From an uncultured Oscillospiraceae bacterium (lineage in GTDB: Bacteria > Bacillota > Clostridia > Oscillospirales > Oscillospiraceae), in NCBI GenBank assembly GCA_947625815.1, contig CANQPU010000003.1:62001-126000 (forward strand): a stretch of 64,000 nt of DNA. Reading direction: 5' to 3'. Position numbers and translations under genes: made by a program. Below are positions 1 to 64,000 of this stretch, piece after piece (positions within the stretch are counted from its first letter, which is position 1; the number at the start of each line of letters is the position of its first letter). The notes below the pieces were generated by a model. That model was not told the origin of the DNA. It saw nothing but the letters and a program-made list of their open reading frames with translations, and ran no database searches.

Positions 1-664
1 CAACCTCCACGGCCTCGGAGATAGCACAGCCCAGAGAGCCGGTGGTGCCGGGGTGCTCGGCCAGGATCTTCCGGCCCACGGCCGTCTCCATGGAGGGCGA
101 CGGGGTGACGCTGGCGCCGTAGGTGCGCATCACCTCCCGCCGGAAGGGCTTTTGCTCGTAGCTTACCTTCACCATGTAGACCTTGCAGTCCAGCCCCAGA
201 TAGGCGCAGGCCATAGAGAGGGCCGTGCCCCACTGGCCGGCGCCCGTCTCGGTGGTCACGCCCACCAGCCCCTGCTTCTTGGCGTAGTAGGCCTGGGCAA
301 TGGCGGAATTGAGCTTGTGGGAGCCGGAGGTGTTGTTCCCCTCGAACTTGTAGTAGATGTGGGCCGGGGTCCCCAGCTTCTCCTCCAGACAGTAGGCCCG
401 CACCAGCGGGGAGGGCCGGTACATCTTGTAGAAGCCCAGGATCTCCTCAGGGATGGGGACCTGCCGGGTGTCGTTGTCCAGCTCCTGGGCGATCAGCTCC
501 TCGCAGAAGACGGGCGCCAGGTCCGCGGCCGTCATAGGCTTCAGGGTCCCGGGATTTACCAGCGGCGCGGGCTTATTTTTCATGTCCGCCCGCACGTTGT
601 ACCAGAATTTCGGCATCTCCTCCTCGGTGAGGTAGATCTTGTAGGGGATCTTCTTTTCGCTCAT
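1..664 (-). CDS. trpB: TrpB2-type tryptophan synthase beta chain (5' part only)
   Basis: PLP enzyme that joins indole (or an indole-releasing partner) to serine to make tryptophan. The gene runs off the left edge, so only about 221 N-terminal residues are visible. The long N-terminal extension, starting MSEKKIPYKIYLTEEEMPKF, is typical of the TrpB2 subfamily rather than TrpB1. The PLP-lysine motif is visible as NTSGSHKLNSA, followed by a TETGAGQWG glycine loop. The ATG at 664 is preceded by an AAGGAG-like site. No trpA or other trp gene is next to it, and it is led by a T-box with a likely UGG specifier, so it probably serves tryptophan supply from indole or serine salvage. Assignment to the TrpB family is secure; the TrpB2 subtype is from the N-terminal pattern. 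Confidence 0.9.
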   Translation of the reverse strand, partial: MSEKKIPYKIYLTEEEMPKFWYNVRADMKNKPAPLVNPGTLKPMTAADLAPVFCEELIAQELDNDTRQVPIPEEILGFYKMYRPSPLVRAYCLEEKLGTPAHIYYKFEGNNTSGSHKLNSAIAQAYYAKKQGLVGVTTETGAGQWGTALSMACAYLGLDCKVYMVKVSYEQKPFRREVMRTYGASVTPSPSMETAVGRKILAEHPGTTGSLGCAISEAVEV

Positions 665-689
665 GGTTTTTTGCTCCTTTCTTATTTTG

Positions 690-964
690 GGACAAAGAAA
701 AACGCCTCTGTCCCCGGATCATTTCCTGGGACAAAAGCGTAAAGCTTCTGCGGTGCCACCCATATTGGCGATCTCTCGCCCACTCACGGCCAACCTGCAT
801 TGGCCACGCCCTGTAACGGGAGCTCCCGTCTCGGCTACTCGCCCATGGGCTTTCGCGCCGCCCTCCTCGGTCCATTCTCCGGGCCCTGTACTGCCGCCAT
901 CCCACCTCCGGCGGCTCTCTGAAAGCCATCTGTCCCGGTTACTTCTCCGAATCATCGGTTTGTA
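690..964 (-). promoter_or_regulatory. T-box leader, probably tRNA-Trp sensing
   Basis: Reading the minus strand, the conserved T-box core AATATGGGTGGCACCGC lies at 767-751, just upstream of a terminator hairpin. A long imperfect stem-loop (stem I region, about 955-830) precedes it. The triplet TGG in the context GAATGGACC at 874-872 is a plausible specifier for uncharged tRNA-Trp, which fits the downstream trpB. Uncharged tRNA would pair with the T-box bulge, favour the antiterminator and allow read-through. The specifier choice is inference; the class is clear from the core motif and terminator. Confidence 0.9.
697..738 (-). terminator. Leader terminator of the T-box
   Basis: On the minus strand, CGCTTTTGTCCC pairs with GGGGACAGAGGCG through several G-U pairs and is followed by TTTTTC. 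It sits directly after the T-box core and about 40 nt before the start codon, as expected for the regulated attenuator. Confidence 0.8.
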
Positions 965-970
965 TTTTGC

Positions 971-999
971 ATTTTAATACGTTAAATCGATTTTGTCAA
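971..999 (-). promoter_or_regulatory. Sigma-A type promoter of the T-box/trpB transcript
   Basis: Minus strand -35 TTGACA at 999-994, 17-bp spacer, -10 TAAAAT at 976-971, a few bases before the T-box leader. Confidence 0.75.
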
Positions 1000-1018
1000 G
1001 AGGGAAATTCCAAAAATT

Positions 1019-1033
1019 CCGCCCCGGGGCGGC
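1019..1033 (-). terminator. Short palindrome after spoIIP, possible terminator
   Basis: The minus strand has the self-complementary CCGCCCCGGGGCGG followed by AATTTTT just after the spoIIP stop. The stem is short, so this is a tentative call. Confidence 0.45.
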
Positions 1034-1041
1034 AAAGCGCC

Positions 1042-2265
1042 TCAGGTCTCCCCGGTCAGCACGTCCGCCAGGCACTCCCCGAAGTACCGGGCCGCGGTGA
1101 TGGCCTCCCGCAGGGTGTTCCCGTTGGTGCCCACCTCCACGATGAGCGCGCCCGGGGCGATCTGCTGGTTGTAGCGGTACTGGGAGAGCTTCAGGGGCCG
1201 CGCCAGGGTGGGATAGAGGTCCACCATCCGCCGCTGGAGCTTCAGGGCGAAGCTCATGTTCTTCTGCCAGTCCGGGTGGTCAAGGCCCGAGAAATTCGTG
1301 CCGCACAGCACCATCACCTGGGCGCAGGGGGTGTCCCCCACGTCCGCCACGGTCTTGTAGAGCTTCCCGTCCCCCTCCAGGGCGTCCCGGTGGAGGTCGA
1401 TGACCACCCGGATCTCCGGGTGCTCGGCCATATAGCTCCGGGCCGTCTCCAGGGACCGGTTGTATGCGCCGGTGTAGCTGGGATAGTCGTGGAGCGTGTC
1501 GTCGTGGTAGACGGTGATGCCCCGCTCGGTCAGGACCTTCTCCAGCTCCTCGCCCACCCGGACCACGTTGTACCTCCTGTCCTCCGTCCTGGAGGGGTCG
1601 GAGGGCTCGTAGATGTCCTCCCCCGCGGGGTTGTAGGCCTCGCTCCCATGGGTGTGGAGGATGAGCACCGCCGCGCCCTCCCCAAATTCCAGGGGCTTCT
1701 CCAAAAGCCCCTCCACGTCCACGGTGTAGTCGGTCTTGTTTTTGATATAGATCCCCTCGGCGGCCCCGCCGCAGTCGCTGCCGGAGCCCAGGATGGTGGT
1801 GCCGATGGCGTCGTTCAGGGGCTCCTCCGTCTCCTCCGGGGCGGTCAGAGAGGACTCGCCGGGGGCGGAGATCCCCCCTTCGCCCGCGGGGTCCGTCCCC
1901 GCGCCCTCCGCGTCACGGGGCACGTCCTCTCCCCCGTCCTCGCCCCCGCCTTCCCCGTCTCTCCCCCCGTCCTCTGACCGGGTATTTTCGGGTCGGAGGG
2001 CCCCGCGGCGGTCCAGCTTGGCCTCCCCGGGTAGCTCCCGGGACAGGATGAGCTCCGACACCCCGCCCTCCCGCGCCCCCTGTCCGGCGGGGAGCTGGGA
2101 GGCCATCAGCGCCGCGCCCAGCTCGTCGGACACCCGCGGGACCCGGACGCGCCCCTCCAGCCCGTCGGCGGCGAAGCGGATGAGCAGGCACGCCCCCGCC
2201 ACCAGCGCCAGCGCCCGCGTCAGCCTGAACGCGCCGCCTCTTCCCGTATGCCTGTTTTGCCTCAT
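1042..2265 (-). CDS. spoIIP: Stage II sporulation protein P
   Basis: Peptidoglycan amidase/endopeptidase of the SpoIID-M-P complex, which thins septal wall during engulfment of the forespore. The 407-residue product has an N-terminal basic stretch and one membrane helix (around residues 13-30), a long Pro/Glu/Gly-rich linker, and a C-terminal Amidase_3-like SpoIIP domain. That domain starts VLILHTHGSEAYNP, continues with the DRRYNVVRVGEEL region and has VVIDLHRDA. The His of HTHG and the Glu of the GTNG region fit the zinc-amidase fold. ATG at 2265 is preceded by AAAGGAGG. The usual partner gpr is not adjacent. A weak sigma-E-like pair (CATAAAA and CATATCCT on the minus strand at about 2323-2296) lies upstream but is not convincing. 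Confidence 0.93.
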   Translation of the reverse strand: MRQNRHTGRGGAFRLTRALALVAGACLLIRFAADGLEGRVRVPRVSDELGAALMASQLPAGQGAREGGVSELILSRELPGEAKLDRRGALRPENTRSEDGGRDGEGGGEDGGEDVPRDAEGAGTDPAGEGGISAPGESSLTAPEETEEPLNDAIGTTILGSGSDCGGAAEGIYIKNKTDYTVDVEGLLEKPLEFGEGAAVLILHTHGSEAYNPAGEDIYEPSDPSRTEDRRYNVVRVGEELEKVLTERGITVYHDDTLHDYPSYTGAYNRSLETARSYMAEHPEIRVVIDLHRDALEGDGKLYKTVADVGDTPCAQVMVLCGTNFSGLDHPDWQKNMSFALKLQRRMVDLYPTLARPLKLSQYRYNQQIAPGALIVEVGTNGNTLREAITAARYFGECLADVLTGET

Positions 2266-2321
2266 GCGGACACTCCTCCTTTGTAATGCTCAAGGATATG
2301 CCCGCGCCGGAACTTTTATGA

Positions 2322-2350
2322 TTGCAACGCGCCGAAGAAAGGTATATAAT
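2322..2350 (+). promoter_or_regulatory. Promoter of the TSCPD gene cluster
   Basis: TTGCAA (2322-2327), 17-bp spacer, TATAAT (2345-2350), 36 nt before the first start codon. It diverges from spoIIP. Confidence 0.75.
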
Positions 2351-2385
2351 AGGGGCAAGATCTTTTTGGGAAAGGAAAGAGGACC

Positions 2386-2646
2386 ATGGAAAAGGTATTC
2401 ATCCCCCACGGCGTCTGCTCGCGCCGCTACGATATCATCCTGGAGGACGGCGTCATCCAGAGTATCACCGTCGAGGGCGGCTGCAACGGGAACCTGAAGG
2501 GCATCTGCGCGCTTCTCCGGGGCCAGCGGGCCGAGGACGTGATCCCCCGGCTGAAGGGCACTCAGTGCGGCATGCGCGGCACCTCCTGCCCCGACCAGAT
2601 CGCCATCGCCCTTGAGGAGGCGCTGGCGGAGGAGGCGGGAGCATGA
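2386..2646 (+). CDS. TSCPD-domain protein (TIGR03905 type)
   Basis: An 86-residue small protein that is almost entirely a TSCPD domain. The name motif is visible near the C terminus as GTSCPDQIAIAL, with further cysteines in GVCSRRYD, GGCNGNL, GICALL and GTQCGMRG, a pattern suggestive of metal binding. The related domain forms the C-terminal part of some ribonucleotide reductases; the stand-alone form has no established role. Start chosen at ATG 2386 after AAGAGG. It overlaps the next gene by 4 nt (ATGA), so the two are translationally coupled. Confidence 0.8.
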   Translation: MEKVFIPHGVCSRRYDIILEDGVIQSITVEGGCNGNLKGICALLRGQRAEDVIPRLKGTQCGMRGTSCPDQIAIALEEALAEEAGA

Positions 2647-2888
2647 AGCCTGTGTTCTCCAACACCTTCAACATCACCAGCAACAAAAACAAGGCCGAGG
2701 TGGCCCTGTCCTTCGCCCACATCTACACCGAGCACAACTTCTCCATGAAGCAGGGGACCCTCACCGACGTCTCCGCCCAGGTGGCGGACGAGGTGGCCAG
2801 CGTCCTCATCACCCGGGACGGCGTGGTGGCCCTGGCGCGGCTCCTCAACAAGGTCTGCTCCGATTGGGGGATCGACCTCTCCGAATGA
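2643..2888 (+). CDS. Hypothetical 81-residue protein coupled to the TSCPD gene
   Basis: I do not recognise this family. The product is small, soluble and mildly acidic, with no membrane segment or cysteine cluster (one Cys near the C terminus). The C-terminal half looks helical (VADEVASVLITRDGVVALARLLNKV). It begins inside the stop of the TSCPD gene and ends inside the start of the HAD phosphatase gene (both ATGA overlaps), which is good evidence that it is truly translated and works in the same unit. Confidence 0.75.
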   Translation: MKPVFSNTFNITSNKNKAEVALSFAHIYTEHNFSMKQGTLTDVSAQVADEVASVLITRDGVVALARLLNKVCSDWGIDLSE

Positions 2889-3529
2889 GATACACCACCG
2901 TTATTTTCGACCTGGACGGCACCCTCCTCAATACGCTGGAGGACATCCGGGACAGCGTGAACCACATCCTCGCCAAGTACGGCTACCCCCAGCGCACGCT
3001 GGAGGAGATCCGGCGCTTCGTGGGCAACGGCTCCGGGGTGCTCCTGGAGCGGGCCCTGCCCGAAGGGCGGGCCACGCCGGATTTTGACGGGCTCCTGGCC
3101 GAGTATGTGGCGTGGTACGAGGACCACAACATGATCCGGACCGCCCCCTACGAGGGGGTCCGGGAGCTCCTGGGCGCGCTGGCGGCCTCCGAGCACAAGC
3201 TGGCCGTCGTCTCCAACAAGCCCGACGCCAACACCAAGGCCCTGGTGCGGAAATTCTTCGGCGCCTATGTCTCCGTGGCCATCGGGGAGCGGCCCGGCGT
3301 CTCGCGCAAGCCCTCGCCGGACTCGGTGAAGGCCGCCATGCGGGAGCTGCAAAGTCTCCCCTATGAGACGGTCTATGTGGGGGATTCCGAGGTCGATCTG
3401 AAGACCGCCCGCGCCGCCGGGATCCCGTGTCTGTCCGTGACCTGGGGCTTCCGGACGCCGGAATATCTCACCGAGCTTGGCGCGCAGACTCTGGTCTCCA
3501 GGCCGCGGGATATCCTGAAGCTCGTGTGA
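2885..3529 (+). CDS. HAD-family phosphatase, phosphoglycolate phosphatase-like
   Basis: A 214-residue HAD subfamily IA hydrolase. Motif I is FDLDGTLLNT at residues 8-17, where the first Asp is the nucleophile. Motif II is VVSNKPD, the lysine region is SRKPSPDSV, and motif IV is VYVGDSEVDLKTARAAG. These fit Gph/PgmB-like enzymes; the substrate cannot be told from sequence. The true start is ATG 2885, overlapping the previous stop; longer upstream reading is in another gene's territory. It is the last of three coupled genes. The next gene starts 77 nt later and may be co-transcribed. Confidence 0.85.
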   Translation: MRYTTVIFDLDGTLLNTLEDIRDSVNHILAKYGYPQRTLEEIRRFVGNGSGVLLERALPEGRATPDFDGLLAEYVAWYEDHNMIRTAPYEGVRELLGALAASEHKLAVVSNKPDANTKALVRKFFGAYVSVAIGERPGVSRKPSPDSVKAAMRELQSLPYETVYVGDSEVDLKTARAAGIPCLSVTWGFRTPEYLTELGAQTLVSRPRDILKLV

Positions 3530-3606
3530 CCCGGCGCGCCATCCGCAGCCGGCGGAAGCTCCGCCATTTGGAAAAAACGGGCCTTGCGCCCATGAGGGGG
3601 AAAACT

Positions 3607-4479
3607 ATGGATAACTACATCATTCTGACCGACTCCTCCTGCGATCTTCCCGCGCTTCTGGCGGAGGAGCTGGGGATCCACGTCCTGCCGCTCCGGGTCA
3701 ATCTGGAGGGCCGGGAATTCCACAACTACCTGGACGAGCGGGAGCTGGACCACCGGGCGTTTTACAAGGCCCTCCGGGAGGGCGGGAACGCCTCCACCAG
3801 CGCCGTGAACCCCGAGGAATTCATGGAGGCCATGACCCCCTTCCTGGAGGCGGGGAAGGACATCCTGTACGTGGCCTTCGCCTCAGCGCTGTCCAGCACC
3901 TGCCAGAACGGCGCCATCGCCGCCGGGGAGCTGGAGGGGAGGTATCCCGGCCGGAGGATCCGCGTGGTGGACTCCAAATGCGCCTCCATGGGGCAGGGGC
4001 TCCTGGTCTATCTCGTCGCCCTCCGGGCAAAGGCGGGCGCCACGCTGGAGGAGCTGGCCGACTACACCGAAAAGACCGCCCCGCGGGTCGTCCACTGGTT
4101 CACCGTGGATGACCTCTACTTCCTCAAGCGCGGCGGGCGCGTCAGCGCCGCCACCGCGGCGGTGGGGACGCTCCTCAACATCAAGCCCGTCCTCCATGTG
4201 GACGACGAGGGCCGGCTCATCAATATGTCCAAGGCCCGGGGCCGCAAAGCCGCCATCAAGGCGATCTACGACAAATGCGCCCAGACCGCCGACCACCCGG
4301 AGAACCAGCACATCTTCATCAGCCACGGCGACTGCCCGGAGGACGCGGAGTACCTCAAAAATCTGGTCCTCGACAACCTCCACCCGCTGGATGTCACCGT
4401 CAGCCCCATCGGCCCCGTCATCGGCGCCCACTCCGGCCCGGGGACCCTGGCCGTGTTCTTCCTCGGGGACGTGCGGTAA
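3607..4479 (+). CDS. DegV family fatty-acid-binding protein (FakB-like)
   Basis: DegV/FakB proteins hold a fatty acid and present its carboxylate to the kinase FakA. The 290-residue product opens with YIILTDSSCDLP. It has the S/T-rich ligand-binding segment NASTSAVNPEEF, the DegV signature around ALSSTCQNGAIAA, a VDDLYFLKRGGRVS segment and a C-terminal IGAHSGPGTLAVFF motif. ATG 3607 is chosen because GAGGGGG lies 7 nt upstream; an ATG at 3592 lacks a good site. It converges on fakA (4559-6241) across a shared terminator, so kinase and carrier lie side by side on opposite strands. Confidence 0.88.
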   Translation: MDNYIILTDSSCDLPALLAEELGIHVLPLRVNLEGREFHNYLDERELDHRAFYKALREGGNASTSAVNPEEFMEAMTPFLEAGKDILYVAFASALSSTCQNGAIAAGELEGRYPGRRIRVVDSKCASMGQGLLVYLVALRAKAGATLEELADYTEKTAPRVVHWFTVDDLYFLKRGGRVSAATAAVGTLLNIKPVLHVDDEGRLINMSKARGRKAAIKAIYDKCAQTADHPENQHIFISHGDCPEDAEYLKNLVLDNLHPLDVTVSPIGPVIGAHSGPGTLAVFFLGDVR

Positions 4480-4515
4480 GGTTAAATCAAGAAAATGTGA
4501 CTATACGCAGGAAAA

Positions 4516-4547
4516 GGGGCGGGTCCCAGACCCGCCCCTGCTTTATT
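4516..4547. terminator. Bidirectional terminator made of a GGGCGGGTC palindrome
   Basis: GGGGCGGGTC pairs with GACCCGCCCC around a short loop (4516-4538), with a T-rich stretch on the + side and AAAAGG on the other. It separates the convergent degV-like and fakA genes. It belongs to a repeat type seen five more times in the window. Confidence 0.75.
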
Positions 4548-4558
4548 TTTTTCGGCGT

Positions 4559-6241
4559 TTACTCCGCGGAGATCATGTAGTAGTAGACAGGCTGGCCGCC
4601 GGAGATGAGCTGCATATCGGCGTCCGGGAATGCGGCCTGAAGCTTGTCGGCCACGGCCCGGGCGGCCTCCTCGCTGACGTCCTCCCCGTAAAAGACCGTG
4701 AGGATCTCCGGGTCAAAGTCCCGGACGGCCTCGGAGATGCGGCCGATGAGCTCGGCCAGGTCCGAGGTGCTGGCCAGAAGCTGGCTCTCCAGGAGGGCCA
4801 GATACTCCCCGGCGCGGATCTCGGCGCCGTCGAACTCGGAGTCCCGGGCGGCGTAGGTCACCAGCGCGGTGTGGACCGTGCCGCAGGCGTCGGTCATGGC
4901 GTCCGTGAGCTCGTCGGGCTCCAAGGTGTCGTCAAAGCAGACCAGGGCCGATATGCCCTGGGGGACGGTCTTGGAGGGGATGACCACCACGTTCTTTTCC
5001 GTGAGGCGGTTGCACTGCTGGGCGGCCATGATGATGTTTTTGTTGTTGGGGAGGACGAACACCGTCTCCGCCGGGACGGACTGCACAGCCTTCAGGATGT
5101 CCTCCGTGGAGGGATTCATGGTCTGTCCGCCGGTGACCAGGGCGTCCACGCCCAGATTTTTGAAAACGGCGTGCATACCGGAGCCGGCGCAGACGGCCAC
5201 CAGGCCGTATTTCTTCTCGGGCGGCACGTCCCCGGACTGCTGCTCCTCCAGGGCCTCCAGCTCCTTTTCCACCGCCTCCAGATCGTCGGTGGACTGGGCC
5301 TTCCGGCCGGCGGCCAGATCGTCGCGCTGGGTCACCATGTTCTCGATCTTGGCCAGCTCCAGGGCCCCGTACTGCTGGGCGGCGTTCAGCGCGTCGCCGG
5401 GGATGTTGGTGTGGACGTGGACCTTGAAGGCCTCGTCGTCCTCGCCGATCACCAGGGAGTCCCCGATGGAGCTCAGATACTCCCGGAAGGGGTCCAGATC
5501 CAGGTCGGGCTCCTTCTTGCGGACGATAAAGACGGTGTCAAAGGCGAAGGTGATCTCCTCGTCGCTCATGCCGGCGAAGTCGGCCCCGGCGTCGGCGGAG
5601 TCCTCCGTAAGGACATGCTCGACAGGCTCGCCCAGCAGGGCCGAGAGCATCCCCCGCAGGATGCACATGAGGCCCTTGCCGCCGGCGTCCACCACCCCGG
5701 CCTTTTTGAGGACCGGGTTCTGATCCACCGTGTGGGCCAGCGCCTCGTCCCCGGAGGCGATCATGACGTTGAAAAGCTCCTCAAGATCGGAGCCGGACTC
5801 GCAGTATGTACGGGCCGCCTCCGCCGAAAGGCGCGAGACGGTGAGGATGGTGCCCTCCGTGGGCCGCATGACCGCCTTGTAGGCCGCGTCCACGCCCCTT
5901 TGCAGCGCGGCGGCGAACTCGGAGGCGCCGCAGACCGTCTTCTCCTTGAGGCTCTTGGCGATGCCCCGGAAGAGGAGGGAGAGGATCACGCCGGAGTTGC
6001 CCCTGGCGCCGCGCAGAAGGGCGCTGGCCACGGCGTCCGCCACCGCGGTGACGGAGTCAAAGCTCCCGGCCTTGAGGGCGGTCACGCCGGAATTGAGGGT
6101 GAGGCTCATGTTGGTGCCCGTGTCGCCGTCCGGCACCGGGAAGACGTTGAGCTCGTTGATCTGCTGCTTGCTGTTCTCCAAAAGGGCCGCGCCGGAGATG
6201 ATCATGGACTTGAAAAGCGCGGCATCTATCGACTGTACCAA
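4559..6241 (-). CDS. fakA: Fatty acid kinase catalytic subunit FakA (DAK2/YloV)
   Basis: Phosphorylates exogenous fatty acids held by FakB/DegV proteins. The N-terminal DhaL (Dak2) ATP-binding domain carries the metal-binding motif PVPDGDTGTNM at residues 35-45 and a GARGNSGVI loop; a long middle region and a C-terminal DegV-like domain follow. I choose a TTG start at 6241. A GGAGG lies 8 nt before it and the resulting N terminus (LVQSIDAALFKSMI) aligns with known FakA starts. An ATG at 6256 overlapping the stop of the Asp23 gene is the alternative and would use that GGAGG as coding sequence. With the TTG start the product has 560 residues, normal for the family. Confidence 0.92.
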   Translation of the reverse strand: MVQSIDAALFKSMIISGAALLENSKQQINELNVFPVPDGDTGTNMSLTLNSGVTALKAGSFDSVTAVADAVASALLRGARGNSGVILSLLFRGIAKSLKEKTVCGASEFAAALQRGVDAAYKAVMRPTEGTILTVSRLSAEAARTYCESGSDLEELFNVMIASGDEALAHTVDQNPVLKKAGVVDAGGKGLMCILRGMLSALLGEPVEHVLTEDSADAGADFAGMSDEEITFAFDTVFIVRKKEPDLDLDPFREYLSSIGDSLVIGEDDEAFKVHVHTNIPGDALNAAQQYGALELAKIENMVTQRDDLAAGRKAQSTDDLEAVEKELEALEEQQSGDVPPEKKYGLVAVCAGSGMHAVFKNLGVDALVTGGQTMNPSTEDILKAVQSVPAETVFVLPNNKNIIMAAQQCNRLTEKNVVVIPSKTVPQGISALVCFDDTLEPDELTDAMTDACGTVHTALVTYAARDSEFDGAEIRAGEYLALLESQLLASTSDLAELIGRISEAVRDFDPEILTVFYGEDVSEEAARAVADKLQAAFPDADMQLISGGQPVYYYMISAE

Positions 6242-6255
6242 GGCTGCTTCCTCCA

Positions 6256-6606
6256 TCAATCAAGACTAATCGAGTCAACATAAACATCGACCGATCTGAC
6301 GTCGATGCCTGTGGCCTCGGTGATTTTATATTTGACCTCGCTGATGATGCTCCTGCACAGCACCGGGATGTTCACGCCCTGATCCACAACGATATGCAGA
6401 TCGATGAGGATATAGTCCTCGCCGTAGGCGATGTGTACGCCCTTTCCCATGGCCTCGGGCTTGAGCAGATGGACAAGCCCGTCGGTGACGGAGCGCATAG
6501 CCATGCCCTTCACGCCGAAGCAGCTGGTGGCGGTGTCTCCCACAAGGGTCATCAACACCTCGGGCACGATGGATATGACTCCGAGAGATGTTTTGATTCT
6601 GACCAT
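6256..6606 (-). CDS. Asp23/Gls24 family envelope stress protein (YloU-like)
   Basis: A 116-residue Asp23 domain protein, of the kind encoded just before FakA in many Firmicutes (YloU-YloV). It has the family pattern TSLGVISIVPEVLMTLVGDTATSCFGVKGMA and a C-terminal DVRSVDVYVDSI strand. Start chosen at ATG 6606 (MVRIKTSLG), which follows AAAGGAG by about 7 nt; a longer reading up to 6669 would run through the promoter. It is immediately upstream of fakA with almost no gap, so the two form one transcript. Confidence 0.9.
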   Translation of the reverse strand: MVRIKTSLGVISIVPEVLMTLVGDTATSCFGVKGMAMRSVTDGLVHLLKPEAMGKGVHIAYGEDYILIDLHIVVDQGVNIPVLCRSIISEVKYKITEATGIDVRSVDVYVDSISLD

Positions 6607-6640
6607 ATCTGCACTCCTTTGAAAAAAGTCGTTCCTGTTC

Positions 6641-6669
6641 ATTATAATACAAAAGGCCGCCGGATACAA
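6641..6669 (-). promoter_or_regulatory. Promoter of the asp23-fakA operon
   Basis: Minus strand TTGTAT (6669-6664), 17-bp spacer, TATAAT (6646-6641), 35 nt before the start codon. Confidence 0.75.
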
Positions 6670-6771
6670 GATGAAAAGCGTGTTTTTTTCAAAAACCGGT
6701 CCAAAAGGCCATTTCCCAGTATATGTTTTCCCGCGTTAAAACAGTACGGAGGAGCGGAACGGAAAAAAGTA

Positions 6772-6800
6772 TTGAATTATCGCCATAAATAGTGTACAAT
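6772..6800 (+). promoter_or_regulatory. Promoter of the small membrane protein gene
   Basis: TTGAAT (6772-6777), 17-bp spacer, TACAAT (6795-6800), 30 nt before the start codon. Confidence 0.7.
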
Positions 6801-6829
6801 AAGAAAAGACTTATAAGGAGGGTCACGGT

Positions 6830-7021
6830 ATGAGCAAAAAGAACCTCATGATTCTCATATCCTGCGTTGCCGCCGCTGCCGCCGCCGTCACCGCGGTGGT
6901 CCTGTTTCACGCCCGGATCGCGAAGCTGATCGCCGCCGTCCGGGAAAAGCTCCAAGCCCCCGCCCCCAAGCCGGAGCCGCCCTTCACCGATGAGGAGCGG
7001 AAGTCCTTCGCGGACATCTGA
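6830..7021 (+). CDS. Small single-pass membrane protein, unknown function
   Basis: A 63-residue protein I do not recognise. Residues 6-27 form one hydrophobic Ala/Val-rich helix. A short basic amphipathic stretch (RIAKLIAAVREKLQ) and a Pro/Glu-rich tail ending DEERKSFADI follow. No cleavage site is evident, so it is probably a membrane anchor. A good AAGGAGG site, a promoter upstream and a terminator downstream show it is a real monocistronic gene. Confidence 0.75.
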   Translation: MSKKNLMILISCVAAAAAAVTAVVLFHARIAKLIAAVREKLQAPAPKPEPPFTDEERKSFADI

Positions 7022-7040
7022 TGATCCAAAAAACAAAAAT

Positions 7041-7074
7041 CTCCCCGCGCCGGGTGTTGGCGCGGGGAGATTTT
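7041..7074. terminator. Bidirectional terminator
   Basis: CTCCCCGCGCC and GGCGCGGGGAG form an 11-bp stem with a 7-nt loop (7041-7069), followed by ATTTT on the + strand and by AGATTTTTG on the minus strand. It lies between convergent genes. Confidence 0.8.
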
Positions 7075-7077
7075 ACG

Positions 7078-7287
7078 TTATTCCTCTTTTTTGTACTCCA
7101 AAATGTCCCCCGGCTGGCACTCCAGGGCCTCACAGATGGCCTCTAAGGTGGAGAAGCGGATGGCGCTGACCTTGCCGGTCTTGATCTTGGAGAGGTTCAC
7201 GTTGGCGATGCCCACCTTCTCCGAAAGGGTATTCAGGGACATCTTCCGGTCCGCCATCACCCGGTCCAGACGCAAAATGATCGGCAT
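7078..7287 (-). CDS. XRE-family DNA-binding regulator (YozG/Cro-C1 type)
   Basis: A 69-residue stand-alone helix-turn-helix protein. The HTH spans residues 16-37 (LNTLSEKVGIANVNLSKIKTG) and the C-terminal part reads FSTLEAICEALECQPGDILEY, typical of YozG-type regulators. It is 9 nt downstream of a DUF2975 membrane protein gene and shares its promoter. This pairing is common in Firmicutes; the membrane partner may sense a signal and control the regulator. Target unknown. Confidence 0.88.
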   Translation of the reverse strand: MPIILRLDRVMADRKMSLNTLSEKVGIANVNLSKIKTGKVSAIRFSTLEAICEALECQPGDILEYKKEE

Positions 7288-7296
7288 TTCCCCACC

Positions 7297-7914
7297 TCAA
7301 AGCGTCTCGTCGGACTGGCGCTGGAGCTCCTCGCCGTAGCGGAAGACGTAGGATAAAAAGAACAGCGCCGCCGGGATGAGGAAGCGGGACAGCTCCAAGT
7401 GAAAATTCACCGTGTAGCTCTCCACGTACTCCTGGTTCAGAAAATACCCGAACTCAACGAGCCGCAGCTCCATGGCTGTGATCAGCGGTTCGGCGACGCT
7501 GTAAACCGCCACCTGCGCCAGGGACATCCACCCCAGCTTCCTGAGATTCCCCGACACCGTGGAGTCGAAGGGACGTCCCTCCGTCATGGGGGCCAGGATT
7601 CGACGCAAAATGTTCAGCTCCACCACCGCGATGGCAAGCACCAGGGCTCCCGCCAGCAGCATCACGGCCACCGGTACCAGGGGCCGGGTGGTGCCCGGAA
7701 CAAGATGGGCGAGATTCAACCGCACATTTCCCAATGTCACGTGCAGGTCCCCGCCTACCAGCACTGCCGTCATGTCGTCGTATCGGATAGATAGGAAGTA
7801 TACGAAGGTGATAACAAGGCCCACGAGCAGGACGATGGCGGCGGCGATAGAGATTGCCCGGAACACCTTGGCAAAAACGTCCAGTACACGCGCCGTCCTT
7901 TTGAGCTTATCCAT
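7297..7914 (-). CDS. DUF2975 membrane protein
   Basis: A 205-residue integral membrane protein with about four hydrophobic helices. They lie near residues 18-42, 83-106, 133-152 and 178-195, the second around LVPVAVMLLAGALVLAIAVVEL. The RILAPMTEGRPFD segment after helix 2 is characteristic of DUF2975. Start chosen at ATG 7914 (MDKLKRT) with GGGAGGG 7 nt upstream, rather than the longer reading to 7944, which overlaps the promoter. It forms a two-gene unit with the XRE regulator. Confidence 0.82.
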   Translation of the reverse strand: MDKLKRTARVLDVFAKVFRAISIAAAIVLLVGLVITFVYFLSIRYDDMTAVLVGGDLHVTLGNVRLNLAHLVPGTTRPLVPVAVMLLAGALVLAIAVVELNILRRILAPMTEGRPFDSTVSGNLRKLGWMSLAQVAVYSVAEPLITAMELRLVEFGYFLNQEYVESYTVNFHLELSRFLIPAALFFLSYVFRYGEELQRQSDETL

Positions 7915-7946
7915 AGATGCGCCCTCCCTTTTGAAGATGGGCACAG

Positions 7947-7975
7947 TATACCACGGGGCTATATGTTTGTCAACT
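7947..7975 (-). promoter_or_regulatory. Promoter of the DUF2975-XRE pair
   Basis: Minus strand TTGACA (7975-7970), 17-bp spacer, TATACT (7952-7947). Confidence 0.8.
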
Positions 7976-8009
7976 ATAATTTAACGATAAACATTAAAAA
8001 CTTTATGTA

Positions 8010-8453
8010 TTACTTCCCTGTGGACCCGAAGCCGCCGGCGCCGCGCTGGGTCTCGGAGAGCTCCTCCGCCTCCGTAAACTGCGTGAACGCCACGGGCATG
8101 ACCACGAGCTGGGCCACCCGGTCCCCGGGATTGACGGTGACGGGCCTTTCCGAGTGGTTCAGGAGCGCCACCATGTATTCGCCCCGGTAGTCGGAGTCCA
8201 CCACGCCCACCTTGTTGGCGGGGGCCAGGCCCGATTTGGAGGCAAGCCCTGAGCGGGCGAAGACGAAGCCGGCGTAGCCCTCGGGGATCTCGGCGGTGAG
8301 GCCGGTGTGGATGAAGACGGTCTCGCCGGGCGCAACGGTGACGGGGGCGTCCATGCAGGCGTGGAGGTCCGCCCCGGCGGAGAAGGGGGAGCCCCGGGAG
8401 GGCAGTATGGCCCGGGGGTCTAATTTTTTTACCTTGATGGTGATGGGTCCCAT
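8010..8453 (-). CDS. dut: Deoxyuridine 5'-triphosphate nucleotidohydrolase (dUTPase)
   Basis: Hydrolyses dUTP to dUMP and pyrophosphate, keeping uracil out of DNA and feeding dTMP synthesis. The 147-residue trimeric-type enzyme has all five motifs: SAGADLHA (I), ARSGLA (II), NKVGVVDSDYRGEY (III), GDRVAQLVV (IV) and the C-terminal arm RGAGGFGSTGK (V). It lies 70 nt after trxB on the same strand. A GGGCCTCC/GGAGGCCC hairpin sits in that gap, so the genes may be partly uncoupled. Confidence 0.95.
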   Translation of the reverse strand: MGPITIKVKKLDPRAILPSRGSPFSAGADLHACMDAPVTVAPGETVFIHTGLTAEIPEGYAGFVFARSGLASKSGLAPANKVGVVDSDYRGEYMVALLNHSERPVTVNPGDRVAQLVVMPVAFTQFTEAEELSETQRGAGGFGSTGK

Positions 8454-8523
8454 ATGTATGATCCTTTCTGTACTGTCGTTTGAAGGGGCCTCCGCAGGGG
8501 AGGCCCATACAGGGGCTGAAATT

Positions 8524-9441
8524 TTATTTCAGGGAATTCACGTACCGCGCCGCGGCCGTGGCGGCCACGGCTCCGTCGGCGGCGGCGGTGACGAGCTGAC
8601 GGAGGGCCTTCCGGCGGCCGTCCCCGGCCACCCAGACGCCCGGCGTCCCGGACTCGCAGTCCTCGCCCGCTATGGCGTAGCCGCCCTCGTCCAGCTTCAG
8701 CACGTTGGCAAAGGGGGCGTTGTTGGGGATCATGCCGATGGCGGTGAACACCCCCGGCGTGTCGAGGGTCGTCTCCTCCCCCGTCTCCACGTTTTTGACG
8801 CGAAGGGCGGCCACGCGCCCGTTTTCCCCGGCGACCACCTCCGAGGGGACATAGGGCGTCAGGAATTCCACGTTCGCCTTCGCCCCGGCGGCCTCCACCA
8901 GATGCCTCTCCGCCCGGAACTCCCGCCGCCGGTGGACGATGTACACCCGCTCGCACAGGGAGCTTAAGTAGAGGGCGTCCTCAAGGGCGGTGTTGCCGCC
9001 GCCGACCACGGCCACCTTCCGGCCCCGGAAAAAGGCCCCGTCGCAGGAGGCGCAGGTGGAGACCCCGCGCCCGGACAGCTCCGCCCCGCCGGGGCAATCA
9101 AGCTTCCGGTGCCCCGCGCCGGTGGCGATGATGACGGCCAGGGCCTCAAAGTCGCCCTTGGCGGTGTGGACCAGCTTCCCGTCGCCCCGGAGCTCCACGC
9201 CCGTGACGGCGGCGGTCATCACCTCCGCGCCCAGGGCCTGGGCCTGCTTCTGCCAGTTGTCCGCCAGCCGCCAGCCCTCGATCTGGGGGACGGCCGGGAA
9301 ATTTTCCACGTTCTGCGAGTTGATGATCTGCCCGCCGCAGACGGTGATCTCCAGAATGAGGGTGGAGAGCCCCGCCCGCCGGGCGTAGACCGCGGCCGTC
9401 AGCCCCGCGGGCCCGCCGCCGATGATGATGAGATCGTACAT
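8524..9441 (-). CDS. trxB: Thioredoxin-disulfide reductase
   Basis: NADPH-dependent flavoenzyme that reduces thioredoxin. The 305-residue product starts with the FAD dinucleotide-binding motif GGGPAGLTAAVYARRAG. It has the redox-active CASC pair (Cys130 and Cys133), a second GGGNTALEDALYL NADP-binding motif, and ends with GVWVAGDGRRKALRQ where the FAD-contact segment usually reads AGD. It diverges from trxA across a 120-bp promoter region. A minus-strand TATAAT at about 9484-9479 suggests its own promoter overlapping that of trxA, so both genes of the thioredoxin system are likely read together. Confidence 0.95.
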   Translation of the reverse strand: MYDLIIIGGGPAGLTAAVYARRAGLSTLILEITVCGGQIINSQNVENFPAVPQIEGWRLADNWQKQAQALGAEVMTAAVTGVELRGDGKLVHTAKGDFEALAVIIATGAGHRKLDCPGGAELSGRGVSTCASCDGAFFRGRKVAVVGGGNTALEDALYLSSLCERVYIVHRRREFRAERHLVEAAGAKANVEFLTPYVPSEVVAGENGRVAALRVKNVETGEETTLDTPGVFTAIGMIPNNAPFANVLKLDEGGYAIAGEDCESGTPGVWVAGDGRRKALRQLVTAAADGAVAATAAARYVNSLK

Positions 9442-9501
9442 GAGTACCTCCCCGGATGTTTAAATCGCGTATATGGTTATTATACCATAAATTCAAACAA
9501 A

Positions 9502-9530
9502 TTGACAGACCGGTTTGCGGGAATTATAAT
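9502..9530 (+). promoter_or_regulatory. Consensus promoter of trxA
   Basis: TTGACA (9502-9507), 17-bp spacer, TATAAT (9525-9530), an exact sigma-A consensus 31 nt before the start codon. Confidence 0.88.
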
Positions 9531-9561
9531 AATATTACAAAAAAATCAAGGAGGTTTTTTT

Positions 9562-9867
9562 ATGGCCGAGATCGTAAACAGCGGATCCTTTGAGGAAAAG
9601 GTGCTGAAGGCGTCGGGCCCCGTGGTGGTGGACTTTTTCGCTGCCTGGTGCGGGCCCTGCCGGATGCTCTCCCCCATCCTGGAGGAGGTGGAGGCCCGGC
9701 GGCCGGAGGTCGGCTTCGTAAAGGTGGACATCGACGAGTCCCCGGACCTGGCCGCGGCCTACGGCGTCATGAGCGTGCCGACCCTTATGAAATTCGTGGA
9801 CGGCGCCCCCGCCGGGACCAGCGTGGGGCTCCTGCCCCGGGACGAGCTGGAGGCGTTCATCGGCTGA
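9562..9867 (+). CDS. trxA: Thioredoxin
   Basis: A 101-residue thioredoxin, the disulfide-reducing partner of TrxB. The active site WCGPC is at residues 29-33 (Cys30, Cys33), and the cis-proline motif is GVMSVPTLMKF. It is close to the usual thioredoxin length of about 105. ATG 9562 follows AAGGAGG by 8 nt; upstream in-frame sequence crosses the promoter and is not coding. It converges with the C39-like peptidase gene, with only 11 nt between the stops. Confidence 0.95.
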   Translation: MAEIVNSGSFEEKVLKASGPVVVDFFAAWCGPCRMLSPILEEVEARRPEVGFVKVDIDESPDLAAAYGVMSVPTLMKFVDGAPAGTSVGLLPRDELEAFIG

Positions 9868-9878
9868 CAGCGCCGGGC

Positions 9879-10787
9879 TCACCCCGGGGCCCTCTCATAG
9901 GACCACAGGTCGCGTATCTCCCCCTCCAGCTCCTCCCAGAGCCAGACGTGGCAGTTGGAGGGGCGGTTGGGGTCCAGGAGGGCGTAGCCCCCGTCCGCGA
10001 AGGCGGTGAGGACGATGTAGTGCCCCTCGTCGGTGAAGTGCCCCGGCCCCATCACGCAGATGACGGGCCGCCCCGCGTCCAGCTCCGCCCTCACCGTGGG
10101 CTCCCACAGGGGCAGCTCCCGGGCGGCGAGCCCGAATGACGCCGCGCCCTGGGAAAAGAGAGTCCAGGCCGTGCCGCGGCCCTCCACGCAGTAGCCGTTT
10201 TCAACGGCGAACTTCGCCACCGCCGCCGGGGTCAGCGTCCCGTCGCCGGTGAGGCCCATGGCCACCATGCTGAGCGCCGTGGGGCCGCAGCCCGTCCAGC
10301 CCATGAGCCCCGCGCCGTACCGGCAGTAGCCCCAGCGGGCGTCCCACTGGAAAAGCCGCGGGATGAGGCCGGGCTCCAGCTCCCCGGAGAGGTCCAGGGT
10401 GACGTCAAAGTCCGTGACGGACGTGAACCCCTCCACAAACTCCCGGGCCTCCGGGTTCTTCTCCGCCAGGTCCGCGAAGGCGTCGGCCAGCTCCGGGGGA
10501 TAATCGGGCGTCTCCCTCTCCCCCGTCTCCCCCGTCTCCGCCGCCGCTCCCCCCTCCGCCTCTCCGTCCGCCGCCCCGTCCCCCGGGCCCTGCTCCTGCC
10601 CGCCTCCCGGCGGGCAATACGCCGGCCCGGACGGCTCCGTCGCCCCTTTTCCCGGCGCCAGAAGCCAGAAGAGGACCGCCGCCGCGGCGGCGGCCAGCAG
10701 CAGCCGCCTGCGCCTCCGGCGCCGCTTCTCCCGTCTGCGTCTCTCCCGCGCGATGCGGGTCATTACCTGCCTTCCCCGGTCCTCCAT
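9879..10787 (-). CDS. Membrane-anchored C39-like cysteine peptidase domain protein
   Basis: A 302-residue protein with a strongly basic N terminus (runs of Arg and Lys) before one hydrophobic helix (about residues 29-43). A low-complexity Gly/Glu/Pro linker and a C-terminal Peptidase_C39_2 domain outside the membrane follow. The domain shows RLFQWDARWGY, the catalytic cysteine in GWTGCGPTALSMV, and the histidine in DEGHYIVLTAF followed by LLDPN, which supplies the third residue. Such proteins are predicted extracellular peptidases or bacteriocin-processing-like enzymes; the substrate is unknown. An internal ATG (MTRIARE) near 10763 is an alternative start. Confidence 0.8.
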   Translation of the reverse strand: MEDRGRQVMTRIARERRRREKRRRRRRRLLLAAAAAAVLFWLLAPGKGATEPSGPAYCPPGGGQEQGPGDGAADGEAEGGAAAETGETGERETPDYPPELADAFADLAEKNPEAREFVEGFTSVTDFDVTLDLSGELEPGLIPRLFQWDARWGYCRYGAGLMGWTGCGPTALSMVAMGLTGDGTLTPAAVAKFAVENGYCVEGRGTAWTLFSQGAASFGLAARELPLWEPTVRAELDAGRPVICVMGPGHFTDEGHYIVLTAFADGGYALLDPNRPSNCHVWLWEELEGEIRDLWSYERAPG

Positions 10788-10892
10788 GTCCTCATCCCCC
10801 CGTTCTCCGCCCCACTATACCCCCCGTCCGCATCCGTTTTGCATGCCGGCGGCATGGTAAATGTATATTCCCGCCGTCAAAAAAGAAAACAA

Positions 10893-10928
10893 GGCACCGC
10901 CCCGCGCCATGTGGCGCGGGGCGGTGCC
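10893..10928. terminator. Perfect 16-bp hairpin
   Basis: GGCACCGCCCCGCGCC and its exact complement flank a 4-nt ATGT loop. It stands directly left of an H1-type hairpin, the arrangement seen where the dispersed element abuts a terminator. No T tract follows. Confidence 0.6.
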
Positions 10929-10933
10929 AGAAG

Positions 10934-10976
10934 CTGTCGGAAAAGGCCGTATGGCCTTTTCCGACAGGGGGAAACG
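10934..10976 (+). repeat. Reduced copy of the dispersed structured element (hairpin H1 only)
   Basis: CTGTCGGAAAAGGCC, a short loop and GGCCTTTTCCGACAG, followed by the shared GGGGGAAACGT. The later parts of the element are missing. Confidence 0.7.
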
Positions 10977-11017
10977 TCAATGTCATTCGGTTAAGAAAGA
11001 TATGATACACAGGAAAA

Positions 11018-11039
11018 GGGCGGGTCTGGGACCCGCCCC
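11018..11039. repeat. GGGCGGGT palindromic repeat
   Basis: GGGCGGGTCTGGGACCCGCCC in the context AAAA...CTACGA, the same form as at 26212-26232. Confidence 0.75.
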
Positions 11040-11110
11040 TACGAGCACATACGGAAGCGTAATGTTTAATCGACACCATAAGCGTCACTTGAAACCTGTT
11101 TTATATACAC

Positions 11111-11160
11111 AAAAACACCGTATTGGCCCGGGCAACCGGCGGCCTCTACGGTGTTTTTTT
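11111..11160 (-). terminator. Terminator of the XRE-immA operon
   Basis: ACACCGTA (11115-11122) pairs with TACGGTGT (11147-11154). An inner GGCC/GGCC stem extends it, and T runs flank both sides (TTTTT on the minus strand, T8 on the +). It lies about 95 nt past the immA stop. Confidence 0.7.
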
Positions 11161-11171
11161 TAATGCTGCGT

Positions 11172-11241
11172 TTCAAGGAAAACCTTTCAGTTTTCTTGTA
11201 GGGGCGGGTTCCAAACCCGCCCGCTTCATTCTCCTTATAAG
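11172..11241. repeat. Composite palindromic repeat, copy 1
   Basis: A segment reading TTTCAAGGAAAACCTTTCAG, then TCTTGTAGGGGCGGGTT, a complementary arm and a C/T-rich tail ending CTCCTTA. The same order is found at 63676-63745. Confidence 0.65.
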
Positions 11242-11253
11242 GACATTGGCCGG

Positions 11254-11781
11254 TCATGGATCCCCGCCGGAGAGGAAGCGGGAGGCGTGGGTCTGGGGAC
11301 GCAGGGGGACGCCGCGGGAGATGAGGGCGTCGGCCTTCAGGGCCACAAGGTTGATGTCGGAGGCCATGGCGGAGGCGATGCCGTGGATGTCCAGGCCCTG
11401 ACGGATGTAGTCCAGGACCTCCTCGTCGGGGAGAAGCAGCTCGGCGGCAAAGACGTTGGCCTCGTACTCCATCCGGTCCGAGCCCATGTCGAAGATGTTG
11501 AATTCCCGGAAGCCCCCCAGCCTCCGGGCCTCCAGCCGGTGCAGGCAGTGGTGGCCCAGCTCGTGGGAGAGGACGATCCGCTCCATCACCGGGTCCAGAT
11601 CCGCCTTTATGAAAATGAAGGGGTTGCGCATGATGACCTTGTAGGCGCCCTTCTGACGCTCAAAGGCCCGGGGCAGGATCTCCACCCCCAGCGCCGCGGC
11701 CAGCTCCCCGGGGTCCCGGGTGCCGTACCGCCCCGTGAGCTCCCGGACCCGCTCCGCGATCTCCTGTATTTTGATATACAT
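11254..11781 (-). CDS. immA: ImmA/IrrE family metallopeptidase
   Basis: Zinc protease of the COG2856 family that in known systems (ImmA of ICEBs1, IrrE of Deinococcus) cleaves an XRE-family repressor after DNA damage. The 175-residue protein has the motif SHELGHHCLHR (HExxH) and an EYEANVFAAELLLP segment that supplies the third zinc ligand. ATG 11781 is preferred because GGTGG lies just upstream; a GTG at 11790 is possible. It is 29 to 38 nt downstream of the XRE repressor gene on the same strand. No integrase or conjugation gene is near, so this is probably a chromosomal stress switch. Confidence 0.85.
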   Translation of the reverse strand: MYIKIQEIAERVRELTGRYGTRDPGELAAALGVEILPRAFERQKGAYKVIMRNPFIFIKADLDPVMERIVLSHELGHHCLHRLEARRLGGFREFNIFDMGSDRMEYEANVFAAELLLPDEEVLDYIRQGLDIHGIASAMASDINLVALKADALISRGVPLRPQTHASRFLSGGDP

Positions 11782-11818
11782 TTCTACCACCAGATCAAAA
11801 AGTCCCGCCGGAAGCCGT

Positions 11819-12208
11819 TTACTTGCTGTATTTCCGGTTCTTCTCCTTGGCGATCCAGTAGGCCTCCTGGATCGCCCGGAGCATCTCGTCCTTGTCCTCG
11901 TCGGCCAGCTCGCCGCCGGCGAAGAGGGCCGTGGCCTCCCGCACCAGGGCCTCCGCCTGACGGCGGCCCGAGGCGCCGTACCGCTCCCCGGCCCGGGAGA
12001 CGAAGTCCTCGTCCTCCGTCAGAAGGTAGTTCACGTCGCACCCGAAAAGCTCCGCCAGCTTTACGTAGATCTCCCGGTTCCGGGGGTAGACCCCCTCCTG
12101 CTCATAAGAGCCGTAGGCCCGCCGGGAGATGCCCGCCGCCCGCGCCGCCTCCTCCTGCGAGAGGCGTTTTTCCGTTCTCAGCGTCCTGATCTTCTCTCCG
12201 AATTTCAT
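11819..12208 (-). CDS. XRE-family repressor (ImmR/DdrO-like)
   Basis: A 129-residue regulator. The N-terminal HTH spans residues 17-45 (KRLSQEEAARAAGISRRAYGSYEQEG), followed by a PRNREIYVKLAELFGCDVNYLLTEDED segment typical of SinR/ImmR-type proteins. The C-terminal part is helical and acidic and could be the site cut by the ImmA partner. Start ATG 12208 follows AAAGGAG. A perfect 19-bp palindrome lies 14 nt upstream and related half-sites overlap the divergent polymerase promoter, so I infer that it represses both itself and the polymerase-YolD operon. Confidence 0.88.
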   Translation of the reverse strand: MKFGEKIRTLRTEKRLSQEEAARAAGISRRAYGSYEQEGVYPRNREIYVKLAELFGCDVNYLLTEDEDFVSRAGERYGASGRRQAEALVREATALFAGGELADEDKDEMLRAIQEAYWIAKEKNRKYSK

Positions 12209-12221
12209 GCCGTCTCCTTTG

Positions 12222-12240
12222 TGAGAAGTTCAACTTCTCA
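12222..12240. promoter_or_regulatory. Palindromic operator between repressor and polymerase genes
   Basis: TGAGAAGTTCAACTTCTCA is a perfect 9+1+9 inverted repeat. Related sequences occur in the polymerase promoter spacer (GTGAAGTTAAAT, about 12266-12277) and just downstream of its -10 box (GGGAAGTTCAACTACC, about 12298-12313). The spacing suits a repressor acting on both divergent transcripts. Confidence 0.75.
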
Positions 12241-12258
12241 AATGATAAAAATTACCCC

Positions 12259-12287
12259 TTGACAAGTGAAGTTAAATCTCCTATAAT
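12259..12287 (+). promoter_or_regulatory. Promoter of the Y-family polymerase operon
   Basis: TTGACA (12259-12264), 17-bp spacer, TATAAT (12282-12287), exact consensus. An AGTTAAAT half-site lies in the spacer. The leader is about 115 nt and includes an inverted repeat, TATGGGAAG with CTTCCCATA. Confidence 0.88.
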
Positions 12288-12408
12288 CGGGGTGTATGGG
12301 AAGTTCAACTACCGTAATTGTACATCCGGCTTCCCATATTGTCAAGAGGGAAAAAGCGGTCATCCGGAATTTCGCGCGGGCGGGGCGCCCGGTGGGGAGG
12401 CGGTCCCG

Positions 12409-13770
12409 GTGGGGGCGTATATCTGCATCGACCTCAAGTCCTTCTACGCCTCCGTGGAGTGCGTGGCGCGGGGGCTGGATCCGCTGACGGCCAGGCTTGT
12501 GGTGGCGGACGAGGAGCGGACGGACAAGACCATCTGCCTTGCGGTGTCGCCGGCGCTGAAGGCCTACGGCGTGCCGGGGCGGCCCCGGCTTTTTGAGGTC
12601 TATGAGCGGCTGCGGGAGGTGAAGGCCCGGACGGGGGAGGACGTGGATTTCATCGTGGCCCGGCCCCGGATGGGGCTCTATGTGGACGTGTCCTCCAGGA
12701 TCTACGCCGCCTATCTGCGGTACGTCTCCCCGGAGGACATCCACGTCTACTCCATCGACGAGGTGTTCATCGACGCCTCCCGGTATCTGCGCCCGCGCCG
12801 CCAGACGCCGGAGGAGCTGGCCGGGGAGATGATCCGGGAGGTGCTCTCCGAGACGGGCATCACCGCCACGGCGGGCATCGGGTCGAATCTTTATCTGGCC
12901 AAGATCGCCATGGACATCGTGGCGAAAAAGGCGCGGCCGGACAAAAACGGCGTCCGCATGGCGGCCCTCACCGAGGAGAGCTACCGGAGGCTCCTCTGGG
13001 ACCACCTGCCCCTGACGGATTTCTGGCAGACGGGGCCCGGGACGGTCCGGCGTCTGGAAAGGCTGGGCGTCCACACCATGGGGGAGCTGGCGCGGCTGAG
13101 CCTCACCGGCGAGGACGCCCTTTACCGGGCCTTCGGGGTCAACGCGGAGCTGCTCATCGACCACGCCTGGGGGCTGGAGAGCTGCACCATGGCGGACATC
13201 AAGGCCTACCGGCCGGCGGACAGGTCCGTAAGCTCCGGGCAGGTCCTGAGCCGCCCCTATACCTTTGACGAGGCCCGCGTGGTCATCCGGGAGATGGCGG
13301 AGGATCTGACCATGGAGCTCATGGCCAGGGGGCTGGTCACCGACGGCGTGGTCCTGCACGTCGGATATGACCGGGAGAACGCCGCCTGGGAGGGGCCGCG
13401 GGAGCGGGACCACTACGGCAGGGCCGTCCCGCCCCCCGCCCACGGCACCGCGGGCCTTTCGGAGCCCACGGACGAGCTGGAGCCCATCACGGCGGCGGTC
13501 CTGGCCCTCTTTGACAGGCTCGTCAACCGGGGCCTGGCCGTCCGGCGGCTGAACGTGGCGGCCATACGCCTGACGCGGGAGGAGGAGCGGGAGGAGCAGA
13601 CCAGCCTTTTTGAGGACCCCGCGGCCAGGGAAAAGCGCCGGCAGCTCCAGAAGGCGGTGCTCGCGGTGCGGGACAAATACGGGAAAAACGCCCTTTTGCG
13701 GGGCCACGATTTTTTGGAGGGGGCCACGGCGAGGGCCCGACACGGACAGATCGGAGGACACAGAAAATGA
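12409..13770 (+). CDS. Y-family DNA polymerase (UmuC/UvrX type, translesion)
   Basis: Error-prone polymerase for bypass of DNA lesions. The 453-residue product begins GAYICIDLKSFYASVECVARG, with the first catalytic Asp in the first strand and the FYASVE steric-gate region. The second catalytic pair is in HVYSIDEVFIDAS. The TAGIGSNLYLAKIAMDIVAKK fingers/thumb motif and a little-finger domain follow. GTG 12409 is chosen because GGGGAGG precedes it by 8 nt and the family starts here; an upstream frame open to 12259 begins in the promoter. It is coupled (ATGA overlap) to a YolD-like gene and sits opposite an XRE/ImmA pair, which suggests DNA-damage induction without LexA. Confidence 0.9.
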   Translation: MGAYICIDLKSFYASVECVARGLDPLTARLVVADEERTDKTICLAVSPALKAYGVPGRPRLFEVYERLREVKARTGEDVDFIVARPRMGLYVDVSSRIYAAYLRYVSPEDIHVYSIDEVFIDASRYLRPRRQTPEELAGEMIREVLSETGITATAGIGSNLYLAKIAMDIVAKKARPDKNGVRMAALTEESYRRLLWDHLPLTDFWQTGPGTVRRLERLGVHTMGELARLSLTGEDALYRAFGVNAELLIDHAWGLESCTMADIKAYRPADRSVSSGQVLSRPYTFDEARVVIREMAEDLTMELMARGLVTDGVVLHVGYDRENAAWEGPRERDHYGRAVPPPAHGTAGLSEPTDELEPITAAVLALFDRLVNRGLAVRRLNVAAIRLTREEEREEQTSLFEDPAAREKRRQLQKAVLAVRDKYGKNALLRGHDFLEGATARARHGQIGGHRK

Positions 13771-14153
13771 ACGAATACATCCAGCTCAACGGTATGAAAA
13801 GGGCCCAATCGACGCGGCCGCCCATGACCCGGGCCGATCGGGCCAAGCTCTTCGCCCCCTTCGCGGCGCTGAGGGGCTTTGAGGAGTCGGTCCATGCCCG
13901 GGAGCGGCTCTACGTCCCCCGGCCCGAGCCGGCGGAGGACCGGCAGGAGCAGCTCGACCGGCGTCTAAGAGCCCTGCGCCGGGGCGACAGGGTCACCGTC
14001 ACCTGGTTCGAGCCGCTGAAGGTGGAGGACGGACGGGAGCTGGGGCAGTACCGGGTCACCGCCGGCGAGTACCTGTGCCCCGTCTCCGGCGTCCTCGTGC
14101 TGACGACCGCCCGGATCGAGACGAAAAACATCCTGGACCTGGGCCGGCGGTAG
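13767..14153 (+). CDS. YolD-like protein
   Basis: A 128-residue YolD family protein. Family members accompany Y-family polymerases and are thought to assist or regulate translesion synthesis. The N-terminal signature is RPPMTRADRAKLFAPFAALRGFEES, and the C-terminal half has the VTVTWFEPLKVEDGRELGQYRV segment of the family. It starts within the stop codon of the polymerase gene and ends directly before a dispersed structured element whose left flank is the operon terminator. Confidence 0.85.
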   Translation: MNEYIQLNGMKRAQSTRPPMTRADRAKLFAPFAALRGFEESVHARERLYVPRPEPAEDRQEQLDRRLRALRRGDRVTVTWFEPLKVEDGRELGQYRVTAGEYLCPVSGVLVLTTARIETKNILDLGRR

Positions 14154-14422
14154 ACAAGCTGAGAGCCCGGAGGGAAACCTCCGGGCTCTGAGGCTGTCGG
14201 AAAAAGCCCTGACGGGCTTTTTCCGACAGGGGGAACGTGCGGGCAATTTTCTCTGAATTTTGCGAAATTCCGAGGAAATTGCCCTGCTGTCGCCCTGCGC
14301 GCGCCTCAAGCGGCACACTTGGGCGACAAAAGGTATTTTTTCCGACGCACATGTCGCCGGAAAAAATATTGAATTTGAGTTTTTTTACAAGCTGAGAGCC
14401 CGGAGGGAAAACTCCGGGCTCT
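14154..14422 (+). repeat. Dispersed structured element, copy A, with flanking terminator duplication
   Basis: A core of about 197 nt (14190-14386) lies between two 36-nt direct repeats (14154-14189 and 14387-14422) with one mismatch. Each repeat is ACAAGCT plus a hairpin of arms AGAGCCCGGAG and CTCCGGGCTCT. The core holds four hairpins: H1 (14194-14229), H2 starting GGGCAATTT with loop TGCG, H3 with arms GTCGCCC and GGGCGAC, and H4 with arms TTTTTTCCG and CGGAAAAAA around a CACATGTC loop. It is in sense orientation after the YolD gene. Copies B and C have the same plan with covarying stems. Confidence 0.85.
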
Positions 14423-14450
14423 CCTGGACCGCGCGTCACGCCGGCGGCGA

Positions 14451-15164
14451 TCAGACATTGCTTTGTTCTCTCTTCCACTGTGACGTCTCTTCCCCGCGGC
14501 TTTTCCTTTTCCCGCGGGCGATCAGGTACGCGAAAAGGCAGATGGGCACGGCCGCCAGAAGGTCAAGGACGGAGTGCTGTTTTATAAAGACCGTGGAGAC
14601 GGAGATCAGCACCGCCGCCGCCCCGAAGGCGGCCCTCCACCCCGGCGAGCGGAAATGCCGGCTGTCCCACGCGCCGAACATGGCCGCCGCCGAGCCGATC
14701 ACGTGGATGGACGGGCACACGTTCGTATTGGTGTCGAACTCGTAAAAGCGCCGGATGAAGCGGGTGAGGATGTTGTCCCGCTCAAAGCTGAGCGGCCGGA
14801 GCTCCTGACAGTTGGGGAACAGTATGTAGATCAGGATCGCCGCGGAATAGGAGACTATGATGAAGCGCATCATCCGTTTGAAGGCCTCCGGGTCGAACAG
14901 GAGCGTATAGAGGAGGACGCCCGTTAAATAGACGAACCAGAAGAGATAGGGGATCAGGAAGTATTCGCAGAAGGGAATGGCGTCGTCCAGGGCGCAGTGG
15001 ACGGGCGTGTAGGCCCCCCGGATCCACAACCGCTCCACCGTCAGGAACAGCAGCCCATACACCGGCCAGAACGCCAGGAGCTTCAGATGCTCAAACTCCG
15101 GCGTATTCAGCCGGCTGAACCGGAACCTCCGGTAATCCACCATATCCGTTTTCCGTATGTTCAT
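14451..15164 (-). CDS. PAP2-superfamily membrane phosphatase
   Basis: A 237-residue membrane protein with about five or six helices. The phosphatase motifs are NVCPSIHVIGS (motif 2, PSxH) and VFIKQHSVLDLLAA (motif 3, histidine nucleophile region followed by Asp). Motif 1 is partly recognisable around NCQELRPLSFERD. This layout resembles inositol-phosphotransferase/PAP2-like lipid phosphatases. It follows a glycosyltransferase by 60 nt at the end of the MarR-CrtO-like operon, so it probably acts on a lipid-linked glycan or phosphatidate, which is inference from neighbours. Confidence 0.82.
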   Translation of the reverse strand: MNIRKTDMVDYRRFRFSRLNTPEFEHLKLLAFWPVYGLLFLTVERLWIRGAYTPVHCALDDAIPFCEYFLIPYLFWFVYLTGVLLYTLLFDPEAFKRMMRFIIVSYSAAILIYILFPNCQELRPLSFERDNILTRFIRRFYEFDTNTNVCPSIHVIGSAAAMFGAWDSRHFRSPGWRAAFGAAAVLISVSTVFIKQHSVLDLLAAVPICLFAYLIARGKRKSRGEETSQWKREQSNV

Positions 15165-15223
15165 ATCTCCCGTTCCTTTTCCCGTCCCGTCTCAAACAAA
15201 AAGGGCTCCCGAGGGTGCTCTTT

Positions 15224-16330
15224 TTATTCAAGGTTGGCATAAATGATCTCCGCGCCGTTGGGCTGGCCGTACAGCTCCAGCGCGCGCTGCATCCGGTCAA
15301 GCCCGTCGCCGGAGGATAGGAGCCGGACGCATTTCCGGGCCAGTCCGCGGACGGAGGGGTCGGTCACGGCCGCCCCCATATCCGTAAAAAAGTCCATGTT
15401 GTATTTCTCACAGCCCGACACGGCGTCAACAAACGCCATGGGCAGGTTTTTCGCCGCCGCCTCCGTGACGCTGATCCCGCCGGGCTTCGTCAGATAAAGG
15501 TCGGCCGCGTCCATATACGCGCAGACGTCCTCCGTGTAGCCCACGATGTGGATCCGCCCGTTCCCCCTGTATCTCCGGTCCAGCTTCCTGTACAGGCGCC
15601 GGTTCGTCCCGCAGATCACCGTCACCTCCGTATCGGCCGGAAGCTCCCCGGCCACGTATTGGAGGAGCTTTACGATAGGGCCGCAGCCCATGCTGCCCCC
15701 CATCATCAGAAGGTGCCTGTTCTTCTCGCCGATGCCCAGCGCCCTTTTGGCCTCCTCCTTCTCCCGGCGGTCCCAGAACTCCCGCCGGACCGGTATGCCG
15801 GACACCACCGTCCGGTGCGGGGCGGGGATCCGGGTCATGAAATCGCCGCTCAGGGGCTTGCAGGGGATGAAGTATCCTTGCAGGCCCGTCGATCCCGCGC
15901 CGGGGTAGCAGGTGTAGTCCGTGGCCACGAAGGCCGTCTGTACCGGCAGGGGATACCGCTCCAGCAGCCGCGTCAGGGCAATGGCGGGGAACATATGGGT
16001 GCAGATCACGGTGTCGTATTTCCCGTCGAGGAGGAAGCGGTACATGCGCTTTTCCCCGCTGGTCAGGAGCCCGTACAGAGGCGAGCCCTTCTCCAGAAGG
16101 GCCGGGTGCCGCTCGTTGAGCCGGTAGCCCCACTCAAAGAAGCGGGGGATGTGCTTATACATGAAGCTGTGGCCCCAGGACATGAATCGGGCAAACCCCG
16201 GGGAGATAAAGGTCAGGGAATCACAGACCGCGCAGGCGACGCCCTTTTCCTCGAAATAGTCCCTGACGGCCCCGGCGCAGGAGTTGTGCCCCTGCCCCGT
16301 GCTGCAGCTGAAAATGATCACGTTTTTCAT
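15224..16330 (-). CDS. MGDG-synthase/UgtP-type glycosyltransferase
   Basis: A 368-residue GT-B fold enzyme of the GT28 type that transfers a sugar to diacylglycerol or a related lipid. The N terminus reads VIIFSCSTGQGHNSCAGAVRDYF, the glycine-rich acceptor loop of this family. The C-terminal nucleotide-sugar site is DAADLYLTKPGGISVTEAAAKNLP. It overlaps the upstream CrtO-like gene by 4 nt (ATGA). With an acyltransferase-like protein and a PAP2 phosphatase in the same operon, a glycolipid-building role is likely. Confidence 0.87.
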   Translation of the reverse strand: MKNVIIFSCSTGQGHNSCAGAVRDYFEEKGVACAVCDSLTFISPGFARFMSWGHSFMYKHIPRFFEWGYRLNERHPALLEKGSPLYGLLTSGEKRMYRFLLDGKYDTVICTHMFPAIALTRLLERYPLPVQTAFVATDYTCYPGAGSTGLQGYFIPCKPLSGDFMTRIPAPHRTVVSGIPVRREFWDRREKEEAKRALGIGEKNRHLLMMGGSMGCGPIVKLLQYVAGELPADTEVTVICGTNRRLYRKLDRRYRGNGRIHIVGYTEDVCAYMDAADLYLTKPGGISVTEAAAKNLPMAFVDAVSGCEKYNMDFFTDMGAAVTDPSVRGLARKCVRLLSSGDGLDRMQRALELYGQPNGAEIIYANLE

Positions 16331-16803
16331 GAATAGTCTCTCTCCCGCACTCTTTGAAGGATGCGCGTCAGCTTCGGACGGTTATATCTCTGGATGATGA
16401 TATCCGGGATGTTGCCAAGGAAATAGAGGACGGAGGCGATCCAGCCCCAGGCACCCTTCCAGAGGAAGACGCACCCGAAGCCCAGGACACACAGCAGGCC
16501 GTGGATCCACTCCGCCACGCAGGTCTCCCGGATCATCAGCTCGATATGGGCGGGGGACGGCTCCTTCGGGAGCTTCTTGGAGGGCATCAGCTTCGGGAGG
16601 ATGACGCTCATGTCGGGCACCTTCTCCTTCCATTTGCGCACCCCCAGCCGGTTGTAGACCGCCCCGTCCCTCTCCCACCGGAACGGGCGGAAGGGGAAGC
16701 GGTCGCCGTGAAACAGGCTCTTGGGGAGCAGCCGCCCCAGGACGAAGCCGAAGATCCCGATCAGCGCCAGATAAAGAAGGCATCTTACCAGATCTTTCAT
16801 CAC
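16327..16803 (-). CDS. CrtO-like glycosyl-carotenoid/glycolipid acyltransferase family protein
   Basis: A 158-residue membrane protein with hydrophobic helices near residues 6-26 and 100-135. The central block FRWERDGAVYNRLGVRKWKEKVPDMS, followed by the MPSKKLP region, matches proteins annotated as glycosyl-4,4'-diaponeurosporenoate acyltransferase (CrtO). No other carotenoid gene is present, so the substrate is more likely a glycolipid made by the coupled glycosyltransferase. It is flanked by ATGA overlaps on both sides, tying it tightly to marR and the glycosyltransferase. Confidence 0.75.
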   Translation of the reverse strand: MMKDLVRCLLYLALIGIFGFVLGRLLPKSLFHGDRFPFRPFRWERDGAVYNRLGVRKWKEKVPDMSVILPKLMPSKKLPKEPSPAHIELMIRETCVAEWIHGLLCVLGFGCVFLWKGAWGWIASVLYFLGNIPDIIIQRYNRPKLTRILQRVRERDYS

Positions 16804-17273
16804 ACGGCCCCTCTCTTCCCGCGCCTGCCCGCATACCCGCGCATTTCCTCCCTCAGGAAATCGATGTATTTCCTGAAGGCCGCGGTACAGGCCGTCCGCT
16901 CCTGCGCGGAAAGCTTTTCAATGGCCCTCTGCTCCACCTCAAAAAGGGGCTTCACGACGCTCTCTCCGTAGTCCCGGCCGGCCCGGGTCAGGTAAATGAC
17001 CTTCCGGTTGCGGGCGCCCGGGACCGTCTCCAGGACGGCAAGGCCCTTCCGGACCATGTTGGAGATGATGGTGTTGACCGTCTGCTTGGACAGCGACCAC
17101 ATGCCGCAGATGTCCTGCTGGGAGTGCTCGCCCTCCACGATGATCAGCGTATACCAGATCCAGAGCTCGTTCTCCGACATCCCCAGGCGGCTGACGGCGT
17201 TCCGGTACAGACCGACCACGTCCTTGATCTGCTGATTGATCACCTCAAGCTGCTTCCTGCTGTCATCCTCCAC
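16800..17273 (-). CDS. MarR-family transcriptional regulator
   Basis: A 157-residue winged-helix repressor. The winged HTH runs from about residue 48 to 100 (SQQDICGMWSLSKQTVNTIISNMVRKGLAV, then the wing GARNRKVIYLTRAG). It starts at GTG 17273 after AAGGAGGG. As first gene of a four-gene envelope operon it probably represses itself and the operon. Two direct repeats, TTTCGGAATAC overlapping the -10 box and TTTCGGATAC just after it (minus strand), are candidate binding sites. Confidence 0.9.
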   Translation of the reverse strand: MEDDSRKQLEVINQQIKDVVGLYRNAVSRLGMSENELWIWYTLIIVEGEHSQQDICGMWSLSKQTVNTIISNMVRKGLAVLETVPGARNRKVIYLTRAGRDYGESVVKPLFEVEQRAIEKLSAQERTACTAAFRKYIDFLREEMRGYAGRRGKRGAV

Positions 17274-17320
17274 GCCGTCTCCCTCCTTGACGTCCCCAGT
17301 ATCCGAAATAGGACTTACAT

Positions 17321-17349
17321 ATTGTATTCCGAAACCGGCTCCTTGTCAA
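17321..17349 (-). promoter_or_regulatory. Promoter of the MarR-glycolipid operon
   Basis: Minus strand TTGACA (17349-17344), 17-bp spacer, TACAAT (17326-17321), with TTTCGGA(A)TAC repeats at and after the -10 box. Confidence 0.82.
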
Positions 17350-17492
17350 TGCTTATGTGGTCCTGTCGAACGGACGGGCAGAATTTTAAGATTTCCCGCG
17401 TAAACATTTTCAGCAGGCGCGGCAAAACGCGGCTGTGGACGCATATTCGGGCGGAAGCTCCCCCTCAGGGCCCGCGCCTGACCCTCTTCGCC

Positions 17493-17520
17493 TTGACATT
17501 GTCCCCGTTTTTGGTATAAT
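17493..17520 (+). promoter_or_regulatory. Promoter of glnS
   Basis: TTGACA (17493-17498), 16-bp spacer, TATAAT (17515-17520), 62 nt before the start codon. Confidence 0.82.
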
Positions 17521-17582
17521 GGATGCCATGCTTGAAGCGGCGGGAGCTCCACTCCCGTCACCCGACTGAAAGGACGATCCAT

Positions 17583-19250
17583 ATGGCTGACATCGAAAGC
17601 AAAAACTTTATCGAGGCCGCGATCCTTGAGGATCTGGCGCCCGGGGGGAGATTTGAGGGCAGGCAGGTCCACACCCGCTTCCCGCCGGAGCCCAACGGCT
17701 ATCTGCATATCGGCCACTGCAAGGCGCTGTGCATCGATTTCGGCACCGCGGAGAGGTTCGGCGGCATCTGCAACCTGCGCATGGACGACACCAACCCCGC
17801 CAAGGAGGACACGGAATATGTGGACGCCATCAAGGAGGACATCCACTGGCTGGGCTTCGACTGGGACGACCGGTTCTTCTACGGCTCGGACTACTTTGAA
17901 AAAACCTACGAGCTGGCGGTGGGCCTCATCAAAAAGGGCCTGGCCTACGTGTGCGAGCTGACGCCCGACCAGTTCCGGGAGTACCGGGGCGACACGGCCA
18001 CCCCCGCCCGCTCCCCCTGGCGCGACAGGCCCGTGGAGGAGAGCCTGGACCTCTTTGAGCGCATGAAAAACGGGGAGTTCCCCGAGGGAAAATACACCCT
18101 CCGCGCCAAGATCGACCTGGCCTCCGGGAATTTCAACATGCGCGACCCGGTCCTGTACCGCATCCGCTATATCGAGCACCACCGCCAGGGCACAAGGTGG
18201 TGCATCTTCCCCATGTATGACTTCGCCCACCCCATCCAGGACGCGCTGGAGGGCATCACCCACTCTCTGTGCTCCCTGGAGTACGAGGATCACCGGCCCC
18301 TCTACGACTGGGTCATCAACAACACCGACGTACCCTCAAAGCCCCGGCAGATCGAGTTCGCGCGCCTGGGCATTACGAACACCGTCATGTCCAAGCGCAA
18401 GCTCCGCCGCTTGGTGGAGGAGGGCCTCGTCTCCGGCTGGGACGACCCGCGGATGCCCACCCTGTGCGGGCTTCGCCGGCGGGGCTACACCCCGGCGTCC
18501 ATCCGGGCCTTCACCGACAGGATCGGCGTGGCCAAGGTCTCCTCTACCGTGGATTACAGCCTGCTGGAGGCGTGCCTCCGGGACGACCTCAACGCCCACG
18601 CGCCGCGCCGTATGACCGTCCTGCACCCGGTAAAGCTGATCATCGACAACTACCCCGCGGGCGCCGGCGAGACGGTGGAGGTGGAGAACAATCCCTCCGA
18701 CCCGGAGGCCGGCACCCGGCCGGTCAGCTTCTCCCGGGAGCTCTGGGTGGAGGCGGACGACTTCATGGAGGTCCCCGCCCCCAAATATAAGCGCCTGACG
18801 CCGAACGGCCCCGAGTGCCGCCTGAAGGGCGCGTATCTGGTGGCCTGCACCGGATGCGAGAAGGACGAGAGCGGCCGGGTGACCGCCATCCACTGCACCT
18901 ATGACCCGGAGTCCAGGGGCGGCGACCCCGCCGACGGCCGGAAGGTCAAGGGCGCCACCCTCCACTGGGTGGACGCCGAAAATTGCGTGGACGCGGAGGT
19001 CCGGCTCTACTCCAACCTGTTCACGGACCCGGACCCGGACGCCTACGGCGACGCCTTTGTGGAGCACATCAACCCCGACTCCCTTGAGATCGTCACCGGC
19101 TGCAAGGCCGAGCGCGCCCTGGCGGAGGCCAGGCCCAACGACAGCTTCCAGTTCCTGCGCCTGGGCTACTTCTCCGCGGACAGGGACTCCACCTCCGAAA
19201 GGCTGGTCTTCAACCGCTCCGTGGCCCTGAAGGACGGATTCAAAAAGTAA
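17583..19250 (+). CDS. glnS: Glutaminyl-tRNA synthetase
   Basis: Class I synthetase charging tRNA-Gln with glutamine. The 555-residue product has the HIGH motif at residues 42-45 (YLHIGHCKAL), the GlnRS/GluRS signature LRMDDTNP, and a KMSKS variant VMSKR at 268-272. It ends in the anticodon-binding beta-barrel domain. FAHPIQDALEGITHSLCSLEYEDHRPLYDW is characteristic of GlnRS rather than bacterial GluRS. ATG 17583 is chosen after AAAGGA; the upstream frame to 17523 is leader. Many Firmicutes lack GlnRS and use GatCAB, but many Clostridia have it. Confidence 0.95.
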   Translation: MADIESKNFIEAAILEDLAPGGRFEGRQVHTRFPPEPNGYLHIGHCKALCIDFGTAERFGGICNLRMDDTNPAKEDTEYVDAIKEDIHWLGFDWDDRFFYGSDYFEKTYELAVGLIKKGLAYVCELTPDQFREYRGDTATPARSPWRDRPVEESLDLFERMKNGEFPEGKYTLRAKIDLASGNFNMRDPVLYRIRYIEHHRQGTRWCIFPMYDFAHPIQDALEGITHSLCSLEYEDHRPLYDWVINNTDVPSKPRQIEFARLGITNTVMSKRKLRRLVEEGLVSGWDDPRMPTLCGLRRRGYTPASIRAFTDRIGVAKVSSTVDYSLLEACLRDDLNAHAPRRMTVLHPVKLIIDNYPAGAGETVEVENNPSDPEAGTRPVSFSRELWVEADDFMEVPAPKYKRLTPNGPECRLKGAYLVACTGCEKDESGRVTAIHCTYDPESRGGDPADGRKVKGATLHWVDAENCVDAEVRLYSNLFTDPDPDAYGDAFVEHINPDSLEIVTGCKAERALAEARPNDSFQFLRLGYFSADRDSTSERLVFNRSVALKDGFKK

Positions 19251-19293
19251 CTTCCCCCGGCCGCCCTCCCGGCGGCCGCGGCGGTATAGGGAG

Positions 19294-19650
19294 GTGACGG
19301 AGACGGACAGCATCCCCCGGAAAAAAGCCCCCGCCGGCGCGGATCTGGCCGTGGGGGTCACCGACGATCTGAACGCTCCCTGGCTTTCGCCGGGGGACAC
19401 CATGTTCCTCGCCCGCGGGGGGTCCATCGCCCCCGGCGAGCTGGGCGTGTTTATAGTGGGCGGGCAGACGGTCTGCCGGCAATACGTGGAGGACAGCGAG
19501 GGGAACGTGTATCTCTTCGCCGCCAACCGCGCCCGCCGCAGCGCCGACATCCGCCTCCCCGCCGGGTCCGCCCGGACCGCCCAGCTCCTGGCCCGCGTCC
19601 TCCTCCCCTTCCGGGTGCCGCTCCCCGGCCCGGAGCCGCCGCGAGGCTGA
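19294..19650 (+). CDS. S24/LexA-like domain remnant without catalytic serine
   Basis: A 118-residue protein resembling only the C-terminal S24 peptidase-like domain of LexA/CI proteins: NAPWLSPGDTMFLARGGSIAPGELGVFIVGGQTVCRQY, then a strand-rich tail. In active members the first segment reads GDSMEP; here it is DDLNAP, with no serine. The lysine expected near the QTVCRQY strand is also absent, so autocleavage is unlikely. There is no HTH. The start is uncertain: GTG 19294 directly follows GGGAGG, too close for a normal site. It lies 43 nt after glnS and may be co-transcribed. Confidence 0.55.
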   Translation: MTETDSIPRKKAPAGADLAVGVTDDLNAPWLSPGDTMFLARGGSIAPGELGVFIVGGQTVCRQYVEDSEGNVYLFAANRARRSADIRLPAGSARTAQLLARVLLPFRVPLPGPEPPRG

Positions 19651-19651
19651 A

Positions 19652-19924
19652 AGAAATGCCCCATCCGAAAGGATGGGGCATTTTTCAGCTTGTCAAAAAA
19701 CAAATTTTATATTTTTTGCAGGGACATGTGCCTTGCAAAAAATCCATTTTGTTTTGCAAGTGTACGCCCATTTGGGGCGTGCGCGCGGCAAAACAGCAGG
19801 GGAAACGGGCTAATATTCTAATTTTGGCCTGTTTCCCCGCACGTTTTCCCTTGTCGGGAAAAGGCCGAATGGCCTTTTTCGACAGTCTCAGAAATGCCCC
19901 ATCCGAAAAGGATGGGGCATTTTT
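19652..19924 (-). repeat. Dispersed structured element, copy B, with flanking terminator duplication
   Basis: The core (19686-19889) is flanked by two copies of the rpsR-side terminator hairpin (19652-19685 and 19890-19924) that differ by one inserted A. Read on the minus strand it has H1 (19885-19851), a fully different but still paired H2 (GGGGAAAC with GTTTCCCC), H3 with arms GTTTTGC and GCAAAAC where copies A and C have GTCGCCC and GGGCGAC, and H4 with arms ATTTTTTGCA and TGCAAAAAAT. CGCGCGC, ACACTT and CACATGTC are kept. It is in sense orientation after rpsR. Confidence 0.85.
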
Positions 19925-19934
19925 GAATGTCAAA

Positions 19935-20189
19935 TCAGTCCGTCACATAGGGCAGGAGGGCGATCTGCCTGGCCTGCTTGATGGCGGTAGTGAGCTGGCG
20001 CTGGTGCATGGCGCAGGTGCCGGTGGCGCGGCGGGGAAGGATCTTGCTGCGCTCGGAGAGATACCGGCGGAGCTTGGCGGTATCCTTGTAGTCGATGTGC
20101 TGGCACTTGTCCACGCAGAACTGGCAGACCTTGCGGCGCTTGCGGACCTGCGCGGGACGGGCCGGACGGGCTTCTCTCTCGTTCGTCAT
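19935..20189 (-). CDS. rpsR: 30S ribosomal protein S18
   Basis: An 84-residue S18 with the family signature [63 protein letters not shown] shortened here to its landmarks: the two CxxC-like Cys pairs (CQFC at the N-terminal side), the IDYKD segment and the GTCAMHQR motif. It is the last gene of the rpsF-ssb-rpsR operon, 56 nt after ssb. It binds S6 in the 30S platform. Confidence 0.96.
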
Positions 20190-20245
20190 TGACGTTGACC
20201 TCCTTTTTTAAGGTTTATCAAAAGGGAAAAAATCGGTTTTCGGAC

Positions 20246-20743
20246 TCAGAACGGCAGATCGCCGTCGTCGTCGGTGAGGTCGGCGAAGTCGGAGTCGGGC
20301 GCGGAATAGCTGCTCCCGCCGTAACTTCCGCCGCCGTTTCCGCCGTAGGAGCCGCCGGAGGGTTCGGAATAGGCGCTCCGGTTATTGTTGCCGTAGCTGC
20401 CCTGCTGGCTGTCGCCGTCGCGCCTGGAGTCGCCGAAATACACGTTGTCGGCCACCACCTCGGCGTTGGTGCGCTTGTTGCCCTCCTTGTCGGTCCAGTC
20501 GCGCATCTGAAGGCGGCCGGACACCACGGCCATACGGCCCTTGGCGAAATACTTGGATACGAACTCGGCCGTGCTGCGCCAAGCGACCACGTCGATAAAA
20601 TCGGCCTGGCGCTCGCCGCCGTCGCGGGAGACGAAATCCCGGTCCACCGCCAGGCGGAAGGACGCCACGGGCGTCCCGGACTGGGTCCGTCTGAGCTCGG
20701 GGTCGCGGGTGAGGCGGCCCATCAGAACGATGTGATTGAGCAT
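20246..20743 (-). CDS. ssb: Single-stranded DNA-binding protein
   Basis: A 165-residue SSB. The OB fold covers residues 1-105, starting MLNHIVLMGRLTRDPELRRTQSG, with FRLAVDR and FIDVVAW. A disordered Gly/Ser/Tyr/Asn-rich tail follows and ends in the conserved acidic tip DDDGDLPF that recruits partner proteins. It lies between rpsF and rpsR, the standard Firmicutes arrangement, and is co-transcribed with them. Confidence 0.96.
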   Translation of the reverse strand: MLNHIVLMGRLTRDPELRRTQSGTPVASFRLAVDRDFVSRDGGERQADFIDVVAWRSTAEFVSKYFAKGRMAVVSGRLQMRDWTDKEGNKRTNAEVVADNVYFGDSRRDGDSQQGSYGNNNRSAYSEPSGGSYGGNGGGSYGGSSYSAPDSDFADLTDDDGDLPF

Positions 20744-20755
20744 TTCACGTCCTCC

Positions 20756-21052
20756 TTATTCCGGCCGAACGGTGACAAGGGAACGCATGACGCCCTCGGT
20801 GATACCGAGAACGCGGTAGAGCTCCGCGGGGAACTCGGGGGCGGATTCGAACTTCACCAGCACATAGTAGCCCTCGGGCTTGTCGTTGATGAGGTAGGCC
20901 AGCTTCCGCTTGCCCCACTCCTCAACTTCGCCCAGGGTGCCGTTGGCTTCGATGAGGTTCTTGAACTTCTCCACGATGGCGGCGGTGTCCTCCTCGCTGA
21001 GGTCCGGGTCGATGATGTACAGAAGCTCATACTTTTCCGCAGTTTTTGCCAT
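20756..21052 (-). CDS. rpsF: 30S ribosomal protein S6
   Basis: A 98-residue S6. It reads [31 protein letters not shown] and then [23 protein letters not shown], the family hallmark, with the C-terminal [15 protein letters not shown]. It is first gene of the operon with ssb and rpsR, 12 nt before ssb. ATG 21052 follows AAAGGAGG. A CCG-loop hairpin in its leader probably gives S6:S18 autoregulation. Confidence 0.96.
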
Positions 21053-21073
21053 GATTTAGCACCTCCTTTTGGA

Positions 21074-21104
21074 CTTATGGCCTTCGCGGCAAATCGAAGG
21101 CAAG
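21074..21104 (-). promoter_or_regulatory. Candidate S6:S18-binding leader hairpin
   Basis: Minus strand: CTTG, then CCTTCG and CGAAGG forming the stem, with loop ATTTGCCG that presents CCG, and an outer CTT/AAG pairing. The known S6:S18 leader motif exposes CCG in such a loop, mimicking 16S rRNA. It lies in the rpsF 5' leader. The match is by eye. Confidence 0.65.
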
Positions 21105-21134
21105 GTTGCCGCGCCTTTGGCGTCGAGCCTTTAA

Positions 21135-21162
21135 ATTATACATTATCTGCGCCGCTTGTCAA
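21135..21162 (-). promoter_or_regulatory. Promoter of the rpsF-ssb-rpsR operon
   Basis: Minus strand TTGACA (21162-21157), 16-bp spacer, TATAAT (21140-21135). Confidence 0.85.
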
Positions 21163-21182
21163 GGGAAAAATTCAAAAAACCC

Positions 21183-21211
21183 TTGCGCGTCGCCCCTTTT
21201 AGACGTAAAAT
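21183..21211 (+). promoter_or_regulatory. Possible promoter of queH
   Basis: TTGCGC (21183-21188), 17-bp spacer, TAAAAT (21206-21211). It is divergent from the rpsF promoter. Confidence 0.55.
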
Positions 21212-21237
21212 AAGGAAAAACAGCGGGGAGGCGGACT

Positions 21238-21834
21238 ATGGAGCGGGACTTCAACCGGGAAATGGAGGCTCTCATCGCGGGCCTGGGCGGCAGGCGCCCC
21301 AGACTTCTGCTGCACGTCTGCTGCGCGCCCTGCGCCAGCGCCGTTCTGGAGCGGGTCTATCCCCACTTCGATGTGACCCTCTTTTACTTCAACCCCAATA
21401 TCCACCCCCGGGAGGAGTACGACCGGCGGGCCGGGGAGCTGCCAAAGCTCCTGCGCCAGGCCCACATGGACGACGTCCCCCTCCGGTGCGCCGACTACGA
21501 CCCGGAGCGCTTTTTCGCCGCCGCCGCGGGGCTGGAGGGGGAGCCAGAGGGCGGGGCGCGGTGCGGGAGGTGCTTTGAGCTGCGCCTGGGGGAGACGGCA
21601 AGGCTGGCCGCCCGGGAGGGGTTTGACTATTTCTGCACCACCCTGACCGTCAGCCCCCACAAAAACGCCCGTCTCCTGAACGAGATCGGCGAGAGGCTGG
21701 CCGCGGAGCACGGCGTCCCCTGGCTCCCGTCGGATTTCAAGAAAAGGGACGGCTACCTCCGCTCCATCCGGCTCTGCCAGCAGTACGGCATCTACCGTCA
21801 GAGCTACTGCGGGTGCACGTTCTCGCGGGGCTGA
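21238..21834 (+). CDS. queH: Epoxyqueuosine reductase QueH
   Basis: Last step of queuosine synthesis: reduction of epoxyqueuosine to queuosine in tRNA, by the non-cobalamin QueH (DUF208) enzyme. The 198-residue product has the N-terminal cysteine pair in LLHVCCAPCAS, a central RCGRCFELRL motif, the TTLTVSPHKN segment, the LPSDFKKRDGYLRSI block and the C-terminal QSYCGCTFS cysteines. These ligate an iron-sulfur and iron centre in the family. ATG 21238 follows GGGGAGG. It is 140 nt before queT, giving a queuosine module. Confidence 0.92.
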   Translation: MERDFNREMEALIAGLGGRRPRLLLHVCCAPCASAVLERVYPHFDVTLFYFNPNIHPREEYDRRAGELPKLLRQAHMDDVPLRCADYDPERFFAAAAGLEGEPEGGARCGRCFELRLGETARLAAREGFDYFCTTLTVSPHKNARLLNEIGERLAAEHGVPWLPSDFKKRDGYLRSIRLCQQYGIYRQSYCGCTFSRG

Positions 21835-21866
21835 TCGCCGATCCGCATCAATTCCTCATCTTCCTC

Positions 21867-21895
21867 TTGCAGGTTTTGTCATACTGTGTTAAGAT
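21867..21895 (+). promoter_or_regulatory. Promoter of the queT leader
   Basis: TTGCAG (21867-21872), 17-bp spacer, TAAGAT (21890-21895), a few bases before the riboswitch-like fold. Confidence 0.55.
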
Positions 21896-21896
21896 A

Positions 21897-21966
21897 CCTC
21901 CGACAGGTTTCCACACCCTGTCCAGTCGCGTCCCGCGGCGCGGCTTCTAAAAACAAAAAATGGAGG
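21897..21966 (+). promoter_or_regulatory. Candidate preQ1-I-like riboswitch
   Basis: GACAGG (21902-21907) pairs with CCCTGTC (21916-21922) around TTTCCACA, matching the preQ1-I core GG-UU...ACACCC. The A-rich strand TAAAAACAAAAAATGG comes directly before GGAGG, so pseudoknot pairing would hide the ribosome site. Unlike the minimal class, a GC-rich hairpin (about 21923-21945) is inserted between the stem and the A-rich strand. It stands before queT, a typical target. The class is assigned by eye. Confidence 0.65.
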
Positions 21967-21976
21967 CAGCTTGACT

Positions 21977-22507
21977 ATGACAACACAAAACCGATTTCCC
22001 GTCCGCCGGCTGGCGCTCGCCGCCGCCGCGGCGGCCATGTACACCGCCCTGAGCTACGTGGCCTACACCCTGAACCTGGCCTTCGCGCCGGTCCAGTTCC
22101 GGCTCTCGGAGGCGCTGACCCTGCTCCCCTTCCTCTTTCCGGAGACGGCCTGGGGGCTCTTCGTGGGGTGTATCCTCACCAATCTGCTGAGCCAGTACGG
22201 GGTGGTGGATATCGTTTTCGGGTCCCTGGCCACGCTTCTGGCCGGCCTGTGGACCGCCAGATGTAAAAGCCGCTGGACAGCGGCCATCCCGCCGGTGGTA
22301 TGCAACGCCCTGATCGTCGGCGCCGTCATCTCCTACGCCGAGGCGGGGCTGGGCCGGTCCTTCTGGGCGGCCTGGGGGATCAACATCCTCTCCGTCGGCG
22401 GCTCCGAGGCGGTGCTTTGCTTCCTGCCCGGGGTCCTCCTGGTGAGCGCCCTTCAAAAAAGCGGCGCGGCCCGGAGGCTGGGCGCCCGGACATTGAAAAC
22501 AGCCTGA
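21977..22507 (+). CDS. queT: Queuosine precursor transporter QueT
   Basis: Substrate-binding membrane component of an ECF transporter that imports queuosine precursors. The 176-residue protein has about five or six helices and the QueT signature NLAFAPVQFRLSEALTLLPFL followed by a GCILTNLLSQYGVVDIVFGSLATLLAG segment. ATG 21977 is 10 nt after GGAGG; a TTG at 21971 is the alternative. The preQ1-like leader upstream and the neighbouring queH support the assignment. The energising ECF module is not in this window. Confidence 0.9.
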   Translation: MTTQNRFPVRRLALAAAAAAMYTALSYVAYTLNLAFAPVQFRLSEALTLLPFLFPETAWGLFVGCILTNLLSQYGVVDIVFGSLATLLAGLWTARCKSRWTAAIPPVVCNALIVGAVISYAEAGLGRSFWAAWGINILSVGGSEAVLCFLPGVLLVSALQKSGAARRLGARTLKTA

Positions 22508-22537
22508 AAACAGCTTCTCTTCATGGAGGTGGGTCAG

Positions 22538-23407
22538 ATGAAAGTCAAAAAAGCCGTCATCCCGGCCGCCGGATTGGGCACGCGGATGCTCCCGGCCACA
22601 AAGACCGTTCCCAAGGAGATGCTTCCCCTGGTGGACAAGCCGGTTTTGCAGTATATCATCGAGGAGGCCGTGGACTCCGGCATCGAGGATATCCTCATCG
22701 TCACCAACCGCGCCAAGACGGCCATGGACGACTATTTTGATTACTACCCGGAGCTGGAGCACCGCCTGATGGGGACCGGAAAGGCCGAGCAGGCCCATGA
22801 GCTCCGCCGGGTGGCCGATATGGCCAACTTCTTCTACGTCCGCCAGCGGGAGACAAGGGGCCTGGGCCACGCCATTGCCCGCGCCCGGCACTTCATCGGG
22901 GACGAGCCCTTCGCCGTCCTCCTGGGCGACGACATCATGATGGCGGAGAAGCCGGTCTTAAAGCAGCTCATCGACGCCGCGGAAAAATACGACTGCCCGT
23001 GTGTGGGAGGGCAGTATGTCTCCGACGAGGCCATCGGCGCCTACTCCTCCACGAAGCTCCGGGCGCTGGAGGACCGGATCTACGACGTGCTGGACATCAA
23101 CGAAAAGCCCACGCCCGAGGAGAAGCTCTCCAACTTCGCCGTCATGGGCCGGTATGTGCTGACCCCGGACATCTTCGACATCCTGGACGCCACGCCCCCC
23201 GGGCGGAACGGGGAGATCCAGCTCACCGACGGGCTCGCCGCCCTGTGCCACGCCCGCCGCATGATCGCCGTGGATTACGACGCCCGCCGCTACGACACCG
23301 GCAGTCTCCGGGGCTTTCTGGAGGCCACCATCGACTTCTCCCTGAAAAACCCCGACACCGGCCCCTGGCTCCGGGAGTTTATCCTGGAGAAAGCCAAAAC
23401 TTTGTAA
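22538..23407 (+). CDS. galU: UTP-glucose-1-phosphate uridylyltransferase
   Basis: Makes UDP-glucose from UTP and glucose-1-phosphate, feeding glycolipid and wall-polymer glycosyltransferases such as the UgtP-like enzyme at 15.2 kb. The 289-residue product starts KKAVIPAAGLGTRMLPATKTVPKEMLP, the nucleotidyltransferase loop. It has VDKPVLQYIIEEA, the metal-binding LLGDDIM and the C-terminal DTGSLRGFLEA. ATG 22538 is chosen with GGAGGTG 7 nt upstream; an in-frame ATG at 22523 is part of that site. A strong terminator follows. Confidence 0.95.
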   Translation: MKVKKAVIPAAGLGTRMLPATKTVPKEMLPLVDKPVLQYIIEEAVDSGIEDILIVTNRAKTAMDDYFDYYPELEHRLMGTGKAEQAHELRRVADMANFFYVRQRETRGLGHAIARARHFIGDEPFAVLLGDDIMMAEKPVLKQLIDAAEKYDCPCVGGQYVSDEAIGAYSSTKLRALEDRIYDVLDINEKPTPEEKLSNFAVMGRYVLTPDIFDILDATPPGRNGEIQLTDGLAALCHARRMIAVDYDARRYDTGSLRGFLEATIDFSLKNPDTGPWLREFILEKAKTL

Positions 23408-23426
23408 GACCCTATAAAGAGACGAA

Positions 23427-23455
23427 ACGGCCGCCCTTTCGGGCGGCCGTTATTT
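23427..23455 (+). terminator. Terminator of galU
   Basis: ACGGCCGCCC and GGGCGGCCGT form a 10-bp stem with a TTTC loop (23427-23450), then TATTTTG. Confidence 0.85.
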
Positions 23456-23456
23456 T

Positions 23457-23488
23457 GTTGGAAAAGCCCGTCAGGGCTTTTTCGACAG
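23457..23488 (+). repeat. Degenerate H1 hairpin of the dispersed element
   Basis: TTGGAAAAGCCC, a short loop and GGGCTTTTTCGACAG directly after the galU terminator. This is the H1 part only, and it could serve the convergent ktrA-like gene as terminator. Confidence 0.6.
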
Positions 23489-23493
23489 CCTTT

Positions 23494-24144
23494 TTAGCCT
23501 TTCCCCGCCAGCTTGAACACGTCCCCGGACTTCCCCAGGACCATGATGTGATCCTCCTCGCGGAAGACGTGGTTGGGGCCGGGCGTGGCCAGAAGGCTGT
23601 CGCCCTGTTTGACGGCGATGATGTTGACGTTATACTTTTTCCGCACGTCCACCCCCACGATGGTGTTCCCCACCCAGGCCCGGGGGGTCTTCAGCTCATA
23701 CATGGCCACATCCTCGGTGAGGGGGATGAAGTCAAAGATGTTGTCGGAATTATACCGGACCGCCACCCGCTCGGCGATCTCCCGCTCGGGATAGACCACC
23801 TCGGAGGCGCCGATCTGCCTCAGAAGCTCCTCCTGGATGTCCTGGGTCGTCTTGGAAATGACGCGCCTGGCCCCGTGGCGCTTCAGCAGGGAGGTGATGA
23901 CCAGGGAGGACTGGAAGTCCTCGCCGATGGTGACAAAGCACAGGTCGAAGTTCTCCACCCCCAGGGAGGCCACCACGTCGTCGCGGGTGCAGTCGCCGAT
24001 GGTGCAGTCCGTGATGTGGCCGGCCATGAGCTCCACCAGCTCCGGATCCCGATCCACCACCATCACGTCGTTGCCCATCTCCTGCATCTTCGTGGCCAGG
24101 TGCCTGCCGAAGCGGCCCAGGCCAATGACGAGTACCGATTTCAT
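23494..24144 (-). CDS. ktrA: TrkA/KtrA-type potassium channel regulatory subunit
   Basis: Cytoplasmic ring subunit that gates the partner KtrB/TrkH pore in response to nucleotides. The 216-residue product has an N-terminal Rossmann RCK_N domain (VLVIGLGRFGRHLA, with acidic VVDRDPE at the end of strand 2). A C-terminal RCK_C domain around VGNTIVGVDVRKKYNVNIIAV follows. I choose ATG 24144 because GGAGG lies 7 nt upstream; ATG 24150 would be too close to it. It is 24 nt downstream of the pore gene and co-transcribed. Confidence 0.9.
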   Translation of the reverse strand: MKSVLVIGLGRFGRHLATKMQEMGNDVMVVDRDPELVELMAGHITDCTIGDCTRDDVVASLGVENFDLCFVTIGEDFQSSLVITSLLKRHGARRVISKTTQDIQEELLRQIGASEVVYPEREIAERVAVRYNSDNIFDFIPLTEDVAMYELKTPRAWVGNTIVGVDVRKKYNVNIIAVKQGDSLLATPGPNHVFREEDHIMVLGKSGDVFKLAGKG

Positions 24145-24168
24145 AAGCATACCTCCGGAAATGTCTTG

Positions 24169-25509
24169 TCAGCCCACAAGGAGCTTTCCCTCGGGGCGGT
24201 GTACCGGCGCGGGCGTCCGCTCGCCGGAGAGGGCCATGGCCATGGTCAGCCCCCCGATACGCCCCGCGAACATGAGCGCCGTCAGGATGAGTCTGGCCGC
24301 CACGCTCAGCGTGGGCGTGATGCCGGTGGAGAGGCCCACGGTGGCGATGGCGGAGACGACCTCAAAGGAGGCGTCCCTGAGGCTCAGGCTGTCCACCGCG
24401 CAAAGGGCCATGGCGGCCACGACGCTGGCGATCACATAAATGATGACGATGGCGGTGGCCTGCCGGACCGTGTCGTCGTCGATCCGGCGGCGGAAGACCG
24501 TGGGCTCCGCCTTTTTGGCGGAGGAGACGGTGCAGATGAGCACCACCGCCAGGGTGGTGGTCTTCAGTCCTCCGGCGGTGGATCCGGGGGAGCCGCCGAT
24601 GAGCATCAGCACCATGGTGAGGAGCGCCCCGGCGTCAGTCAGCTCCGCCATGGACACGGAGGCGAAGCCCGCCGTGCGCGGCGTCACCGCCTGAAAGATC
24701 GCCAAAAGGAGCTTGTCCCCCGGGTCGAACCCCGCGAAAGCGCCGTTCCACTCCAAAAGGAGAAAGAGCCCGAACCCGCCGAGGATCAGCGAGAGCGTGA
24801 CCGTGAGGACCACCTTGGAGTGGAATTTCATCTTCCCGAATCTGAACCGGCTGGTCACCAGGTCGTCCCAGACGATGAAGCCCAGGCCCCCCAGAACGAT
24901 GAGGGCGGCGACGGTCAGGATCACCAGCGGGTCCGTGGCGAAGGCCGACAGGCTCGCGCCGCCCTCATAATCGCCCATCAGGTCGAAGCCGGCGTTGCAA
25001 AAGGCGGAAACCGAGTGAAAAACGGCGTACCAGATCCCCCGGAGCCAGCCGAAGAGCGGCACAAAGCGTATGGCCAGGAGCACGGCCCCGGCGGTCTCAA
25101 AGAGGATGGTCCCCTCAAAGATCCGGCGCATGAGCTTGACCACGCCGCCGTAGCTGTCGTTCCCCGCGGCCTGCATGAGGAGCCGGGTGTCCGCAAGGCT
25201 CACCCGCTTGCGCACCACGGAAAAAAAGCCCGTGATGATGGTCATGGCGCCGAGCCCGCCGATCTGGATGAGCAGCAGGATGACGATCTGGCCCAGATGG
25301 CTCCAGTGCCCCGCGGTGTCCACCACCGCCAGGCCCGTGACGCAGGCGGCGCTGGTGGCGGTGAAGAGGGCGTCCACGAAGCCCGTCCACTCGCCGCTCC
25401 CCGAGGAGAAGGGACACATGAGCAGCAGCGCCCCCAGCAGTATGATGCCCAGGAAGCTCAGCACCACCAGCTGTACCGGCGTGAGCCTCCTGCGAACGCG
25501 CCTTGCCAC
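24169..25509 (-). CDS. ktrB: TrkH/KtrB family potassium transporter
   Basis: Membrane pore for potassium uptake (four P-loop repeats). The 446-residue product has many hydrophobic helices. Selectivity-filter-like segments include TSAACVTGLAVVDTA, SVSAFCNAGFDLMGDY, VTPRTAGFASVSMAEL and ATVGLSTGITP, each with the glycine of the K+ filter. GTG 25509 (VARRVRRRL) follows AAGGGGGG by 7-8 nt and gives the usual short basic N terminus; the longer frame to 25563 is unlikely. The operon order is pore, then RCK subunit. Confidence 0.9.
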   Translation of the reverse strand: MARRVRRRLTPVQLVVLSFLGIILLGALLLMCPFSSGSGEWTGFVDALFTATSAACVTGLAVVDTAGHWSHLGQIVILLLIQIGGLGAMTIITGFFSVVRKRVSLADTRLLMQAAGNDSYGGVVKLMRRIFEGTILFETAGAVLLAIRFVPLFGWLRGIWYAVFHSVSAFCNAGFDLMGDYEGGASLSAFATDPLVILTVAALIVLGGLGFIVWDDLVTSRFRFGKMKFHSKVVLTVTLSLILGGFGLFLLLEWNGAFAGFDPGDKLLLAIFQAVTPRTAGFASVSMAELTDAGALLTMVLMLIGGSPGSTAGGLKTTTLAVVLICTVSSAKKAEPTVFRRRIDDDTVRQATAIVIIYVIASVVAAMALCAVDSLSLRDASFEVVSAIATVGLSTGITPTLSVAARLILTALMFAGRIGGLTMAMALSGERTPAPVHRPEGKLLVG

Positions 25510-25577
25510 GGCCGCGCCCCCCTTCGCAAAAATACAGAACCATTCTACACCATTTTCCTCCAAAGGTCAAGGGCCTG

Positions 25578-26078
25578 TCAGCCGTACACCGCCCGCTCCA
25601 GGATCCCCCGGAGCACGCCGGCGTGCCGGCGCTCCCGGCCGGCCAGCTTTTGATAGAGCCCCCGGAGGGACTCCTCCCCCGTGGCGGCGGCCGCGGCCTC
25701 ATAGGCGGCGGCGTTGGCAAGCTCCGCGTCCATGCTCTCCTTCAGGGCCCTCAGAAGCGCCGGCGCCGCGCCCCCGGCCGGCGGCAGCGCCAGCGTATCC
25801 CCGAAGAGGACGAGCCGCCGGGCCTGGAGCTCCCTTTCGGTCATCCGCTCCTGTCGGGCCAGGGCCAGAAGCTCCTTCTGCGCCCGGGTCCCCTGGGTCC
25901 TGCGCGCCAGGCGCTCATACATCCCCCCGGCCCCGGCGGCACGTCTTATGAAGGCCCCCAGGGCCGCCGCCTCCCGGGGGATCTCCCGGTCGGAGGCCGG
26001 CGGCTCCGCCGCCTCCACCTCCACCCGCTTCCATACGCGGGTCAGGAGCCCGGGGTCAAGATCAAATTCCCTGTCCAT
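25578..26078 (-). CDS. Ferritin-like superfamily protein
   Basis: A 166-residue mostly helical protein resembling the ferritin/rubrerythrin-like four-helix bundle. Helical blocks are AAALGAFIRRAAGAGGMYERLARRT, LALARQERMTERELQARRLV, LKESMDAELANAAAYEAAAA and LAGRERRHAGVLRGIL. The last contains an ExxH-like pair, and other acidic residues in the helices could complete a di-iron site, but the pattern is weaker than in canonical rubrerythrins. ATG 26078 is used; a TTG-initiated reading to 26093 is less likely. Function unknown; single gene. Confidence 0.65.
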   Translation of the reverse strand: MDREFDLDPGLLTRVWKRVEVEAAEPPASDREIPREAAALGAFIRRAAGAGGMYERLARRTQGTRAQKELLALARQERMTERELQARRLVLFGDTLALPPAGGAAPALLRALKESMDAELANAAAYEAAAAATGEESLRGLYQKLAGRERRHAGVLRGILERAVYG

Positions 26079-26211
26079 AGCAACACGTTCCAAAAGTCAG
26101 ATTCGCGGTCCCCCGCGCCTCATTCTATGCCCCGACGCCGCCCCCGGACACAAGCATCCCGCCGTCCGAGGACGCAATGTCGCTAAATTAAGGCGCCTGT
26201 GCACGGAAAAA

Positions 26212-26232
26212 GGGCGGGTCTGGGACCCGCCC
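26212..26232. repeat. GGGCGGGT palindromic repeat
   Basis: GGGCGGGTCTGGGACCCGCCC, flanked by AAAA and CTACGA as at 11018. It lies in the 193-bp gap between the ferritin-like and acyltransferase genes; nothing else is evident there. Confidence 0.75.
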
Positions 26233-26271
26233 CTACGAACAAATATGGAAAGGGAAGCCTTTTTGATCTCC

Positions 26272-27294
26272 TTATTTTATGACATGGCCGGACGGCGGGC
26301 TGTTTGTGGGCGCTTTAACGCGGAGCCTGTCCCCCACCAGGGCGATGGCCCGGTGGAGGGCCCAGCCCAGGAGGATGTTGAGGGCGAAGGAGGCGGCGTA
26401 GTAGGCGTAGTGGCCGGGGTCCGGGTCGAAAAACCGGCGGAGGAGGCCGGTCTCGGAGAAGAAGCTCACGTTAAGCAAATAGATCTCCAGGCTGTTCTCC
26501 CCCACGAACCGGAGGCACCGCCGCAGCGCCCCCAGCGGGAGCCTGTCCAGCACAAGGCAGATGAGGAGGCACGCCGGGACCGTGGTGAAGGGGAACATGT
26601 AGGCGGCCCAGACCGTCCAGCCCTTCAGCCACACCAGCGCCCACAGCGCCCCGGCGGCCACGCACAGGCCCCAGACCGCGTAATCCCGGGCGCCCAGCCT
26701 CCGGTCCTCCAGGATCAGAAAGCCCAGAAGGATCCCCTCCGCCAAAACGGGCAGTCGGAAAAACGGGTCCATGTAATACCAGTATCCGTCCCGGTAAAGG
26801 AGCTCGCAGACGGCGATGCCCGCCGCGGAGATGAGGACGGTCAGCGCCGCCCGGTGCCGGGAGCGGCCCATCAGGGCCGTCAGCGGCGGGATCAGCGCAT
26901 ACCAGATCAGCAGGCCCGTCATGTACCAGTTGAACCGGCCCTGGGGCCGGACCCAGTACTGGAGCAGGGTGGCGTTCCAGAAAAAGGCGGAGACGGTGGC
27001 CTGCTTGCGGACCAGGAGCGCCAGGGTATAGGCGGCCATCACCAGGTAATAGGCGGGCAGGACCCGGCGCGCCCGCCGGATGAGGAACGCCCCGTACTCC
27101 TGCCTCCGCCGGGTCAGGGACATGGCCAGTCCCATGGCGGACAGCAGCACAAAGATGTCCACGCCGCCAAAGCCCAGGGTCCGGGGGCCGTTGAAGATCC
27201 CCAGGTCCATGTCGGAGGCGTGGAAGAGCATCACCGACAGCATGGCCACGCCCATGAGCTCGGAGCGATATTTGCTGAGAAGCGAATAATTCAC
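26272..27294 (-). CDS. Acyltransferase 3 family membrane protein
   Basis: A 340-residue protein with about ten helices, related to O-acetyltransferases that modify surface polysaccharides. The N terminus has MLSVMLFHASDMD, where the H of the FHxxD region fits the catalytic His of the family. It is followed by GGVDIFVLLSAMGL and RRARRVLPAYY, both diagnostic. Start GTG 27294 follows AGAGG by 8 nt. It is downstream of pnp but separated from it by element copy C, so it is probably transcribed separately. Confidence 0.88.
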   Translation of the reverse strand: MNYSLLSKYRSELMGVAMLSVMLFHASDMDLGIFNGPRTLGFGGVDIFVLLSAMGLAMSLTRRRQEYGAFLIRRARRVLPAYYLVMAAYTLALLVRKQATVSAFFWNATLLQYWVRPQGRFNWYMTGLLIWYALIPPLTALMGRSRHRAALTVLISAAGIAVCELLYRDGYWYYMDPFFRLPVLAEGILLGFLILEDRRLGARDYAVWGLCVAAGALWALVWLKGWTVWAAYMFPFTTVPACLLICLVLDRLPLGALRRCLRFVGENSLEIYLLNVSFFSETGLLRRFFDPDPGHYAYYAASFALNILLGWALHRAIALVGDRLRVKAPTNSPPSGHVIK

Positions 27295-27311
27295 CGGTCT
27301 TACCTCTTAAA

Positions 27312-27578
27312 AGGCGGCGGACGGAAGGGTCCGTCCGCCGCGTCTGCTTGTCAAAAACTCGGTTCCAATATTTTTCCGGCGGCATGTACGTCGGAAAAAT
27401 CCCTTTTGTCGCCCAAGTGTGCCCCAACAGGGCGCGCGCAGGGCGACGGCAGGAAGATTCGGCTTGAATTCCGCAGAATTCAAGCCGGGTTTTCCGCACG
27501 TTCCCCTTGTCGGAAAAAGGCCCAATGGCCTTTTTCCGACAGTTTCAGGCGGCGGACGGAAGGGTCCGTCCGCCGCGT
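27312..27578 (-). repeat. Dispersed structured element, copy C, with flanking terminator duplication
   Basis: The core (27344-27546) lies between two identical 32-nt direct repeats (27312-27343 and 27547-27578), each a hairpin with arms GCGGCGGACGGA and TCCGTCCGCCGC. Read on the minus strand it follows pnp. H1 is at 27542-27508; H2 is a perfect 12-bp stem (CGGCTTGAATTC) with loop TGCG. H3 has arms GTCGCCC and GGGCGAC, and H4 has TTTTTCCG and CGGAAAAA around GTACATGCC. TGCGCGCGCC and ACACTT are shared with copies A and B. Confidence 0.85.
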
Positions 27579-27589
27579 GGGATCGATCT

Positions 27590-29731
27590 TTACTCTCTGT
27601 CGATGGGAAGGCCCGCGTCCTCGCGCTCGCGGATGGCGTCCTTGCGGGAGATGTTCCAGCGGCCGCGGTCGTCGATGCCGAGGAACTTCACCCAGGTCCA
27701 GTCGCCCACGTTGAGGACGTCCTCCACCTTTTCGGTGCGCTTGAACTCCAGGTCCTTGATGTGGCACATGGCGTCCTTGCCGGGGACCAGCTCCACGAAG
27801 GCGCCGATGGGGATGACGCGGACGCACTGGCCCCAGTAGAGCTTGCCCACCTCGGGGACGAAGCAAATGTCGTCGATGATCTTCTTCGCGGCGCGGCAGG
27901 CCTCGATGTCCTGCTGGCTGATGAAGACGGACCCGTCGTCGTCGATGTCGATCTTGCAGCCGGTGTCGGCGCAGATCTTCTGGATGACCTTGCCGCCGGA
28001 GCCGATGACCTCCCGGATCTTGTCCGGGTCGATGTGCATGGAGATCATCTTGGGGGCGGACTTGGCCAGCTCGTGCCTGGGCTCGCTGATCACGGGCAGC
28101 ATGATCTCGTCCAGGATCTGGATGCGGGCCTCGCGGGTGATCTCAAAGGCGTTTTTGATGATGTCGTAGGTCAGGCCGTCGTTCTTGAGGTCCATCTGGA
28201 TGGCGGTGATGCCCTTCTTGGTGCCGGCGACCTTGAAATCCATCTCGCCGTGGAAATCCTCCACGCCCTGGATGTCGATAAAGGTCTTCCAGTCGCCGTT
28301 GTCGTCATGGATGAGGCCGCAGGAGATGCCGGCCACGGGGGCCTTGATGGGCACGCCCGCGTCCATGAGCGCCAGGGTAGAGCCGCAGATGGAGCCCTGG
28401 GAGGTGGAGCCGTTGGAGGAGAGGACCTCGCTGACCACGCGGATGGCGTAGGGGAACTCCTCGGTGGAGGGGATCACCGGCTCCAGGGCCTTCTCGGCCA
28501 GGGCGCCGTGACCGATCTCGCGGCGGGAGGTGGAGCGGCTGGGCCGCGCCTCGCCCACGGAGTAGTTGGGGAAGTTGTAGTGGTGGATATAGCGCTTCTC
28601 CTCCTCCTCCCAGATGGTGTCCAGCTTCTGGGCGGCGGAAAGAGTGGCCAGGGTGCAGACGCTGAGCACCTGGGTCTGGCCGCGGGTGAAGAGCCCGGAG
28701 CCGTGGACGAGGGGCAGGACGCCCACCTCGGCGGAGAGGGGCCTGATCTCGTTCATGGCGCGGCCGTCCACGCGCTTGCCCTCTAAGAGCCACTGCTTGA
28801 CCACCTTCTTCTGGATCTTGTAGGTGATCTCCTCCAGCTGGGCGGTGATCTCGGGATACTCCTCGCCGAACTCGGCGATCATCTTGTCCACCACCACGTT
28901 GTAGCGCTCCTCGCGGACGTTCTTGTCGTCGGTGTCCATGGCGTAGCGCACGTCGTCCAGGTACTTGTCCACGATCTTGTCGAAGAGCTCCTGATTGAAG
29001 GAGGCGTGCTCATACTCGAACTTGGGCTTGCCGACCTCCGCCACCATCCGGTCGATGAGGGCGATGACGGGCTTGATGGCGTCGTGGGCGGCGATGATGC
29101 CGCCGAGCATCACGTCCTCGGGGATCTCGTGGCCGCCGGCCTCGATCATGACGATCTTGTCCCGGGTGGCGGCGATGGTGCAGTACATCTCGCTCTCGGC
29201 CCGCTCGGCGCTGGTGGGGTTGATGATATACTTTCCGTCGATGAGGCCCAGGCCCACGCCGGCGATGGGGCCCGCGAAGGGCACGTCGGAGATGGAGACG
29301 GCGGCGGAGGCGCCGATCATGGCGGCGATCTCCGGGGCGCAGTCGTGATCGGTGGACAGGACCGTGCAGGTCACGACCACGTCGTTGCGAAGGTCGGACG
29401 GGAACAGGGGGCGCATGGGCCGGTCGATCATGCGGGAGCTGAGGGTGCCGCGCTCGGAGGGCTTGCCCTCGCGGCGGGTGTAGCCGCCGGGGATGCGGCC
29501 CACGGAGTAAAGCTTCTCCTCGAACTCAACGCTGAGGGGGAAGTAGTCGATGCCCTCCTTGGGGCGGGGGCTGGCCACCACCGTGCAGAGCACCGTGGTA
29601 TCGCCGTAGGTGACGAGGACGGCGGCGTTGCAAAGCTCCGCCAGCTTTCCCACCTCCAGCTTCAGAGGACGGCCCGCCAGGGTCATCTCATACTTTTTGT
29701 AGTTGGGGAACTCTCTGTGCTTGATGATCAT
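27590..29731 (-). CDS. pnp: Polyribonucleotide nucleotidyltransferase
   Basis: Phosphorolytic 3'-to-5' exoribonuclease of RNA turnover. The 713-residue enzyme contains two RNase PH domains (for example SVGRIPGGYTRREGKPSERG and FPNYSVGEARPSRSTSRREIGHGALAEKAL), a helical linker, a KH domain (KIREVIGSGGKVIQKI, residues about 560-580) and a C-terminal S1 domain (GQCVRVIPIGAFVEL, DRGRWNISRKDA). ATG 29731 follows AAGGAG; the frame upstream to 29809 runs through a leader hairpin and is not coding. It sits after rpsO, the conserved order. Confidence 0.96.
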   Translation of the reverse strand: MIIKHREFPNYKKYEMTLAGRPLKLEVGKLAELCNAAVLVTYGDTTVLCTVVASPRPKEGIDYFPLSVEFEEKLYSVGRIPGGYTRREGKPSERGTLSSRMIDRPMRPLFPSDLRNDVVVTCTVLSTDHDCAPEIAAMIGASAAVSISDVPFAGPIAGVGLGLIDGKYIINPTSAERAESEMYCTIAATRDKIVMIEAGGHEIPEDVMLGGIIAAHDAIKPVIALIDRMVAEVGKPKFEYEHASFNQELFDKIVDKYLDDVRYAMDTDDKNVREERYNVVVDKMIAEFGEEYPEITAQLEEITYKIQKKVVKQWLLEGKRVDGRAMNEIRPLSAEVGVLPLVHGSGLFTRGQTQVLSVCTLATLSAAQKLDTIWEEEEKRYIHHYNFPNYSVGEARPSRSTSRREIGHGALAEKALEPVIPSTEEFPYAIRVVSEVLSSNGSTSQGSICGSTLALMDAGVPIKAPVAGISCGLIHDDNGDWKTFIDIQGVEDFHGEMDFKVAGTKKGITAIQMDLKNDGLTYDIIKNAFEITREARIQILDEIMLPVISEPRHELAKSAPKMISMHIDPDKIREVIGSGGKVIQKICADTGCKIDIDDDGSVFISQQDIEACRAAKKIIDDICFVPEVGKLYWGQCVRVIPIGAFVELVPGKDAMCHIKDLEFKRTEKVEDVLNVGDWTWVKFLGIDDRGRWNISRKDAIREREDAGLPIDRE

Positions 29732-29758
29732 TTTCAGACTCCTTTGTGTTTTTTCTCC

Positions 29759-29834
29759 GGAGTCCCGTCTTTTAGCACTTGAATCAACCCCCGGACGCCG
29801 GACGTTCATTCAAATACTAAAACGGCAGGACTCC
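29759..29834 (-). promoter_or_regulatory. Long hairpin in the pnp leader, possible RNase III site
   Basis: About 30 nt on each side pair with a few G-U pairs and mismatches (arms beginning GGAGTCCTGCCG and ending ACGGGACTCC on the minus strand) around a loop of about 15 nt. It lies 28 nt before the start codon. In E. coli a comparable pnp leader hairpin is cut by RNase III and used for PNPase autoregulation; the same role here is inference. Confidence 0.65.
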
Positions 29835-29867
29835 ATTTTGTTTGCTTCGGACCGAAAAAGCAGCAAC

Positions 29868-29905
29868 GGGTATTATATGCGGTTTGCGGACCGCATATAA
29901 TACCC
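29868..29905. terminator. Perfect 15-bp palindrome after rpsO
   Basis: GGGTATTATATGCGG and its exact complement enclose an 8-nt loop, 8 nt after the rpsO stop. No T tract follows on the minus strand, so it is either a weak terminator or an RNA-processing/stability hairpin. Confidence 0.6.
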
Positions 29906-29912
29906 TCATTGC

Positions 29913-30179
29913 TCACTTTCTGATGCCGAGCTTGGCGATGATGGCGCGGTAGCGCTCGATGTCCTTCTCCATCAGGTAGTCAAGAAGGCGGCGGCGATGG
30001 CCGATCATCTTGTACATACCCAGACGGCTGTGCGCGTCCTTCTTGTGGACCTTCAGGTGGTCGGTGAGCTGATTGATGCGCTCCGTCAGGATGGCGATCT
30101 GGACCTCGGGGGAACCGGTGTCGTTCTCACTGCGGCGGTTCGCCTCGATAACGGCGGTCTTCTGATCCTTTGTGATCAC
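29913..30179 (-). CDS. rpsO: 30S ribosomal protein S15
   Basis: An 88-residue S15 with [31 protein letters not shown] and [12 protein letters not shown], the conserved 16S-rRNA-binding core. Start GTG 30179 follows AAAGGAG. It is paired with pnp as in most bacteria. The leader of about 105 nt has a GCATTGCTGC-type hairpin that could take part in S15 autoregulation, but I cannot show this. Confidence 0.96.
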
Positions 30180-30291
30180 GGTGGTACGCTCCTTTCTTTT
30201 AAATGTCCCCGCTCAACCGGGTAACGGGACGAAAGGCCCCGGCAGCAATGCCGGAATATCCGCAAAACCAGGTAGAGGGGCAATCCATGAC

Positions 30292-30320
30292 ATTTTAGCA
30301 TACGTTTCCGCCGTTGTAAA
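30292..30320 (-). promoter_or_regulatory. Promoter of rpsO-pnp
   Basis: Minus strand TTTACA (30320-30315), 17-bp spacer, TAAAAT (30297-30292). Confidence 0.7.
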
Positions 30321-30377
30321 GCCCTTTTTTCAGATCCGCGAAGAATTTCTCCCGTTTTTAGGGCCTGTCCCCGCTTG

Positions 30378-30405
30378 TTGACATTGGGATTCAAAGTGAT
30401 ATAAT
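30378..30405 (+). promoter_or_regulatory. Promoter of the GT2-GtrA gene
   Basis: TTGACA (30378-30383), 16-bp spacer, TATAAT (30400-30405), 31 nt before the start codon. Confidence 0.82.
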
Positions 30406-30436
30406 TAAAATAGGTACATATGCGGAGGTGAAGCGG

Positions 30437-31474
30437 ATGAACTGCGCGGTGCTGATCCCGGCTTACGAGGCGGACGGGCATCTGGTGGACACGGTCAGAT
30501 CCCTTACGGCGCTGGGCGCCGGAAGGATCGTGGTGGTGGACGACGGGAGCTCCCCGGCCTGCGGTCCCTTTTTCGACGAGGCCCGGGCCCTCGGCGCCCA
30601 TGTGTGCCACCACGACGTAAACCGCGGCAAGGGCGCGGCCCTCAAGACGGGCATCCGGTATATCCTTGACACCTTCCCCGACTGCGGCTGCGTCGTCACC
30701 GCGGACGCGGATGGCCAGCACGCCGCCGGGGACGTCCTGCGCGTGGCCTCCCTCGCTCTGGAGAACCCCGGAAGTCTCGTTTTGGGCGTCCGGCGGTTTG
30801 ACGGGGCGGACGTGCCCTGGCGCTCCCGGGCGGGGAACCGGATCACCTCCGCCGTCTTCCGGCTCATCACGGGCCGGTCCTGTCCCGACACTCAGACCGG
30901 TCTGCGCGGCCTGTCCCGGGATCTGCTCCTGCCGGCGCTGAAGTCCGAGGGCGACCGGTACGAATACGAAATGAACCTGCTCATGGACTTTGCCGACCGG
31001 AAGGTCCCCTTCCTCTACGAGCCCATCGAGACCATCTATCTGGACGACAACCGGGCCTCCCATTTCCGGGTGGTGCGGGACTCCTGGCTCGTCTACCGCC
31101 GGCCGTTGACCTTCGCTCTGGCCGCCGGGGCGTCCACCCTGGTGGATCTGGGGGCCTTCTGGCTCCTGGGAAAGCTCCTGGGGGACGGGCGGGCCCGGGT
31201 CTTCGCCGCCTCCGTCATGGCGCGGCTCCTCTCGGGCGGGGTCAACTTCTTCCTCAACAAAAAAGTCACCTTCAGAAGCCGCGGGGACACGAAAAAGGAG
31301 TCCCTGCGCTATCTGATCCTCTTCCTGGCCGTGATGCTCGTCTCCGGCGGGACGGTGGCGCTTCTCAGCCGCCTGCCCGTGCCGACGGTGCTCATCAAGA
31401 TCGTCGTGGACGTGCTCCTCTTCGCGGCCAACTACATCATCGAGCGCAAGTGGGTCTTCCGCCGGGAGGACTGA
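30437..31474 (+). CDS. GT2 glycosyltransferase fused to GtrA membrane domain
   Basis: A 345-residue protein. Residues 1-215 are a DPM1/GtrB-like GT2 domain: AVLIPAYEAD at the start, VVVDDGSS, the GKGAALKTGI acceptor loop, the metal-binding VVTADADGQH and TQTGLRGLS. Residues about 220-345 are a GtrA-like four-helix membrane domain ending YIIERKWVFRRED. In separate form GtrB makes polyprenyl-phosphate sugar and GtrA flips it; the fusion would do both. ATG 30437 has GGAGG 8 nt upstream; a GTG at 30428 overlaps it. It is 21 nt before a GT-C-like gene that could use the lipid-linked sugar. Confidence 0.88.
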   Translation: MNCAVLIPAYEADGHLVDTVRSLTALGAGRIVVVDDGSSPACGPFFDEARALGAHVCHHDVNRGKGAALKTGIRYILDTFPDCGCVVTADADGQHAAGDVLRVASLALENPGSLVLGVRRFDGADVPWRSRAGNRITSAVFRLITGRSCPDTQTGLRGLSRDLLLPALKSEGDRYEYEMNLLMDFADRKVPFLYEPIETIYLDDNRASHFRVVRDSWLVYRRPLTFALAAGASTLVDLGAFWLLGKLLGDGRARVFAASVMARLLSGGVNFFLNKKVTFRSRGDTKKESLRYLILFLAVMLVSGGTVALLSRLPVPTVLIKIVVDVLLFAANYIIERKWVFRRED

Positions 31475-31495
31475 GCGCATCCGGGAGGCGATGGA

Positions 31496-33355
31496 ATGGC
31501 GCTTGTTCTGAATCTCCTGGGGCTTGGCGCCGTTTCCGCGGCGCTGTCGGTGAGATTCCGGGAGAGTCTTGTCAAGACCGTGCCCGTGACGCTGTGCGCC
31601 ACGGGGCTGGTCCTCTATATTTTGGCGTTCTTCGGCGCTCTGGCCGCGATCACCTGGCTCATGGCGGCGGCCGCGCTGGGCGTCCTCCTGGCCCTGATGC
31701 TCGCGGTCCGGCGCGGCGGGCGCGGCGCGCTCAAAGCGGCGGCGGAGCCCTTTCTGGAGCCCCAGGTCTGGGTGAACGCCGCGGCGGTGCTGGCCGTCGT
31801 CCTCCTGGTGAATTACCGTCTCATCACCGAGTGGGACGCCTGCAACTTCTGGGGCCCGGACATCAAGAGCCTCTTTTACCGCCAGGGCTACGCGGGGCAT
31901 CTGAGCAACGTGGCCCCGGGCTTCGGGGACTACCCGCCCATGACGCAGCTGCTCATCTGGTGGTTCCTCAACCTCTTCGGCCGGTTTGACGAGGGGCTCG
32001 TCTTCGGCGGCTACTTCTTCTACACCGCCGCCCTGCTCTTCTCCGTCACCGGATCCCTTCCAAAAAGCGGCGGCCTCCTCCGCCGGCTCGGCCGGGGGGC
32101 CCTCTGCGTCCTGCTGCTTTTCGCGCTTCCCGGCGTGGCCGACAGCTCCTGGTATCGTTCGCTCTACGCCGACCCCGTCATGGGGATGCTCTTCGGCTGT
32201 CTCATCATCGAGATCACCGGCGAGGGCGCCTGGACCGGATGGCGGACGGCCAAGTGCGCCGTGTATCTGGCCTGCCTGGCCCTCACCAAATCCGCGGGGC
32301 TCCTGTGGGCCGCCTACGCCCTTGCGCTGTATCTCCTCTGGCGCGGCGCCCGCGGGCACCGGTGGGCCCTCCCCCTGCTGGCGGGGTCGCCTCTCCTGGC
32401 CGCCGGGAGCTGGGGCGTCTTCTGCCGGGTCATGGACCGCTCCACATACCTGACGCGGAGCCTGGCCCCCTCGGTCCTTGACCGGGCCCGGGAGATCCTG
32501 GGCGGGGGCTTTTTTGAAAACCGACAGGCCCTGGGCTACATCCGGGCGTTTTTCCGCGCCTTCTTCACCCAGCCCGTCCACCGGGAGCTGACGGCCGCCG
32601 TGGATCTCACCCCCGCCGCCGTGCTCCTCCTCATCCTGGCCCTGATCGTCCTCATCCGCAGGGCCGGCCGGCTGGACGGGAGCCGGTCCAAAAGGCTCCT
32701 GCTCTTCACCCTGGGTATGTACGCCGTCACACTCCTGATCCTGCTGGGCTGTCACCTCACCATCTTCTATGACGAGACTCAGTATCTGGAGCCCTCCAAT
32801 ATGCTCACCCAGATGACCCGCTACGGCGGGCCCATGAGCCTGGGGATGCTCATGTGGGCCTTCGGCGTCTGCGCCGGCCGGCCGGACACGGAAAAAGCCC
32901 CCGGAACGGGGGCGTATCTGCCCGGCGTCATGGCCGCGGTGGTGGTCCTCTGCGCCGGCTATACCGTCATGGGCGACTGCCTCATTGAGGGATACGACGA
33001 CCTGAACCCAAAGCGCTATGAGACCCGCGAGAGGTTCGCGGCCGAGTACGCGTCACTCCTGCGGGAGCTGGACCGGGTCCCGCTGGAGGGCGAGGGCCGC
33101 CGGGTCCTGGTGCTGGTCAACAAGGCCGAGACGAACCCCATCGTCACGCTCCTGGCCTCTCCCGTGTCCATCGAGACGATGAGCTACGGGGAAAACGTCA
33201 GCGCCTCATCGATCCGGGACGCGGCGGCGCGGTGCGGCGCCGGGTGGGTCTTCGTCCAGGACGGCGAGGGCGCCGCGCTGGAGGCCCTGGAGGCCGCCCT
33301 GCCCGGATGCCGGGTGGGGGAGCTGTACCCCCTCGATCAGGACCGGTCTCTCTGA
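31496..33355 (+). CDS. Large polytopic membrane protein, GT-C-like glycosyltransferase
   Basis: A 619-residue protein with about 11-13 hydrophobic helices and no clear database family that I can name. After the third helix, an extracytoplasmic loop reads NYRLITEWDACNFWGPDIKSLFYRQGY, then GFGDYPPMTQLLIWWF. Acidic residues after the early helices and such a YPP-containing loop are typical of GT-C enzymes using polyprenyl-phosphate sugars. A soluble C-terminal part of about 130 residues follows. It lies 21 nt after the GT2-GtrA gene and probably uses its product. Its last 150 nt overlap the antiparallel phosphopantetheinyl transferase gene. Confidence 0.75.
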   Translation: MALVLNLLGLGAVSAALSVRFRESLVKTVPVTLCATGLVLYILAFFGALAAITWLMAAAALGVLLALMLAVRRGGRGALKAAAEPFLEPQVWVNAAAVLAVVLLVNYRLITEWDACNFWGPDIKSLFYRQGYAGHLSNVAPGFGDYPPMTQLLIWWFLNLFGRFDEGLVFGGYFFYTAALLFSVTGSLPKSGGLLRRLGRGALCVLLLFALPGVADSSWYRSLYADPVMGMLFGCLIIEITGEGAWTGWRTAKCAVYLACLALTKSAGLLWAAYALALYLLWRGARGHRWALPLLAGSPLLAAGSWGVFCRVMDRSTYLTRSLAPSVLDRAREILGGGFFENRQALGYIRAFFRAFFTQPVHRELTAAVDLTPAAVLLLILALIVLIRRAGRLDGSRSKRLLLFTLGMYAVTLLILLGCHLTIFYDETQYLEPSNMLTQMTRYGGPMSLGMLMWAFGVCAGRPDTEKAPGTGAYLPGVMAAVVVLCAGYTVMGDCLIEGYDDLNPKRYETRERFAAEYASLLRELDRVPLEGEGRRVLVLVNKAETNPIVTLLASPVSIETMSYGENVSASSIRDAAARCGAGWVFVQDGEGAALEALEAALPGCRVGELYPLDQDRSL

Positions 33356-33874
33356 ACTTTCGGAGCTGACGGCGACGGCGTAGCCGGGCGCGGGCAGCAG
33401 GAGCGCCCGGACCGTAAAGCCGCCCACGCGGCTTTTGAGCTTGAGGTCGCCCGTCACGGCGCTCTCCAGCTCCCGGATGGCCCCCAGGCCCTCCCCGGAC
33501 GCCTTCACAAGGCTCTCCTTCACCGTCCAGATCCGGTAGAACCGGCCCTCCCGCCCGCTCTCCGCGGACAGGACATATGCCCGCTCCTCCGGCGTGAGGG
33601 CGGCCATCAGCCCCTCCGGGATCCCGGCCACCCGCTCCGCGTCCACGCCCAGGCGTCCCCCGTCCAGCGCGCAGACCGCCAGGCCCTGCGTGTGGGAGAC
33701 GCTGAATTCCGGTCCGCCCGGGATGAAGGGCTTGCCGTTGGCTCCGCGCCTTACCGACCGCTCCCGGCCGGAGAGGCCCAGCAGCTCCAGGCCCCGGGCC
33801 AGCAGCTGCCGCCCCGCGGCGTGTGCGGCGGCGCCGTCCGCCCCTCGTTCCACCGTTCGCCAGAGTATGAGCAT
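33206..33874 (-). CDS. Sfp-type 4'-phosphopantetheinyl transferase
   Basis: Adds the 4'-phosphopantetheine arm of CoA to carrier proteins. The 222-residue product has GKPFIPGGPEFSVSHTQGLAVCAL, the metal-binding LGVDAERV, and WTVKESLVKASGEGL, the three family motifs in order. The C-terminal 45 residues after YAVAVSSES are not typical; they run 150 nt into the 3' end of the opposing GT-C-like gene. It diverges from an MBOAT gene 86 nt away whose operon encodes a lone carrier protein at 37.2 kb. I infer that this is its activating enzyme. Confidence 0.9.
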   Translation of the reverse strand: MLILWRTVERGADGAAAHAAGRQLLARGLELLGLSGRERSVRRGANGKPFIPGGPEFSVSHTQGLAVCALDGGRLGVDAERVAGIPEGLMAALTPEERAYVLSAESGREGRFYRIWTVKESLVKASGEGLGAIRELESAVTGDLKLKSRVGGFTVRALLLPAPGYAVAVSSESSERPVLIEGVQLPHPASGQGGLQGLQRGALAVLDEDPPGAAPRRRVPDR

Positions 33875-33960
33875 ACCGTCCCGCCTTTCCCCGTTTTTTC
33901 AAGTATATCACACATTGACGGGATTTTCACCGTCCCCGGGAAAAATCCCACGGAGAGAAC

Positions 33961-35376
33961 ATGATTTTTTCGTCCTATCCCTTTCTGTTCGGTTTTCTGC
34001 CTGTGACGCTCGCGGGCTTCCACCTCCTCCGCCGGCTCAAAAATGTCCGGGGCTGTAAGGTGTGGCTCACGGCGGCGTCGCTGGTTTTTTACGCCCTCGG
34101 CCAGCCGGACTTCCTCTTCTGGTTCGCCTCCTCCATCCTCATCAATCACCTGCTCCTGACCCTCATGGACCGTCTGGGGAAAAAGAAACTCTTTCTCGCC
34201 CTGGCCGTCCTCTGGAACCTGGGGCTCCTCTTCTGGTTCAAGTACCTGGACTTTACCATCACCAACATCAACTGGCTCTTCCACACCCACATCCCCCTTC
34301 TGAAGCTCTTCCTCCCCATCGGCATCTCCTTCTTCACCTTTCAGATCCTGGCCTTCAGCGTCAGCTTCTACAAGGGCGAGCGGGCCCTGCCCACGCTTTT
34401 GGATTACGCGGTGTTCGTCACCTTCTTTCCCCAGCTCATCGTGGGGCCGGTGGTCCGCCACGAGGAGGTCATGCCCGCCATCGAGGGGGAGGCGCTGCTG
34501 GAGCTTGACACGGGCCTCCTCCCCCGGGGGGTCATGCTCTTCTCCATGGGCTGTGCCAAAAAGGTCCTGCTGGCGGACACCCTCATCACCTTCGCCTCCG
34601 CCTACTACACCGGCGGCGGCGCGGCCGACGCCGGCCTCGTCCACTCCTGGGCGGCGGTCCTGGCCTATACCTTCGCCTACTACTTCGATTTTTCCGGATA
34701 CATCGACATGGCCCGGGGCCTGGGGTGCTTTTTCGGCATCGAGCTGCCCATAAACTTCGACTCCCCCTACAAGGCCAGGGACTTCGGGGACTTCTGGCGC
34801 CGCTGGAACATCACCGTCTCCCGGTTCTTCAACGACACGGTGTTCTCGAACCTCTTCGGCTTCGGGGACGGCGTGGGGCGGCTCGTCCTGGCCACCATGG
34901 CCACCTTCCTCGTCTCCGGCCTGTGGCACGGCGCGGCGTGGCACTACATCGCCTGGGGCCTTGTGAACGGCGTCCTCGTGACGCTGGCCAACTACCGGGC
35001 CCTCCGGGACAGCCGGCCCCTGCCGGCGTGGCTGGCGGTGTTCCTCACCTTCTTCACCGGGGCGCTGGTGCGGGTGCTCTTTGACTGCACCGGCCTTTCC
35101 CAGGCCGCCATGATCTATCGGAAGCTCTTTGACGTCCGGGAGCTCCTGCATTTTAGGACCTTTGCCGCCTCCGCCCTGGCCTTTGTCAAGGACAACCTCC
35201 AGGTGACGGTCACCATGGCCCTGGGCGCGGTCATCTGCTTCTGCTTCCCCAATTCCAACCGCCTGTCCGAGCGGGAGCGCTGCGGCTGGCGGGAGGCCGT
35301 CTTCAGCGCGGCGCTGCTGGCGGTGTCGCTCCTGTGCATGAGAAGGGTATCCACCTTCCTCTACTTTAACTTCTGA
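33961..35376 (+). CDS. MBOAT family O-acyltransferase (DltB/AlgI-like)
   Basis: A 471-residue membrane acyltransferase with about 11 helices. The family landmarks are the N-terminal MIFSSYPFLFGFLPV, the central LPIGISFFTFQILAFSVSFYKGE, FPQLIVGPVVRHEE, YYFDFSGYIDMARGLG and the catalytic-histidine segment LVSGLWHGAAWHYIAWG (His323, with a second His at 328). DltB uses an acyl carrier protein as donor and moves the acyl group across the membrane. Here a carrier protein and a DltD-like protein lie in the same operon, supporting the same chemistry. It ends 10 nt before the next start. Confidence 0.93.
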   Translation: MIFSSYPFLFGFLPVTLAGFHLLRRLKNVRGCKVWLTAASLVFYALGQPDFLFWFASSILINHLLLTLMDRLGKKKLFLALAVLWNLGLLFWFKYLDFTITNINWLFHTHIPLLKLFLPIGISFFTFQILAFSVSFYKGERALPTLLDYAVFVTFFPQLIVGPVVRHEEVMPAIEGEALLELDTGLLPRGVMLFSMGCAKKVLLADTLITFASAYYTGGGAADAGLVHSWAAVLAYTFAYYFDFSGYIDMARGLGCFFGIELPINFDSPYKARDFGDFWRRWNITVSRFFNDTVFSNLFGFGDGVGRLVLATMATFLVSGLWHGAAWHYIAWGLVNGVLVTLANYRALRDSRPLPAWLAVFLTFFTGALVRVLFDCTGLSQAAMIYRKLFDVRELLHFRTFAASALAFVKDNLQVTVTMALGAVICFCFPNSNRLSERERCGWREAVFSAALLAVSLLCMRRVSTFLYFNF

Positions 35377-35386
35377 GGTGAGAGCT

Positions 35387-37225
35387 TTGCCGGTAAAAAA
35401 ATGGCTCGCCGTGTTCTTCTCCGCCGTGGTCCTCTTCACGGCGGTCCTGGTGGTCTTCAACGTCCTGACCGACCCCTTCGGCGTCTTCGGGGACCCGGTC
35501 ATGGACTGGTATGAATACGACATGACCATGAACCCCCGGATCGCCAAGATCACGTATCTGGACAAAAATTCCGGGAAGTACGACTCCTACATCATCGGGA
35601 GCTCCAAGTGCTCCTCGCTTTCGCCGGAGAAGCTGGGCGCCTACACCGGCGGGCGGTACTACAACATGACCTGGTACGGCGGGGACCTGGTGGACGAGCG
35701 GGCGCTGGCGCGGTATCTCATCGACACCTGCAACGTCCGGCGGATCGTCCTGGCGGTGGACCCCCAGGACACGGAGCTTTTCGACACCGAGGCCGACCCA
35801 GTCAAGGGCAACATGCATTGGAGGGTGGACGGCTCCTCGCCCCTGAGCTTCTACGCCAAATATCTCTTCTCCAACCCCGGCTACGGCCTGGAAAAGCTGG
35901 CCGCCTCCGGGCGGCGCGGATACCTGACGAACGCCGACTCCGTCTACATCGCCGAGACCGGCGTCTACAACAAGCAGCTCCGGGACGGCTCCCGGATAGG
36001 CGCCATGGACGAGTATCTGGCCTTTGAGAACAACTATTATGAGCAGTCCCCCTGCTCCATGCCCTGTCTGGAGGGGGCCCTGGAGGCCGTGGCGGACATC
36101 GCGGACATGTGCCGGGAGAACGGCGTGGAGCTCACGGTCGTCGGCGTGCCCCTCTATGCCGGGGACCTGGCCCGGTACGATCAGGCAAAAATGGAGGAAT
36201 TCCGCCGGGGCCTGGCCCAGATCGCCCCCTATTACGATTTCTGGGACTTCAACTGCGTGACACGCGACCTGCGGTACTTTTACGACGTGGACCATTTCCG
36301 CAACTGCGTGGGCGACATGGTGCTGGCGTATATCTACGGGGACCCGGAGGTCTGGATGCCCGCGGGCTTCGGCCACCTGACCACGCGGGAGAACGTGGAG
36401 GCGCGCGTCGCCCAGGTCCGGGCCGGCGAGGACGCCCCCTCCGAGAGCCACACGGCCGCCCTGCCCATCCTGATGTACCACTCCTTCGACGAAGGGACCG
36501 GCGCCGTCACCGCCGCCGAGTTTGAGTCCCAGCTCTCCGCCCTCCGGGACGCCGGGTACACGGCGGTGACCTATGACGACCTTTTCGCCTACGTGGCCCA
36601 CGGGACGGAGCTGCCCGCAAGGCCCGTGCTGATCACCTTTGACGACGGGTACAGGAACAATCTGGACGTGGCCGCGCCCCTTTTGGAGGAATACGGCATG
36701 TCCGCCGTGATCTCCGTCATCGGCGTCTCCGTGGGGAAGGACACCTACAAGGACACCGGCGAGGCCATGACCCCCCACTTCTCCCTGGAGCAGGCCCTGC
36801 CCTGGGTCGAACGGGGCGTACTGGATATCAAGAGCCACTCCTACGACATGCACCAGGTCCCCGAACGGGACGGGGAGGACTGCCGCCGGGGCGTTCTGCG
36901 GATGGAGGGCGAGAGCGAGGAGGACTATGTCTCCGCGCTGACGGAGGATCTCCTGCGCTCCCGGGCCCAGCTGGAGGCCGTCCCGGGCCTGGCCGCGGAC
37001 GTGTTCACCTACCCCAACGGGCTTTACGACACCCTCTCCGAGGCGGTGCTGAGGAGCCTGGGCGTCCGGGCCACCGTCACTACGGATTACGGGGTGAACG
37101 TCCTTGTGAAGGGCATCCCCCAGAGCCTTTTTGCCCTCAAGCGGGTGAGCGTGGACCCGGGCATGGACGGGGCGGCGCTGCTGGCGCGTCTGGACGGGCT
37201 GGCCCCGGATGAATCCGATCGATGA
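35387..37225 (+). CDS. DltD/SGNH-like domain fused to NodB polysaccharide deacetylase
   Basis: A 612-residue two-domain protein. A membrane anchor (about residues 4-24) is followed by a DltD/AlgJ-like SGNH region with YIIGSSKCSSL (Ser72 or Ser73) and the paired Asp/His segment FYDVDHFRNCVGD. Residues about 365-600 are a NodB deacetylase: ILMYHSFDEG, the metal-binding LITFDDGYRNN (Asp419-Asp420) and SHSYDMH (His484 and His489). Start uncertain: TTG 35387 has AGGTGA at a good distance, while GTG 35378 overlaps that site. It lies between the MBOAT and carrier genes. I infer extracytoplasmic transfer plus deacetylation of a surface glycan. Confidence 0.85.
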   Translation: MPVKKWLAVFFSAVVLFTAVLVVFNVLTDPFGVFGDPVMDWYEYDMTMNPRIAKITYLDKNSGKYDSYIIGSSKCSSLSPEKLGAYTGGRYYNMTWYGGDLVDERALARYLIDTCNVRRIVLAVDPQDTELFDTEADPVKGNMHWRVDGSSPLSFYAKYLFSNPGYGLEKLAASGRRGYLTNADSVYIAETGVYNKQLRDGSRIGAMDEYLAFENNYYEQSPCSMPCLEGALEAVADIADMCRENGVELTVVGVPLYAGDLARYDQAKMEEFRRGLAQIAPYYDFWDFNCVTRDLRYFYDVDHFRNCVGDMVLAYIYGDPEVWMPAGFGHLTTRENVEARVAQVRAGEDAPSESHTAALPILMYHSFDEGTGAVTAAEFESQLSALRDAGYTAVTYDDLFAYVAHGTELPARPVLITFDDGYRNNLDVAAPLLEEYGMSAVISVIGVSVGKDTYKDTGEAMTPHFSLEQALPWVERGVLDIKSHSYDMHQVPERDGEDCRRGVLRMEGESEEDYVSALTEDLLRSRAQLEAVPGLAADVFTYPNGLYDTLSEAVLRSLGVRATVTTDYGVNVLVKGIPQSLFALKRVSVDPGMDGAALLARLDGLAPDESDR

Positions 37226-37248
37226 TCTTTCTTTTGGGAGGTATGGAA

Positions 37249-37491
37249 ATGGACACACGGGAACGGATCTATCAGTTTTTTGTGGACAAGAAGAAGGCCG
37301 ACGGCCTCACCTATGACACGGAGCTCCTCAAGAGCCGCTTCATCAATTCCCTCTTCGCCCTTCAGATCGTGATGTTCGTGGAGAAGGAATTCGGCGTGAA
37401 GCTGGGCCGGCGGGAGATCTCCACCGAAAACTTCCACTCCATCAACGCCATAGCGGAGCTGGTGGAGTCTCACCTTGGGGGGAACGGCTGA
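37249..37491 (+). CDS. Acyl carrier protein (DltC/FkbJ-like)
   Basis: An 80-residue carrier protein. The four-helix pattern is clear, with RFINSLFALQIVMFVEKEFGVKL. The attachment serine is Ser34 in NSL, where the canonical triplet is DSL. The N terminus is short and hydrophilic (MDTRERIYQFFVDKKK). It fits stand-alone carriers that serve FkbH enzymes or DltA. ATG 37249 follows GGGAGG by 7 nt. The next gene, FkbH-like, begins 1 nt after its stop, so the pair is translated together. Confidence 0.88.
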   Translation: MDTRERIYQFFVDKKKADGLTYDTELLKSRFINSLFALQIVMFVEKEFGVKLGRREISTENFHSINAIAELVESHLGGNG

Positions 37492-37492
37492 C

Positions 37493-38530
37493 ATGGCGGA
37501 GGATGTGAGGATCAAGCTGGTCATCTGGGACCTGGACAACACCCTCTGGGAGGGGACGCTCTCCGAGGGCGGCGGCGCCCGGCTGCGTCCCGGCGCGCGG
37601 GAGGCCGTGCTGGAGCTGGACAGGCGGGGCATCGTCCAGTCTGTGGCCAGCAAGAACGACCCCGACGCCGCGGCGGCGCGGATACGGGACTTCGGCCTGG
37701 AGGACTACTTCCTCTGCCCCCGGATCTCCTGGGGCCCCAAGTCCGCCGGCGTGGGGGCGATCCTCTCCGCCCTCAACATAAAGCCGGAGGCCGCGGCCTT
37801 CGTGGACGACTCGGAATTTGAGCGGGACGAGGTCCTCCACGCCCTGCCCCGGGTCCACGCCTACGACGGCGCGTCCCTGGCGGAGCTGACGGCGCTGCCG
37901 GAATTTCAGGTGCCCTTCATCACCCGGGACGCCGCCAACCGCCGTGGGATGTACAGGGCCGATCTGGCCCGTCAGAGCGCGGAGAGCGCCTTTGAGGGCA
38001 GCGCCGACGAATTTCTGGCCACCCTCGGCATGGAGCTGGACATCTCCCCGGTGACAAGGGAGGACATCCGGCGCGTGGAGGAGCTGACGGTCCGCACCCA
38101 TCAGCTGAACTCCACCGGCTACACCTACGACTACGACGAGCTGACCGCCATGATCGACGACCCTGGGTATCTCTTTCTCATCTGCGGGCTTCGGGACAAA
38201 TACGGCGACAGCGGCAAGGTGGGCCTGCTGCTCATGGAGCGGGGCGACGCCCTGCGAATCAAGCTGCTCATCGTCTCCTGCCGGGTGATGTCCCGGGGCA
38301 TTGGCTCGGCTCTGCTGGCCCACGCCACCCGGATCGCCGCCCGGGAGGGCAAGCCCCTTCTGGCCGAGTTTTTCGAGACGGAGCACAACCGCATCATGTA
38401 TATCACCTACAAGCTGGCGGGCTTTGAGGAGGTGGAGGAAAACGGAAGCGCCCTTTTGCTCCGCTACGCCTCCGACACGCCTCTGCCGATGCCGGATTAC
38501 CTGAAGGTCAACGAATCCCAAACAAATTGA
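37493..38530 (+). CDS. FkbH-like HAD-IIIC enzyme with GNAT-like domain
   Basis: A 345-residue FkbH-family enzyme. In studied polyketide pathways FkbH homologues take 1,3-bisphosphoglycerate and load a glyceryl group onto a carrier protein. The N-terminal HAD domain has VIWDLDNTLWEGTL (Asp13 and Asp15), SKNDPDAA and AAFVDDSEFERDEV, all diagnostic. The C-terminal half contains a GNAT-like segment, VSCRVMSRGIGSALLAHATRIA. It directly follows the carrier gene and closes the operon before a hairpin. In a Dlt-like cluster it takes the place of DltA, which suggests a glyceryl or related acyl donor; that role is inference. Confidence 0.88.
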   Translation: MAEDVRIKLVIWDLDNTLWEGTLSEGGGARLRPGAREAVLELDRRGIVQSVASKNDPDAAAARIRDFGLEDYFLCPRISWGPKSAGVGAILSALNIKPEAAAFVDDSEFERDEVLHALPRVHAYDGASLAELTALPEFQVPFITRDAANRRGMYRADLARQSAESAFEGSADEFLATLGMELDISPVTREDIRRVEELTVRTHQLNSTGYTYDYDELTAMIDDPGYLFLICGLRDKYGDSGKVGLLLMERGDALRIKLLIVSCRVMSRGIGSALLAHATRIAAREGKPLLAEFFETEHNRIMYITYKLAGFEEVEENGSALLLRYASDTPLPMPDYLKVNESQTN

Positions 38531-38542
38531 CCCTGATTTTTC

Positions 38543-38574
38543 CCCGTTTTTCGGACAAATGGGAGAAAAACGGG
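38543..38574 (+). terminator. Hairpin after the FkbH operon
   Basis: CCCGTTTTTC (38543-38552) pairs with GAAAAACGGG (38565-38574), with further GGA/TCC-like pairing inside. No clear T tract follows, so termination strength is uncertain. Confidence 0.6.
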
Positions 38575-38582
38575 AAAGGGGC

Positions 38583-38610
38583 TTGAAAACGCCGGCCGAA
38601 GGTGTAAAAT
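38583..38610 (+). promoter_or_regulatory. Promoter of the MATE gene
   Basis: TTGAAA (38583-38588), 16-bp spacer, TAAAAT (38605-38610). Confidence 0.65.
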
Positions 38611-38653
38611 CAATTCACTGTTTATCAAGAAAGAAAGCCGGCGAGACGATCCA

Positions 38654-40027
38654 ATGATCAGAAAAGGCAGCCGAAATCGCGATATGCTCACGGGCTCCAT
38701 GTGGGATAAGCTCATCCTCTTCGCCCTGCCCCTGGCGGCCACCAGCATCCTCCAGCAGGTCTTCAACGCGGCCGACGTGGCGGTGGTGGGGCGGTTCGTG
38801 GGGACCTCCGCTCAGGCGGCGGTGGGGAGCAACGGGCCCATTGTGAACCTGCTCATCAACCTGTTTGTGGGCATGTCCCTGGGCACCAACGTGATCATCT
38901 CCCAGTATCTCGGCGCGGGCAACCTGGAGGGCGTGAAAAAGGCCGTCCACACCTCCATCCTCGTCTCTATCCTGGGCGGACTTGTGCTGGCCGTGCTGGG
39001 CCAGTTCATCTCCGACCCCATCGTGGAGGTCATGGATGTGCCGGACGACGCCAAAGCCATGGCGGCGCTCTATCTGCGCATCTACCTGATGGGGATGCCG
39101 GTCATCCTCCTGTATAACTTCATCTCCGCCATCTTCCGCTCCCGCGGGGACACGAAAACGCCCCTGCTGGTCCTCTTCCTCTCCGGCGTCATCAACGTCA
39201 TCCTGAACATCGTATTCGTGGCCGGCCTCCACATGACCGTGGACGGGGTGGCCATCGCCACGGTGGTCTCGAACCTGGTGAGCTCCGCGGTGCTCCTCGG
39301 CATCCTCTTCCGCAGCCGGGACGCCCTCCGGGTGGAGCTGAGGGCCATGAGGATCGACCTCTTCACGCTGAAGCGCATCCTCCGGGTGGGGATCCCCGCC
39401 GGCGTGCAGGGCATGGTCTTCTCCCTGGCCAACATCACCATCCAGCGGGCCATCAACTCTCTGGACACGGTGGTCATGGCCGGCTCCGTGGCGGCCAACT
39501 ACGTGGAGAGCTTCACCTATTCGGTCCTCAGCTCCTTCGGGCAGGCCGTCACCACCTTCGTGGGCCAGAACTGCGGCGCCGGGAATTACGCCCGCTGCCG
39601 GCGCTCCCTGGGCGTCACCTTCCTCGTGGGCTACTCCTTCTTCGGCGTCACCGTGGCCCTGCTCCTCCTCTTCGCCACCCCCCTTCTCCGTATCTTCAAC
39701 CCCGAGCCGGAGGTCATCCGCTATGGCCTCATCCGCATTCGCTGGATGTTCCTGGGCCACGTCTTCTCCCTGGCGGTGGAGGTGCTGTCCGGCTACATGC
39801 GGGGCTTCGGCCAGAGCCTGATCCCGGCGGTGTGCGCCCTGATTTTCGTCTGCGGCATCCGGTTTTTCTGGGTCTTTGTGGTCTTTCCCCGCAACCCCAC
39901 CTTCAGCGTCCTTATGGCCGTCTACCCGGTCAGTTTGAGCATCACCGCCGCCGTCATCGGCGCCGCCGCCCTCCTGACCCGCCCCGCCGCCCGCGGCCTA
40001 AAAAGGCTGGAGGAACAGGCGGCGTAA
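38654..40027 (+). CDS. MATE family efflux transporter
   Basis: A 457-residue transporter of the MATE/MepA-like type exporting drugs or other organic cations with Na+ or H+. Twelve helices are apparent in two six-helix halves. The N-terminal half has LPLAATSILQQVFNAADVAVVGRFVGTSAQAAVG and the second half repeats the pattern at VGIPAGVQGMVFSLANITIQRAINSLDTVVMAGSVAANY (both shown only as landmarks: LQQVFNAADVAVVGRF and PAGVQGMVFSLANITIQ). The substrate is unknown. The ribosome site is weak (GGCGAGACG). A strong hairpin follows the stop. Confidence 0.93.
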   Translation: MIRKGSRNRDMLTGSMWDKLILFALPLAATSILQQVFNAADVAVVGRFVGTSAQAAVGSNGPIVNLLINLFVGMSLGTNVIISQYLGAGNLEGVKKAVHTSILVSILGGLVLAVLGQFISDPIVEVMDVPDDAKAMAALYLRIYLMGMPVILLYNFISAIFRSRGDTKTPLLVLFLSGVINVILNIVFVAGLHMTVDGVAIATVVSNLVSSAVLLGILFRSRDALRVELRAMRIDLFTLKRILRVGIPAGVQGMVFSLANITIQRAINSLDTVVMAGSVAANYVESFTYSVLSSFGQAVTTFVGQNCGAGNYARCRRSLGVTFLVGYSFFGVTVALLLLFATPLLRIFNPEPEVIRYGLIRIRWMFLGHVFSLAVEVLSGYMRGFGQSLIPAVCALIFVCGIRFFWVFVVFPRNPTFSVLMAVYPVSLSITAAVIGAAALLTRPAARGLKRLEEQAA

Positions 40028-40047
40028 AAAAGAATACTCTACAATAT

Positions 40048-40085
40048 CCAAGGCGGGGACGGCCGTACGGCTGTCCCCGCCTTGG
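40048..40085 (+). terminator. Hairpin terminator after the MATE gene
   Basis: CCAAGGCGGGGAC pairs with GTCCCCGCCTTGG around an inner GCCGTACGGC palindrome. It directly abuts element copy D. Confidence 0.7.
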
Positions 40086-40086
40086 T

Positions 40087-40220
40087 CTGTCGGAAAAGCC
40101 CTGACGGGCTTTTTCCGACAGGGGGAACGTACTTCTTCCGACGCACATGACGCCGCTAAAATCATCGACTCATTTCCTGACAAGCTGGCGGCCCGCGGAC
40201 AAGATGTCCGCGGGCCGTTT
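40087..40220 (+). repeat. Truncated dispersed element, copy D
   Basis: H1 (40087-40121) and GGGGGAACGTAC are intact. H2 and H3 are deleted. The H4 region is present as TTCTTCCGACGCACATGACG with its right arm decayed, then the shared CCTGACAAGCTGG end. The right flank is a different hairpin (GGCCCGCGGACA with TGTCCGCGGGCC, about 40190-40216) that can end the giant gene. Confidence 0.75.
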
Positions 40221-40246
40221 TGCGTTATTTCGGGGCTGATCCCCCG

Positions 40247-43200
40247 TTATTTTTTCGCTGCCTTGCTGAGGCGGTCGAACCGGGTGAGGACCGCCGCCAG
40301 CTCCGCGCGGGTGGCGTAGCCCGCGGGGACCACCAGATCGGCGTCTCTGCCGTTGACGATCCCGTTGGCGGTGCACCAGACCACGGCCTCATAGGCCCAG
40401 CCGGACACGCTGCCGACATCGGTGAAGGGCAGGCGGTAGGTCAGGTCGGCGACGACGCTGCCGGTGCTCTGCCTGTACCGGTAGAGGATGGTCATCATCT
40501 GCTCACGGGTGATCCGGTCGTTGGGTCCGAACACCGTGTCCGTGTAGCCCTTGACGATGCCCTGCGCGGCCGCCCAGCGGATGGCCTCCGCATACCAGGC
40601 GCCCTCCTCCACGTCCTCGAAGGGGATGATCAGGTCCGCCTGGGGCCTTTCGGCCAGGTTCCAGAGGGTCATCACCATCTCGGCGCGGGTCACGGTCCCG
40701 TCGGGGGCGAACACGCCGGTGTCATACCCGTTCATGATGCCGTATTTGATCACGTAGTCGGTGTACAGGTGATACCAGGCGGCCACGTTCAGATCCGGGA
40801 ACTTGCGCGACGGGCATTCGTGACGGAATTTCACGCTCACGGTCACGTCGCCGGCCGGCATGAAGAAGCTGTACGTGCCGTCGCCGTTGTCGGTGAGGCG
40901 GATGGCGTTCCCGTTCCGATCGGTCACTGTCAGCTGCTCCAGCTCGTAGAATTCGTTGGGTCTCACGGTGAGGACGATCAGATCGCCGGCGTAGGCGTAC
41001 CTGCGGTTGGCGGTGACGGTGCCGTTCTCAAAGGAGTTGGGCAGGATCACCTGGTAGGAATCGTAGCTGGGCGTGTAGGGATCCTCGGTCCTGACCTGCT
41101 CCTCCGCGACGCCGAAGGCATAGACGGAGAAGTTCTGGGCCCGGATGATGATGTACTTCACGCCGTTGAGCTCGCGGATGTAGTAGCACTCGAAGTTGGC
41201 GTTCTTGCCAACGCGCTCGCTGACCTTGCGCAGGGTCTGGGTGGTGACGGAGCCGTCGGCCGCGGTGTGGCGGCGGACCACGAAGATGTTGTCCGCGGTG
41301 CCGTTCTCCACGCTGTCAAGGGCGTCCTTCAGGCTGCCGGTCACCGCGAAGGCGATGGTCAGCAGCTCGGGGGTCGTCGGGACCGTTTCGGAGGAATCGA
41401 CGTCCCCGTCCACCGTGACCGTCTTGGTCACGGTCACGTCCACGAACTCCACAAGGTTGTCCGTGGCGGCGCTCCTCAGCGCCTCCGTCCGGAGCTCCTC
41501 CTTGATCTGGGCCTTCTCGCTCCTGCTGGTGACGCTGGAGTTTCCGCCGTCCAGTCTGTGGGCGCTCAGGGTGATGTCGATGACGACCTCGCTGCCGTCC
41601 TCGCCGGCGTTCCGGTCATCCTCCGTGACCACCTTATTGAGGCCCGCCACGGCCGGCTTGCCGATGGTGTCGCCGCCCAGGTCGCTCTCGACCAGGGTGT
41701 TGACGATCACCACATCCATCCGGAAGGTGTTGTCCTCGCCGCTGACAAGGGGATCGTCCACGATGACGCTTCCGGTGCTGGTGACTGTCTCGCCGCCCAC
41801 CGTCTTCTCCACCACGACGCTGTACACGCCGTAGGGGACGTCGGGGATGGTGACCTTGCCGTTTTTGTCGGTCACGCCCGTGTACTCCTCGCCGTCGGGG
41901 CCCGTGACGACCACCGTGACGTTGGCGCCCTGGACGGGGTTGCCGTCCTTGTCATAGACCTGGATCTCAACGTCGCCGATCTGCGTGACGGTGGTGTCCT
42001 CCGGGGCGTTCTCGCCCACCGCGGCGCTCACGGGACCCTTGACGGTGACGTCGCCCTTCTTGCCGGTGACGTTCCCGTTCTCATCAAGATCTACCGTGGC
42101 GCCATTTTCGCCGCCGGTGAGTGTCACCGGTCCGTTGGGCGTGTCGTACTCGAGGGTGCCGCCCGCGGGGATGTAGAGGTCGGTGATGGGAAGCTCTCTC
42201 TCGATGACGCCCCTGGCGTTCTCGGCCTCGACGCTGCCGTCCTCGGTGATGGTGATGTCAGGCCCGGCGCCGGTGCCGTCATCGTAATAGGTCACGCCGC
42301 CGACCTTCACGGAGGGATCCTTCGGATCGGTGGATTCGACCTGGGCGCTGCCGTCCGGGCCGATGGTGACCCTGGCCGGGCCTTCCACCTCCACGCCGTT
42401 GACCTTGGCCTTGCCGCCCGCGGGAATGTCCACAACGGTCGTCCCGTCGTCCTTCTTCTCAACGGTGGTCTTCTTGTCGCCGGTGTTCTCCACGGGGATG
42501 ACGGTCCCGTCACTCGTTTCGACACCGATCTGGCTGTCCTTGCCAAGTCCGGCCTTGCCGTCCTCAAGAACGGGGCCGTCGAGCGTCAGATCGACCTTCA
42601 GGTCCTCCTCGCCCTCATTGGTGTAGACGTTATCCTTCTTTTCGCCGTTTTCGTCAGTCGTGGTGACCGTGGCCTCGCCGTCCTCGGGGACGGTCACGGT
42701 CACTCTGTCGTTGCCGCTGCCGCCGGCGTTGGAGTCCTTGCTGACCTTGACGCCGTCGCCGGCCACCTCATACTCGGTGGAGGTCTGCTCTCCGTCGCTG
42801 TTCCAGCCCTCAGTCCGGACCTTGATGGAGGTGTCGGGCTCGCTCCCGTTGTCGGGGAGGGTCACGGTGCCGTCGGCGAGCTCCACGTCGCCCTCCGGGG
42901 TGACCTCGAGCTCAAGCGTGTCACGGCCGCTGCCGCTGTTTGTGTAAGTTTCGTCGCCCACGGTGACGGTGCCGCCGCTCTGGACTTCGATCCCGGCGTT
43001 TTCACTGCCTTCCTCCGCCGGGGCGGTGACGGTCACGTTCTTGGTGCTTCCGGCGCCGGAGCCGGTGATCTCCTTGCCGCCGAAGTAGACGGAGTCGTCC
43101 TGGCCCAGCTTGGTCGAGCCCTCCTTCAGGGAGACCTTGCCGTCCCGGCCCACGTGGAACACGGTCCCGTCGGATTCGGCGGTATAGGTCTCGCCGTCCA

Positions 43201-46200
43201 GGGTGAAGGACTCGCCCTTCCGCAGGGTCACGTCGGCGCTGCCGGGCTCTTCCGTGCCGTCGGCGCCGATGCCGGGGGCGGTGACGTTGGCGGACCTGGT
43301 CTCGATGACGTTGCCGCCCACCGTGACCTTGCCCGTGTTGGAGCCGCTGCCGGAGACGTTCAGGGAGCCGTCGGTGAGGGTCACCTCTCCGGTGGTGTGA
43401 TCGACCACGACCCTGGTGTTGTCATCCGCGGCCTCGTAGTGGCCGGTCACCGGTCCGCTGGGGTTCTTCACGGTGCCGCTGCCCTTGGCCCTCACGTCGA
43501 ACGCGGAGCCGTCGCCCAGGACGAAGCCGGACTCGTCGTCGTCGGTCCTGGCGTTGGGATCGGTAAAGATCTGGTCCTTGCCCTCGGTCTTGTCAGGCAC
43601 CACAACGTACTGGGCGTTGTCCAGGCCCACGTTGCCCTCGACCTTGCCCACCGCGGGCGCGCCGAGCTTGCCGTTTTCAAACGGAGCCGTCTGGCCGCCG
43701 GGCACATAGTAGTCAACATCGTTGACCTTCACGGTGCCGCCGTCCTCGGGCAGGCCGCGCACGCCGGGATTGCCGCTGCCGGTGTCGGCCAGGACCTCCA
43801 CATTCTTTCCGGTGAACTCGGCGGCGGGGGTCCCGGTCTTGACACTGCCCTCGGAGTCCGCGGGGAACTTGACGGAGCCGCTGTCAAGCACGGGCGGGCA
43901 GCTGTCGCCGCCGTCGGGCTTCAGCGTGGCGCCGGAGCCGCCCGCGGTGAGGGTGTCCTCACTGCCGTCGGAGTCCTTTACGGTGACGGTGGTGTTCCTG
44001 CCCAGCTCCAGCCCGTTTTCGGGAAGCTCCTCGACAGTCACGTTGCCGTCCCCGTCCACGGTGAGGGTCATGTCGCCCTCGCCGTTGTTCTTATAGGTAT
44101 ATTTGTTGCCGTCCTTGTCCGTGACGGTGAGGGTCTCGCCCGCGGGGACGGTGACCTCCGCCTTTCTCGGCGTGCTGTCGGGGTCGGTGACCTGAACGGT
44201 GATGTCCGCGCCCGCGTTGCCGTCCGTCTCGTCGTTGCCCAGCTTCACGTCGCCGAAGCCCACGCTCTGGCCGTCCTCAAGCTCCACGGAGCCGTCGGTG
44301 ACGGAGACATTGCCCTGCGCGTCGAATTCGAAGGTGGTGTCGCCGCCGTCCTCAGGCACGGTGTACGTCTCGCTGCCGATCTGCACGCTTCCGCCCGCGG
44401 GGACCTGGGCCTGAGCGTTGGGATTGTCCGCGGTGGGGGCCGTGACGGTCACGTCCTCCCCGGTGTCGGGGTTGGTGACGTGGACCTTGCCGGTCACCGC
44501 GCCGTTTTCGTCGGTGAACTCCACGTCCACGTTGTTCCCGGCGCCCTCCCCGGTCTTGTGCGGGAGAACGACGCTCCCCTCCCGGAGGGTGACATCGCCG
44601 TCGCTGTCCACCGTGATATCCGCGCCGCCTTCGCCGCCCTTGACGGTGTTGCCGTCAACGGTGACGGACTCGCCGTCGTTGAGGTGGACCTCCTTGTCGG
44701 GCTCGCCCCTGCCGGGCTTCTCCACCTCCACGGACCAGGCGCCCTCTTCCGGCTCCAGGGTCACTGTGCCGTCGGGGTTCACCGTGATGGACGGCGTCGT
44801 GCCGTCTTCGGGCTCCTCCGTCAGGGTGTAGGTCTTGCCGTCCACGGTGACCTTCTGCGGGTACTCGTCGCCCTCGGGGGTGACGGTGAGGGTCCCGTCC
44901 TCGCCGACCTGGACCTTCACGTCGTTGTCCCCGTCGGCCTCCACGGTGGTCTTCCGCTCGTTGCCCGCGGGATCCTTTCCGGTGAACTCCGCGCTGCCGC
45001 CCTGGGGGACGGTGACGGTCGTGCCGTCCTCGCCGGCCTCCACCTTCAGGTCGCTGCCCTCGCCGGAGCCGGTGTTCTTCACGTTGGTGTTATTGGGCGT
45101 GCCGGGGACGTTGATGTCGTCGCCCGCGGGTACGCCGGCGGCGCCGTCGGTGATGACCGGGCCGTCAGGCGTGAGCTCGACCTTCAGATCCTCGCCGGTC
45201 TCGCCCTCGTTGGTATAGTTGTGCGTCTTGTCCCCGTCGGAGACGGTGACGGAGCTCTTCTCCTCGCCCTCGGCGGCGGGTACGGTGACGGTGACCTCGC
45301 CGGTCTCCTTGTCCTTCTCGACCTGGACGCCGTCGCCCTTCACGCTGTAATCCTTCTCCTCACCGTCGGCGCCGGCGCTGACGTCGATCTCGTTGCCGTC
45401 GCCCAGCTCCACGGAGCCGTCCTTCAGCTCCACGGAGCCGTTGGGCGCGACCTCCAGCTCAAGGGTCCCGTCGCCATCGTTGGTGTAGGTGTCGCCGCCC
45501 ACCGTAACGGTGCCGCCCGGCGCTACCTCCACCTTGGCGTTGTTGGGATCGTAGCCCTCGTCCTCAGGCGCCGGGGCGGTGACGGTGACGTCCTTCGCCC
45601 CGTCCTCGCCGGAGCCCGTGACGGTGGTGCCGCCGAAGCCCACGCTCTCGCCGTCGCCCAGCTCCACGGAGCCTTCCCTCAGCTCCACGGAGCCGTCGGG
45701 GCTGACGTGGAAGGTGGCGCCCTCAGTGGAGTCCTCGGGAACGGTGAATTCCTTCTCGTTTCCGTTCTTGTCCTTCACGGTGAAGGATCCGCCGGCCGGC
45801 ACGGTCACATCCGCGCTGCCGGTCTCGGTCCTGCCGCCGGCGGTCTTTCCGGGGGCGGTGACGGTGGCGGACTCGGCCTCGACCTCGTTCCTGCCCACCT
45901 TCACGGAGCCCTTTTCGCCGTCCTGACCGCTCATCTCCACGGTGCCGTCGGTGAGGGTGGCGCTGCCGTCCTCATCCAGCTCGATATGGGCGTTGTTCTG
46001 GGCGTCCGCGGGATTTTCAAAGGTGGTGGTCTTACCGCTGTTGTCCTTCACGTCCACGGACGCGCCGGGCGTCACGGTAAGGGTGCCGCCCTCCTCTGTC
46101 TGCTCAAAGTAGGCGCTGCCGGTGCTGCCGTCGCTCAGCTTCACGCTGGGCCGGCCGTCCGTGCCCTCGGCGCCGAATTCGCTGGCGGTGCCCGTCAGCT

Positions 46201-49200
46201 TCTCCTGCGCGGGGGACTTGAGGCCGTCGCCGGCGTCCGTCTCCTCCGCGGTCTTTCCGGCGGGGATCAGGTAGTCCTTCACGGTCCCGTCGGGGGCTGT
46301 GAAGCCCACCTCAACGTCCCGGCCGTCGGTGCCGCCCACGGTGGCTCCGCCCTGCTCGTCCACGCCGATCTCCGCGTTGTCGGTGACGGCGGTGACGGTG
46401 CTGTCGCCCACCTTGACGGAGGCGCCGGCCTCGGGGTTGACGGAACCGCTGTCCAGAACGGGGATGCTGTCCTCGCCCTTCTTCAGGGTGGCGCCGTCGT
46501 CCCCGGCCGTGTAGGCGGAGTCGCCGATGGTGATGGTGTCGCCGCCGCCAAGCTCCACGCCGTCGGTGGGAAGCTGGCCGCTGAGCGTGACGCTGCCGTT
46601 CTCGTCCACGGTGAGGGTCATGTCGCCCTCGCCGTTATTCTTATAGGTATGCTGGTTGCCCTGGGCGTCGGTCACGGTCAGGGTCTCGCCCTCGGGGACG
46701 GTGACCTGGGCGGTCTTGGGTGTGCCTTCGTTGACCTGGACGGTGATGTCCGCGTCCGCGCTGCCGTCCGTCTCGTCGTTGCCCAGCTTCACCTTGCCGA
46801 AGCCCACGCTCTGGCCGTCCTCAAGCTCCACGGAGCCCTCGGTGACGGAGACATTGCCCTGGGCGTCAAATTCAAAGGTGGTGTCGTCCGCGCCTTCGGG
46901 CACGGTGTAGACCTGGTCGCCGATCTTCACGGCGCCGCCGTCGTGCACCTGGGCCTTGCCCTTTCCGGTGGGCGATGTGGGCGCGGTGACGGTGACCTGA
47001 CTCTCCTCGGAGGGCGCGGCCTTCTGCACGTTCTGGACGGGGACGGTCTTGCCGCCGAATTCCACATCGACCTTGCTGCCGTTGCCGTCAGCCTGGGACG
47101 GGAGGACCACACTGCCGGATTCCAGGGTCACGTTGCCCTTGTCGTCGATCCGCAGGTCCGCGCCGCCCTCACCGCCGGTGTAGGTGGAGTCTCCGATATC
47201 CACGGACTCGTTCTCCGCGATGTGGATCTCCTTCTCCTCACCCGGTTCGGGGAGCTCGACCTCCACGGACCAGGAGCCGTCATCCGGATCCAGGGTCACT
47301 GTGCCGTCGGGGTTCACCGTGATGGACGGTGTCGTGCCGTCTTCGGGCTCCTCATTCAGGGTGTAGGTCTTGCCGTCCACGGTGACCTTCTTCGGGTACT
47401 CGTCGCCCTTCGGTGTGACAGTCAGCGCACCGGTGGTGGCATCGACCTGGACCTCGACGTCGTTGTCGTCGGCCTCCACGGTGGTCTTCCGCTCGTTGCC
47501 TGCGGGATCCTTTCCGGTGAACTCCGCACTGCCGCCCTCGGGGACGGTGACGGTGGCGCCGGTTTCGGTGGCCTCCACGGTGATGTCGCCGTCGCCGGTG
47601 TTCCTGACATCGGTATCGGTGGCGCCGGTCTTGCCGGGGACGATGATGTCGTCGCCCTCGGGCACGCCGGCGGCGCCGCCGGTGATGGCCGGGCCGTCAG
47701 GCGTGAGCTGGACCTCCAGATCCTCCTCGCCCTCGCTGGTGTATGTATGCTCGGTGCCGTCCTCCTCGGTGATGACGGCGCTCTTCTTCTCCTCGCCCTC
47801 GGTGGCGGGCACGGTGACGGTGACCTCGCCGGTCTCCTTGTCCTTCTCGACCGTGACATCCCCGCCCTCGACGGTGTAGTCGCTGGCGCCGGAGCCGCTG
47901 CCGGCCGTCACGTCCACGCCGCCGGTTTCGGGCAGCTCCACGGCGCCGTCCTTCAGCTCCACGGAGCCGTCGGGCGTGACCTCCAGCTCAAGCTTGCCGT
48001 CGGCGGTGTCGTCGCCGTTGGTATAGGTCTTGCCGTCCACCTCAACGGCGCCGCTCGGCTCCACCTCGACCTTGGCGTTGCCGGCGCTCTCGCCGGCGCC
48101 CGCCGGAACGGTCACGGTGACCGCGGGGGCGCCGTCAGGCCCGTCGGAACCGGTGATGTCCGTGTCTCCGAACAGGACGGTGTCGTCCTCGCCCAGCTTC
48201 ACGGAGCCTTCCTCCAGCTCCACCGAGCCGTCGGGGTTGACGTGGAAGGTGGCGCCGTCGGCGGCGTCCGCGGGAACGGTGAATTCCTTCTCGTTGCCGT
48301 CCTTGTCCGTCACGGTGAAGGTGCCGCCGGCCGGAACAGTCACATCCGCGCCGCCGTCCGGGGTCGCCGTCACGGTGGCGTCGGTGCTGGCGACGGTGTT
48401 GTCGCCGACCTTCATCTCCGTTTCGGTGCCGGAGTCGCCGCCGCCGATGTGGACGGTGCCCTCCTCCAGCTCCACAGAGCCGTCGGTGTCCAGCGTGAGC
48501 TTGGCGTTCTCCCCGGAACCCTCGGGGTTGGTATATTGGCCGGTCCTGCTGGCGGAATCGGCACTGGTGCCGTCAAAGGTGTCGATGCCGGCGCCGGGCT
48601 CCACGACAAACTCCACACTGCCGTCCTCAGCGCTGAAATAGACGTCCGCGTCTCCATCATGGCCGGTGGGCTTCACAAACGTGCCGCCGAAGGCCTGTCC
48701 GTCGTCGCCCAGTGTGCCCATGGCGGGCTTGGTCAGGGCGCCGTCCTCCAGGACCGCGGTGCCGGTGCTGTCGCCGGGGACCAGATAATCACTGCCGCGG
48801 CCGCCGTCCGCGCCCTTCACATTCACGTGGCCGTCGTTATCGGGATCGGTGGCCTTGACGCCGGGCTTGTTGCCCGGGGTGCTCGGGTCGGTGTCCGCGA
48901 AGACCTCCACATCCCGGCCCGTGAAGGTGGTGTCGCCCACCTTCACGCAGCCGTCGCCTGTCTCGCCGTCCTTGGTCTGCGGGAGCTTGACGGAGCCCTC
49001 GGAGAGGGTGGCGGGGCCGGTGCCTCCGGCCGATTCGGGCAGGGTCAGCTCCGCGCCGTTCTCGCCGGCGGTCAGGGTGTCGTCGCCGCCGTCGGGGTTG
49101 TGTACCTGGATCTGGGTGCCCTCGTCGGGCAGCTCCACCGTGCCGCTCTTGAGCGTCACGTTGCCGTCCTCGTCCACCTCAAGCTCAAGCGGATCGGTGC

Positions 49201-52200
49201 CGCTGTTGGTGTATCTGTGCTCCTTGCCCTCGCTGTCGGTGACCACAAGAGTCTCTCCCGCGGGGACGGTGACGTCGGCCTTCCTCGGGCTCGACGTGCC
49301 GGCCTGGACCTCCACGGTGACGCCCTGGCCGGCGGGAGTGCCGGCGGCGGTGTCGTTGCCGAGCTTCACGTTCCCGAAGCCGGCCTTCTGGCCGTCGGCC
49401 AGCTTGACGCCGCCCTTCTCGACGGTGACGTTGCCCTCGCCGTCGAAGTTGAGCACGGTGTCGTCCTTGGAGGATTCAAAGGTCTGGGTGCCGGAGTCGG
49501 TGGTGAACTGGACCTGGTTGCCCGCCTTGGGCATCTCCACCTGGCCCTTGCCGGCGTCGGTATCCGCCGGGACGGTCACGGTGATGTCGGTCTCGCCCGG
49601 GACATTTTCGTGCTTCTGCACGTTCTGGACGTTGACCTCGCCGCCGTCCGGAAGCTGGACGTTGACCTGGCCGCCGTCGCCGGTCGGGTCGGAGTTGAGC
49701 GTGACCTGGCCCTCGGTGAGCTGGACGCCGCCGTCCTTGCCCACCACGATCTCGGCCTCTCCGTGATATTCCACGCCGCCCACGGTGGCGTCGGCGCCCG
49801 CGGGTATCTCCACGGTGGTCTCGCCCCTGGAGGGCATATCCTTGGTGACGGTGATGTCCTTGTCGTCGGTGTCGCTCGTATTCTCCACCGTCTGGCCGTT
49901 GACTTCGATCTGGCCGTCCTGCGGCACGTCCACGCTGCCGTTCAGCAGCTCGTTGGGCTCCTGGCCCAGCGTCATCTCGGCGCCCTCATGGAGACCGAAG
50001 GTCTTGTCGCCGTCGGTGACGGTGCCGCCGCCCGGGCCGCCCTTGGCGGTGGGAGGCGTGTTGCTCTCGGTGTCGCCCGCGGTGATCTCCGTGCCCCGGC
50101 CGCTGAAGGTGCCGGTCTGGCCGTCGCCGGTCTCCACGTTCACCGACGTGTCGGCGCCCTCGGGGAGCTTCACGGAGCCCTCGGAGAGGGTGGGGACGTC
50201 CTTATTGACGCCGTCTCCCGTAACGGTGTCCGCGGTGGGCTTCAGGGTCGCGCCCTCGTCGCCCGCGGTGACGGTCCCGCCGCCCACGGTGATGGGGGTG
50301 TCGGGGCCCAGCTCCACGCCGCGGCCGGGCAGGTCGTCGTCGCTGTCCACGGAGACGTTTCCGTTCTTGTCCACGGTGAAAGTCACGTCGCCCACGCCGT
50401 TATTCTTATAGGTATGCTCGTTGCCGTCAGGATCGGTGACGGTGAAGGTCTCGCCCTGGGGAACGGTGACCTTGGCCTGGTCGCCGTCCGTCACCACCTT
50501 GAGGCTGTCGGTTACGCTCGTCTCCGGGACGGTCTTCTTGTTGCCAAGCGTCACGTCTCCGAAGCCCACGGTGTCGCCGTCGCCCAGCTCAAGTCCGCCC
50601 TCGGTGAGGGTGACGCTGCCGTCGGAATAGAACTCGAGGACCGTGTTGCCCGTCTGATCCTCAGGCACGGTGTAGGTATGCCTGTCGATATCGACCTGGC
50701 CGCCGGGCTTCACCTCGGCGGTGCCGTGGTCGCCGGAGCCGGGGGCCGTGACGGTCACGTCGTTGCCCGCGGTCTCGTCGGGGTTGCTGACCTCGACGGT
50801 GTTGCCGTCGGGGAACTGGATGTTGGTGTCGCTGGTCTTGCCGCCGGTGACGGGCGGGAGCGTCACGGTGCCCTCGGCGATGGAGGGGGTGCCGTCCGCG
50901 TCCAGGGTCACGGACACGGGGCCCTCATAGGTGGTGCCGCCGATATTCGCGGAGCTTCCGGCGGGCACGGTGACGGTGGCCTTGCCCGGAACGGGCTGAT
51001 CCTTGGCCACGTTCACGTCCCCGGCGCCCTGATTCTCCACTTCCTTGCCGTTGACGGTCACCTTGCCGCCCGCGGGCATGGAGACGGAGCCTTCGGTGAG
51101 CTCCACATAGTCCTCGCCCTCGGCGGAGAGCTTGAGCTCCAGCTTGGCGCCCTCCGATCCGGCCGTAAAGTCGGTGCCGGTGGCGTCGTCGCCCACCTTG
51201 ACGTTGGCCTCTTGGCCGCCGTCCAGGGTGACACTGCCCACGGTGCCGTTCCGGCCGCCCTGGGTGGCCTGGATCTGGCCGTCTCCCTTGTTCTCCACGG
51301 TAAAGCTGCTGCCGTCGGAGCCGTCGATCTCAACGGACTTGTCCTGCGGGAGGGTGGCGGTGACGCCGTCCTCCATGGGATGGTCAAGATCATAGCTGTT
51401 CGCGCCGGTGAAGGTCGTGCCGTCGATGACGGTCTCGGCCGTTTTGCCGCCGGAGGGGCTGGCCGTGGCCTTGCCGGTGGCGTCCACCGTGATATCCACG
51501 TCGGAGCCGTCGGGGGTGGTCACGGTATGCTCCTTGTCGCCCTGGCCGCGAACCGTCGCCTCATGGCTGCCGGTCCCCTCGGTGCCCGGGGCATAGGTGG
51601 TGGTGCCGGGGCCGGTGACGGTGACGGTGATGTCGCCGTCCGGCCCGATCTCGACCCGGCCGCCGGTGTATCTGTCGCCGGTGGCGTCGTCCACCAGGGT
51701 GATGTTGTCTTTTCCGATGTTCAGCTTGGGGGACTGCTTCTCGCTCGGGCTGCCCACCAGATGAACGGTCTTGTCGGTCAGATTGGGATCGCTCAGCGCC
51801 TTGGAGGCCTCCTCCCAGGTGTTGAAGAACTCGTCTCCCACCTGATAGACGCCCGTGCCCAGGACCAGCGTGTCGGTCTGCGTCTCATCGGCCTTGACGA
51901 TGAGGTTCTTGACGTCGGAGGAGAAGTATCTGGCGTAGCTCTTGGCCTCGTTTCCGTCGGCCATTTTGGCCACGGCCGTCCCGAGTTCGCCGGGGTTCGG
52001 AGTCACGCCCACCTTGCCGGAGTAGCTCCCGGCGACGGTGACGCTGATGCCCGCTCCCAGGCTGATGTTCCGGTTCTCGCGCCCGGATCCGGTGACGCCG
52101 GTGTTCCCAGTGACGGTGGTCTTGCCGTCCACCAGGATCACGGGATCTTTGGCCGCGCCACTATATTTGCCCACGTAGACCGCGCCGTTTGTTCCCACGA

Positions 52201-55200
52201 TGCAGCCGGTGATGGTGGTGTCGGTGAGGGTCAGGGCGCCGCCGTCGGACTCAAAGTCGATGACGGTGCCGGCCGTGCCGTAGCTTGTGGTGCCGCCGCT
52301 GAAATTGCCGCCCTCGATGACAACGCCGGTGAGCAGCATTGTGCCCTTGTTCGTGTGGTTATCCGCGCCCGTCCCGTCGTTGCTCGCGCGGACCACGGGG
52401 CCGCCGGAGCCGGCGATCTTCACATAGGCGAGCTCCAGTCCGCCGATGCCCACGTTCCAGAACATGGGCGCGCCGGCGGGTATATCCGAACCGCGGGTGA
52501 TGGTGTGCATGTGGGCCGTGTCGGTGGGATCGGTGACCTGCACCCACTCGCCGTTCTTTTCATAGACGCTGACGATGCGGAACTGGGTGGAGACGATACG
52601 CATACCGTACCTGTTTTCGTCCGAGCCTCCCACGTTGGTGGACTTGGGCAGGGTGATGTCGCCCATGATCAGGAACTCCACCAGCTCCGTGCCGGAGACC
52701 TTGTCGATCTGATCGGGTCCGATGGGGTCGTCGGCCGTACCCGCAGCCACCACGCGGCCTTCGGTCGCGGTGAATACGCCGCCGTCCTGTCTCACATAGT
52801 AGCTCTTTTTCTCGCCGCCCACGCCGAAGACGATCGCGCCGTTCTGATAAAGGGGCGCGTGGTTGCCCATATCGGACTTGATCTTCCCGTCGTCCCCGGG
52901 CTGCGCGCCGGTGGCGACCTTGCGGGAGCCAAGCGCTCCGAATTCCTCCGTGGTCACGCCCACGCTGGCATCGTCGCCGAGGCCGTTCAGGGTCAGGGTG
53001 TTGTCGCCGGCCAGGTAGACGTTGGACTTGTTGTCATCGCCGTTTTCGTCGATCTTCACGTCGCCGCTGAGGGTGACGGTGCCGCTCTCCATGTAGACGC
53101 CGGAGCCCAGACCGCTCTTATCGTCTGTGCCGGCGTTGAAGCCGGAGATCTCGGTGCTGTTGAGGGTCAGGTCGCCGCCCTGGACGTAGACGCCGCGGGC
53201 ATTCTCCTGGCCGGTCATCGTCGTATCGGTCATGGCGAGCTTGCCGCCGTCTTCCACGGTGAAGAGGTCGCCGGTGAAGCCCTCCGCGGGCTCGATCCCC
53301 ACGTTGTCAAAGGAGAGGCTCCGGTTCTTTCCGGTCGCACTCTTCCCCACGTTCACGCCGGTGCCGTCCGTGCCCTCACTGACGGTCAGGGTGTGCTTCT
53401 CCTCGAGGTTGTCGGAGGTGAAGGACAGGTTGGTCTTGTCCATGAGGCTCTCGATCTGGTCGGCCGTGGCCGTGAGATCCGAGCCCATCACCACGGAAAG
53501 CCCGCGCTGATCGACGGACTTCATGTATGTCTCGTCGTTCAGCAGCTCCTCGAGGCTCCCGAACGGGTTCACCGCGGAGCCCTTGGGCGCGCCGGGATCG
53601 CTGACCGTGCCGCCCACATAGACCTCGGCGATCTTATAGAGCGTGTTGCTCACGATCCAAACGGTGTTGGCCTCATGCTCGTCGTGGCCGGCCTTCTCCC
53701 TGTCGCCTATGCCTCTGATCTCGCTCTTCAGCGGCAGCAGGACCCGGATGAAGCGGCCGCTGTCCGCGTCATAGAGGTAATCCGCCGCGCCGTCGCAGTA
53801 GACAAGCGAGTAATCCTCCGACTTGAGCGTAAACGCGTTGACGATGTCGCGGCTTGCCGCGTTGACGGCAAACTTCTGGCAGGTTATGGTCGAAGCTGGC
53901 GTGACCGGAATGGGATGCTCACCCTGGTCTACATCCAGCCCGTCCACATTGAAGTAATAGTCATAATTGCCATACTCGCTGTTTCTGCCGATATACGCCT
54001 TCTCCGCGTTGATCTGCCCGCGGATGTTGAGTGTACCGGCATCCCACGCGAAGAGATCATTTCCCTTATTGCCGCTGAAGGTCGTGTTCTCAACGACGGC
54101 TCTGCCGGCGCTGAGGACGGAGTTGCCCAGGTTGCTGAACTTCGCGCCCCGGATAACGATGTCGGTTACAAAGTCAAGGTAGAGCAAGGTGCTGCTGTTT
54201 CCGGTGCAGTTGCGGATCTCCGAGCCCTCGTACATGTGGAACTTCATGGTCTTCCAGTCGTTATCAGACATTTTGTAGAAGAAGAAGCCGCCCATGTCCG
54301 AAAGCCCGTTAAAATAGCGTCCGTCGGTCGTGAAGTTCTGGATGACCGCGCCGTTGTTCATCACAAGGCCGCCGTCGGTGTAGAAGCTGAACCCGCCGTG
54401 CAGGGTTATGGCGGTGATGCCGTTGCCGTCCAGGATCACGTTATTGAGCGTCAGGACAGCGTTGAGCCTGACGAAGCCGTAGTCGGTGGAGGGCGTCCTG
54501 GTAAAGGTCAGCGTCCTCTGGACCTCGTCGCCCGTCGTGCGGTCCTCGCCAATAATGGTGATGTTCTTGCCCTTATTGACGGTCAGGGTGGCGGTCGTGA
54601 CCTGCGCGTCGGTGAGGAGGCGGATCACGGCGCCCTTGGCGGCCCGGTTGGCCGCGCTCCAGGCGGCGTCAAACGTGTTGTACGGCTTTTCTTTGGAGCC
54701 GTCGCCGCCGGCGGGGGCGGTCACGTCCACATAGTAGTCCGGAAGCTGCTCCCGGACCGAGCCGTCCGCGCCGATGATCACGGTGGTGGCGCCGCTGTAG
54801 GTCTGGCCCTCCACCGTCACACTGCTCCCGCTGGGAACGGTGACTCTGACCTGATCGGGATCGCTCTCCCGCTGGGCGGTGACGGAGCCCTTGGCGGCTT
54901 CAAGCTCCACGCCGAAGGGGTTGAGCGTGCCGCCCTGGGCCACGGTGACGGACCCGGAGGCAAGGTCCACCTTGCCGTCCTTGTCCACTGTGAGCTTCGC
55001 GCCGCTTTCGGCGGTGTAGTCGGATTTCTGGTCGCCCACGGTCAGGGATACCTGGCCGCCCGCGGGCACGCTCACGCTCGCCCCCGCGCCGTCCGCGGCG
55101 GGAGCGGTAACTTCTATGCTGTCATTGCCGGAGCCGGCGGGATTGGAGACGGTGATCTCCTTGCCGCCCTCCCCGCCGGGGACCTTGACGGACTTGCCGT

Positions 55201-58200
55201 CGGGAACGGAGGCGGTGACATTGCCGGTATCCCCGAAGGGATCGTCCAGATCGTAGGTCTGGTCGGCCGCGCCGGTGAAGGTCACGCCGTCCACGGTGAC
55301 GCCGGCGGTGTTTTTGGCCGTAGCCTTGGTCGTGCCGCCGTCGGCCGAAACCGTGATCTCCACGGCGGACCCGTCGGGGCTGGTCACGGTGTGGCTGTTC
55401 TCGCCGGCCGCGCCGGTCTTGACGGTGGCGCCGGCGCTGGCGGAGCCGGGCGTGAAGGTGGTTTTGCCCTCGCCCACGGTGATGCCGCCGTCCGTGCCCA
55501 CAGTCACGCTGCCGCCCGCGTAGAGGTCGCCGGTCCTGGCGTCCTCCAGCGCGCCCACCTTGGAGAGGTCGATCTCGTCGGCGGTGCTGGGCTTTCCGAC
55601 CAGGGTGACGGTCTTGCCGGTGAGGTCCTCACCTTCAAGCTCGCTCCAGGTCTTGTACCCGGTCACGTTGCCCTCGTCGTCGGTCACGGTGTACACGGCG
55701 GACATGAGGACAAGGGTATTCGCGCTCGTGCCCGCGGTGGCGTAATAGCCGGAGGCGTCGGAGTAGAAATACTTGGCCATGGCCTTGTCGCCCGTGCCGA
55801 AGCGCGCGCCGTCCGTGAGTGTGGGGACGGTCACGCCGATGTGGGCGCCGGAGGCCAGCTTGCTCGCGGCGATGTAATAGGTGCCGTTGATAACGATGTT
55901 CTTTTCCGTCCCGCTGACGGTGTTGCTCTCCACCACCGTTTTGCCGGTGACGGTCAGCACCGTGCCCGTCCGGACGGCCCCGCCGGTGGCGGTGTTGTTC
56001 CGGATGACCGCGCCGTCCAGGGTGACGTCGGTATTATCGGCCACGCCGACCAGAACCACAAAGCCGCTGCTGCCGCCGGCGTTGTTGCCGGTGAGGGTGG
56101 CGGAGATGGTGGCCTTACTGCCGGAGCCGACGCTGATGATGCGGTTGGCGGTGTTGCCGGTGACGAAGGTGCCGGCCTCCAGAACGATCTGTCCGTCCCT
56201 GGCGGCGCCGGCGCCGTTGCCCTCGGAGACGTCGATGATGCAGGGGACCTGCATCCCGGAGGACGCGGCGGTGGGAAGGACGAAGTCCTTGATGGCGCTG
56301 GCGTTCTTCATGGTGAACACGGCGCCGTTGCTGGCCGCGTCGATGACGGATTCAAGCTTGTAGCTCTTCTTCCCGCCGTCCAGGGTGACGTTGTCCAGGG
56401 TCAGGTGCGTCGCCTTGCTAAGCTTGAGAAGGTCCTTGGTGATGGAGGTACTGACCGTGACGGTGCGGTTCCCGCCCTCGCCCAGGATGACGAAGCTCTT
56501 GCTGCTGCTCAGGGTGACGGAGGCGGTGAGCTCCACGTCGGTGAGCAGGTGGATATTCGCGCCCTTGGTGGTGGCGTTGGCCGCGTCAAGGGCCGCTTTC
56601 AGGGTCTTGTAGGGCTTTTCCCTGGTGCCGGGGTTGGTGTCGTCCCCGGCCGCGCTGACATAGAAGTCCGGAAGCAGCTCGGTGACAGTTCCGTCGCTGT
56701 CGATCTCCAGCGTGGTGGGGCCGGTATAGGTCGTTCCATTATAGCTGACCTGGCCGTCCTTGGGGATCTGGACGGTGGACTTGCCGTCGCCGCCCGGCTC
56801 GTGGGTGACGATCACGTCCTCGGCGCCGGTGTTCTCCAGCACCTTGCCGCCTACGGTCAGGCTCTCCCCGGCGGGTACGGACGCCTCGGTGGCGCTGCTC
56901 CACGGGTCATCGAGAGGATAGCTCTCCCCGCCCGTGTAGGTCACGCCGTCCACGGTCACGTGGGCCGTCTTGCCGGAGGGTTTGACGGCGCCGGCCGCGC
57001 CGGCGGTGATGTCCGCCGCGCCGTCCACGGCCACGTCGTGGGTGACGCCATCTGCGCCCGCCACGCCAAGGGCGGCCTTCCCGCCCTCCGCGGGGACGAC
57101 GTGGGCCGTGCCCTCCGTAAGGGTGACCTTGCCGGTCTGGTCCACGGTTACTTCTATATTATTGCCGCTGAAGCTGGTCCCGTCCGGATCCACCAGGGTC
57201 ACGCCGGCGGGCAGGGTGCCGCTGGTGCCCTCCGGGATGGATTTGGGGTTGGTGATCTCGATGGTCCCGCGGCCTCCCGCGGCCTCAATAGCCTCCAGGG
57301 CGTCGGCCAGTGTGTCATAGGCCGTCCCGTCCACGGTGAAGGCGCCCGCCTTGGCGTCGGTGGCCAGGACCACCCGGTTGAGAGCGATGCCGGTGTCCGT
57401 CTCCCTGGACATCCTCACGCCCGCGTCGGTGGGCTTGTTGGAGAAGAAGTGGGTATAGGCGTCCGCCGGCAGCTCATAGCCCTCGCCCTCGGCGATGACC
57501 AGAACAGGATTGCTGTCGGTGGGGACGGTCTGGGTGTAGACGCCGATGCGGGCCTGCGGGCCCAGCTCGCCGATGACCTTGACGGTCGCCAGCGTCCCGC
57601 GGTAGTTGCCCAGATAGACGTCCGCGCCCACCCGGCTTCCCGGGGCGGTGAAGTTGCCGCTGATGACCGCGTTGCCGCTGACCCGGAAGGTGCCGCCGTT
57701 CTCGGCGTACACCGCGCCGCCCTTCTCGGAGTAGTTGCCGGTGATGGCGCCGCCGGTCATGGTGAAGGTGCCGCCGGGGCAGATGTAGACCGCCGCGCCG
57801 GCATTGGCCGTGCCGGTGTAGCCGCCGTAAGACGCGTTGCTGCCGGCGGTGTTGCCGGTGATGAGGCCGCCGGACATCTCCACGGTACCGCCGCTGCGGA
57901 TATTGATGGGCCGCGCGCCGAAATTCTTCAGGGTCGTGCCCTCTTTGATGAAGAGCTTGCAGCCACTGCCGATGAAGAACGCGCCCCAGCTCTGCTGCGT
58001 GTTGTTTCCGCCGTCGATGGTCACGTTCTCCAGCGTCAGGACGTGGCCCTTGCCGTCAGGCAGGTGGAACTGGGAGTTCACCGCCGTGCTGGCGGGGCTC
58101 ATCTGGATGGTGTGGATCTCCTCGGGGAGGTCGGAGCAGATCGTCACCGTGCGGCCGGAGGCAAGGATGGCGTTGTACTCTCCGTTATAGGTGGTGTCGT

Positions 58201-61200
58201 CCAGCAGGACGATGATGTACCTCAGGGTCGTGACCTTCCTCAGCGCGCCCGTCAGGGTCTTGACCGGGTTATCCCGGGAGCCGTCGTTGCTGTCCGATCC
58301 GAGGGTTCCGTCCACATAGATGTGGGGATCGGAGAGGCTGGACGTGGGGACAAGCCAGAGGCTCTGGGCGGAGTGGGTGTGGCTGAAGGCGACGCGCTCG
58401 GCCGGGAGCCCGTCGATCACGCGCCAGTCGCCGGTGCCGTCGCACCAGACCAGGGCCACGTTCTCCCCGTCGGCGCAGAAGCCGCCCAGGTCGTCCTCCG
58501 TTACGTTCGCGCCCACGCGGACAGCCGAGGTGGCGGCGGAGGTCAGGCCCACATAGCCCGCGCCCATGTCGGATACGTTGAAGACCACGCCGCTGGCCAG
58601 ATAGAGGTTCTTGCCGGACAGGTTGCCGCTGATGAGCGTGCTTCCGCTGACGGTCAGCTTCAGGGCGGTCTTCCCGCCGTACACCGCGCCGCTGGTGGTG
58701 GCGATGGTGATGTTTTCGCTGATCGTCGTATCGGTCAGGGCCACTGTGCCCTCTTGCATGTAGATGGCGCCGCCGGACTGGGCCGCGTTGTCGGTGAATT
58801 GGGTGCTTTGGATCGACACGGTCGCGCCGGTGGTGATATAGAGGGCTCCGCCGGATCCGGCGGTGGAGTTGTCGGTAAAGACGGCATCGGCGATGTTCAG
58901 CGTTCCGTTGCCCACATAGATGGCGCCGGCGCCCGTGCTCTTGTTGACAAAGCCGCTCACGGTGCTCTTCTCCAGTATGACGGTGGCCTTGGAGTTATTG
59001 ATGTAGAGCATGGAGGCCGTCGTGCTGCTGGCGGAATCGCTGCCCGCGAAGTCCACCCCGGTGAAGGTGAGGCTCAGCTGCGCGCTTCCGTTCACCGTGA
59101 TCATCGGCGTGGTATAACCGCTCCCGCGGGTCACGGTCCAGCGGCCGTCCGGCGCGCCCACGCTGTCAAAGGTGACGGTGACGCTCTTTGAGACGGTCAG
59201 GGCCGTGGTCTGGGTGATGTCGGAGAGCAGGTGGACGCGGACCTCTCCCGCGGCCGTCTCCATCGCCCTGTTGAGAGAGGCCACGGGCCTCTCCCGGGTG
59301 CCGGGGTTAAGGTCGTCTCCGGCGGCGCTGACATAGTAGTCGGTGAGCTGGATGACGGAGTTCTTGACCAGATATACGCCGGCCGCGCTCACGCCGGAGA
59401 CGGTGCAGTCCTGGCGTCTGGTGCCCTCCATGAAATAGGTATTTGTCCCGTCGTGGAAGACGACGGAGTACGCGGCGGAGTCGGCCAGAAGGTTGTAGTT
59501 GTCCGAAACGCCCTCCACCCAGTTGCCGATCTTCACCACGGTGCTCGTGGTGTTGCCGCTGGTGAAGCTGATGGTTTTTTTGGAGCCGGCCGCGGCCTCG
59601 AAGTTCACAACAGCCCCGTCGTGCACATAGACGTTGATGTCTGTGTTTCCGGAGATGTTGGCGTCCTGCGTGAAGGTCACGGTCGCGTCTTTGATGATCC
59701 GGACCGCGCCGTGGGCAAACTCCGGATGATTCGTGGTAACGCCGGTGACGGTCGCGCCGATGGTGACGGTCGCTGTTTGATCGTACCTGGGGTTTTGCGC
59801 ATAAATGGCGGCGAGACCGAAGGTGCTGTTTCTGACGGTGCAGTTGATTTCGGCTTTAACATTTTCCAGCATCAGGATTCCGACGCTCTGCTCCTCGGGG
59901 TGGATGTTACAGACACAGTCTTCGATGACCACGTCCTTATCAACGGTGAGCTCCGCGCCGTCTCCGATGACGTATATGACTCCTGTAAACCCGCCTGCAT
60001 TCTGGGAAGTAGCTTTTATATTTCTGAATGTAACATTCGCCACATGGAGCTTGACATTGTTATACGGACTTCCACTGTCACCGACATGAACGACATACGT
60101 AATGCTTTCGCTTTTGAGCGTAAATCCGTTGCCGTCAATGTCGATATCCTTCAGCGTAAACTCGGTGCCGTTCCCATCTGCCCTGAACATACTCGAAGAA
60201 TCATTTTCTTTAATATCATTCCCCAGCTTGATGGTCACCTTGCCCGTTTCCGTATAGCCCAGGATGGTGACCTTCTTCCCTGCGGGGATGGTCACAAAGT
60301 CCTCGGAGGAGGTCATGACCAGGTCAGACAGTATATAGATGGTGGCTTCGGCGTCCGCGCGGCTTCCCGCGGTTTCGACGGCCTTTTTAAGCGTGGCAAA
60401 GGGCTCGTCGAACGAGCCGGTGCCCTCGGTGTCGTCGCCGTCGGCGGACACATACAGGGCGTTCGCCGGAGCGTCTTCCGGTTTGCTCCCCGGCCTGGGC
60501 TGGACGGAGCAGCCGGAGAGGTCGATCTCCGCGCCGGCATATCTGGCGGCAAATTTCAGGGTGAGGGTTTTGCCGTCCTCCGAGACTTCCGCTTCGACGC
60601 CCTCGACACCTTCAAGAGCCTTCTCCACCTTTTCCTTGTTGAACTTTCTCCCCTCGGCGGCGGAGAGCTGGACGGAGGTCTCCTGGCCGGGCAGGAAGCT
60701 GACGCTGCTGCCGGAGACGACGTAGCCGCCGTCCGCGCTTTCGTCGATCGTGAAATTCTCGCCCTTGAGGGTGACCTTTTGGGCGGCGACGAGCCAGAGG
60801 CCATTTTCGCTGATGGACTCGGGCGCGGTGACGGTCTTTCCGCCGACCTTGTAGGTCGCGCCGTCGTACCAGCCCACCATATACGCCGGGTCGTCGGAGA
60901 AGAAGATCGTGGAGTAGTCCGCCCCGTCCGCGGCATTGGCGACCGTGGCGAACATCACGGGGCTTGCGGCGCTGGGCGCCGTGCCCGTCCAGGTGATGCC
61001 GATCCGGCTGTCCGCGGCCACGCCGTCCACAGCGGCGGAGGCGCCGAGGGACACGTTGGCCTCACCGCCGTCAACGGTGACCTTGCCCTTGAGGGCCAGC
61101 GCGCCGCCGGTCAGGGCAATGGCGGTCGTCCCGCCGCTGACGGTGACGTTCTCAAGCGTCAGCCCCGTGCCGGCGGGGACGGTGAACAGGATAAAGCTGC

Positions 61201-63469
61201 CGCCCGTGATGCTATATGGGTCCCCCGCGTCCGTCCTGATGGCGGCGGTCTCGCCGTCGGGGACGGTGATGCCGGCCTCCAAGGTCACGTCGGAGAGGAG
61301 ATGGATGACCGCGGTGTTCACATGCCAGGTCAGGGCCTCCACGGCCTCCACCAGGGTCTTATAGGGCTTCTCCCGGCTTCCGTTGCCGCTGACCGCCGCG
61401 CCGGCGTTCACATAGAGATCGCCTGTGTCGTCCCGGACGCTGCCGGCGTTCACCGTCACGCTGCCATTGGCCCGGACGGTCTCCGCGGTGGACCAAAGGG
61501 TGCCGGGATCCTCCCCCGGACCGTAGCCGCCGAACTCCACGAAGTAGCCGTAGGCGCCGGAGCTTTCCAAAGAGCCTCCCACATTCCCCACGATGATGTC
61601 GTTCATCTTGGGCTGGCCGGTGTAGTTGGCGATCACGCAGCTTTCGTTGTTATTCAAATCGCCCAGGCTTGTGTCTACCCAGGAAGCATAATTGTTCGTA
61701 AACGGGATACCGTTCGGCTCGCTGGTGGACCAGAACCCGCTGCCCAGAGAGCCGCCGATTTTACTGCCCGTCTCGGGCCCGCAAACCCAGTAGAGAAGAT
61801 TGATCGCATTACTTTCGCTTGTGGGATTGCCCTTCAGCTCGCTTCCGTCCTCCTGGATAAAGTCGTCGTCACTGATTTGGGTGCCGTCTTTTTTCAAAAG
61901 GGCGGTGCCGCCCACCCAGGCGGCCTCGTGGGAGACGTTGTACAGGATCCCGACCTCGGTCGTGTCTTTAACGGTCGCGAGATACCCCTGCATCCCCATG
62001 AAGAAGAAGCCCTTTGCGTCGTTATACGCCCGGATCCAGGACTCTCTTCTCGTCACGCTGCCGTAGGGGACATACATATAATAATGTCCCTTGTAGGCGC
62101 CGGTGCCCTCGGTGACGGAGATGGACGTGTTCTCAGGCAGGGTGTTGCCGCCGTCGCTGGCCGCGGCGGTCACCGTGGCCTCCCCGGTCCGGGTGAAGGT
62201 GATGGCGTGGAGGATGCTCTGGATCTGCGCGACGCTCTTGCCCTCGGACCAGATCCACATGACAAAGGTGTGGTCCGCGTTCTGGTCCGTTATGACCCTG
62301 CCGTCGGTGGCGACGGCGGAGTAGTCCAGATAGGCCCCGGTCCCGCTGACGGACACCGTAAGGCTCTTCCAGCCGCCGGCGGCCTCGTCCAGCGTGGCCT
62401 GGGGGAAGTAGAATTTTGTCCCATCCGCGTTGAGCTTCACCGCCGCGCCGAGCCTGATGTCCCTCTCCTCGGCCGGGATGCCGCTGCCCTTGACCACCTG
62501 GAGGCCGTCAAGGTCATCCTCGGGGCTCCAGTAGAGGCCGGGGGCGGGGGCGGAGTGGGAGCCGATAGTACCCTTGCGGATCTTCCCGTCCTTGACGGTG
62601 CGGTCCGTCTCGCCGTCGCAGACGAAGAGGAAGCCCGCCTCGCCCTTCTCGGCGGTGATATTCCCCTTCATCAGCAGGGAAAGGAGCGCGTTGATGGAGC
62701 CGCCGTAGCCGGCGACCTTCGTGTGGCTTTCGGAAAGGGCGGACACGTCGATGCCCACCTGCCCGGTGAAGTTCTCAACCTGGAGGGTCGAGTTCCGGTC
62801 CAGCGCCAGACTGCCGTTCGTATTGTCCGTGACGACGGTGTTCCCCTTCAGGGTCAGGGTCGCGCCGGAGCCTATGTAGACCGCGTCGCCGGTGGAGGCG
62901 ACACCCGTGACGGCGGCGCCGTCCAGGACCAGCCCGCCGCCGGTCACATGGATGGCGTTCCCCTCGTCCAGCGACATGGCGGCCGCCTCGGGCGCGGCGC
63001 TGGTGACGGTGACGCCCCGGAGCGTCAGGGTGCCGCCCTTCACCTGGAAGCCGGAGCCCTCGCTCAGCGCGATCGTCGCGCCACCGGAGCCCTGGATGGT
63101 GACGTTGCCGGAGCCGACCTCGAAGGTAATGGGGGCCGGGCTCTCGCCGTCCTTTGCGAGGGTCACGGTCCCGCTGACGGTGATAACGGCGCCGTCCGGG
63201 ATCGTGATCGCCGAGCCCTCCTTCGGGCTGAACAGCGTGTTCTCGCCCCAGTCGCTCGGGCCGGTTTTAATATCATAAATGTAGTTATACACATAGGCTT
63301 CGTTCGTGGAAACGGAGCTTGGCCCGTCGCCTCCCCCCGGTCCCCCCGGCGTCTGTGTCTGGCCGGGAGTCACGGTCTGCTCCTGGGCCAGCACCGAGAC
63401 GGGCAGAGTCCCCGTCACCATGCAAAGCGCCAGAACGACCGCCAGCAGCTTTTGTAACCGTTTCATCAT
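40247..63469 (-). CDS. Giant S-layer-anchored repeat protein/adhesin, about 7,740 residues
   Basis: A secreted surface protein. ATG 63469 is chosen (GGAGGG 7 nt upstream). Residues 1-28 are a signal peptide (KRLQKLLAVVLALCMVTG, cleavage after VLA). Then come beta-helix repeats (to about 250) and a C-type-lectin-like domain (about 456-651). From about 686 to 3,850 there are right-handed beta-helix modules, each opening with a motif like YVSAAGDDTNPGTREKPYKTL. Residues about 3,850-7,090 are Gly/Asp/Thr/Val-rich short strands (for example VTVPAGG, DGSVELKDG) in two-level repeats. A Cna-B-like domain (about 7,160-7,236) and three SLH domains (7,550-7,736) end the protein; the SLH domains bind pyruvylated wall polysaccharide. 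Probable role is adhesion or a surface stalk. The promoter looks phase-variable. Confidence 0.93.
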   Translation of the reverse strand: MMKRLQKLLAVVLALCMVTGTLPVSVLAQEQTVTPGQTQTPGGPGGGDGPSSVSTNEAYVYNYIYDIKTGPSDWGENTLFSPKEGSAITIPDGAVITVSGTVTLAKDGESPAPITFEVGSGNVTIQGSGGATIALSEGSGFQVKGGTLTLRGVTVTSAAPEAAAMSLDEGNAIHVTGGGLVLDGAAVTGVASTGDAVYIGSGATLTLKGNTVVTDNTNGSLALDRNSTLQVENFTGQVGIDVSALSESHTKVAGYGGSINALLSLLMKGNITAEKGEAGFLFVCDGETDRTVKDGKIRKGTIGSHSAPAPGLYWSPEDDLDGLQVVKGSGIPAEERDIRLGAAVKLNADGTKFYFPQATLDEAAGGWKSLTVSVSGTGAYLDYSAVATDGRVITDQNADHTFVMWIWSEGKSVAQIQSILHAITFTRTGEATVTAAASDGGNTLPENTSISVTEGTGAYKGHYYMYVPYGSVTRRESWIRAYNDAKGFFFMGMQGYLATVKDTTEVGILYNVSHEAAWVGGTALLKKDGTQISDDDFIQEDGSELKGNPTSESNAINLLYWVCGPETGSKIGGSLGSGFWSTSEPNGIPFTNNYASWVDTSLGDLNNNESCVIANYTGQPKMNDIIVGNVGGSLESSGAYGYFVEFGGYGPGEDPGTLWSTAETVRANGSVTVNAGSVRDDTGDLYVNAGAAVSGNGSREKPYKTLVEAVEALTWHVNTAVIHLLSDVTLEAGITVPDGETAAIRTDAGDPYSITGGSFILFTVPAGTGLTLENVTVSGGTTAIALTGGALALKGKVTVDGGEANVSLGASAAVDGVAADSRIGITWTGTAPSAASPVMFATVANAADGADYSTIFFSDDPAYMVGWYDGATYKVGGKTVTAPESISENGLWLVAAQKVTLKGENFTIDESADGGYVVSGSSVSFLPGQETSVQLSAAEGRKFNKEKVEKALEGVEGVEAEVSEDGKTLTLKFAARYAGAEIDLSGCSVQPRPGSKPEDAPANALYVSADGDDTEGTGSFDEPFATLKKAVETAGSRADAEATIYILSDLVMTSSEDFVTIPAGKKVTILGYTETGKVTIKLGNDIKENDSSSMFRADGNGTEFTLKDIDIDGNGFTLKSESITYVVHVGDSGSPYNNVKLHVANVTFRNIKATSQNAGGFTGVIYVIGDGAELTVDKDVVIEDCVCNIHPEEQSVGILMLENVKAEINCTVRNSTFGLAAIYAQNPRYDQTATVTIGATVTGVTTNHPEFAHGAVRIIKDATVTFTQDANISGNTDINVYVHDGAVVNFEAAAGSKKTISFTSGNTTSTVVKIGNWVEGVSDNYNLLADSAAYSVVFHDGTNTYFMEGTRRQDCTVSGVSAAGVYLVKNSVIQLTDYYVSAAGDDLNPGTRERPVASLNRAMETAAGEVRVHLLSDITQTTALTVSKSVTVTFDSVGAPDGRWTVTRGSGYTTPMITVNGSAQLSLTFTGVDFAGSDSASSTTASMLYINNSKATVILEKSTVSGFVNKSTGAGAIYVGNGTLNIADAVFTDNSTAGSGGALYITTGATVSIQSTQFTDNAAQSGGAIYMQEGTVALTDTTISENITIATTSGAVYGGKTALKLTVSGSTLISGNLSGKNLYLASGVVFNVSDMGAGYVGLTSAATSAVRVGANVTEDDLGGFCADGENVALVWCDGTGDWRVIDGLPAERVAFSHTHSAQSLWLVPTSSLSDPHIYVDGTLGSDSNDGSRDNPVKTLTGALRKVTTLRYIIVLLDDTTYNGEYNAILASGRTVTICSDLPEEIHTIQMSPASTAVNSQFHLPDGKGHVLTLENVTIDGGNNTQQSWGAFFIGSGCKLFIKEGTTLKNFGARPINIRSGGTVEMSGGLITGNTAGSNASYGGYTGTANAGAAVYICPGGTFTMTGGAITGNYSEKGGAVYAENGGTFRVSGNAVISGNFTAPGSRVGADVYLGNYRGTLATVKVIGELGPQARIGVYTQTVPTDSNPVLVIAEGEGYELPADAYTHFFSNKPTDAGVRMSRETDTGIALNRVVLATDAKAGAFTVDGTAYDTLADALEAIEAAGGRGTIEITNPKSIPEGTSGTLPAGVTLVDPDGTSFSGNNIEVTVDQTGKVTLTEGTAHVVPAEGGKAALGVAGADGVTHDVAVDGAADITAGAAGAVKPSGKTAHVTVDGVTYTGGESYPLDDPWSSATEASVPAGESLTVGGKVLENTGAEDVIVTHEPGGDGKSTVQIPKDGQVSYNGTTYTGPTTLEIDSDGTVTELLPDFYVSAAGDDTNPGTREKPYKTLKAALDAANATTKGANIHLLTDVELTASVTLSSSKSFVILGEGGNRTVTVSTSITKDLLKLSKATHLTLDNVTLDGGKKSYKLESVIDAASNGAVFTMKNASAIKDFVLPTAASSGMQVPCIIDVSEGNGAGAARDGQIVLEAGTFVTGNTANRIISVGSGSKATISATLTGNNAGGSSGFVVLVGVADNTDVTLDGAVIRNNTATGGAVRTGTVLTVTGKTVVESNTVSGTEKNIVINGTYYIAASKLASGAHIGVTVPTLTDGARFGTGDKAMAKYFYSDASGYYATAGTSANTLVLMSAVYTVTDDEGNVTGYKTWSELEGEDLTGKTVTLVGKPSTADEIDLSKVGALEDARTGDLYAGGSVTVGTDGGITVGEGKTTFTPGSASAGATVKTGAAGENSHTVTSPDGSAVEITVSADGGTTKATAKNTAGVTVDGVTFTGAADQTYDLDDPFGDTGNVTASVPDGKSVKVPGGEGGKEITVSNPAGSGNDSIEVTAPAADGAGASVSVPAGGQVSLTVGDQKSDYTAESGAKLTVDKDGKVDLASGSVTVAQGGTLNPFGVELEAAKGSVTAQRESDPDQVRVTVPSGSSVTVEGQTYSGATTVIIGADGSVREQLPDYYVDVTAPAGGDGSKEKPYNTFDAAWSAANRAAKGAVIRLLTDAQVTTATLTVNKGKNITIIGEDRTTGDEVQRTLTFTRTPSTDYGFVRLNAVLTLNNVILDGNGITAITLHGGFSFYTDGGLVMNNGAVIQNFTTDGRYFNGLSDMGGFFFYKMSDNDWKTMKFHMYEGSEIRNCTGNSSTLLYLDFVTDIVIRGAKFSNLGNSVLSAGRAVVENTTFSGNKGNDLFAWDAGTLNIRGQINAEKAYIGRNSEYGNYDYYFNVDGLDVDQGEHPIPVTPASTITCQKFAVNAASRDIVNAFTLKSEDYSLVYCDGAADYLYDADSGRFIRVLLPLKSEIRGIGDREKAGHDEHEANTVWIVSNTLYKIAEVYVGGTVSDPGAPKGSAVNPFGSLEELLNDETYMKSVDQRGLSVVMGSDLTATADQIESLMDKTNLSFTSDNLEEKHTLTVSEGTDGTGVNVGKSATGKNRSLSFDNVGIEPAEGFTGDLFTVEDGGKLAMTDTTMTGQENARGVYVQGGDLTLNSTEISGFNAGTDDKSGLGSGVYMESGTVTLSGDVKIDENGDDNKSNVYLAGDNTLTLNGLGDDASVGVTTEEFGALGSRKVATGAQPGDDGKIKSDMGNHAPLYQNGAIVFGVGGEKKSYYVRQDGGVFTATEGRVVAAGTADDPIGPDQIDKVSGTELVEFLIMGDITLPKSTNVGGSDENRYGMRIVSTQFRIVSVYEKNGEWVQVTDPTDTAHMHTITRGSDIPAGAPMFWNVGIGGLELAYVKIAGSGGPVVRASNDGTGADNHTNKGTMLLTGVVIEGGNFSGGTTSYGTAGTVIDFESDGGALTLTDTTITGCIVGTNGAVYVGKYSGAAKDPVILVDGKTTVTGNTGVTGSGRENRNISLGAGISVTVAGSYSGKVGVTPNPGELGTAVAKMADGNEAKSYARYFSSDVKNLIVKADETQTDTLVLGTGVYQVGDEFFNTWEEASKALSDPNLTDKTVHLVGSPSEKQSPKLNIGKDNITLVDDATGDRYTGGRVEIGPDGDITVTVTGPGTTTYAPGTEGTGSHEATVRGQGDKEHTVTTPDGSDVDITVDATGKATASPSGGKTAETVIDGTTFTGANSYDLDHPMEDGVTATLPQDKSVEIDGSDGSSFTVENKGDGQIQATQGGRNGTVGSVTLDGGQEANVKVGDDATGTDFTAGSEGAKLELKLSAEGEDYVELTEGSVSMPAGGKVTVNGKEVENQGAGDVNVAKDQPVPGKATVTVPAGSSANIGGTTYEGPVSVTLDADGTPSIAEGTVTLPPVTGGKTSDTNIQFPDGNTVEVSNPDETAGNDVTVTAPGSGDHGTAEVKPGGQVDIDRHTYTVPEDQTGNTVLEFYSDGSVTLTEGGLELGDGDTVGFGDVTLGNKKTVPETSVTDSLKVVTDGDQAKVTVPQGETFTVTDPDGNEHTYKNNGVGDVTFTVDKNGNVSVDSDDDLPGRGVELGPDTPITVGGGTVTAGDEGATLKPTADTVTGDGVNKDVPTLSEGSVKLPEGADTSVNVETGDGQTGTFSGRGTEITAGDTESNTPPTAKGGPGGGTVTDGDKTFGLHEGAEMTLGQEPNELLNGSVDVPQDGQIEVNGQTVENTSDTDDKDITVTKDMPSRGETTVEIPAGADATVGGVEYHGEAEIVVGKDGGVQLTEGQVTLNSDPTGDGGQVNVQLPDGGEVNVQNVQKHENVPGETDITVTVPADTDAGKGQVEMPKAGNQVQFTTDSGTQTFESSKDDTVLNFDGEGNVTVEKGGVKLADGQKAGFGNVKLGNDTAAGTPAGQGVTVEVQAGTSSPRKADVTVPAGETLVVTDSEGKEHRYTNSGTDPLELEVDEDGNVTLKSGTVELPDEGTQIQVHNPDGGDDTLTAGENGAELTLPESAGGTGPATLSEGSVKLPQTKDGETGDGCVKVGDTTFTGRDVEVFADTDPSTPGNKPGVKATDPDNDGHVNVKGADGGRGSDYLVPGDSTGTAVLEDGALTKPAMGTLGDDGQAFGGTFVKPTGHDGDADVYFSAEDGSVEFVVEPGAGIDTFDGTSADSASRTGQYTNPEGSGENAKLTLDTDGSVELEEGTVHIGGGDSGTETEMKVGDNTVASTDATVTATPDGGADVTVPAGGTFTVTDKDGNEKEFTVPADAADGATFHVNPDGSVELEEGSVKLGEDDTVLFGDTDITGSDGPDGAPAVTVTVPAGAGESAGNAKVEVEPSGAVEVDGKTYTNGDDTADGKLELEVTPDGSVELKDGAVELPETGGVDVTAGSGSGASDYTVEGGDVTVEKDKETGEVTVTVPATEGEEKKSAVITEEDGTEHTYTSEGEEDLEVQLTPDGPAITGGAAGVPEGDDIIVPGKTGATDTDVRNTGDGDITVEATETGATVTVPEGGSAEFTGKDPAGNERKTTVEADDNDVEVQVDATTGALTVTPKGDEYPKKVTVDGKTYTLNEEPEDGTTPSITVNPDGTVTLDPDDGSWSVEVELPEPGEEKEIHIAENESVDIGDSTYTGGEGGADLRIDDKGNVTLESGSVVLPSQADGNGSKVDVEFGGKTVPVQNVQKAAPSEESQVTVTAPTSPTGKGKAQVHDGGAVKIGDQVYTVPEGADDTTFEFDAQGNVSVTEGSVELEDGQSVGFGKVKLGNDETDGSADADITVQVNEGTPKTAQVTVPEGETLTVTDAQGNQHTYKNNGEGDMTLTVDENGSVTLSGQLPTDGVELGGGDTITIGDSAYTAGDDGATLKKGEDSIPVLDSGSVNPEAGASVKVGDSTVTAVTDNAEIGVDEQGGATVGGTDGRDVEVGFTAPDGTVKDYLIPAGKTAEETDAGDGLKSPAQEKLTGTASEFGAEGTDGRPSVKLSDGSTGSAYFEQTEEGGTLTVTPGASVDVKDNSGKTTTFENPADAQNNAHIELDEDGSATLTDGTVEMSGQDGEKGSVKVGRNEVEAESATVTAPGKTAGGRTETGSADVTVPAGGSFTVKDKNGNEKEFTVPEDSTEGATFHVSPDGSVELREGSVELGDGESVGFGGTTVTGSGEDGAKDVTVTAPAPEDEGYDPNNAKVEVAPGGTVTVGGDTYTNDGDGTLELEVAPNGSVELKDGSVELGDGNEIDVSAGADGEEKDYSVKGDGVQVEKDKETGEVTVTVPAAEGEEKSSVTVSDGDKTHNYTNEGETGEDLKVELTPDGPVITDGAAGVPAGDDINVPGTPNNTNVKNTGSGEGSDLKVEAGEDGTTVTVPQGGSAEFTGKDPAGNERKTTVEADGDNDVKVQVGEDGTLTVTPEGDEYPQKVTVDGKTYTLTEEPEDGTTPSITVNPDGTVTLEPEEGAWSVEVEKPGRGEPDKEVHLNDGESVTVDGNTVKGGEGGADITVDSDGDVTLREGSVVLPHKTGEGAGNNVDVEFTDENGAVTGKVHVTNPDTGEDVTVTAPTADNPNAQAQVPAGGSVQIGSETYTVPEDGGDTTFEFDAQGNVSVTDGSVELEDGQSVGFGDVKLGNDETDGNAGADITVQVTDPDSTPRKAEVTVPAGETLTVTDKDGNKYTYKNNGEGDMTLTVDGDGNVTVEELPENGLELGRNTTVTVKDSDGSEDTLTAGGSGATLKPDGGDSCPPVLDSGSVKFPADSEGSVKTGTPAAEFTGKNVEVLADTGSGNPGVRGLPEDGGTVKVNDVDYYVPGGQTAPFENGKLGAPAVGKVEGNVGLDNAQYVVVPDKTEGKDQIFTDPNARTDDDESGFVLGDGSAFDVRAKGSGTVKNPSGPVTGHYEAADDNTRVVVDHTTGEVTLTDGSLNVSGSGSNTGKVTVGGNVIETRSANVTAPGIGADGTEEPGSADVTLRKGESFTLDGETYTAESDGTVFHVGRDGKVSLKEGSTKLGQDDSVYFGGKEITGSGAGSTKNVTVTAPAEEGSENAGIEVQSGGTVTVGDETYTNSGSGRDTLELEVTPEGDVELADGTVTLPDNGSEPDTSIKVRTEGWNSDGEQTSTEYEVAGDGVKVSKDSNAGGSGNDRVTVTVPEDGEATVTTTDENGEKKDNVYTNEGEEDLKVDLTLDGPVLEDGKAGLGKDSQIGVETSDGTVIPVENTGDKKTTVEKKDDGTTVVDIPAGGKAKVNGVEVEGPARVTIGPDGSAQVESTDPKDPSVKVGGVTYYDDGTGAGPDITITEDGSVEAENARGVIERELPITDLYIPAGGTLEYDTPNGPVTLTGGENGATVDLDENGNVTGKKGDVTVKGPVSAAVGENAPEDTTVTQIGDVEIQVYDKDGNPVQGANVTVVVTGPDGEEYTGVTDKNGKVTIPDVPYGVYSVVVEKTVGGETVTSTGSVIVDDPLVSGEDNTFRMDVVIVNTLVESDLGGDTIGKPAVAGLNKVVTEDDRNAGEDGSEVVIDITLSAHRLDGGNSSVTSRSEKAQIKEELRTEALRSAATDNLVEFVDVTVTKTVTVDGDVDSSETVPTTPELLTIAFAVTGSLKDALDSVENGTADNIFVVRRHTAADGSVTTQTLRKVSERVGKNANFECYYIRELNGVKYIIIRAQNFSVYAFGVAEEQVRTEDPYTPSYDSYQVILPNSFENGTVTANRRYAYAGDLIVLTVRPNEFYELEQLTVTDRNGNAIRLTDNGDGTYSFFMPAGDVTVSVKFRHECPSRKFPDLNVAAWYHLYTDYVIKYGIMNGYDTGVFAPDGTVTRAEMVMTLWNLAERPQADLIIPFEDVEEGAWYAEAIRWAAAQGIVKGYTDTVFGPNDRITREQMMTILYRYRQSTGSVVADLTYRLPFTDVGSVSGWAYEAVVWCTANGIVNGRDADLVVPAGYATRAELAAVLTRFDRLSKAAKK
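40256..40815 (-). other. Three SLH domains of the giant protein
   Basis: SLH1 (about 40815-40640) reads FPDLNVAAWYHLYTDYVIKY and VTRAEMVMTLWNL. SLH2 (about 40630-40455) reads FEDVEEGAWYAEAIRWAAA and ITREQMMTILYRY. SLH3 (about 40440-40260) reads FTDVGSVSGWAYEAVVWC and ATRAELAAVLTRF. The TRAE/TRE motif that contacts pyruvylated polymer is present in each. Confidence 0.92.
41900..50620 (-). repeat. Two-level tandem repeat array in the giant gene
   Basis: A recurrent unit carries a glycine-flanked Phe motif (VGFGDVKLGN or VYFGGKEITGSG type). Its codons begin near 50558, 49373, 48167, 46796, 45632, 44252 and 43079 on the + numbering. Neighbour spacings are 395, 402, 457, 388, 460 and 391 codons. 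From 49373 on, two unit types alternate and build a higher-order repeat of about 845-859 codons, close to 2.55 kb, present about three times. All spacings are multiples of three. Confidence 0.8.
53540..61412 (-). repeat. Seven beta-helix module starts in the giant gene
   Basis: Modules open with YV-x-A-x-GDD-x-GT-x-x-x-PYKTL-like sequences on the minus strand at about 61412, 60455, 59345, 58325, 56672, 54742 and 53630. Each is followed by an HLLSD/LLTD strand and beta-helix turns with Asn/Thr/Gly-rich repeats. The conserved opening resembles DUF1565-type parallel beta-helix proteins. Confidence 0.75.
61515..62100 (-). other. C-type-lectin-like domain in the giant protein
   Basis: Residues about 456-651. 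The pattern is Y-x-Y-V-PYGSVTRRESWIRAYNDAK, GYLATVKDTTEVGIL, AAWVGGTA, FWSTSEPNG, NNESCVIAN and a final GYFVEFGGYG. This follows the lectin fold order (helix, WIGL-like strand, EPN-like loop, E-x-C, final strand), though the second Cys of the usual disulfide is not obvious. Confidence 0.65.
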
Positions 63470-63530
63470 AACCGAACCCTCCAACGGAATATTTTGGGGC
63501 GCACTTCGCCCTATGTGCATATATATAGTC

Positions 63531-63560
63531 ATTATACCACCCCCCCCCCGCATTTTGCAA
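63531..63560 (-). promoter_or_regulatory. Promoter of the giant gene with a C10/G10 tract in the spacer
   Basis: Minus strand -35 TTGCAA (63560-63555), 18-bp spacer, -10 TATAAT (63536-63531), about 62 nt before the start codon. The spacer holds ten consecutive G (63549-63540). Gain or loss of one base would shift the spacer between 17 and 19 bp, so slippage could switch promoter strength. Confidence 0.75.
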
Positions 63561-63594
63561 CATTTATTGCAAAAAATTTCATAGTTTTTTCCTT

Positions 63595-63776
63595 TTTCTC
63601 CCCCGAGGGCCCGCCCAAGGCCCCCTCGGCCCTTTCGGACGAAAAAAAGGGGCGGGTCTTGGACCCGCCCCTTAAATCAAGGGAAACCTTTCAAGCCTCT
63701 TGTAGGGGCGGGTTCCAAACCCGCCCGCCTCGATTTCCTTACCTCTTAATGACATCGCCTCCGGGAAACGCCCCGG
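63595..63776. repeat. Intergenic palindromes between the glgA 3' end and the giant gene, composite copy 2
   Basis: A CCGAGGG/CCCTCGG hairpin (about 63603-63629), a GGGCGGGTC palindrome (63649-63672) and a second one with GGTTCCAAACC centre (63704-63726). The stretch 63676-63745 repeats the order seen at 11172-11241 (AAGGGAAACCTTTCAAG, TCTTGTAGGGGCGGGTT and the CTCCTTA-like end). These may terminate glgA transcription. No gene is seen here. Confidence 0.65.
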
Positions 63777-64000
63777 TCAGGTCAGCTGAAGGTACAGCTC
63801 CCGGTACTGCCGCGCGGAGACGTCCCAGGAGACGTCCCGGGCCATGTCCCGCAGGACCATGCCGTCCCAGTAGGGGCGGCTCTCAAAATACAGCGTCTTG
63901 GCCCGGTTGATGGCGTCCAGCAGCAGGCCGGCGTCGTACCGGTCGAAGGTGAAGCCGCAGCCGGTGTCGGTGAACATGTTGTAGGGCTCCACGGTGTCCC
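63777..64000 (-). CDS. glgA: Glycogen synthase, C-terminal part
   Basis: Only the last 74 codons lie in the window and the gene continues past the right edge. The visible end reads DTVEPYNMFTDTGCGFTFDRYDAGLLLDAINRA (landmarks DTVEPYN and GFTFDRYDA), then DMARDVSWDVSARQYRELYLQL. This matches the C terminus of GT5 ADP-glucose glycogen/starch synthases, where G-x-R-DTV-x-PYN closes the donor site. Full-length status cannot be judged. Confidence 0.85.
   Translation of the reverse strand, partial: DTVEPYNMFTDTGCGFTFDRYDAGLLLDAINRAKTLYFESRPYWDGMVLRDMARDVSWDVSARQYRELYLQLT

Follow-up and report, generated by a model that had tools for sequence, protein, structure and literature searches.

MBOAT acyltransferases that act with an SGNH partner protein are presented, in the published descriptions consulted, as drawing on one of two kinds of donor, carrier-borne D-alanine or CoA-borne acyl groups. 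D-alanine is the donor in the Dlt system, formed by DltX, DltA, DltB, DltC and DltD. The other kind is represented by PatA/PatB-type O-acetylation; PMC12148441 states that such MBOAT-SGNH pathways have no carrier, and describes PatA as an MBOAT with a shuttle tail, the tyrosine of which is auto-acetylated. The carrier is evidently absent because acyl-CoA is used. FkbH-like enzymes also occur in malonyl-type cassettes: for Mad14 of one such cassette, which is FkbH-like and accompanied by a stand-alone carrier, formation of glyceryl-ACP with two subsequent oxidations is proposed in PMC7489565.

Here we analyse a locus within a stretch of 64,000 nucleotides (the window) from an uncultured Oscillospiraceae bacterium of the gut, for which an initial annotation had described a Dlt-like surface acylation cluster. 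Our literature searches returned no account of such a system. We conclude that the locus probably encodes a carrier-fed MBOAT-SGNH acylation machine with glyceryl from 1,3-bisphosphoglycerate as its donor, and not D-alanyl or acetyl.

Results

Genes for an MBOAT, an SGNH-NodB fusion, a carrier and an FkbH enzyme form one operon, adjoined by a divergent phosphopantetheinyl transferase (PPTase) gene, and all five were found at the positions originally given. The extent proposed for the cluster, 33206..38530, does contain them, but its left limit does not hold: the operon, the PPTase gene and two upstream glycosylation-type genes make up an 8.1 kb block of seven genes that is common to a congener, and the left boundary therefore belongs at 30428. 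The gaps of 10, 23 and 1 nt reported within the operon are correct provided that translation starts at TTG 35387 (SGNH-NodB), ATG 37249 (carrier) and ATG 37493 (FkbH), starts that agree with purine-rich sites upstream; GTG 35378 is an alternative start for the SGNH-NodB gene, and its residue numbers are counted from there. SGNH-NodB, carrier and FkbH genes occur together (type A) in 12 distinct loci after removal of duplicates, with the MBOAT gene in view in 11; that of locus L049, cut by a contig end, is out of view. A dehydrogenase-like gene lies approximately 4 kb from the L049 operon, which counts against our main reading.

The first gene of the block (30428..31474, plus strand) encodes a fusion of a GT2 glycosyltransferase with a GtrA membrane domain (PF00535, 58.4 bits; PF04138, 62.6 bits), with a putative role in glycosylation, and is present in six of the 12 type A loci. 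Alongside it in the same six loci, the L050 copy being cut by a contig end, is a gene for a polytopic membrane protein (31496..33355, plus strand), possibly a GT-C glycosyltransferase, for which we found no Pfam family above cut-off and no NCBIfam match. The Sfp-type PPTase gene (33206..33874, minus strand; PF01648, 48 bits, cut-off 25) is separated from the MBOAT gene by an 86-nt spacer containing no gene, and adjoins the operon in only five of the 12 loci. The genome (95.9% complete, 35 contigs) has one further PPTase-superfamily gene, presumably AcpS.

The MBOAT (33961..35376, plus strand) matches PF03062 at 103.6 bits (cut-off 27), and the catalytic-type His323 originally noted in it is conserved in 38/38 sequences. 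Against the DltB model TIGR04091 it reaches 137.5 bits, far under the cut-off of 375. Its C-terminus is a DltX-like acyl-shuttle motif, FLYFNF (pattern FxYxxF), fused to the enzyme itself, with Tyr468 present in all 33 non-DltB MBOAT rows of the alignment. Position 283 is Asn in 11/11 type A MBOATs and His in the 27/27 others compared; since MBOATs adjoining a group of long FkbHs also retain His, Asn283 is not a simple mark of glyceryl.

The next gene (35387..37225, plus strand) had been read as a DltD/SGNH-NodB fusion. Its NodB domain is confirmed by PF01522 (55.8 bits, cut-off 23.1) and an SGNH fold by the predicted model (mean pLDDT 91.5), in which fold matches place the SGNH fold N-terminally and a PgaB-like NodB half after it; the SGNH half itself has no Pfam match, and because DltD matched that fold no better than general SGNH hydrolases, fold scores do not fix its subfamily. 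We regard it as a putative DltD/PatB-like acyltransferase domain, having the N-terminal helix and Ser-Asp-His residues of a membrane-anchored SGNH partner (Ser76, Asp303 and His306 in 19 of 20 aligned sequences). The residues Asp422, Asp423, His487 and His492 of the NodB half are present in 20/20, forming what we take to be the PgaB-type metal site, and together with the PgaB-type fold they predict de-N-acetylation. The score against the PgaB equivalog TIGR03938 is 84.6 bits, below the cut-off of 321.9, and hence the polymer may differ from that of PgaB.

The stand-alone carrier (37249..37491, plus strand) bears Ser34 in an NSL motif; the serine motif is shared with the carriers of its relatives, supporting the original assignment, although PF00550 (15.2 bits) stays under the Pfam cut-off of 20.8. 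Against DltC model NF003464 it likewise falls below the cut-off (15.2 bits against 68). It scores 78.7 bits with a cassette-carrier profile and 22.7 with a DltC profile built from five DltCs of the class; the ranges for the carriers scored are 68.8-96.2 and 19.9-33.6 bits respectively. The last gene (37493..38530, plus strand) encodes the FkbH, identified as such from the outset and well above cut-off in TIGR01686 (227.8 bits against 146.65), a predicted carrier loader with a HAD domain and, in the predicted model, a GNAT fold. Asp13, Asp15, Lys83, Asp105, Asp106 and Cys263 are found in 17/17 aligned sequences, and Cys263 may function in acyl transfer. In the tree it clusters with 31 FkbHs of malonyl-type cassettes at 97/90, although type A FkbHs do not form one resolved clade.

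Glyceryl is our best guess for the loaded group because FkbH and carrier alike have their closest kin in malonyl cassettes, and the carrier scores far better with the profile of cassette carriers than with that of DltC. The same machine might instead be loaded with another small hydroxyacyl group, such as D-lactyl, giving a surface ester other than glyceryl. FkbH-type enzymes can accept acyl groups other than glyceryl, and some FkbH domains are reported to load such groups, so that kinship leaves the substrate unfixed; moreover, the long FkbHs encoded beside MBOATs are a separate lineage. We nevertheless think this unlikely, given that glyceryl is what has been proposed for the pair's nearest relatives.

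The grouping of these genes exceeds chance, and the expected co-occurrence of FkbH, carrier, MBOAT and SGNH genes was borne out by the type A loci. Among 14 full-length SGNH-NodB fusions in a 391-genome sample of the class, four are accompanied by carrier and FkbH, eight by a DltA-like ligase, a GNAT protein and a carrier, and two by neither loader set, which lends comparative support to the earlier view of FkbH standing in place of DltA. The MBOAT type changes together with the loader type, so that the whole donor module seems to have been exchanged while the polymer-facing SGNH-NodB enzyme stayed constant.

This pattern bears on a reading in which MBOAT and SGNH-NodB O-acetylate the polymer from acetyl-CoA, FkbH and carrier belonging to another pathway that is merely a neighbour. 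PatA, with its fused shuttle tail, uses acyl-CoA according to PMC12148441, and two cyanobacterial clusters hold FkbH and MBOAT together in separate roles; however, the gaps are only 1-23 nt, the set recurs in 12 loci, and a sister type has ligase, GNAT and carrier in the place of FkbH and carrier, which makes this reading very improbable. Slighter still is the chance that glyceryl is altered before transfer, or that glyceric acid enters the polymer backbone, as in Clostridium difficile lipoteichoic acid, whose repeat contains glyceric acid according to PMC10642750. We saw no gene for an acyl-CoA dehydrogenase or a polymerase in the operon, and it is for side-group acylation that MBOAT-SGNH pairs are known.

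The initial annotation's statement that no DltA-like AMP ligase is present also stands: a family scan of the operon found no DltA, and none was found in the genome, since its one AMP-ligase match is nearest to long-chain acyl-CoA ligases, yet under their cut-offs. Ordinary D-alanylation through a DltA elsewhere in the genome is therefore almost certainly wrong, despite MBOAT and SGNH parts that resemble DltB and DltD and a genome short of complete, for the carrier is weak on the DltC profile and DltB is no near relative of the MBOAT.

Discussion

In the glyceryl-donating machine that we infer, the PPTase would arm Ser34 of the carrier. FkbH would draw glyceryl from 1,3-bisphosphoglycerate, probably through Cys263, with the HAD domain stripping the phosphate, and load the carrier. 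The MBOAT, with His323 as catalyst, would then move the group from the carrier across the membrane onto Tyr468 of its own tail, from which Ser76 of the SGNH domain would accept it and pass it, as an ester, to a hydroxyl on a glycopolymer of the cell surface; the acceptor may be the wall polymer by which SLH proteins are held. The fused NodB domain would take an N-acetyl group off the same polymer, to which, in this genus, the GT2-GtrA/polytopic pair may attach a sugar.

We put at even chances the broader proposal that envelope acylation is modular, with loader, carrier and MBOAT forming an exchangeable cartridge on a constant SGNH-NodB protein, and one such cartridge running on 1,3-bisphosphoglycerate, rather than ATP or acyl-CoA, to glycerylate a surface polymer from glycolysis. 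If so, polymer acylation would be assembled from exchangeable donor modules, and a third donor route would yield a hydroxylated, uncharged surface ester, its supply tracking glycolysis with no ATP-driven activation. Given the second lineage, in which long FkbHs have carriers and MBOATs of their own, surface acylation fed by glycolysis would then be common among these gut Clostridia. The Asn/His difference at MBOAT position 283 offers a handle on acyl specificity.

Comparison with known systems

The system works like Dlt yet is not a Dlt member. Both have a carrier-bound donor, an MBOAT, an SGNH partner, a shuttle hexapeptide and the same operon logic; here, however, FkbH and a cassette-type carrier stand where Dlt has DltA and DltC, the shuttle motif is on the MBOAT itself and not on a separate DltX, and a NodB domain is fused to the SGNH protein. 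PatA/PatB-type and similar MBOAT-SGNH O-acetylation likewise pairs a separate SGNH protein with an MBOAT that carries the shuttle motif at its own C-terminus; the present locus differs in having a dedicated carrier and loader. The NodB half has the fold and metal-site residues of the PgaB, IcaB and PplD de-N-acetylases, but forms one protein with an SGNH domain, and its gene belongs to an acylation operon. Finally, the polyketide hydroxy/methoxymalonyl-ACP cassettes contain the nearest relatives of the window's FkbH and carrier; in contrast to those cassettes, the type A loci showed no gene for an acyl-CoA dehydrogenase, and the pair is coupled to a membrane acyltransferase.

Conservation of the operon

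The initial annotation described an operon encoding an MBOAT protein, an SGNH-NodB fusion, a carrier protein and an FkbH enzyme (type A) beside a divergent phosphopantetheinyl transferase (PPTase), and interpreted it as a Dlt-like system with FkbH in the place of DltA. The cluster was correctly observed and the interpretation is better supported than by sequence reading alone. The search proposed there, for co-occurrence of FkbH, carrier, MBOAT and SGNH genes, recovered at least 12 distinct type A loci across all searches combined, 11 with MBOAT in view, excluding duplicate records and one of two loci that are 99.3% identical. Across 245 genomes of the order, an FkbH protein search gave matches in 47, mostly open frames of ~600 aa belonging to a different lineage (long FkbH). 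A scan of GTDB contigs retained 80 loci among the matches listed, of 337 confirmed relatives; among these, SGNH-NodB, carrier and FkbH occurred together in 11 (MBOAT in view in 10), FkbH occurred alone in two, and 67 had at least one dehydrogenase of the malonyl-cassette kind (cassette loci) with no MBOAT or SGNH-NodB match.

The operon lies within a seven-gene block (30428–38530) that includes the PPTase, a GT2-GtrA gene and a polytopic gene. The latter two are present in six of the 12 distinct type A loci, with L048 and L050 carrying them on the opposite flank, and the PPTase adjoins the operon in five. Matches above 80 bits between six relatives' loci and the whole window were confined to 30.4–38.5 kb. 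Flanks available for comparison were 2.9 kb left and 8.5 kb right in L036 (a congener) and 1.9 kb left and 9.0 kb right in L046; hence, the seven-gene block is common to differing surroundings. The fusion and a short FkbH were both absent from the other congener sampled (G036), and 17 other genomes of the family gave no FkbH match. The PPTase and polytopic genes converge, and the PPTase frame overlaps the last 150 nt of its neighbour (33206–33355); in L036 the PPTase (201 aa) and polytopic frames abut, so that the end of the window PPTase may be an extension.

Alternative loaders in the SGNH-NodB family

With an SGNH-NodB alignment as query, 197 of 391 genomes of the class gave a match, nearly all of those listed being to the NodB half. 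Fourteen full-length proteins were among the matches listed, the window's own included, and all 14 neighbourhoods were read: four were type A, eight were type B (DltA-like ligase, GNAT, carrier, MBOAT and SGNH-NodB) and two were neither, one of these lying at a contig edge. Type B loci (L157–L160, L162, L163, L165 and L166 in the class; L230 and L231 outside it) have a dedicated GNAT and an MBOAT with a fused tail. One type B ligase scored 262.9 bits against the NCBIfam DltA model (cut-off 559.85). The pocket residue preceding GE is Ala, Gly or Ser in all eight class type B ligases and Cys, Val or Ile in five class DltAs, and the type B substrate may therefore not be D-alanine. The SGNH half matched nine genomes of a 398-genome phylum sample, the window's included. 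Of the three other strong matches, two were type B loci of a single genus and the third had no visible loader; the remaining five were weak, and type A was not seen outside the class in this small sample.

Median identities within type A, within type B and between them were 46.1%, 37.3% and 36.0% for SGNH-NodB, and 52.6%, 42.1% and 25.9% for MBOAT. Type A and type B MBOATs each formed one clade (100/100 in both cases). These identities and clades indicate that the donor-side components differ together between the types, with the polymer-facing SGNH-NodB forming one continuous family; being unrooted, the trees give no direction of change. A single clade uniting both types of MBOAT was rejected by a tree test, and some MBOATs of long-FkbH loci are closer to type B.

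Of 20 aligned SGNH-NodB proteins (residues numbered from 35378), 19 keep Ser76, Asp303 and His306 of the SGNH half, and all 20 keep Asp422, Asp423, His487 and His492 of the NodB half. The one that differs is L164 (7118–8929, reverse strand), a gene at the edge of its contig that has no acylation genes in view around it; its SGNH Ser, Asp and His have all been substituted, but its NodB residues are intact.

Kinship of FkbH and carrier

A tree of 70 FkbH domains placed type A with 31 cassette FkbHs (97/90), drawn from 29 of the 67 cassette loci plus L038 and L039; of the 25 long-FkbH domains, 22 were set apart by a very long branch, and the other three (two of L040 and one of L041) were intermediate. 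Asp13, Asp15, Thr17, Lys83, Asp105, Asp106 and Cys263 were invariant in 17 aligned FkbHs (10 type A, seven from cassette loci). Type A carriers scored 68.8–96.2 bits on a cassette-carrier profile, against 29.5–40.0 on type B, 19.9–33.6 on DltC and 11.2–23.4 on long-FkbH carrier profiles; control medians on the cassette profile were 40.7 (type B), 33.6 (DltC) and 17.9 (long FkbH). Type A loci showed no acyl-CoA dehydrogenase match; L049 alone has a 3-hydroxyacyl-dehydrogenase-like gene near the operon, ~4 kb away. Glyceryl is the most likely acyl group; formation of glyceryl-ACP by the FkbH-like Mad14 and a stand-alone carrier is a proposal, not a demonstration, in PMC7489565.

Among 24 long-FkbH loci read, 13 (L042, L171, L173, L176, L177, L179–L183, L185, L187, L190) have an MBOAT close by with the shuttle motif at its end, mostly next to a carrier with WDSL or WDSM. 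These loci are possibly a second FkbH-fed surface acylation system.

Candidate acceptor polymers

The PgaB/PplD-like NodB half suggests a GlcNAc-containing polymer, and the GT2-GtrA gene and polytopic protein resemble multi-component wall-polymer glycosylation (PMC8035078). The window's genome has 38 SLH matches and a CsaB over cut-off, and so probably makes a wall polymer that binds SLH proteins. One 7768-aa open frame (40247–63553, reverse strand) has three C-terminal SLH domains and an InlB-type repeat. A teichoic-type acceptor is also possible, given five PF00884 matches in the genome, although the best of these reaches only 32.6 bits against an LtaS cut-off of 970.

Comparison with Dlt and other MBOAT/SGNH systems

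The cluster probably operates like Dlt, yet on four tests of Dlt membership it falls outside that system. MBOAT His323 is kept in all 38 aligned proteins. The W-x-x-W-H/N context of position 283 matches it to His289 of DltB (PMC11035591); all 11 type A proteins have Asn at this position and all 27 others have His. PatA acetylates a Tyr of its own C-terminal hexapeptide, and in Dlt the equivalent FXYXXF motif is carried by the microprotein DltX, according to PMC12148441. The window MBOAT ends in FLYFNF; FxYxxF terminates 31 of 37 MBOAT rows (duplicates included) and FIYxx[YH] the other six, all type B. The tail was absent from five class DltBs, taken from operons whose ligases, at 501–549 bits, fall just below the DltA model's cut-off of 559.85, and a short upstream ORF ending in FIYNQF or FIYNEF occurred in two of the three such operons printed. 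A second MBOAT of the window's genome (L002, 1111–2439, forward strand, on contig C17) ends in FIYFDF, and no carrier gene was noticed around it among listed ORFs of at least 100 aa. Other MBOAT/SGNH pathways are said, also in PMC12148441, to lack a carrier, evidently owing to their use of acyl-CoA; types A and B unite a carrier with a fused tail.
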